Shown: piece after piece, positions 1 to 27,037 of the stretch | Numbering within the stretch: position 1 is the stretch's first letter | How the letters are laid out: the number at the start of each line of letters is the position of its first letter | Source: a virus | Virus record (IMG/VR): IMGVR_UViG_3300010299_000048 | Span: 1-27,037 of that record | Direction: 5' to 3' (one strand) | Length of the DNA: 27,037 bases | Notes under the pieces: model-generated | Told to the model about the DNA's origin: nothing | Seen by the model: the letters and a program-made list of their open reading frames with translations, nothing else | Databases searched by the model: none | Program-made: the position numbers and the translations under genes

Positions 1-1
1 A

Positions 2-1054
2 TTAGAAAGCTCAAATCTAGAATATGAGCATGGTGCAAAAAGAGAGAGTCAATTTAAACAAACTGCACCTGGATCAGACTTATTTGATAGAAAAGAAGCG
101 TTTGGAGGAGCACAAGGTACAAACGCTGAGCAAGTATCTTTCATGGAAGTTGATAAATACTTAAGAGGAACAGCTGCTGAAAAAATAACTAGAGATAAAA
201 GACTTTTAGCTTCAGTTGATAAAGTTGTTACTTATGGACTAGATAAACTTTTCGGAGTTAGTACAGTACTTAGCCAGCATAGAAGAGATAACGGTTTAAG
301 AGACACTCTCATAATGCAAGGAGAAATTGTACCAGTAGAAGATAGAGATAACCCTGGAAAATTAGATAAAGAGATAAAAAGGCAAATAAATCTATTACTA
401 AAAGACCAAGCTACTTTTATTAAAAATGCTGTAGAGAGTGGAGCAGCTAGAGGCGAAAAAACAGCACTTAATTTATTTAGGTCTTCACCAAACCCAGTGG
501 ATTCTCTTATTAAACTTGCTCCAAAACAGATTATACAAAATATGTTCCCTCATAAAAGTAATCCTGATATGAGGTACAAAGTAAATAAATTATTACTGGC
601 ACAAGGTAAAGCAGCAAATAAAAGTGGAAGAAGCACAACAAAATCTGGTGTAAAAAGCAGAGCATATAAAGGCAGAGCTACAGCTGCAGCAGGAGCTGCA
701 ATAGTAAGTAAAAGAGGTAGCCAAGCTATGAGGACATCAAAAAACCCTTTAGCTTTAAGAAATCTACTAAATGAACTTTTACCACAGACAGTTGCAAAAA
801 ATATGATAGCACCTGCACTACAATTTAGATCAGGTAGATTTGCAAACTCAGTAAGAGTAAATAATGTAACACAAGGGCCAAGAGGCGGAAATACAATGAT
901 TGAGACAAGTTATATGACTGACCCATACTCAACATTCGCACCCGGGGGTAGAAAATATACTCCTCAGAGAAACCCTGAAGCATTAATTCAAAGGTCAGTC
1001 AGAGAAATAGCGACTGGAATAGTCGGAACAAGATTTGGAGTAACAGTAGACTAA
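2..1054 (+). CDS. Neck / tail-completion-like structural protein, 5' partial
   Basis: The reading frame is open without a stop from base 2, giving 350 visible residues, so the gene begins left of the window. The ATG at 143 has no ribosome-binding site and the frame upstream of it is open, so I do not take it as the start. The protein is basic, with a Lys/Ser/Ala-rich stretch around visible residues 204-240 and a C-terminal domain with RSGRFANSV followed by beta-type sequence ending in VREIATGIVGTRFGV. That C-terminal pattern, and the position directly upstream of a terminator-like gene, suggest a head-tail joining or tail completion protein (lambda Z / HK97 gp10 position). This is inferred mainly from gene order; sequence similarity is weak. 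The stop overlaps the next start (TAATG). Confidence 0.55.
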   Translation, partial: LESSNLEYEHGAKRESQFKQTAPGSDLFDRKEAFGGAQGTNAEQVSFMEVDKYLRGTAAEKITRDKRLLASVDKVVTYGLDKLFGVSTVLSQHRRDNGLRDTLIMQGEIVPVEDRDNPGKLDKEIKRQINLLLKDQATFIKNAVESGAARGEKTALNLFRSSPNPVDSLIKLAPKQIIQNMFPHKSNPDMRYKVNKLLLAQGKAANKSGRSTTKSGVKSRAYKGRATAAAGAAIVSKRGSQAMRTSKNPLALRNLLNELLPQTVAKNMIAPALQFRSGRFANSVRVNNVTQGPRGGNTMIETSYMTDPYSTFAPGGRKYTPQRNPEALIQRSVREIATGIVGTRFGVTVD

Positions 1055-1515
1055 TGGAAGCAGGACTAGCAAGGAGACATACCACGCGACGCCGAGCAAT
1101 AGTTGAAGCACTCGCATTAAAACTTGAGAATATAAATGGTACTCCACCTTTTAGAAGTGCAGTACAAAATGTCGAAAGACGACTCAAGTTTTGGGACGAA
1201 GTTACAGAGTTTCCTGCAATCCATATAGGAGCAGGAACTGAAACCAGAGAATACGATGGCGGTGGCTTTCGATTTAGATTTTTAAGAATAACAATTCGAT
1301 GTTATGTTTCAGATGATAGCGATGTCATCCAAGCACTCGAAGAATTGTTAGAAGACGTTGAAACAGTACTGGAGGATAATGATCCGCTCACGTACTATGA
1401 TTCAACAGGTACATCTCAATCTACTGTACAGACAACAATCGGTACGGTGGATACAGATGAAGGAGTTCTCGAACCTCTGGGAGTGGGTGAAATCACTTGC
1501 GAGATTCGATATTAA
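1054..1515 (+). CDS. Tail terminator protein (lambda gpU-like)
   Basis: A 153-residue protein whose ATG overlaps the previous stop. It has the layout of tail terminators: an N-terminal helix (RRRAIVEALALKLENI), a strand with FPAIHIGAGTE, then a strand-rich middle (FRFRFLRITIRCYV), an acidic helix (DVIQALEELLEDVETVLE) and a C-terminal strand pair ending GEITCEIRY. Lambda gpU and related proteins form the ring that stops tube growth at the length set by the tape measure and provides the head-joining face. It sits directly before the tail tube gene, as U precedes V in lambda. Family assignment rests on this pattern and the order; length is close to lambda gpU. Confidence 0.7.
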   Translation: MEAGLARRHTTRRRAIVEALALKLENINGTPPFRSAVQNVERRLKFWDEVTEFPAIHIGAGTETREYDGGGFRFRFLRITIRCYVSDDSDVIQALEELLEDVETVLEDNDPLTYYDSTGTSQSTVQTTIGTVDTDEGVLEPLGVGEITCEIRY

Positions 1516-1528
1516 ATAGGAGAGAAGA

Positions 1529-2773
1529 ATGGCATTTTTCTTTAGTAGAGATACCAAAGTGTTCATGTCCTTTGCTTATGATGGAACAACAACAAATACA
1601 GCCCTCTTTGAGATACCTGTACTAGACGGTTTTTCATTTAACCAAGGAACAAACACTTCTGAAGTTACTCTAAGTGAGGCAGCCAACTCCACTGGCTACA
1701 GTAAAAGAGGTAGAGCAATGTTTACTGACTCTTTTGCACCAGCGGAATGGAGTTTTACTACTTATATGAGACCTACGGTGTCTGCTTCTGGTAATGCGGG
1801 AGCATCTAACCAGCACGCAGGTAACGCTCAAAAGTTTGCAGTAGAAGGCCCATTATGGGCAGCTATGTCTGCAAATACTTATGACAGGTCTATAGGAAGT
1901 AGTGGAACAGGCGATTTTGCAAATAATGCGGCAACTTATGAGCCGAATCATTTTGACTTTGCAAACTCAAACCAAGTCACACTAGGAGTCTTTGACCTAT
2001 ACTTTGTATTAGGTGCTTCAAAAGATACAAATACAGAAGTGTATGCAACAGGAACAGAAGGAGTTACAGTTTATAAAGTAGCTAACTGTTCAGTTGGATC
2101 AGCTTCCGTAGACTTTGATATTGAAGGACTAGCACAAATTGCTTGGTCTGGAAATGGACAAACAGTTGAAGAAGTTGCCCAAATTAATACAGCTTCAAGT
2201 GGAACAACAGCCTTAGGCTTAGTTAACGAAGGTATTAGTTCAACAAGCAACTTTATTAGACAAAAACTAACAGACTTAGCAATTAGCTTTGATGTATCAG
2301 CATCAACAGGTACATTAGGCGCATTGAACGTTGATGGTAGTGATGTTACTTATGATGTAACATTAACAGGTGGTAATATTACAATCGAAAATAATCTTAC
2401 ATACTTAACACCAGAAACACTAGGTACAGTTAACTTACCATTAGGACATGTAATGGGAACAAGAAGTGTCTCAGGTAACTTTACTTGTTACTTAAATGAC
2501 ACAGCAAACGGGTCTTTAGACTTGTTTGAAAGACTACAAGAGTCTAGAGGTGTGATTACAAACGCATTTGATTTAACATTCAGCATTGGAGGCTCAGGTA
2601 ATACTCCAAGATGTAATGTTCAAGTAGCTAAAGCACACTTAGAATTACCAACACATAGCTTTGAGGATGTAGTATCCGTAGATGTAGCCTTCCATGGCTT
2701 ATCAACAGACTTATCTTCAGGAACTGCGGCTAACGCAACGAATGAAGTATCGGTCACATACGAAGCTAGTTAA
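1529..2773 (+). CDS. Major tail (tube) protein
   Basis: A 414-residue protein preceded by a strong ribosome-binding site (AGGAGAG, 1518-1524), as expected for the most abundant tail protein. The sequence is rich in Ser, Thr, Gly and Asn, and is mostly beta. Two tube-like parts can be seen: an N-terminal one (FEIPVLDGFSFNQGTNTSEV, residues about 27-46) and a C-terminal one (LGHVMGTRSVSGNFTCYL and THSFEDVVSVDVAFHG). The second ends with the strand pattern common at the end of tube subunits. Tube proteins stack as hexameric rings around the tape measure; a duplicated fold would give a trimeric ring instead, but that is a guess. The gene lies between the terminator and chaperone genes, at the lambda V position. 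A hairpin follows it. Confidence 0.85.
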   Translation: MAFFFSRDTKVFMSFAYDGTTTNTALFEIPVLDGFSFNQGTNTSEVTLSEAANSTGYSKRGRAMFTDSFAPAEWSFTTYMRPTVSASGNAGASNQHAGNAQKFAVEGPLWAAMSANTYDRSIGSSGTGDFANNAATYEPNHFDFANSNQVTLGVFDLYFVLGASKDTNTEVYATGTEGVTVYKVANCSVGSASVDFDIEGLAQIAWSGNGQTVEEVAQINTASSGTTALGLVNEGISSTSNFIRQKLTDLAISFDVSASTGTLGALNVDGSDVTYDVTLTGGNITIENNLTYLTPETLGTVNLPLGHVMGTRSVSGNFTCYLNDTANGSLDLFERLQESRGVITNAFDLTFSIGGSGNTPRCNVQVAKAHLELPTHSFEDVVSVDVAFHGLSTDLSSGTAANATNEVSVTYEAS

Positions 2774-2786
2774 TTAGAATAAACTC

Positions 2787-2807
2787 GGGAGGGTGAAATG
2801 CCCTCCC
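2787..2807 (+). terminator. Hairpin after tail tube gene, likely attenuator
   Basis: GGGAGGG (2787-2793) is perfectly complementary to CCCTCCC (2801-2807) with a 7-base loop. It is unusually GC-rich for this AT-rich DNA and sits in the only sizeable gap of the tail operon, between the tube gene and the chaperone gene. Only a weak T-run follows (ACTTTATA), so it may slow or partly terminate transcription, or protect the 3' end of the tube message, rather than stop all read-through; downstream genes have no promoter I can see before 19047. Confidence 0.6.
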
Positions 2808-2823
2808 ACTTTATAGGAATATT

Positions 2824-3258
2824 ATGACAGAAGAAGTAAAAAAACAACCAGTATCACTGAAGAGTTTATTAACTCCAAGCAAGACAGTATCAATCGACTT
2901 TCCAGGATTTGAAGGATTCACTGTTGATTTGACTTACCTAAGTCGAGAAGAGTTACTAAAACTCAGAAGCAGATGCTTAAAAAACAAGTTTAACAAGAAG
3001 ACTAGAGCATTTGAAGAACAACTCGATGAAGAAACATTCTTAACCGAATATTGTAAGGCAATCATCAAAGGTTGGAAAGGGCTAAAGTATTCTTACTTAG
3101 AAGAGCTTCTATTAGTAGATACAAGCGGAGTAGCCAAAGATGAAGAACTTGAGTATTCTCAAGAAAATGCTGAAACTCTAATGAGAAATGCAGCAGACTT
3201 CGATCAATGGGTTACTGATACTGTAGGAGATCTGGATAATTTTACTCAGCGCAAGTAG
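2824..3258 (+). CDS. Tail assembly chaperone, short form (lambda gpG-like)
   Basis: A 144-residue protein with a ribosome-binding site (AGGA, 2815-2818). It contains FPGFEGFTVDLTYLSREEL, then a helical, charged body and the acidic C-terminus typical of the G part of tail chaperones. G proteins coat the tape measure and bring tube subunits to it during assembly, and are absent from the finished virion. It lies between the tube and tape measure genes, as in lambda, HK97 and most siphoviruses. Its stop codon (TAG, 3256-3258) lies inside a hairpin that probably promotes a -1 frameshift into the following frame. The family is recognised by position, size and the overlapping second frame more than by individual motifs. 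Confidence 0.75.
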   Translation: MTEEVKKQPVSLKSLLTPSKTVSIDFPGFEGFTVDLTYLSREELLKLRSRCLKNKFNKKTRAFEEQLDEETFLTEYCKAIIKGWKGLKYSYLEELLLVDTSGVAKDEELEYSQENAETLMRNAADFDQWVTDTVGDLDNFTQRK

Positions 3259-3274
3259 AACAAGTACTTGCGCT
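3240..3274 (+). promoter_or_regulatory. Probable programmed -1 frameshift signal
   Basis: A shift from the G frame to the T frame must occur between 3240 and 3258. The run TTTT (3240-3243) lets the Phe tRNA move from TTT (3241-3243) to TTT (3240-3242) with full pairing. Four bases later, AGCGCAAGTA (3248-3257) and TACTTGCGCT (3265-3274) form a perfect 10-bp stem with a 7-base loop, spanning the zero-frame stop codon. The slippage site is not the classic X-XXY-YYZ heptamer, because the preceding AAT codon would re-pair with TAA. So the stem and the frame geometry are the strong evidence, and the exact slip codon is inferred. Confidence 0.65.
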
Positions 3275-3635
3275 CATAAAAAGACATTTTCAAGATACAG
3301 GCATAGACCTTAATAAGTATCTTGCAATATGTGAGCAACTGAATCAAGAACCTGATCCAGATAAAATGCCTCTTACTATGGATAGATATCCAACAGAAGT
3401 ACAAGAGGCATTTTTTGTACATAACTTACTTTCGGATCGTTGGGATGGTATGAGTGGCTACTACATGGGTAAAGATTTATCCGCTCTCGGTACTATTTTA
3501 GATATCTGGGAGATAGAAGACAAAAGAACTTGTATCTATTTTTTAAAGCACATAGAGCATGCTCATCAAGAAATGATGAACGCAAAAGTAAAGGCTCGAC
3601 AAGACGCTGAAAAGCGTAAAGCGAAAGTAAAGTAA
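3240..3635 (+). CDS. Tail assembly chaperone, frameshifted T extension (gpGT-like)
   Basis: This frame is -1 relative to the G gene and opens right after a stop at 3237-3239, running to TAA at 3633-3635. It encodes FYSAQVEQVLALIKRHFQ at its start, well upstream of the first ATG (3366), which has no ribosome-binding site. The conserved-looking part is YPTEVQEAFFVHNLLSDRWD followed by GMSGYYMGKDLSAL and a Lys-rich helical tail. Read as a fusion, join(2824..3243,3243..3635) gives a protein of 270 residues. In lambda, the T domain of gpGT recruits tube subunits while G binds the tape measure. Alternative: a separately started 89-residue protein from 3366; I think this less likely because 126 bases of coding-like sequence would be left unused. 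Confidence 0.75.
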   Translation, partial: FYSAQVEQVLALIKRHFQDTGIDLNKYLAICEQLNQEPDPDKMPLTMDRYPTEVQEAFFVHNLLSDRWDGMSGYYMGKDLSALGTILDIWEIEDKRTCIYFLKHIEHAHQEMMNAKVKARQDAEKRKAKVK

Positions 3636-6600
3636 ATGGCAAAAAAGATTAAAGGCGCAACTATTACCATCGAAGTTACTGATGGGGAAAGTCTTAAAAG
3701 TATAGCGCGAAAAGCAAAAGAAGCACAGAAAGGATTAGACGGTGCAGGTAAATCTGCGGGCGATGTTCGTAGAAATATGCAGGCTATGTCTGGTCGTGTT
3801 GAATCTGGCTCAAAAGCTTTTGCGCGTATGCAACAAGGAACGGGTGGACTTGTCCAATCTTATGCTGTTCTAGCATCCACCCTTTTCGCACTTGGAGCCG
3901 CATTTAGAGTTATGCAAAACGCTGCAGACTTTAAAGCATTACAACAATCACAAGCTGCGTTTGCTAACCAAACTGGTGTCAATATGAATATGATTGCAAA
4001 GCAGTTACAGGTAGCAACAGGTGCTCAGATTGACTTACAAAAAGCAGGTGCTTCAACTGCAATTATGGTTGCAAAAGGTTTTACTACTGATCAAATTACT
4101 GCAGTAGCAGAAGCTTCTAAAAATGCCGCTATCGCACTTGGTAGAAACTTTGAGGACACCTTCAATCGTATCGTTCAAGGTACAACAAAAGCAGAACCAG
4201 AACTCTTAGATGAACTTGGTATTACACTAAGGCTAGAGACTGCTGCTCGTAAGTATGGTGCTCAAATAGGTAAAAACTATCAAGATTTAACTACTTATGA
4301 AAAATCACAAGCTGTTTTAAATGAAACATTAAGACAAGCCTCGGATAACTTTGATGCAATCGCAGGCAAAGTTCCGATTAATCAATTAAACCAATTAGCA
4401 ACTACTTTCTCTGACTTGATGCAAGGTATTCTAAAGTTTATAAGTCCCTTAGCCAATTTCTTTGCAAATGTATTAAATGAAAATATTGTAGCAGCAGTAG
4501 CTGTTATTGGTTTATTCGCAAAATCTATTGCTGGACAAATATTTCCTTCCATTGATGGTATAGGAAACCGATTTACAGCTGCAGCAAATCAATCCTCTCA
4601 AGCTGTTGAGCGTATGAAGGGACAAGTAGATTCTTTGAAAGCAAGAACTGACGCATTATCTGCTTCTGCTAGTGGAGACGGTCTGGGAATTGCAGGTAAA
4701 GCAGATTTGCGGGGTCAAGCAAAATCCATGCGTAGACAAGTTGGAACAAAGTCTCCTGTCTTAAAAAGAGCAATGCAAGGAACCATGACTGGTACAGATG
4801 AAGCGAACTTAAAGAAAGCTTTAAAGTCAGCAGAAATGCAGTATCAAAAACATGGACAAATAGTAAGTGGTATATTTAAAGGTGGTAGTATCAAAAACGT
4901 TAGAGCTATGGAACTTTCTTTTGCAAAAATGAAAGCAGGCAGTGCTACTACTTTCCAAAAACTAGGAATGCACATGGAAATCTTTGTAGGTAAAGCAAAA
5001 ATGAAAACTTTAGAATTACAAGGATTTTTCCAAGCAATGTTTGCAGGTATATCTAGAGCAGGAGCCGCCACTATGACTTTCTTAGGTAAAGTAATGGGTG
5101 CAGCAGGTGTTCTCGGTATAGTTATAATGGTAGTTAGCTCTATTGTACAAATTATAAAAAACTTTGATTCCGTTATTTTAGGGTTTAGAAAAGCTATGGC
5201 AGGATTCAAAAATATGGCTGCAGGTGTTTTGGAGTTTTTTGGATTTGCAGACAAAGCCCATAAAATGAGACTAAGTGCAATAGAGGATGAAGTATCAGCT
5301 CAGAAAAAATATGAAGCAGCAACAAAAGATAAAAAAGCTTTTGAAGCTAGAAAGAAAGTTATGGAGGAAATGTATGATGCTGGTATACAGTTTTACGAAA
5401 CCTTAGAACAATTTGAACTTGACCCTAAGTTTAGAAATACAACAAGAGAAGTCGAGATTTTTGCAAAACAAGTAGGAACTTCTGGTTTAGTAGGTCAGCT
5501 AAGACTACTTCAAAAACAACAAGATGTAAATACTGTAGAGTTTCAAAATCTAGAAAGAGTTGTTGCCGACAATATAAATCAATTAAATAAGGTAAATCCA
5601 TTATTTAGAAGGCTTGGCATAAGTTTTAGAACAAATGCTGATGATGTAGATACTCTAATTGTAAGAATGAATAGATTAGGAATGGTATCAGCAGAATTAA
5701 AAGAAATAACAGAAAGTTTAGTTGATACAAGATCTTCTTTAATTAAACAAGTTGAAGGTTCTTTCTTTGAAAAAGAATTAGATTCTTTAAATAAAGCTTC
5801 AGTTCTAATGGAACAATACAATGATGCCGTGTATGATAATACTAAGTTATATGACGATCAAGCAGAATACATAAAAACAATTGCAGGTGGTAATGCAGAA
5901 ACAGTTCGTGAAGCCCAAAAACTATTACAACTTAGAAGAAATGAGTTACAAGTAATTGCTGATATGCAAATTATCACAAAAAGATTAGAAGATAGGGCAA
6001 AAATAGAAAGCACTTTATTAGGTATATTCAACACAAAATTAAATGCAAGATTTAAAAAAGAAAATGACCTAATAGTATTAGCTGCAAAAAGAGCAACACT
6101 AGATGAAGAACAAACGTATACACTTGAAAGAATAAAAGAGCAATATGGAGAACATAGTCGAGAAGTTCAAGGATTAAAACAAGTACAAGAAGACCAACTA
6201 GGTATAATGGATGCCCAAATATTAGCATTACAAAGTCAGTTAAGTTTAGTAGGAGAAATAGCGACAACATTTACAGAGACATTTGAAAAATTAGCACAAC
6301 AAAACTTTGTAGATATACTACTAGGAGATAAAAGTAGTTACGAAGGTTTTTCAGCAATAAAAGACGGTATTCAAAAACAATTAATGAATATAGGAGTTGA
6401 AAGATTTATAGTAAACCCAATGGTTGGTGGTTTTCAAAGAGCGTTTGATGCTCTTAGAGGTAATATTGCAAATCAATTAGGAATAATACCAGGTCAAAAT
6501 GTTCTTGAGATGACAAAAGAAGAACAAGCACAAAATCAACAACAAGCGTTATTTACATCACACGTAAATGGAATGGCTTCCGTAATGACTCAGCATGTAC

Positions 6601-7610
6601 AAAACATGGCAGCAGTAATAAGCGGAGAAGGCCCAGCTGCAGTAGTTGCTGAAAGTGTAACTGACCAATCTACTCAACAAGCAGGACTCGGAATAATTTC
6701 TCATTACAAAGACCAACTTGAAGGATACGTAAATCAAATTAATAATACTATTGGAATACTTCAAGGACAAGGTCAAACTTTTGATGGATTTGGTGCCGCA
6801 ACAAACTCACCTGCAATACAAGCTTTAGAAAAGGCGAGAACAGACCATTTGGGAAATATTGCAAATCTCGATGCTAAAGCAGGAATAATAGGAGGCGGAG
6901 GTGTTGCAGGAACAGATTTAGCTTCTCGTATATTAGACTCCGCAAAAGCAGGAAAAGGTTTAGCAGGAGTACTAGGAACTAAAAATAATCCAATGTCTGT
7001 TAGTATTGTTAAAGATGAAACAACAAAACTAACTGCAAGTGGAGCAGGTGCAGATCAAAAAATATCTGACGCTATTGGTGGAGCTATGGGTGGAACAGAA
7101 GGCACTACAGGAGCAGCAGGTGGTCCATTAGGAGGCATACTAGGAAAGATACCAGGACTAGGTGGTTTATTCGGTGGTGGTGGCGGCCTAGCAGGTGGAG
7201 GAATATTATCCTCTATTATAGGCATGATACCAGGATTAAATATGATAGCACCATTCTTATCTATTTTTGGATTAGCAAAAGGCGGAATCATTGGACTAGC
7301 AAAAGGTGGTCTAATGCCAAGATATGCTGATGGTGGAATTGCAACTCAACCAACATATTTAGTTGGAGAAGGAAAACAAAATGAAGCAGTTGTACCACTA
7401 CCAGATAATAGAAGTATACCAGTAAACTTAGGTAGAGGCGCGGGGTCTACAAATAACACAAGTATTAATGTAAATATTGATGGCTCAGGAGCAAGTGCTG
7501 ATGTAACAGCAGACGGCGGTGCACAACTCGCTGAAGCAATTAACGCTTCTGTAATGGCAACAATTATAAAAGAACAAGCACCAGGCGGAATACTAAACCC
7601 AACAGGATAA
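3636..7610 (+). CDS. Tail tape measure protein
   Basis: A 1324-residue protein starting directly after the chaperone stop. The N-terminal region (about residues 30-250) carries the family pattern KAEPELLDELGI with FTTDQITAVAEASKNAAIAL and TTYEKSQAVLNETL. Hydrophobic segments lie near residues 282-300, 480-512 (GVLGIVIMVVSSIVQII) and 1194-1225, with a long coiled-coil-type region between about 540 and 900. The C-terminus is Gly-rich (about 1145-1190), then has the common tape measure ending GGIATQPTYLVGEGKQNEAV and EQAPGGIL. Tape measures set tail length and are ejected with the DNA, their hydrophobic parts probably entering the host membrane. By lambda's ratio (853 residues, about 135 nm) the tail would be about 200 nm, a rough inference. 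Confidence 0.93.
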   Translation: MAKKIKGATITIEVTDGESLKSIARKAKEAQKGLDGAGKSAGDVRRNMQAMSGRVESGSKAFARMQQGTGGLVQSYAVLASTLFALGAAFRVMQNAADFKALQQSQAAFANQTGVNMNMIAKQLQVATGAQIDLQKAGASTAIMVAKGFTTDQITAVAEASKNAAIALGRNFEDTFNRIVQGTTKAEPELLDELGITLRLETAARKYGAQIGKNYQDLTTYEKSQAVLNETLRQASDNFDAIAGKVPINQLNQLATTFSDLMQGILKFISPLANFFANVLNENIVAAVAVIGLFAKSIAGQIFPSIDGIGNRFTAAANQSSQAVERMKGQVDSLKARTDALSASASGDGLGIAGKADLRGQAKSMRRQVGTKSPVLKRAMQGTMTGTDEANLKKALKSAEMQYQKHGQIVSGIFKGGSIKNVRAMELSFAKMKAGSATTFQKLGMHMEIFVGKAKMKTLELQGFFQAMFAGISRAGAATMTFLGKVMGAAGVLGIVIMVVSSIVQIIKNFDSVILGFRKAMAGFKNMAAGVLEFFGFADKAHKMRLSAIEDEVSAQKKYEAATKDKKAFEARKKVMEEMYDAGIQFYETLEQFELDPKFRNTTREVEIFAKQVGTSGLVGQLRLLQKQQDVNTVEFQNLERVVADNINQLNKVNPLFRRLGISFRTNADDVDTLIVRMNRLGMVSAELKEITESLVDTRSSLIKQVEGSFFEKELDSLNKASVLMEQYNDAVYDNTKLYDDQAEYIKTIAGGNAETVREAQKLLQLRRNELQVIADMQIITKRLEDRAKIESTLLGIFNTKLNARFKKENDLIVLAAKRATLDEEQTYTLERIKEQYGEHSREVQGLKQVQEDQLGIMDAQILALQSQLSLVGEIATTFTETFEKLAQQNFVDILLGDKSSYEGFSAIKDGIQKQLMNIGVERFIVNPMVGGFQRAFDALRGNIANQLGIIPGQNVLEMTKEEQAQNQQQALFTSHVNGMASVMTQHVQNMAAVISGEGPAAVVAESVTDQSTQQAGLGIISHYKDQLEGYVNQINNTIGILQGQGQTFDGFGAATNSPAIQALEKARTDHLGNIANLDAKAGIIGGGGVAGTDLASRILDSAKAGKGLAGVLGTKNNPMSVSIVKDETTKLTASGAGADQKISDAIGGAMGGTEGTTGAAGGPLGGILGKIPGLGGLFGGGGGLAGGGILSSIIGMIPGLNMIAPFLSIFGLAKGGIIGLAKGGLMPRYADGGIATQPTYLVGEGKQNEAVVPLPDNRSIPVNLGRGAGSTNNTSINVNIDGSGASADVTADGGAQLAEAINASVMATIIKEQAPGGILNPTG

Positions 7611-7614
7611 GATT

Positions 7615-7992
7615 ATGGCACTAGGATTTAATGTAGGTGGAACACTCGGAGTTGTAAATCCAGATAGAGGGTTTTCACTATCAAATGATACTGTAGTATT
7701 TAGAGCAGAGTTCGGTGACGGCTACGAACAAAGAATAGCAAACGGTATAAATAATATAAAACAAAAGTTTGAAATGGCATTTGTAAATAGACCAAAAGAC
7801 GAAATAGATGATATTGTTGACTTCTTTGCAGGAAAGAATGGAGCAACAGCATTTGATTATACATTTGCAAATACAAACGAAGGCGGAAACGAAGAAACAG
7901 TAAAAGTGGTAGTAGAAAGTTGGAATCAAACTTGGAAGTATGATGACTACTATGATTTAAAGGCAACATTTAGAAGAGTTTACGAAGCATAA
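7615..7992 (+). CDS. M: Minor tail protein M (lambda gpM family)
   Basis: A 125-residue protein with the hallmark of the gpM family, VVFRAEFGDGYEQRIANGIN (residues about 26-45), followed by a block where a short helix ends in DFFAGKNGATAFDYTFAN and a final strand with WKYDDYYDLKATFRRVYE. Lambda gpM acts in tail-tip assembly, at the interface between the tip complex and the tube, and has a tube-like fold. The gene follows the tape measure after four bases and its stop overlaps the start of the L gene, keeping the lambda H-M-L order. Length matches the family (lambda gpM is 109 residues). Confidence 0.88.
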   Translation: MALGFNVGGTLGVVNPDRGFSLSNDTVVFRAEFGDGYEQRIANGINNIKQKFEMAFVNRPKDEIDDIVDFFAGKNGATAFDYTFANTNEGGNEETVKVVVESWNQTWKYDDYYDLKATFRRVYEA

Positions 7993-9224
7993 TGGCAGAA
8001 AAGATATTAGTAAAAGATTTACAAAAGTTAGACCCAGGCTCAGAACTGGTACAACTTTTTGAAATTGAATATGCTAAAAATAACTATGTATATGTAATGT
8101 CAGGGCTTGACTCTGATTTGACAGCAGTTCAAATGAGAGATTATACTAATAATGCAACTATAAGAACATATACTGCTATACCAATTAAAGCCGAAGGATT
8201 CGAAACAAAAAATGATGGTGCACAACCAAAGCCCACACTATCGATTGCAAATGCAACAACAGCTTTTAGTGGTGCAATTGGTACTACTGATTACGAAAGT
8301 TTAGTTGGACTTAAAATTATCAGACGACTTACTCTAAAGAAATATCTATATGGAGAAAGCGGAGATGCAAGTCCACCAATAGAATACCCTAGACAAGTAT
8401 GGTATGTAGATAGAATAAAATCAAGAAATAAAGTACAGATTACTTTAGAACTTGCTTCCCCATTTGATTTGAGTGGAATACAACTACCTGGTCGTTCTAT
8501 TGTGGCAAATAGATGTCCTTTTATGTATCAGGGCGCAAGTGACCATTTACCAGAGTATAAAAAAGCAAAGAGTAGATGTACTTGGAATATAGATGGGAAA
8601 AAGAAAATACAATATAGTAGCTATGACGGTGGAACAGAATATACCATTTATGCAAATGTAGACGATGAATATATTATTGATGAAAGTATTGTAAGTGGAT
8701 TAAGTCCATCTTCAACTCCAGCAAGTATTACAATAGATACATATTATAAAACACAAATAAGTGCAAATAGATTTAATGCAAACGGAACAACAAGTAGTGT
8801 TACAAAAAACTTATACTGGCAAGCTACAGCAACAACAGCAAGTCCAGGCACAATAAGTGTAAGTAATAGTAACTTTAAACCAGTGAGAGTATATAATGCA
8901 TACTCACATGGTACAGAATATTTTACATATTCAGATGATAGATATAACGATTATGTAACTTTTACTGACAATGTATCAACCAGTGAAACTTACAACTATA
9001 CTCTTATGTGGAAAGCAGTAAAACCTTCAGAAAGTGTAAAACCTGATTTTGGAGTTTACTGGCAAAGAGGAGATACTTGTAGTAAAAGTTTAGATGGATG
9101 TAAACTGAGATTTGGATTTCAACCAAAAGATTCAGCAAACTCTAGTACAACAGGAAAGGCAAAAACAAATACGGGAGCAGACCTACCATTTGGTGGATTC
9201 CCAGCAGCAAAGGCATTCTCGTGA
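7992..9224 (+). CDS. L: Minor tail protein L (lambda gpL family, four-Cys) with insertion
   Basis: A 410-residue protein. The N-terminal half (residues 1-170) has the gpL pattern: EYPRQVWYVDRI, ITLELASPFDLSGIQLPGR and then Cys175 (NRCPFMYQG). Further cysteines are Cys196 (KSRCTWN), Cys363 and Cys370 (GDTCSKSLDGCKLRFG). In lambda gpL, four such cysteines bind an iron-sulphur cluster. Here about 165 residues, mostly Ser/Thr/Tyr-rich beta sequence, lie between the second and third Cys; lambda gpL is only 232 residues. The protein should form part of the tail-tip ring between M and J. It ends with FGGFPAAKAF, a common L family ending. The stop overlaps the GTG start of the next gene. Confidence 0.88.
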   Translation: MAEKILVKDLQKLDPGSELVQLFEIEYAKNNYVYVMSGLDSDLTAVQMRDYTNNATIRTYTAIPIKAEGFETKNDGAQPKPTLSIANATTAFSGAIGTTDYESLVGLKIIRRLTLKKYLYGESGDASPPIEYPRQVWYVDRIKSRNKVQITLELASPFDLSGIQLPGRSIVANRCPFMYQGASDHLPEYKKAKSRCTWNIDGKKKIQYSSYDGGTEYTIYANVDDEYIIDESIVSGLSPSSTPASITIDTYYKTQISANRFNANGTTSSVTKNLYWQATATTASPGTISVSNSNFKPVRVYNAYSHGTEYFTYSDDRYNDYVTFTDNVSTSETYNYTLMWKAVKPSESVKPDFGVYWQRGDTCSKSLDGCKLRFGFQPKDSANSSTTGKAKTNTGADLPFGGFPAAKAFS

Positions 9225-9535
9225 TCGAAGATATTTTTGCTCATGCAGAATCAGCTGCGCCTGGTGAATGTTGTGGACTTGTTGTACAGGATGAAAACGG
9301 AGAAAAATATATTCCGAGTGAAAATCTCCACGAAGATAATTCGCAGTTTAAAATTGACCCAAAGTTATTCATTCATCATCAATTAAAATCAAATATAAAA
9401 TATGTTGTCCATAGTCACTACGACTCGGATTGTCGCCCAAGTGAGTATGACATAGATAATTGTAATGCGGTAGGTATTCCATATTTAATTGTTTCCTACC
9501 CACAAAAAGAGGTATTTATACTAGAACCAACATGA
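9221..9535 (+). CDS. K: Tail assembly protein K-like, JAMM peptidase domain only
   Basis: A 104-residue protein starting with GTG in a GTGA overlap with the L gene. It carries a complete JAMM/MPN+ metal site: Glu16 (PGECCG), then His64-Ser-His66, seven residues, Ser74, two residues and Asp77. This is the pattern of zinc-dependent Mov34 family peptidases. Lambda gpK carries a JAMM domain followed by an NlpC/P60 peptidase domain and is needed for tail tip assembly. Here the NlpC/P60 part is missing; the gene ends right after the JAMM domain and passes into the I gene by an ATGA overlap. It may cleave a tail or chaperone protein, or the ubiquitin-like I protein next door, but the substrate is unknown. 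Confidence 0.85.
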   Translation: MIEDIFAHAESAAPGECCGLVVQDENGEKYIPSENLHEDNSQFKIDPKLFIHHQLKSNIKYVVHSHYDSDCRPSEYDIDNCNAVGIPYLIVSYPQKEVFILEPT

Positions 9536-10227
9536 AAAGAAAGATAATATTATTAGGTAGAATGGGAGAACTCTTTGGAAAAGAGCATAATCTCGTATGC
9601 AAAAATGTGCATGAAGCAATGCATGCTATCGACCAACTTAAGGGAGGCTTAAGAAAATATTTACTAGACTGTACTGATAAAGGTATAGAGTTTCATGTGG
9701 CAAAAGGAGATGAACTTCTTGAGTACGATAATCTACATTCAGATTTAGGAGAAAATGATTTAGTTATCACACCTTTACCACAAGGTGCAGATCTTCTAAA
9801 AACAATTATTGGTATTGCACTTATAGTTCTTGGAGCATTTACTTTTGGAGCAACAACAGCTCTTGGTATAGCACTTATAGTTGGAGGAGGATTACTTGCA
9901 CTAAAAGGAATTGTAGATATGTTAACTCCAGAAATGCCCGATGATTCTTCAGATGAATCAAACTTATTCAAAGGGCCGATTAATAATGCTAAAGTTGGTA
10001 TACCTGTGCCTCTCGCCTATGGAAAACTAGAAGTCGGTGGCGCACCTATAAACTTTGGATTTACAGATTCAAAAATAACTTCTGCACCAGGATTTACTTT
10101 TGGTAAAAAAGATGGAACAGGTGGAGGATACTCTGGTGGCAGTGGCGGTGGCGGCGCTGGAGGCGGCGGTGGCGGTGGCGGTGGCGGCCGTGAAAGAGAC
10201 GCTATGAAATATTCGGAGCAAAAATAA
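9532..10227 (+). CDS. I: Tail tip assembly protein I (lambda gpI family)
   Basis: A 231-residue protein. Residues 1-83 fit the ubiquitin-like beta-grasp domain of gpI (start MKRKIILLGRMGELFG, end DLVITPLPQGA). Two hydrophobic helices follow (about 88-131, TIIGIALIVLGAF and LGIALIVGGGLLALKGIV), then the family signature GPINNAKVGIPVPLAYGKL (148-166). Residues 197-219 are almost pure glycine before a short charged tail. Lambda gpI is needed to assemble the tip with J and is not in the finished particle. The pair of a JAMM peptidase (K) and a ubiquitin-like protein (I) is a known feature of lambdoid tails. ATG overlaps the K stop, and its own stop overlaps the J start. Confidence 0.88.
   Translation: MKRKIILLGRMGELFGKEHNLVCKNVHEAMHAIDQLKGGLRKYLLDCTDKGIEFHVAKGDELLEYDNLHSDLGENDLVITPLPQGADLLKTIIGIALIVLGAFTFGATTALGIALIVGGGLLALKGIVDMLTPEMPDDSSDESNLFKGPINNAKVGIPVPLAYGKLEVGGAPINFGFTDSKITSAPGFTFGKKDGTGGGYSGGSGGGGAGGGGGGGGGGRERDAMKYSEQK
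10134..10190 (+). repeat. GGC/GGT triplet tract coding for polyglycine
   Basis: Nearly uninterrupted GGC and GGT triplets within the I gene, coding for the Gly-rich end of that protein. It is the most GC-rich stretch of the window, in strong contrast to its AT-rich surroundings, and is likely prone to slippage in copy number. Confidence 0.8.
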
Positions 10228-13200
10228 TGGCAGGTAATTCAAGATATAATAATTTTACAAAGACTACTAAACATCAGACTGCTGTTATTTATGATGCTAT
10301 ATCAGAAGGCCCAATAGAAGGATTAGTTAACGGGCCAAATAGTATTATAATAGACGGAAACCCTGCGGCTTCTCAAAATGTTTCTACTTATTATCAAATG
10401 TTTAGGTCACCAAATGCTTCTTATGTATCTACTACAAGAGTTATTACAGATATTGGTGGTGGTAATATATTTGATAACATTACTACAGCACAGGGGGAAA
10501 GATACGCTTCAGTTATTGCAGGTAAAAAACGAGCAACAGATTGTAGCACAACAGCAGGATCACGAATTATTACTACAGCATCAGCTTTCTTTGCCGCAGA
10601 TGATATTTATGATGAAGGAGTACCGCTCAATCAATTTATCAGAATCGAAGGAGCAGGTGTAGCAAATGGAGAATACGCAGGACAGATCGTACAATACATA
10701 AATACTACTGCGGTAAGAGTAGACTCAGCTCCCGCTCAAACAGTATCTTCCGCAAATGTTTCTATAGACTTAGTCGATAAAGTTGCAAGTTATTCTGGAA
10801 ATACATGTACTTTAACAACAGGGGGTGGAATTAATACAAATCCAACTGCGGTTTTACTATCCCCACCAGCAGTATCTGCAGGAGAACCTTTAAAATATAA
10901 CTTTAATAATTTTGGATGGGCATTTAGACCAGGTGAGAGAGACCAATCTTATTTATCCGCGCCTTCAGGAGTCGGAAGTGCATCTTCAGCACATTCAATA
11001 AATCAAGCTCTCGATCAAACAGACTTACGCTCTATTGGACAACCTACAAACTCAGCTTTAGGAATTGATACTGATATTTCTCCAAATAGAAATGGAGAAA
11101 GTGGCATATCTAGAGTTGCATCTACAGGCATGAATATTGCAGACCCAGGTGAAATTGATTTTATTCGTGTAACTTTAAATCATGCACAAATGATTTCTCG
11201 AAAAGAAAATGGAAGAACAGGTAATGGATTTGCTGAGTATAGAATAGTATTTTCATATAAAACAGATTCGACAGATGATTTTGCAAATAATGAAAAAGTA
11301 ATTTTTGGTAGATCAAGTTTAGCAAGTAGTCCAGCATCTTATCATGCCAATACTCGTGTTAAATCTGGCAGTACTGGAATAATTGATACACAGACTCAAT
11401 CACCTTTTAATAGTATTTTTAGTTTTGATATTTCAAAGTATCAACCATTTACTGATTACAAAATAGATATACAAAGAGTATCTCCAATTAACCAAAAAGA
11501 AAATAGCTGGCAACAAACAAACCAAGGTAGTGTTGTTTCAATTGAAAACATCATTACAGACAAATTAACTTATCCTTATACTGCATATGCAGGAGTAGTA
11601 GTTGATGCAGAAGATTTTGAAGATATTCCAGAAAGAGCTTATGAAATAAGAGGACTTCGCGTAAAAGTTCCTACTAATTACTTTCCTTTAGAAGAAATAC
11701 ATGATTCAACAGGAATAAGAAGAGCAGTTGCATCTTACACTAGAAATGTAACTACTGGTGTAGATACAGGAGCAGAAGTTGATTGGGACGGTAACTTTAG
11801 AGGAGATAAGAAAACTTTTGATGGTGCTTCTCCAAACTATGAAGCAGTATATTGTAATAACCCTGTATGGGTTTTTATGGACTTAGTCTCAAATCCAAGA
11901 TATGGATTAGGTAAATATGTAGACCCAGATTTTGACTTTACACAAATTGATAAATATACATTATACAATCTAGCAAAATATTGTGACGAACTTGTACCAG
12001 ATGGAAAAGGCGGAACAGAACCTAGATTTACATGTAATTTATATATTCAAAAAGGTCAAGACGCTTTAAGACTATTAAAAGATTTAACTACTATGATTCG
12101 TGGTATGTTAATTTGGCATAATGGTCAAATAAGTTTAAACTCGAACAGAGAGAAAGGTGCTATATACACTTTTGGTAAATCAAATGTAATTGATGGAACA
12201 TTTGAATATGCAGGAACTTCAAAAAGATTTAGAACAAATGAAATAAAAGTTACTTGGAATGACCCTGAGAATAGATATAAACAAGCAGTAGAAATTGTTA
12301 CAGATGACAATAATATTGCAGAAACAGGCAGAGTAGTAACAAAAGACTTACCAGCACTTGGATGTACTTCACAAGGTCAAGCACAAAGACTTGGTAAGTG
12401 GCATTTACTTACTGAAAAATTAGAAAAAGAAGTTGTAACATTTAAAACAGGTATAAATGGTGGCGCACTTGTAGCAGGTGATGTAATTTTAATACAAGAC
12501 GCAGATAATGAGAATGTTCAGTTTAGTGGTCGTATCTCTAGTGCAACATCATCAACTACTACTGTAATCGAAACAGACAGAGCAATCTCTCTCAATGGTA
12601 CAGATAACTTTGACTTACATTTAATCTTTCCAAAAGGCGGTGCTTATATTGGACAACCAAGAGCAACTATAAATGGAAGTTCTTATAGCGTTGGTGATTT
12701 AATATTAGAACACGCAAATGGTACTGCTATTACAACTCAGGCTTCCGCGTCACAATTAAAAGATGATGCAGGCGCACTTGTACAAGTTATCTGGTCAGAA
12801 GATCAAAGAATAGAAACAAAACCAATCTCATCATATAACTCATCAAATATTACAGTATCAAGTGCATTTAGTGAGGCTCCAAATAGTGAAGTAATGTATG
12901 CAATTACAGGACAAACAGCACAAGGAGCAGATGTTACAGGTAGTGCAAAAGAATACATAATTACTCGAATTAAAGAAAATACAAAAGACATGACTTTTGA
13001 AATTACTGCAGCTGAGTATGATGTAGACAAGTTTTCAGAAATTGATAGAGGATGGGTAATTCCTGATATACCAGATGTTATGCGTCCACCAAAAAGAACA
13101 GAAGTTGTACCTGTACCAGTGAATGTTTCCGTAGCTATTGTACCAGATGATGAAGGTGGAGACAATACCGATGTAGAGAGTGCAACCACAAAATATAAAG

Positions 13201-16200
13201 CATTAGTACAATGGATTGCACCAAAGTCACTAAGAACAGATCAAGATGGAAATGCACTTGATGATGTATATGAGCATTTGGCTGGATTTGATTTAGAACA
13301 TGATGTTCCACAATCAGACAAAGTAAAAAATAATACAGGGTTTATTCGAGAAGCAATTAGATCTAGAGGGCAAAATAACTTTTCTATACGAAATGTATCA
13401 ACAGGAGATGAGTTTAGAGTTCGTGTTAGAACAGTAAATACTCAAGGATATACTTCTGAGTTTATTCAAGCAAAGTTTACCTTTAGTCCAGAAGATATGG
13501 TAGTACCTACTTCTAACGTAATTGGAGCAGGAATCAATCAAGTAATTGCAAGAGGTGGTACATTGTCTACAGGAATGACTATTAATACCTCTACAGGTGC
13601 AGTAAGTTTTGATTCTTCAACTTATACTTTTCAACCACCAACAGGAGTTCCTACAGTCTCTATAACAAGTGGAAATACTAATTTTACAGACGAGTCATTC
13701 AGTAGTTTAGCAAACGGTCAAACAGGATATTTATTATTTGACTATGATGGTAACTTAGCAAGAGGAGCAACAAGAACAGATGTTTTAAGATCGATTGTTA
13801 TAGCTTCAGATAATGTAGCAGCTTCCAATACAAGTAATGTACCATATTATTTTAATTTCTTTCAACGACTTGGACAAGCAAATAACGACTTAACACAAGC
13901 AAATGGTACTTTTAGTTTATCACAGTTTTCTTCAAATCTAACAGGTACTTCTACAACTTTTGAACTAGATTATCAAGCAGGGGATGTAATAATTTTAGAC
14001 GATGCAGGTGCTTCTCGATTCTGGGCAAGAGTTGCTCATGTAGAAAGTAACACATCAATGACTATTGTAAATGCTTCAGATAGAGATTATTCAGGCGCAA
14101 ACTTATTTAGACAAAGTCTAAGATTTGATAGACAAAAAGATTCAATTATAGCTTCGGTTACAAATACAGCAGGAACATTTAGTTTAGTTAACTTTGCTAG
14201 TGGAGAAAGAGGAGCAGATGGATTACCAGGTGCAAACGGTGCAGATGGAGCTGCAGGAATAGATTCAAGAACAGTAAACTTAACTATAGGCGACCAAGCA
14301 TTTACATATTCAAATACAGGAAGTAGCCCATCACCTTCAAGTACAACAGTAACAGCTACTGCATTAAATACGACTGGAACAGTATACTACGAGTTTTTCT
14401 TAAATGATGTAAGTCAAGCAAATACTACCACTAATACTTATACATATACTCCACAGGCTTCTTTCAGCAATATGCCTGATAAAATAGAAGTTCAAATTAG
14501 AGATAGTGGTGAAACTGCAATTAAAGCTAGAGACCAATTAACAACATACGGAGTTAAACCTGGAACAAACGGAACAAACGGAACAAACGGAACAGATGGA
14601 AATGATGGTGCAGATGCGATAACTGTTATATTATCTAATGAGGCACATACACTTCCAACCACAAATGCGGGAGTAGTAACTTATACTGATTCGGGAACAG
14701 ATATTCTAGTATACGACGGTACAACTCAAGTTCCTTACGATGACAGCTCTCCTTATGATTCGCCTTCTTTTAGAGTAAGTGCTTCAGGTAGTAATATTAC
14801 TGTAGGAAGTGCAAGTACTGTTTCAACATACACAAGAAGATTTGCAAATCACAGCTCTATGACTGCAGATAATGCAAAAGTAACTTATACTATTACAGTC
14901 AAAAATAGTGATGGTAATGAGTTTACATTTACAAAAGTACAATCATTATCTAAATCAATTGGAGGAGACGATGGAGCACCAGGAGTAGATGCATATACTG
15001 TAGTTTTTACAAATGAATCACACGCTTTTGATGCAAATAGTAGCGGAACAATCAGCGATTTTACAACTTTTAGTTCAAGTCCAACAGTATATAAAGGAAG
15101 TCAGGCATATACTTATGATGCAACTTCTCCTTATACTGCAAATAGTTTTAGATATGGAACAAGAACAGATGTAAATGTAAGTTCAGCTGTATCAGCAAGT
15201 GGAGTAGTTTCTTTAAACTCAAACTCAGCAATCGGAAGTGGTGCAACTCTTACAGGTACTGTAACTATTCCTATTATTGATAATAACGGTGGTGCAACAG
15301 TTGCTACAAAAACACTTTCATTTGTAAAAGTTAACGCAGGGTCTATAGGAACAGATGGAGTTAGAGGCTCAGGAATATTCACTTTCGAAGAATCAACAAC
15401 TACAGAAATCAGTGCTGCACAAGCAGTGAACTTTGCAGGAACATTAAATAATGCATCCGCAGTTGCAGTTGCAAACGCAGTAATACAGTCATCTTCTGAT
15501 GGATTTTTAAGACCAAATGATAGAGTAACAGTTACAGATAATTCAGCAGATTCCGCTGGAACAAGAGTATATAATGGCTCAGCAGTATCTTCAGCAGGTT
15601 CAGTAACAGCAGCAAACTTTAGTGCTTTAGTAGTAGAAACTTTTGATGGTTCAGTAATCGTTGAAGGAACACTAGCAGCTAACAGATTAAGTGCAAATAC
15701 TACATTTACAAATAGAGCAAATATAGCAAATACAATTCAACTTGGAACAAGTGGAGACAATGGTAAGTTTGTAACTGCAAATAAAACAACTTTTGCAGAT
15801 GGAGACTTAGGAGTATACTTTGACGGTGCTGGTAATGTAAATATTGGACAGGATTCAGGAAACAAGTTTATTAAGTTCTATAGTGCAAATGGAACACTAG
15901 CTATAGGACAATCAGTACAAATAGGTGCTACTGCAGCTTCTGATATTGAAGCAGAAGTAGGAGCAACAGCTGCAGCTTCAGCTGCTCAAAATACAGCTAA
16001 TTCAAAAGCTACTTTATCAGAAGCAAATACAGCTGCAAATACAAATATACTATCTAACGGTGCAAAAACTGGAGGGTCTGTTGGTGGGTGGACTATTGAT
16101 TCTTCAGCAATTTACAGTGGAACAAAAGACACAGCAGGATATACTTCAGGGTCAGGAATAACATTTAATAGTGCTGGCTCTATACATGCTAATCAGTTTT

Positions 16201-16910
16201 ATATTGATACATCAGGAAATGCTTTCTTCAAAGGAGACCTATCAGCTGCAACTGTAACAATAGGACAGATTGCGGAGTTCCCTAATACAGCCGCTATGAA
16301 CACTGCTACAAGTAGTGCAGCATCCGCAGCAAATAATGCAGCAAACTCAGCAAGTGATGCAGCAAACTCAGCAGCTGCAGCCCAAAGTACCGCAGACTCA
16401 AAAGTAACTCATGGCGCAGTTAATACTTCATCTACTATAGTAGGTGGTGGAGTAGGTGGATGGACAATTACTCAGTATCATTTAGCAGGTGGAGCTATAG
16501 TTGGAAACTATACAACAGGCACATCAACTTCAGGAAATGGAACTTATTTAACAACTGGAGGATTATTACTAGGGTCAGATGGATTTATTTCAGCAAATCA
16601 GTTCTATCTAGACACAAACGGTAATGCAGGGTTTAAAGGAACAATATCAATTGGGTCAATTACAACAGCAGGTGGAGCTACTTCAAGCTCAGTAAATAAT
16701 GTAGCAAACTCAGCAGCTAATGCAGCAAGTGACGCAGCTAATGCACATACTACGGCAAATAGTGCAAACAGTCAAGCAAACGGAACAGTTGCTTCTTCTC
16801 CAAATCAAACTGGAGGAGCTGTAGCAGGATGGTCAATTAATGCAAGTGCAATATCAAGCGCAAACATTGTAATTGATTCAACTAATCAAAGGATTTTAAT
16901 TTCAGACTAA
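10227..16910 (+). CDS. J: Tail tip attachment protein J (host specificity, lambda gpJ family), extended
   Basis: A 2227-residue protein; lambda J is 1132. The N-terminal hub matches the J family: YDAISEGPIEGLVNGPNSII near residue 20-40, then NNPVWVFMDLVSNPRYGLGK and GMLIWHNGQISLN. A fibronectin-III-like region lies at about 990-1090 (ITPLV-type strands, FRVRVRTVNTQGYTSEF). Collagen-like Gly-X-Y stretches occur near 1325, 1447, 1580 and 1708, separating Ser/Thr-rich beta domains; two of these look paralogous (ILSNEAHTL...SPYDSPSFR and VFTNESHAF...SPYTANSFR). Near 1800, ETFDGSVIVEGTLAANRLSA resembles the DUF1983-type end of J proteins. The C-terminal 300 residues have Ala-rich coils and three GG.V.GW modules. 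J hubs close the tail tip as a trimer, and the variable C-terminus binds the receptor. Confidence 0.93.
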   Translation: MAGNSRYNNFTKTTKHQTAVIYDAISEGPIEGLVNGPNSIIIDGNPAASQNVSTYYQMFRSPNASYVSTTRVITDIGGGNIFDNITTAQGERYASVIAGKKRATDCSTTAGSRIITTASAFFAADDIYDEGVPLNQFIRIEGAGVANGEYAGQIVQYINTTAVRVDSAPAQTVSSANVSIDLVDKVASYSGNTCTLTTGGGINTNPTAVLLSPPAVSAGEPLKYNFNNFGWAFRPGERDQSYLSAPSGVGSASSAHSINQALDQTDLRSIGQPTNSALGIDTDISPNRNGESGISRVASTGMNIADPGEIDFIRVTLNHAQMISRKENGRTGNGFAEYRIVFSYKTDSTDDFANNEKVIFGRSSLASSPASYHANTRVKSGSTGIIDTQTQSPFNSIFSFDISKYQPFTDYKIDIQRVSPINQKENSWQQTNQGSVVSIENIITDKLTYPYTAYAGVVVDAEDFEDIPERAYEIRGLRVKVPTNYFPLEEIHDSTGIRRAVASYTRNVTTGVDTGAEVDWDGNFRGDKKTFDGASPNYEAVYCNNPVWVFMDLVSNPRYGLGKYVDPDFDFTQIDKYTLYNLAKYCDELVPDGKGGTEPRFTCNLYIQKGQDALRLLKDLTTMIRGMLIWHNGQISLNSNREKGAIYTFGKSNVIDGTFEYAGTSKRFRTNEIKVTWNDPENRYKQAVEIVTDDNNIAETGRVVTKDLPALGCTSQGQAQRLGKWHLLTEKLEKEVVTFKTGINGGALVAGDVILIQDADNENVQFSGRISSATSSTTTVIETDRAISLNGTDNFDLHLIFPKGGAYIGQPRATINGSSYSVGDLILEHANGTAITTQASASQLKDDAGALVQVIWSEDQRIETKPISSYNSSNITVSSAFSEAPNSEVMYAITGQTAQGADVTGSAKEYIITRIKENTKDMTFEITAAEYDVDKFSEIDRGWVIPDIPDVMRPPKRTEVVPVPVNVSVAIVPDDEGGDNTDVESATTKYKALVQWIAPKSLRTDQDGNALDDVYEHLAGFDLEHDVPQSDKVKNNTGFIREAIRSRGQNNFSIRNVSTGDEFRVRVRTVNTQGYTSEFIQAKFTFSPEDMVVPTSNVIGAGINQVIARGGTLSTGMTINTSTGAVSFDSSTYTFQPPTGVPTVSITSGNTNFTDESFSSLANGQTGYLLFDYDGNLARGATRTDVLRSIVIASDNVAASNTSNVPYYFNFFQRLGQANNDLTQANGTFSLSQFSSNLTGTSTTFELDYQAGDVIILDDAGASRFWARVAHVESNTSMTIVNASDRDYSGANLFRQSLRFDRQKDSIIASVTNTAGTFSLVNFASGERGADGLPGANGADGAAGIDSRTVNLTIGDQAFTYSNTGSSPSPSSTTVTATALNTTGTVYYEFFLNDVSQANTTTNTYTYTPQASFSNMPDKIEVQIRDSGETAIKARDQLTTYGVKPGTNGTNGTNGTDGNDGADAITVILSNEAHTLPTTNAGVVTYTDSGTDILVYDGTTQVPYDDSSPYDSPSFRVSASGSNITVGSASTVSTYTRRFANHSSMTADNAKVTYTITVKNSDGNEFTFTKVQSLSKSIGGDDGAPGVDAYTVVFTNESHAFDANSSGTISDFTTFSSSPTVYKGSQAYTYDATSPYTANSFRYGTRTDVNVSSAVSASGVVSLNSNSAIGSGATLTGTVTIPIIDNNGGATVATKTLSFVKVNAGSIGTDGVRGSGIFTFEESTTTEISAAQAVNFAGTLNNASAVAVANAVIQSSSDGFLRPNDRVTVTDNSADSAGTRVYNGSAVSSAGSVTAANFSALVVETFDGSVIVEGTLAANRLSANTTFTNRANIANTIQLGTSGDNGKFVTANKTTFADGDLGVYFDGAGNVNIGQDSGNKFIKFYSANGTLAIGQSVQIGATAASDIEAEVGATAAASAAQNTANSKATLSEANTAANTNILSNGAKTGGSVGGWTIDSSAIYSGTKDTAGYTSGSGITFNSAGSIHANQFYIDTSGNAFFKGDLSAATVTIGQIAEFPNTAAMNTATSSAASAANNAANSASDAANSAAAAQSTADSKVTHGAVNTSSTIVGGGVGGWTITQYHLAGGAIVGNYTTGTSTSGNGTYLTTGGLLLGSDGFISANQFYLDTNGNAGFKGTISIGSITTAGGATSSSVNNVANSAANAASDAANAHTTANSANSQANGTVASSPNQTGGAVAGWSINASAISSANIVIDSTNQRILISD
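14562..14597 (+). repeat. 9-bp tandem repeat coding for collagen-like Gly-Thr-Asn
   Basis: GGAACAAAC occurs three times in a row (14562-14588), followed by a fourth variant GGAACAGAT. It codes for Gly-Thr-Asn triplets in a collagen-like linker of the J protein. Exact tandem copies suggest recent slippage and a linker length that could vary between relatives. Confidence 0.85.
16071..16910 (+). repeat. Three C-terminal GG.V.GW modules in J
   Basis: Modules begin at 16071 (GGSVGGWTIDSSAI), 16443 (GGGVGGWTITQYHL) and 16812 (GGAVAGWSINASAI), about 123-124 residues apart. The first two continue to a shared ending (ISANQFYLDTNGNAGFKGTI in the second, a close match in the first); the third is cut short by the stop codon. 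Each is preceded by an Ala/Asn/Ser-rich coil-like stretch. This is an inferred module duplication at the receptor-facing end. Confidence 0.75.
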
Positions 16911-17377
16911 TGGCAAATAGAGTAATAATAGGTAATATCGGAGGGGGTGATTTTGGACTCCAAGTATCTCAACCAGGAGATAATGTATTAAGTCCAACAG
17001 AGCCTTTAATTTTTGATTCAACTTCAGTAAGAAGTGGAATGACATATGCGGGAGGTAGTGCTGCTTCTACTACAGGAATAAACTGGTCTAGTACAAAAGG
17101 AACACTTGGGTATATACCTTTGTGTGTTTCAATGGATGATAAAAAAGGAACTATTGAAAGTTATAATAGTGGTTCAGAAGAAGAAAGGTATCAAGAAAGA
17201 GCAGGAATGCACGAAGTAACAACAACCAATATAAATCCAATAAAGTTTGAAGAGTCTGTAGATACCGTAACTGGCGGAGGTGCAGGAGTAAGCAGAACTG
17301 CAACTAATTTTAAGTTTATTGTACTACGCCTTCCCTGTCAGTATGGAAAAATGAACGACGCAAGTTTATGGACATAA
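16910..17377 (+). CDS. Small tail-associated protein, MANR paralogue 1
   Basis: A 155-residue protein of unknown function. It begins MANRVIIGNIGGGDFGLQVS, a block shared with the next two genes (MANR, hydrophobic residues, Gly, then FG, a hydrophobic pair, Ser, x, x, Gly and later a LIF/LVF/LAF strand with Asp or Asn). In the middle, KGTLGYIPLCVS matches SHSLGYVPLYVV of paralogue 3, so those two probably share a whole fold. No signal peptide, membrane segment or catalytic motif can be seen. The ATG overlaps the J stop (TAATG), so it is translationally linked to J. A tail-tip accessory or receptor-related role is inferred from position only. Confidence 0.75.
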   Translation: MANRVIIGNIGGGDFGLQVSQPGDNVLSPTEPLIFDSTSVRSGMTYAGGSAASTTGINWSSTKGTLGYIPLCVSMDDKKGTIESYNSGSEEERYQERAGMHEVTTTNINPIKFEESVDTVTGGGAGVSRTATNFKFIVLRLPCQYGKMNDASLWT

Positions 17378-17378
17378 A

Positions 17379-17831
17379 ATGGCTAATCGAATTATAATAG
17401 GAAAAAGTACAAATACAAATCTTGGACATACAGGAGGCAAGTTTGGTTTATATATTTCTCGAGAAGGAGATGATATAACAACTTGTACAAAAGATCAGCT
17501 TGTATTTAATACAGATAATGCTGGTGCTGTAGCAGGAGCAATTGATGTTGGGCAATTTCAAATAGTTCCTATCGCAGGTGGAACAAATGCTTCTACGAAT
17601 GTTACTGTTGCAAGTGGCTCTACAGCTACAATAAGTACAGAAGATTTAGGAACAGGAAATCTTTTATACACTGATTTTGAAGGAACATTTACTCCAACAG
17701 ATGATTTTGAACAAACACTAAATGGAAACTATACAGGAGCTACAAGTGGAACAATAAGTAATACAGGAGATACTTCTATAACTGCAACAGTATCAGTTAT
17801 AAAAGGTTTTTCAACGGCGGCACTTTTCTAA
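17379..17831 (+). CDS. Small tail-associated protein, MANR paralogue 2
   Basis: A 150-residue protein starting MANRIIIGKSTNTN, with an insertion before the shared GGKFGLYISREGDD and QLVFNT. After about residue 50 it departs from its neighbours: a Thr/Ser/Gly-rich beta region (NVTVASGSTATISTEDLGTG, then TDFEGTFTPTDDFEQTLNGN) ending in ATVSVIKGFSTAALF. It lacks the LGY(I/V)PL block of paralogues 1 and 3. The pattern is a common N-terminal block with an exchanged C-terminal domain. Function unknown; the shared N-terminus may be a docking part. It starts one base after the previous stop and ends in a TAATG overlap with paralogue 3. Confidence 0.75.
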   Translation: MANRIIIGKSTNTNLGHTGGKFGLYISREGDDITTCTKDQLVFNTDNAGAVAGAIDVGQFQIVPIAGGTNASTNVTVASGSTATISTEDLGTGNLLYTDFEGTFTPTDDFEQTLNGNYTGATSGTISNTGDTSITATVSVIKGFSTAALF

Positions 17832-18412
17832 TGGCAAATAGAGTACTAGTAGGTAAAAGAGGCACTTCAGATTTTGGTGTTTTCGTTTCGCAAAATGGAG
17901 TAGATGTTGCTAATACAAGTATTACAACTCCACTTGCTTTTGATTCTCGTGCTGTTCGTGGGTTAGTAATTCATGCAAAAGGAGAAGGGTCTCTTGCCCC
18001 ACATGCTACTAATGATGCATCAGGAGTTGATTATCCTACAAGTACTACAATAAGTCATAGTTTAGGATATGTACCTCTTTATGTAGTAAGATGGTGTTAT
18101 GCAAGTGATTTAACAAGTGGTGTTGCAAATAGAATGTATACACCAAGTTATGCAAGAAACAATAACTATGGCTATGATTTAATCGAAGAAGTAGAATCTA
18201 CATGGGACGAAATATCTCTAATGGGAATATCTACAACAATGAGCACTACTCAACTTACTATTTATAATCACGAGTTTGGGTATAATGTCGAAGTTGGTGA
18301 TGATGAAGCAGGCACAGCACCAAATGAAGAGTTTGGTACAAATAAACAAACAATATATTACGCATATATAATTTTTAAAGCAAAAGATTTTACAGGAGGA
18401 TTAGGGCTATGA
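17831..18412 (+). CDS. Small tail-associated protein, MANR paralogue 3
   Basis: A 193-residue protein starting MANRVLVGKRGTSDFGVFVS, close to paralogue 1 both in protein and at the DNA level (the stop/start junction reads CTAATGGCAAATAGAGTA at both genes). SHSLGYVPLYVVRWCYASD corresponds to the LGYIPL block of paralogue 1, and both end with a hydrophobic strand (YYAYIIFKAKDF here, FKFIVLRLPCQYG there). A central Tyr/Asn/Glu-rich segment is unique to this copy. Unknown function; structural tail or adsorption role inferred from neighbours. Its stop overlaps the next ATG (ATGA). Confidence 0.75.
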   Translation: MANRVLVGKRGTSDFGVFVSQNGVDVANTSITTPLAFDSRAVRGLVIHAKGEGSLAPHATNDASGVDYPTSTTISHSLGYVPLYVVRWCYASDLTSGVANRMYTPSYARNNNYGYDLIEEVESTWDEISLMGISTTMSTTQLTIYNHEFGYNVEVGDDEAGTAPNEEFGTNKQTIYYAYIIFKAKDFTGGLGL

Positions 18413-18831
18413 GCACCTATCATATATTTTACGATTCAAATAAAGATATTAAATGGGCTGCAGACGCTCCCGTTACACAGGATATAATTAATTCTCAAGC
18501 AGCCTTGGGATTATCTTATTTGTCTCTTGAGCTAGAACAAATACCTGCTTGTGACCATTTTTATATAAATGATGCTGAAGATAATGTAGTCGGGTATCAT
18601 TCATTTGATTTAACTTTTTCTGCAACTACTATTGATGTTGATGGTACAGTTACAGTTACAGGATGTCCAGCAGGAACTGAAATATTTTTGAATAAAGTAT
18701 CTCAAGGTACATATGAAAGCGGGGCTTTAACTTTTACAGGAACAATGGCAGGACGACATACACTACAATTTAAAAAAGATAAGTATTATGTAGCAGGACA
18801 AAATATAATAGTAAATAGGAGATTAGCATGA
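18409..18831 (+). CDS. Hypothetical beta-rich tail-associated protein
   Basis: A 140-residue protein I do not recognise as a named family. The N-terminal half (MSTYHIFYDSNKDIKWAADA) looks like a small mixed domain. The C-terminal half, from about residue 72, reads as an Ig- or PEGA-like beta domain (VDGTVTVTGCPAGTEIFLNK, then GTMAGRHTLQFKKDKYYVAG), a type often attached to tail proteins to bind sugars or surfaces. Its start overlaps paralogue 3 and its end overlaps the next gene by ATGA, so it belongs to the same unit. It could also be a fibre-linked accessory protein. The domain call is by pattern only. Confidence 0.65.
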   Translation: MSTYHIFYDSNKDIKWAADAPVTQDIINSQAALGLSYLSLELEQIPACDHFYINDAEDNVVGYHSFDLTFSATTIDVDGTVTVTGCPAGTEIFLNKVSQGTYESGALTFTGTMAGRHTLQFKKDKYYVAGQNIIVNRRLA

Positions 18832-19016
18832 ACATAGATTTAGAAACAGCAAATGCAAATTACTCTGATAAAAGACAAAAATATTATCCAACCTTAGGAA
18901 CTCAGCTTGATTTACTTTGGCACGCCATAGATGACGGAGTATTTGGGGATAATGCAAAATTAACCTCTTTTTATACAGAATTAAAAGCAGTCAAGGACAA
19001 ATATCCTAAATCGTAG
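18828..19016 (+). CDS. Small protein, possible fibre assembly helper
   Basis: A 62-residue protein with KRQKYYPTLGTQLDLLWHAI, then a helical C-terminus ending ELKAVKDKYPK. The pattern (R/K, YP.(I/L)G.QLD.L(W/F)H ... VK..YPK) is one I know from small proteins encoded beside phage fibre genes, some of which are called fibre assembly chaperones; that role is not proven here. Probably all-helical, soluble. It is the last gene before the intergenic promoter, and its ATG overlaps the preceding stop. Confidence 0.65.
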   Translation: MNIDLETANANYSDKRQKYYPTLGTQLDLLWHAIDDGVFGDNAKLTSFYTELKAVKDKYPKS

Positions 19017-19046
19017 GGTAAAGAAAACACCCCGCAAAAATAGTTC

Positions 19047-19075
19047 TTGACACCACCTCAAGTTTTTGATATAAT
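19047..19075 (+). promoter_or_regulatory. Consensus sigma70-type promoter for the fibre gene unit
   Basis: TTGACA (19047-19052), a spacer of exactly 17 bases, and TATAAT (19070-19075), with TGA directly before the -10 box, which adds the extended -10 element. All twelve hexamer bases match the bacterial consensus. It lies in an 80-base gap (19017-19096), the longest non-coding stretch of the window. Transcription would start near 19082, leaving a leader of about 15 bases that holds the ribosome-binding site AGGAG (19086-19090) before the ATG at 19097. No operator-like inverted repeat is obvious around it. Confidence 0.85.
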
Positions 19076-19096
19076 TATTGCATATAGGAGTATTTT

Positions 19097-19435
19097 ATGG
19101 CAGCTGGAAATTATGACATAGTTATCGATCAGGGCGCAGATTTTGCCCTTTCAATTACTATTGCAGAAGACGGTGAGACAACTAATTTATCTAGTCACAC
19201 AGCTTCAGCGCAACTTCGACCAACTCCCTCCTCAAATACTCTTACAGCAACATTTACCTGTACAATAACAGATGCTGCAAATGGTGCATTGTCAATGAAA
19301 CTTGGACATGCAGTAACAGCAAATATTGACGCAGGAAAATATTATTATGATTTAGAACTATACAATTCTAGTGCAAATACTATAACTAGACTGATACAGG
19401 GTGTAGCAAGAGTTACACAAAATGTGACACGCTAA
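19097..19435 (+). CDS. Small structural protein, beta-sandwich type
   Basis: A 112-residue protein, the first gene after the promoter, with a good ribosome-binding site. NYDIVIDQGADFALSITIAE, then NLSSHTASAQLRPTPSS, and a C-terminal YYYDLELYNSSANTITRLIQ followed by GVARVTQNVTR make a pattern that I know from many small phage proteins encoded among fibre and baseplate genes; it resembles the N-terminal domain of BppU-like baseplate proteins, which ties fibres to the tail. The function here is inferred from that resemblance and from the neighbours. The stop overlaps the next ATG (TAATG). Confidence 0.7.
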   Translation: MAAGNYDIVIDQGADFALSITIAEDGETTNLSSHTASAQLRPTPSSNTLTATFTCTITDAANGALSMKLGHAVTANIDAGKYYYDLELYNSSANTITRLIQGVARVTQNVTR

Positions 19436-19812
19436 TGGCAACAACGATAACTATTACTCCTACTAATACAACCCTTAATGCCACTGCACAGACTACAACT
19501 CTAACAATCTCTTCCGCTGTCGGAGGAGATGTATCAGACGCATCAATATTAACTTTTACAAATCCTGTAGGTACTCTTACAGGTCAAAGCACAGTAGAAG
19601 GTGCGCTTAATTTTCTAGCAAATCAATTTTATGTTGCAACAACAGCTCCAACTGCGGGTACAACAGACTTAGCAGAAGGAGATTTATTTTATGATACTGA
19701 TGATAATCAGTTAAAAGTTTATCGAGATGTCAATGGAACAGCGACATTTGTTCCGATAATGATCGGGAACGATTCAGCAGACTCAGACACGATAGACGCA
19801 GGAGCTTTTTAA
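19435..19812 (+). CDS. Small fibre-like protein
   Basis: A 125-residue protein. The N-terminal half is Thr-rich beta (ITITPTNTTLNATAQTTTLT). The C-terminal half has FYVATTAPTAGTTDLAEGDL followed by FYDTDDNQLKVYRDVNGTATF, a block common in phage fibre proteins, where a short Gly-Asp-Leu-(F/Y)-(Y/F) turn is followed by a Lys-Val-Tyr strand. It ends ADSDTIDAGAF, similar to the end of the next protein (TNTLDGGTF), so both may share a terminal element. Likely a short fibre or fibre adaptor; no enzymatic motif seen. Confidence 0.65.
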   Translation: MATTITITPTNTTLNATAQTTTLTISSAVGGDVSDASILTFTNPVGTLTGQSTVEGALNFLANQFYVATTAPTAGTTDLAEGDLFYDTDDNQLKVYRDVNGTATFVPIMIGNDSADSDTIDAGAF

Positions 19813-19832
19813 TAGCTCGATAGGAAATAATC

Positions 19833-21413
19833 ATGGCACAAACGATTAAAATTAAAAGAAGTAGCAGTTCCGCCTCTCCAACTTCACTAAGTGCTGGTGA
19901 ATTAGCGTATTCTTCTAATTCGCAGAAGCTATTTATTGGAGCTCCAACTGATGGAACAGTTACAACTATAGGTGGTGACTTATATGTCGCTATGTTGGAT
20001 CACACTGCTGGTACACTTACCGCAAGTTCTGCAGTTATTGTAGATTCACAAAGTAAAGTTGACCAACTAAAAACTGGTAATATAGTTTTAACTGGGTCTA
20101 CAGATACTATTTCTACATCATCAGGTGATTTAAATATCGCACCAACTGCAAACTTAGTGATTACACATGGAGGCAGTATAGATGTAGATGCACAAGCCAC
20201 AGATTTATTAATTGCTGACAATGAAGCAGCATCTTTTGTAATTAAGGAAGGCACAACCCCTTATTTAACATTCATTACAACTAACGGCTCAGAATCCATT
20301 AATGTGGGTACTATGTCTCTAAATACAGGCGGATCTTTAGAGGTAACAAGTACAGCAAATATTGGAAGTAATTTAGGAGTTGTTGGAAATATTACTGTAA
20401 ACACAAATAAGTTTACAGTATCATCAGGAGAAGGTAATACTAGCATTTCAGGTACATTAGGCGTAACTAATGCTGCAACTTTCTCATCTACCGTAGGTAT
20501 AACAGGAGCATTAACAGCAAATGGTGCTGTAACTTTAGGAGATGCTTCCACAGACACAATAAATATCAGAGGTAATGCCCAATTCGGGAATACAGTTGAT
20601 TTCAACGCAGGATTTAATGTCGCTTCAACTAATACCATTGATATGGGTGGTAATAGAGTACGAAATATAGGTACTCCTACCCAAGCAACAGACGCAACAA
20701 CAAAAGCATATGTAGATAGTGTAAAACAAGCACTAGATATTAAAGATTCAGTTAAAGTAGCAACTACTGCTAGTTTATCCGCAACTTATGACAATGGTAC
20801 ATTAGGCGTAGGTGCAACTCTTACAGCTGATTCAAATGGTGCAATCTCAGTTGATAATGTTTTATTATCTTCAGGAGACAGAGTACTTGTTAAAGATCAA
20901 TCAACATCAACTCAAAACGGTATTTACTCTGTAACAACCGTTGGTGACGTAAGTACCGCATTTGTACTTACTAGAACAGACGATGCTAATTCAAGTGCAG
21001 ATGTAAGTGGCGGATTATTTACATTCGTTGAAGCTGGGGATACTAATGCTGATAATGGTTTTGTATTAACAAATATTACAGGATCAGCTTCTCTTGGCAG
21101 TGACGGTCTTACATTTACACAATTCTCAGGTGCTGGACAAATTACAGCAGGAGACGCTTTATCTGCAACAGGTAACACACTAGATGTAAATGTAGATGAT
21201 TTAACAATTGAAGTTAACTCAGATCAGCTCAGAATTAAAGGTATCGGCTCAGTTTCAGAAGGCGATTTAATTTTTGGAGCAAATGGCGGTGGCTCTTATA
21301 CTAGATTAGCTATCGGAGCATATGACTCAACTAACTCAGTAGGACAAGTACTACAAGTTGGCAATAACGGAACAATAACTTGGACAAATACATTAGACGG
21401 AGGCACATTCTAA
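19833..21413 (+). CDS. Tail fibre protein
   Basis: A 526-residue protein with ribosome-binding site AGGA. Residues 1-45 (MAQTIKIKRSSSSASPTSLS, then AGELAYSSNSQKLFIG) form the N-terminal block widely found on marine phage fibres. Residues about 60-270 are Ser/Thr/Gly-rich repeats of fibre shaft type (GTLGVTNAATFSS, GITGALTANGAVTLG). At about 273-294, RVRNIGTPTQATDATTKAYV is the classic phage fibre motif also found in lambda Stf and T4 gp12. Residues about 295-425 form a beta domain with LLSSGDRVLVKDQSTSTQNG. The C-terminus ends with VLQVGNNGTITWTNTLDGGT. Probably trimeric and used for host attachment. Confidence 0.85.
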   Translation: MAQTIKIKRSSSSASPTSLSAGELAYSSNSQKLFIGAPTDGTVTTIGGDLYVAMLDHTAGTLTASSAVIVDSQSKVDQLKTGNIVLTGSTDTISTSSGDLNIAPTANLVITHGGSIDVDAQATDLLIADNEAASFVIKEGTTPYLTFITTNGSESINVGTMSLNTGGSLEVTSTANIGSNLGVVGNITVNTNKFTVSSGEGNTSISGTLGVTNAATFSSTVGITGALTANGAVTLGDASTDTINIRGNAQFGNTVDFNAGFNVASTNTIDMGGNRVRNIGTPTQATDATTKAYVDSVKQALDIKDSVKVATTASLSATYDNGTLGVGATLTADSNGAISVDNVLLSSGDRVLVKDQSTSTQNGIYSVTTVGDVSTAFVLTRTDDANSSADVSGGLFTFVEAGDTNADNGFVLTNITGSASLGSDGLTFTQFSGAGQITAGDALSATGNTLDVNVDDLTIEVNSDQLRIKGIGSVSEGDLIFGANGGGSYTRLAIGAYDSTNSVGQVLQVGNNGTITWTNTLDGGTF

Positions 21414-21414
21414 T

Positions 21415-21618
21415 ATGGCACATGTGATTAAACCAAAAAGGTCAGAAACTGTTGGTTCAGTACCAGCAGCTGAAGATTTGCAAACACATGAAATCGCTAT
21501 GAATGTAGCAGACGGAAAGATTTTTACAAAAGCAGCAAATGGTAGTATAGTAGAAGTTGGCTCTACTGGAGGACAGACTGAAGAAGATGTACTAGCACTT
21601 GCCATCGCACTAGGATAA
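21415..21618 (+). CDS. Stand-alone fibre N-terminal domain protein
   Basis: A 67-residue protein starting MAHVIKPKRSETVGSVPAAE, then HEIAMNVADGKIFTKAANGS and IVEVGS. This matches, piece by piece, the first 45 residues of the fibre encoded just upstream (IKIKRS, LSAGELAYSS, KLFIG, VTTIGG), followed by a short acidic helix. It looks like the docking or adaptor domain of a fibre without a shaft. It may cap or link fibres, or be the remnant or seed of a larger fibre gene. It is tightly spaced between neighbours, so it is probably expressed. Confidence 0.65.
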   Translation: MAHVIKPKRSETVGSVPAAEDLQTHEIAMNVADGKIFTKAANGSIVEVGSTGGQTEEDVLALAIALG

Positions 21619-21622
21619 TAAT

Positions 21623-21955
21623 ATGGCATCATCATTTAAAACAGCAACTTTACCAAATGCAAATCTATCTTTGCAGACGGTTTATACTTGCCCAAGTGCT
21701 ACCACTTCAACAATAATTGGATTATATTTATGTAATCAAAGTGGTGGTTCAGTAGAGGCAAATGTAGAGTTTTATGACAGTAGCACTGGAAATCATGTAG
21801 GGTTAACTTCAAGAACTCCTATACCAAGTGGAACAACAATAGCTGTGGTTGGTGGCGATGCCAAAGTAGTATTAGAGGCTGGCGATGCAATCAAGGTACA
21901 GAGTAATGTAGTCGATAGTATCGATGTGACTCTGTCATATTTGGAGCAAATATAA
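21623..21955 (+). CDS. Small beta-rich structural protein
   Basis: A 110-residue protein. Strand-type segments alternate with Gly/Asp turns: TIIGLYLCNQSGGSVEANVE, FYDSSTGNHVGLTSRTPIP, VVGGDAKVVLEAGDAIKVQS and SIDVTLSYLEQI. The end, with an AGDAIKVQS turn followed by a VTLSYLE strand, is a pattern I know from small virion proteins of marine phages, but no function is assigned. Its stop overlaps the ATG of the giant repeat protein (TAATG), suggesting coupled synthesis and possibly physical association. Confidence 0.65.
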   Translation: MASSFKTATLPNANLSLQTVYTCPSATTSTIIGLYLCNQSGGSVEANVEFYDSSTGNHVGLTSRTPIPSGTTIAVVGGDAKVVLEAGDAIKVQSNVVDSIDVTLSYLEQI

Positions 21956-24900
21956 TGGCATTAATAGGTAAGGAAAACCATCTAGTCTCCGTCTTGGAGG
22001 CAAACGCAGTTGGGACTACTGAATTAGTAAGTAATTCTGTTACTGCAAGTGAAATAGCAGCAAATGCTGTTGGTAGTTCAGAAATTGCCGCAAATGCTGT
22101 TACGAATACACAACTAGCAACCAACTCAGTTGGTACAGCACAGTTACAAGCATCTGCTATTACAGCAGTAGCAGATAACTCAATAGATTCAGCAGCTATA
22201 GCTGCAAACTCAGTTGATTCCAGTGAATTAGTAAGCGGATCAATTGATACAATTCATATCGGTTCAGGACAAGTTACAACAGCGAAGATAGCAGCAAACG
22301 CAGTCACTTCAGCTGAAATAGCTTCTAACTCAATTGGTAGTACAGAAATAGCAGCAAATGCAGTTGGTGCTTCAGAATTAGCACAAAACTCTATCGGAGT
22401 TATACACATTCCAGATGGATTAATTACTGCTACACAATTAGCTGCAAACTCAGTAGATTCAGCAGAACTTGTGAGTGGTAGTATAGATACTATTCATATT
22501 GGAGACTTACAAGTAACAACAGGAAAACTAGCTGCTGATGTAGTAGATGGTACAAAAATTGCAGATGACTCTATAGATTCAGAACATATAGCGGCAGGAG
22601 CAATTGATACAGAACATTTAGGAGCTGCCCAAGTAACAGGCGCTAAAATAGCTGCGAATACTATCGCAACAGGAAATGTAGCAGATAATGCAATAGACGG
22701 AACAAAAATAGCTACAGATAGTATTCAAGCAAGACATATAGGAACAGCTGCAGTAGGTGCGGATGAACTCGCATCAAACTCAGTAGATAGTGCAGAATTA
22801 GTAAGTGGTTCAATAGATACAATACACTTAGCAACTGATTCTGTAACAGCAGATAAAATAGCTGCAAACTCAGTAGATTCTGCAGAACTTGTTAGTGGTA
22901 GTATTGATACAATACATATAGGTACAGCACAAGTTACAACAGCAAAAATAGCCGATAATGCTATTACAGCAATTAAACTTACTTCTGGAATAGTATCTTC
23001 AGAACATATTGTAGACGGTACTATAGTATCGACAGATATAGCAGCCAATACTATTGCTACAGGAAACATAGCAGACAATGCTGTAGATGGTACAAAAATA
23101 GCTACTGACAGTATAGTTGCAAGACACATAGCAGCAAACTCAGTAGATTCAGCAGAGTTAGTGACAGGTAGTATCGATACAATACATATAGGTGCGGCAC
23201 AAGTTACAACAGCAAAAATAGCCGATAATGCTATTACAGCAAGTAAACTTCCTTCAGGAGTAATCTCTTCAGACCATATTGCAGACGGTACTATTGTTTC
23301 AGGAGATATAGCAGCAAATACTATTGCAACAGGAAATATTGCAGATAATGCTATCGATGGCACTAAAATCGCTAGTAACTCTGTAATTTCAAGACATATA
23401 GCAGAAAACACAATTACATCTTCAGAAATAGCAACTGGTGCAGTAGGTGCATTACAAATAGCTGCAAACTCTGTAGATAGTTCAGAATTAGTAAGTGGTA
23501 GTATAGATACTATACATATTGGAACTTCTCAAGTAACAACAGCAAAAATAGCAGCAAATAATATTACTTCTGCAAAAATTGCAACAGACCAAGTTTTATC
23601 TAGACACATAGCTGCTGGAGCAGTAGATTCTAGTGAACTAGCTGCGAACTCTGTCGGAGTAACTGAACTATCAAGTGCAGCACTTGGGGGACAAACATTC
23701 ACAGGTAATGTAACATTATCTGGTAACTTAACAGTAAACGGAACAACCACAACAGTTAATTCAACAACCACAACAATTGCTGATCCATTAATGGAACTTG
23801 GTACAGGAACAACAGGTACTCCATCAAATGATGCAGGTATCGTCATAGAAAGAGGCGACGAAAATAATGCATTTATTGGATTTGACGAGAGTGTAGATAA
23901 GTTTAAAGTAGGTACAGGTACATTTACTGGTGCTTCTACTGGCGACTTAGTAATGACAACAGGAACTATTCTAGCTAATATTGAAGGAAACGTTACTGGT
24001 AATTTAACAGGTAATGCTGATACAGCAACAACTTTAGCAACAAATAGAGCTTTCTCTTTAACAGGAGATGTAACTGCTTCAGCTGTAAACTTTAACGGAT
24101 CAGGTGCAGTTGCTTTATCAACAACTTTAGCAGCAAATACTGTAGATAGTGCAGAATTAGTAAGTGGTAGCATAGATGCAATTCACTTAGCTTCTGACTC
24201 TGTAACAAGTGCTAAAATAGCAGACAATGCTATTAATAGTGTAAACTTTATTTCAAGCGGTTTAATTACATCAGACTTGATAGCAGATGGAACTATTGCA
24301 GCAGGTGATTTAGCAGCAAACTCAGTGGACTCCAGTGAAATAGTAAGTGGGTCTATTGACGCAATTCATATAGCAGACAATGCAGTAATAGGAAGTAAAA
24401 TAGCAACAGACTCTGTAGGAAGCGATCAAATAGCTGATAGTAGCATAGGTGCAAATCACTTAGCTTCTGACTCTGTAACAAGTGCAAAAATAGCAGATAA
24501 CGCTATTAATAGTGTAGCATTTATATCAAGCGGTCTAATTACATCAGACTTGATAGCAGACGGAGCAATTGTAGCAGGAGACTTAGCAGCAAACTCAGTA
24601 GATAGTGCAGAACTAGTTACAGGTAGTATAGATACTATACACTTAGCAACTAATTCTGTAACAGCAGATAAAATAGCAGCAAACTCAATAGATTCAAGCG
24701 AACTTGTTACTGGTAGTATAGATACTATACATATTGCAGATAATGCAGTTACAGCAAATAAAATAGCAATAGACTCTGTAGGAAGCGATCAAATTGCGGC
24801 AAACGCAGTCACAGCTTCTGAACTAGCAGGAAACTCTGTAACAGCAGTACAAATAGCAATAGGAGCAGTTGGTTCATCAGAACTTGCAGCTAATTCAGTA

Positions 24901-25779
24901 GACTCTAGTGAATTAGTAAGTGGTAGTATAGATACTATACACATTGCAAATAATGCGGTTACTGGAGCAAAAATTGCTCTTAATACTATTACAGCAAGTG
25001 AAATTGCAACAGATGCAGTTACTTCTGTACATATTGCAGATAACGCTATTAATAGTGTAAACTTTATTTCAAGTGGATTAATCACAGCAGACTTATTAGC
25101 AGCTAACTCAGTAGATTCATCAGAATTAGTAAGTGGTAGTATAGATACTATACACTTAGGAAATCTACAAGTTACAACAGCTAAAATAGCTGATCTTAAT
25201 GTAACAAATGGAAAACTAGGAGCTAACTCTGTAACAGCAGCTAAAATAGCAGCAAACGCTGTTGGGTCAAGTGAGATTGCAAATAACTCTGTAACTACTA
25301 CACAACTATCAAGTGGTGCTTTAGATGGCAAAACTATGACAGCAACTACTGGAGTAGTTATAGGTGCAACAACTCTTGGTTCAGGTGCAGTAAATGTAAA
25401 TGGAAACTTTGGAGTACAAGACAGTAATCCACCACAAAAACTTCACATAGATGAAGTAGCTGGTATGGATGTAGGCACAGGAAGTTCATCTTCAGTAACT
25501 GAGTTTACTTTAGATTCTTTTGCAACAGCTACATTTAGAGCAGCTAAATATATAGTACAAGTTACAAATACTACAGATAGTGATTATCAAGTGTTAGAAA
25601 TATTATTATTCCATGATGGAACAACCGCATATTTAACACAATACGCTTCTATATTTGACAATGGTGCACAGGCAACATTCGATGCAGATGTAAGTGCAGG
25701 TAATGTAAGATTAAGAGTAACTCCAGGATCAACTGATACAATCAGTTACAAGTTTATTAGAACAACAATAGAGGTATAA
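21955..25779 (+). CDS. Giant decapeptide-repeat tail fibre protein
   Basis: A 1274-residue protein built mainly of 10-residue repeats with Ile or Leu at every tenth position from residue 14 (SEIAANAVGS, TEIAANAVGA, AKIADNAITA). One block runs from about residue 14 to 575 and a second from about 725 to 1125, some 95 repeats in all. Such repeats are likely to wind into a beta-helical or triple-stranded shaft. Between them lies a different domain (FTGNVTLSGNLTVNGTTTT, then DPLMELGTGTTGTPSNDAGI) of a type common in marine phage fibres. The last 150 residues form a distinct C-terminal domain (FRAAKYIVQVTNTTDSDYQV, LEILLFHDGTTAYLTQYASI), a likely receptor-binding or trimerisation head. Confidence 0.88.
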   Translation: MALIGKENHLVSVLEANAVGTTELVSNSVTASEIAANAVGSSEIAANAVTNTQLATNSVGTAQLQASAITAVADNSIDSAAIAANSVDSSELVSGSIDTIHIGSGQVTTAKIAANAVTSAEIASNSIGSTEIAANAVGASELAQNSIGVIHIPDGLITATQLAANSVDSAELVSGSIDTIHIGDLQVTTGKLAADVVDGTKIADDSIDSEHIAAGAIDTEHLGAAQVTGAKIAANTIATGNVADNAIDGTKIATDSIQARHIGTAAVGADELASNSVDSAELVSGSIDTIHLATDSVTADKIAANSVDSAELVSGSIDTIHIGTAQVTTAKIADNAITAIKLTSGIVSSEHIVDGTIVSTDIAANTIATGNIADNAVDGTKIATDSIVARHIAANSVDSAELVTGSIDTIHIGAAQVTTAKIADNAITASKLPSGVISSDHIADGTIVSGDIAANTIATGNIADNAIDGTKIASNSVISRHIAENTITSSEIATGAVGALQIAANSVDSSELVSGSIDTIHIGTSQVTTAKIAANNITSAKIATDQVLSRHIAAGAVDSSELAANSVGVTELSSAALGGQTFTGNVTLSGNLTVNGTTTTVNSTTTTIADPLMELGTGTTGTPSNDAGIVIERGDENNAFIGFDESVDKFKVGTGTFTGASTGDLVMTTGTILANIEGNVTGNLTGNADTATTLATNRAFSLTGDVTASAVNFNGSGAVALSTTLAANTVDSAELVSGSIDAIHLASDSVTSAKIADNAINSVNFISSGLITSDLIADGTIAAGDLAANSVDSSEIVSGSIDAIHIADNAVIGSKIATDSVGSDQIADSSIGANHLASDSVTSAKIADNAINSVAFISSGLITSDLIADGAIVAGDLAANSVDSAELVTGSIDTIHLATNSVTADKIAANSIDSSELVTGSIDTIHIADNAVTANKIAIDSVGSDQIAANAVTASELAGNSVTAVQIAIGAVGSSELAANSVDSSELVSGSIDTIHIANNAVTGAKIALNTITASEIATDAVTSVHIADNAINSVNFISSGLITADLLAANSVDSSELVSGSIDTIHLGNLQVTTAKIADLNVTNGKLGANSVTAAKIAANAVGSSEIANNSVTTTQLSSGALDGKTMTATTGVVIGATTLGSGAVNVNGNFGVQDSNPPQKLHIDEVAGMDVGTGSSSSVTEFTLDSFATATFRAAKYIVQVTNTTDSDYQVLEILLFHDGTTAYLTQYASIFDNGAQATFDADVSAGNVRLRVTPGSTDTISYKFIRTTIEV
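21994..23688 (+). repeat. Decapeptide (30-bp) repeat block A
   Basis: About 55 units of 30 bases encoding (S/T)-x-(E/K)-(I/L)-A-x-N-(A/S)-(V/I)-x. Within it, 22861-23130 and 23131-23400 are a direct duplication of nine decapeptides at exactly 270 bases spacing, with a 46-base identical run (22927-22972 and 23197-23242), showing growth of the array by tandem duplication. Confidence 0.88.
24127..25331 (+). repeat. Decapeptide (30-bp) repeat block B
   Basis: About 40 further units in the same gene. The segments starting at 24184 and 24457 are near-copies offset by 273 bases (91 residues), because each contains one 11-residue unit (IADNAINSVNF or IADNAINSVAF) that shifts the register by one residue, possibly a beta bulge. 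Confidence 0.85.
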
Positions 25780-25780
25780 T

Positions 25781-26005
25781 ATGGGACAGAAACTAAACTT
25801 TAACATCGAAGATGCAGGATTTAGTGTTGATGGAAGTGAGAAGTTTGATGCCGCAGGTGAAGCTGCAGCTATCAGTATTTCGGCAGATAAAATAACAAGT
25901 GGAACAATTTCTTCCACAAGATTGCCATACACTATCACTACTACCGCGCCAGTAAGCGTAGGCAGCACTAGCAGTGGTCATATATGGTTTGTTTATTCGG
26001 CATAA
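25781..26005 (+). CDS. Small fibre-cluster protein
   Basis: A 74-residue protein one base after the giant fibre gene's stop. The N-terminal half (MGQKLNFNIEDAGFSVDG) is followed by a Ser/Thr-rich part with SADKITSGTISSTRLPYTIT, which resembles a single decapeptide-type unit, and the ending GSTSSGHIWFVYSA. A Gly-x-Ile-Trp-(F/Y)-Val-Tyr ending is one I have seen in small proteins of marine phage fibre clusters. It could be a fibre tip or adaptor. Function unknown. Confidence 0.6.
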   Translation: MGQKLNFNIEDAGFSVDGSEKFDAAGEAAAISISADKITSGTISSTRLPYTITTTAPVSVGSTSSGHIWFVYSA

Positions 26006-26008
26006 GAT

Positions 26009-27037
26009 ATGGCAATATATATCAATGACAGCGGAACACTTCGTAATATCGACTTTCTTGCTATTAATGATAGCGGAACACTTCGTCGTATTAATGAAGT
26101 ATACGTAAATGACAATGGCTCATTGGCTGGGCCATTTGAAATTGTTTATGTCACTGATAGAAATACTAATACTCAAACCACTTATATTTCTGGTACACAA
26201 GAAACTTCTTTTAATACAACAACAATTTTTAACACTACCAGAGATACTATCTCTACTTTCAACACTTCTAGAGTTTCAATATTCAATACAAGCAGAACTA
26301 CAGAAACAACTAGAGATACTGTTACAACATTTAATACTGTTAGAAGTACAGTTACAACTTTCTTAACTACAACTACATTTAATACAACAATTACAACAAC
26401 AACTGGTTTTGGAACAGTAACTACATTTAATACAACTCTTACAACTACAACAGAGTTTACAACCACAACAACTTTTGAGACAAGTAGAACAACAACATTT
26501 AATACAACTAGAGCAACTACTACTGCTTACGAGACAACTACATCTTACACAACTTTCTATGATACTATTATTGAAACATCTAGAAGTACAGGATTTACAA
26601 ATAATACAAATACAAGTGTATCAACTATAACTGCGTTTACTGCAAGTACAGCATTTACAAACCTTACAAATACAAGTGTATCAACTATAACTGCATTTAG
26701 TGCAAGTACAGGATTTACAAATGCTACAAATACAACTGTATCTACTATAAGCTCATTTACTGCAATTACAGGATTTACAAATGCTACAAATACAAGTGTA
26801 GCTACTGTAACTGCATTTGGTGCAAGTACAGGATTTACAAATGCTACAAATACAAGTGTAGCTACTGTAAGCTCATTTACTGCAAGTACAGGATTTACAG
26901 CTGCTACAAATACGAGTGTATCAACTATAACTGCATTTGGCGCTTCAACTTCGTTTGTAACTACATTCGCTGTAAATACAAACACAACTAAATCAACTAA
27001 TACAAGTATAGGAACTGTAACTGCATTTGGAGCAAAT
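26009..27037 (+). CDS. Thr/Asn-rich repeat protein, 3' partial, likely fibre or adhesin
   Basis: ATG at 26009 opens a frame with no stop to the window's end, giving 343 visible residues. The N-terminus has three near-copies of a 14-residue unit (NDSGTLR at residues 6 and 20, NDNGSL at 34). Residues about 60-190 are built of short Phe/Tyr-Asn-Thr-Thr units (FNTTRDT, FNTSRVS, FNTTRAT). From residue 193, six 20-residue repeats follow (STGFTNATNTSVSTITAFTA type). Thr, Ser, Asn, Phe and Ala make up most of it; there are almost no acidic residues or Lys. This suggests a fibrous, possibly beta-stacked shaft. The rest of the gene lies beyond the right edge. Family unknown to me by name. Confidence 0.75.
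   Translation, partial: MAIYINDSGTLRNIDFLAINDSGTLRRINEVYVNDNGSLAGPFEIVYVTDRNTNTQTTYISGTQETSFNTTTIFNTTRDTISTFNTSRVSIFNTSRTTETTRDTVTTFNTVRSTVTTFLTTTTFNTTITTTTGFGTVTTFNTTLTTTTEFTTTTTFETSRTTTFNTTRATTTAYETTTSYTTFYDTIIETSRSTGFTNNTNTSVSTITAFTASTAFTNLTNTSVSTITAFSASTGFTNATNTTVSTISSFTAITGFTNATNTSVATVTAFGASTGFTNATNTSVATVSSFTASTGFTAATNTSVSTITAFGASTSFVTTFAVNTNTTKSTNTSIGTVTAFGAN
26024..26125 (+). repeat. Three 42-bp direct repeats at the start of the Thr-rich gene
   Basis: Units start at 26024, 26066 and 26108, each coding for Asn-Asp-(Ser/Asn)-Gly-(Thr/Ser)-Leu followed by a strand. The first two share AGCGGAACACTTCGT. The third is diverged. Probably a small beta-stacked N-terminal domain. Confidence 0.8.
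26585..26944 (+). repeat. Six 60-bp tandem repeats in the Thr-rich gene
   Basis: Exact 60-base spacing at 26585, 26645, 26705, 26765, 26825 and 26885, each starting with the codons for Ser-Thr-(Gly/Ala)-Phe-Thr (one has Ile in place of Ser) and including ACAAATAC and a GCATTT/TCATTT near the end. A seventh, altered unit begins at 26945. Reading frame is kept throughout. Confidence 0.88.

Follow-up and report, generated by a model that had tools for sequence, protein, structure and literature searches.

The window analysed here is a stretch of viral DNA of 27,037 nucleotides (the whole of positions 1 to 27,037 of IMG/VR record IMGVR_UViG_3300010299_000048), and a promoter of bacterial type lies in it, within the 80-bp gap between the stop of a small gene at 19016 and the next ATG at 19097 (Table 1). 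Open reading frames (ORFs) 5ʹ of the promoter follow the gene order of a siphophage tail block. Among these, minor tail protein L is backed by a family search, and the labels gpM, L, K, I and J for the upstream ORFs of the window are otherwise presumed from gene order and from general knowledge of such blocks. Three adjacent ORFs located 3ʹ of the gpJ-like gene, at 16910–18412, all start MANR and resemble diverged copies of one another. On the other side of the promoter, the product of the first gene matches phrog_3304 (L-shaped tail fibre assembly) at 1.5e-16 and Pfam LtfC at 2.4e-5, with a score of 25.3 bits that is just below the curated cut-off of 27 bits; when the LtfC assignment was checked, 8 of 20 aligned members matched at 1e-3. 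The ORFs that follow this LtfC-like gene match tail fibre and decoration families.

Table 1. Coordinates of the fibre promoter and the genes around it (window numbering)
Feature	Position	Strand	Remarks
Gene 5ʹ of the promoter, 62 aa	18828–19016	+	One of three interchangeable families; this one in 22/64 loci
Upstream promoter box: A5 tract (19036–19040) and TAGTTC (19041–19046)	19036–19046	+	
−35 element TTGACA	19047–19052	+	Perfect in 59/64 relatives, TTGACT in the other 5
17-bp spacer with TTTTT (19062–19066) and TG of the extended −10 (19067–19068), ending in TGA	19053–19069	+	
−10 element TATAAT	19070–19075	+	In 64/64 relatives
Discriminator TATTGC, T at −6, putative late type	19076–19081	+	T at −6 in 63/64 fibre promoters
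Predicted start A (19082) and leader of ~15 bases	19082–19096	+	Start predicted from spacing to the −10 element
Shine-Dalgarno TAGGAG	19085–19090	+	Inside the leader; ATG at 19097
First operon gene, product of 112 aa (LtfC-like beta-sandwich protein)	19097–19435	+	phrog_3304, Pfam LtfC
Downstream fibre/virion genes, expected on the same transcript	19435..27037	+	ORFs; no second family promoter in the window
Individual downstream ORFs	19435–19812, 19833–21413, 21415–21618, 21623–21955, 21955–25779, 25781–26005, 26009–end	+	

The perfect TTGACA-17-TATAAT core with a TGn extended −10 that the first-pass annotation had described at 19047–19075 is confirmed on the letters of the window, and the site has the sequence elements of an extended −10 promoter of the sigma70 class (TTGACA, a spacer of 16–18 bp, TATAAT and TGn). 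It is the sole TTGACA-N15..19-TATAAT on either strand of the 27-kb window. A profile derived from relatives likewise has a single match in the window, with a score of 39.3, and none in the reversed window. The conserved element extends 5ʹ of the range 19047–19096 to which the promoter had been assigned and takes in the A5 tract and TAGTTC, which presumably sit where a proximal UP subsite would. The same annotation had called the intergenic space the longest non-coding gap; measured by ORF ends, its 80 bp are exceeded by a gap at about 3258–3366, in the tail-chaperone region. That longer gap is located between two small ORFs 5ʹ of the tape measure gene, a position in which the frameshifted tail chaperone of siphophages is often found.

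Judged by its sequence, the source of the window is a marine bacterial virus, a T5-like siphophage that is distant from phage T5 itself. The window ORFs map onto a 105-kb record (G008) whose identical ends measure only 77 bp, although long repeats may have been collapsed by assembly. Of the 139 ORFs of T5 with a length of at least 80 aa, 32 have a match in G008 and 30 in a second relative, G011, in the same order, and in both records replication genes are arranged relative to structural genes as they are in T5. Moreover, the terminase TerL of the relatives is 48% identical to that of Pectobacterium phage My1, and the major tail protein is ~32% identical to T5-like tube proteins. Two families that are found in T5, A1 (phrog_1745) and gpT5.026, have no match in any of six relatives (G008, G011, G016, G020, G007 and G017, some of which are fragments); gp026 homologues are said to occur in all T5-related phages in the available text of Klimuk and colleagues 2020 (PMC7472727). 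All six relatives have a match to the D5 family, but because this family also matches 11 of 14 control genomes, assignment of the D5-like protein rests on tblastn matches of 47–50%. With regard to the family Demerecviridae, the relatives have collinear T5 core genes, and the pre-early A1 was not found in them; the group is called T5-like here and is not placed in that family. Sigma-70 region 2 (PF04542) matches 10 of the 14 control genomes, none of the six relatives and nothing in T5, and on this ground transcription by a phage sigma factor was rejected. The phage-type RNA polymerase family (PF00940) has no match anywhere, controls included, so that search is uninformative.

Taken by itself, the window site is improbable yet possible by chance, since shuffled windows hold a mean of 0.06 such sites and 6 of 100 hold at least one. 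Evidence of function comes from the relatives. A protein search of viral contigs for the LtfC-like gene returned 80 loci, 64 of which match from the start codon. These loci were chosen by protein similarity alone, and all 64, which collapse to 24 distinct promoter-to-ATG blocks, carry TTGAC[AT]-17-TATAAT within 80 bp 5ʹ of the gene. The ATG is 19–26 bases past TATAAT in every one of them, and AAAATA occurs in the same register in 63. At a locus with 37% protein identity (L133), box and core are kept with a spacer of 18 bp. No family site lies within 500 bp upstream of the remaining 16 loci, which are remote or partial and do not match from the start codon, and a search of cultured phages at the DNA level gave no match. 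Related phages with the same gene order and no promoter, which the first-pass annotation had named as evidence against its reading, were not found within the lineage. Because the site is kept in 64 of 64 loci, the promoter is taken to be functional; a functionless match in AT-rich DNA, of the kind that shuffling now and then produces, is refuted by this conservation and can be given practically no weight.

The conserved block also has a sharp upstream edge. Column conservation across the fibre loci starts at the A-tract, and the genes found upstream fall into three families (30, 22 and 12 loci) that are mutually dissimilar at the cut-off used, so the promoter belongs with the downstream gene. 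The same two facts could be taken to mean that the block is kept mainly as a point of recombination for the fibre module, with transcription secondary. This reading is very improbable: the conserved positions are those of a promoter, with a fixed 17-bp spacing, and they recur before unrelated genes, and a role as a boundary is in any case compatible with a role as a promoter. A simple search for a stem followed by a T-run found no terminator-like hairpin 5ʹ of the promoter in any of the 64 loci. The idea that a terminator isolates the promoter was therefore dropped, and the fibre promoter would supplement read-through from upstream.

The fibre promoter is one member of a larger set. Four long relatives, 377 kb in total, were scanned for perfect hexamers at spacings from 8 to 27, which gave 58 sites at a spacer of 17, one at 18 and four at other spacings. 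Each of these four genomes has 13–16 perfect sites (spacer 16–18), and at least one perfect site is present in 21 of 24 records searched. A full consensus, which had been regarded as exceptional in such a region, is thus commonplace in this lineage. Additionally, a AAAATAGTTC box is found 5ʹ of the 58 perfect promoters, each of its positions being kept in 34–54 of them; together with the 58 perfect sites, this common box identifies the fibre promoter as part of a lineage-wide set of host type. At a profile score of at least 16, there are 75 matches in the real sequence vs none in the reversed sequence, for a profile trained on the same genomes. Strong sigma70 promoters also precede both early and late genes of T5, as far as the available text of Klimuk and colleagues goes (PMC7472727). 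One part of G008 (54.9–57.9 kb, L234) holds tandem and divergent promoters, with nine matches of at most one mismatch and few convincing ORFs, and looks like an early control region.

The exact box and core occur outside this lineage as well. A genome scan found them in 49 stretches, which include many from clostridia and some just 5ʹ of tRNA-like genes, so that strong housekeeping bacterial promoters with an A-tract share the box and core of the phage fibre promoter. Nine of the 49 stretches come from contigs that also encode relatives of G008 proteins, and these nine resemble phage DNA inside bins. Naming the host through the extended motif fails, since the other 40 stretches have no G008-like genes and are mostly clostridial. 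Five contigs from bacterial bins (L267, L285, L293, L295 and L304) carry at least five relatives of T5-like phage proteins each and are probably phage DNA that was binned with bacteria.

Within the set, the core is nearly constant and the discriminator varies with the class of gene. For this comparison, 73 profile hits from the four genomes were grouped by downstream gene, and manual sorting placed 12 of them before structural operons (fibre 4, head/portal 3, terminase operon 3, T5.156-like 2), a choice made after the discriminator letters had been seen. None of these 12 structural promoters has A at −6 (10 have T and 2 have C). Among the remaining 61, A is found at −6 in 57, the exceptions being three T, all from one leader group, and one G. 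Similarly, A at −6 is rare among distinct fibre promoters (1 of 21) and usual among early-strand promoters (45 of 48), and the TGn extended −10 is present in 64 of 64 fibre vs 13 of 48 early-strand promoters. Owing to common descent, the class counts do not represent independent events, since the late promoters fall in only four orthologous groups.

Scans with fixed-core patterns, which returned at least 120 stretches and at least 80 loci each and whose counts are thus samples, give the same picture. Among the matches listed, T is at −6 in 24 of 24 fibre promoters and in 72 of 72 head promoters, the latter obtained with a pattern that forces an 18-bp spacer and whose loci are mainly the head-operon promoter; the 17-bp pattern was scanned separately. 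Promoters of D11-region-like genes have 17 A and 8 G in 25 matches listed, and among the matches listed A is found before ligase B in 6 of 6, before primase in 1 of 1 and in 17 of 17 promoters with no G008-like gene nearby. A leader group before a non-structural gene of 126 aa has 5 T and 2 A among the 7 matches listed. In this group, a family promoter starts a conserved leader of ~80–95 bases (G008 63152–63275, corresponding to L235:3150–3275; L326 near 1681; L343 near 4004) in which a repeat resembling a hairpin (GTAAGTGA...TCACTTAC) is accompanied by a TTGGCG..ACCGAAAGG stretch. The leader has no Rfam match and is possibly a regulatory RNA.

One DNA letter beside the core thus appears, from these comparisons, to distinguish late from early genes, and the discriminator of the window promoter is unlike that of the early promoters. 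This bears on the proposal of the first-pass annotation that the fibre genes might be expressed early or constitutively. A perfect core could be used by the host polymerase as soon as the DNA enters, with fibre genes transcribed early or throughout; the fibre core is equal to or better than the early cores, and a strong host promoter in principle requires no phage factor. However, the fibre discriminator is of the structural-gene type, which contradicts early or constitutive use, and the strong sigma70 promoters that precede T5 late genes nonetheless act late, according to the available text of the same study (PMC7472727). Early or constitutive expression is therefore considered unlikely, though less so than a boundary role.

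Comparison with T5 supports a late class in kind, if not in letters. When the 46 annotated T5 promoters were read, leaving out two entries of odd length and two duplicates, most had an A-rich upstream stretch and most a 17-bp spacer. TTGCTT and TTGCTA were the prevailing −35 elements, and the 119 kb that were read contained a single perfect site. Two T5 late promoters, PG25 and PJ5, are located among structural genes, and the fibre promoter resembles them as a host-type promoter in a structural block with a 17-bp spacer and an upstream A-rich stretch. According to the available text of Klimuk and colleagues, the sigma70 polymerase serves pre-early, early and late genes of T5 alike; the main distinction between its early and late promoters is the discriminator, which is ATATT in the early ones, and the authors regard it as unknown how the switch from early to late is made with a single host sigma factor (PMC7472727). 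In T5, and probably in the marine lineage, the discriminator separates early from late promoters (for T5, as given in the same available text, PMC7472727). Our comparison agrees in kind with T5, in distant relatives in which gp026 was not detected. Unlike in T5, TTGACA is the rule in the marine lineage and the late discriminator letters differ: those of T5 break the rule of T at −6, as PG25 begins ATTG and PJ5 begins GTTA. Furthermore, because neither gpT5.026, which acts on the discriminator, nor A1 was found in the six relatives, the T5 mechanism is not simply transferable. A literature search on promoters of marine T5-like phages found no paper, which is weak evidence of absence.

The LtfC-like gene family is also found in phages with another regulatory system. 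None of its homologues in seven T4-like or other phages has a sigma70 site. In three of these seven records (L261, L262 and L264; Kyanoviridae), a TATAAATA box, which belongs to the T4 late sigma system, is located 26–33 bp 5ʹ of the LtfC-like start; the other four have neither type. A T4-type late promoter thus places its box close 5ʹ of the same gene family but has no −35 element. The window promoter is not of this type (TATAAATA without −35), since TTGACA and TATAATTA are present there. The T4-type box in three of seven homologues suggests that the LtfC-like operon benefits from having its own promoter under more than one type of regulation.

Altogether, the site most likely serves the tail-fibre operon of a marine T5-like siphophage as a late-class sigma70 promoter. 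From genome comparisons that display the core, its conservation, its family and the class difference, we infer the polymerase used, the start site, the timing and the strength. The host housekeeping (sigma70-type) polymerase would bind the TTGACA / TGn-TATAAT core, assisted by the A-tract box, and begin transcription at about 19082, so that the LtfC-like gene would be transcribed together with the fibre genes that follow, as a unit apart from the head-tail operon. The resulting transcript would add to read-through and not replace it. Of the earlier proposal that the fibre genes are separately transcribed by the host polymerase, the host-type promoter stands and the separate transcript is very probable, given conservation in 64 of 64 loci, the 17-bp spacer genome-wide and the absence of sigma-70 region 2 matches from six relatives; a very high level of expression is plausible.

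The whole phage would run on promoters with the same core, the late operons (fibre, head/portal and terminase) having T or C at −6 and the early promoters A or G. The fibre promoter is probably kept back until late infection by a phage factor that alters the use of the discriminator by the polymerase. Tentatively, and at somewhat less than even odds, the switch from early to late in the marine lineage may be written in the discriminator and read through a factor other than gp026, for which the D5-like protein is the first candidate. The fibre promoter itself is ordinary in kind for T5-like phages, and its interest is in the difference in letter between classes. The useful part is the set: tens of near-identical cores, with a discriminator that varies by gene class, in phages where gp026 was not found. 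This class difference amounts to a simple prediction at the level of single letters, testable in vitro.
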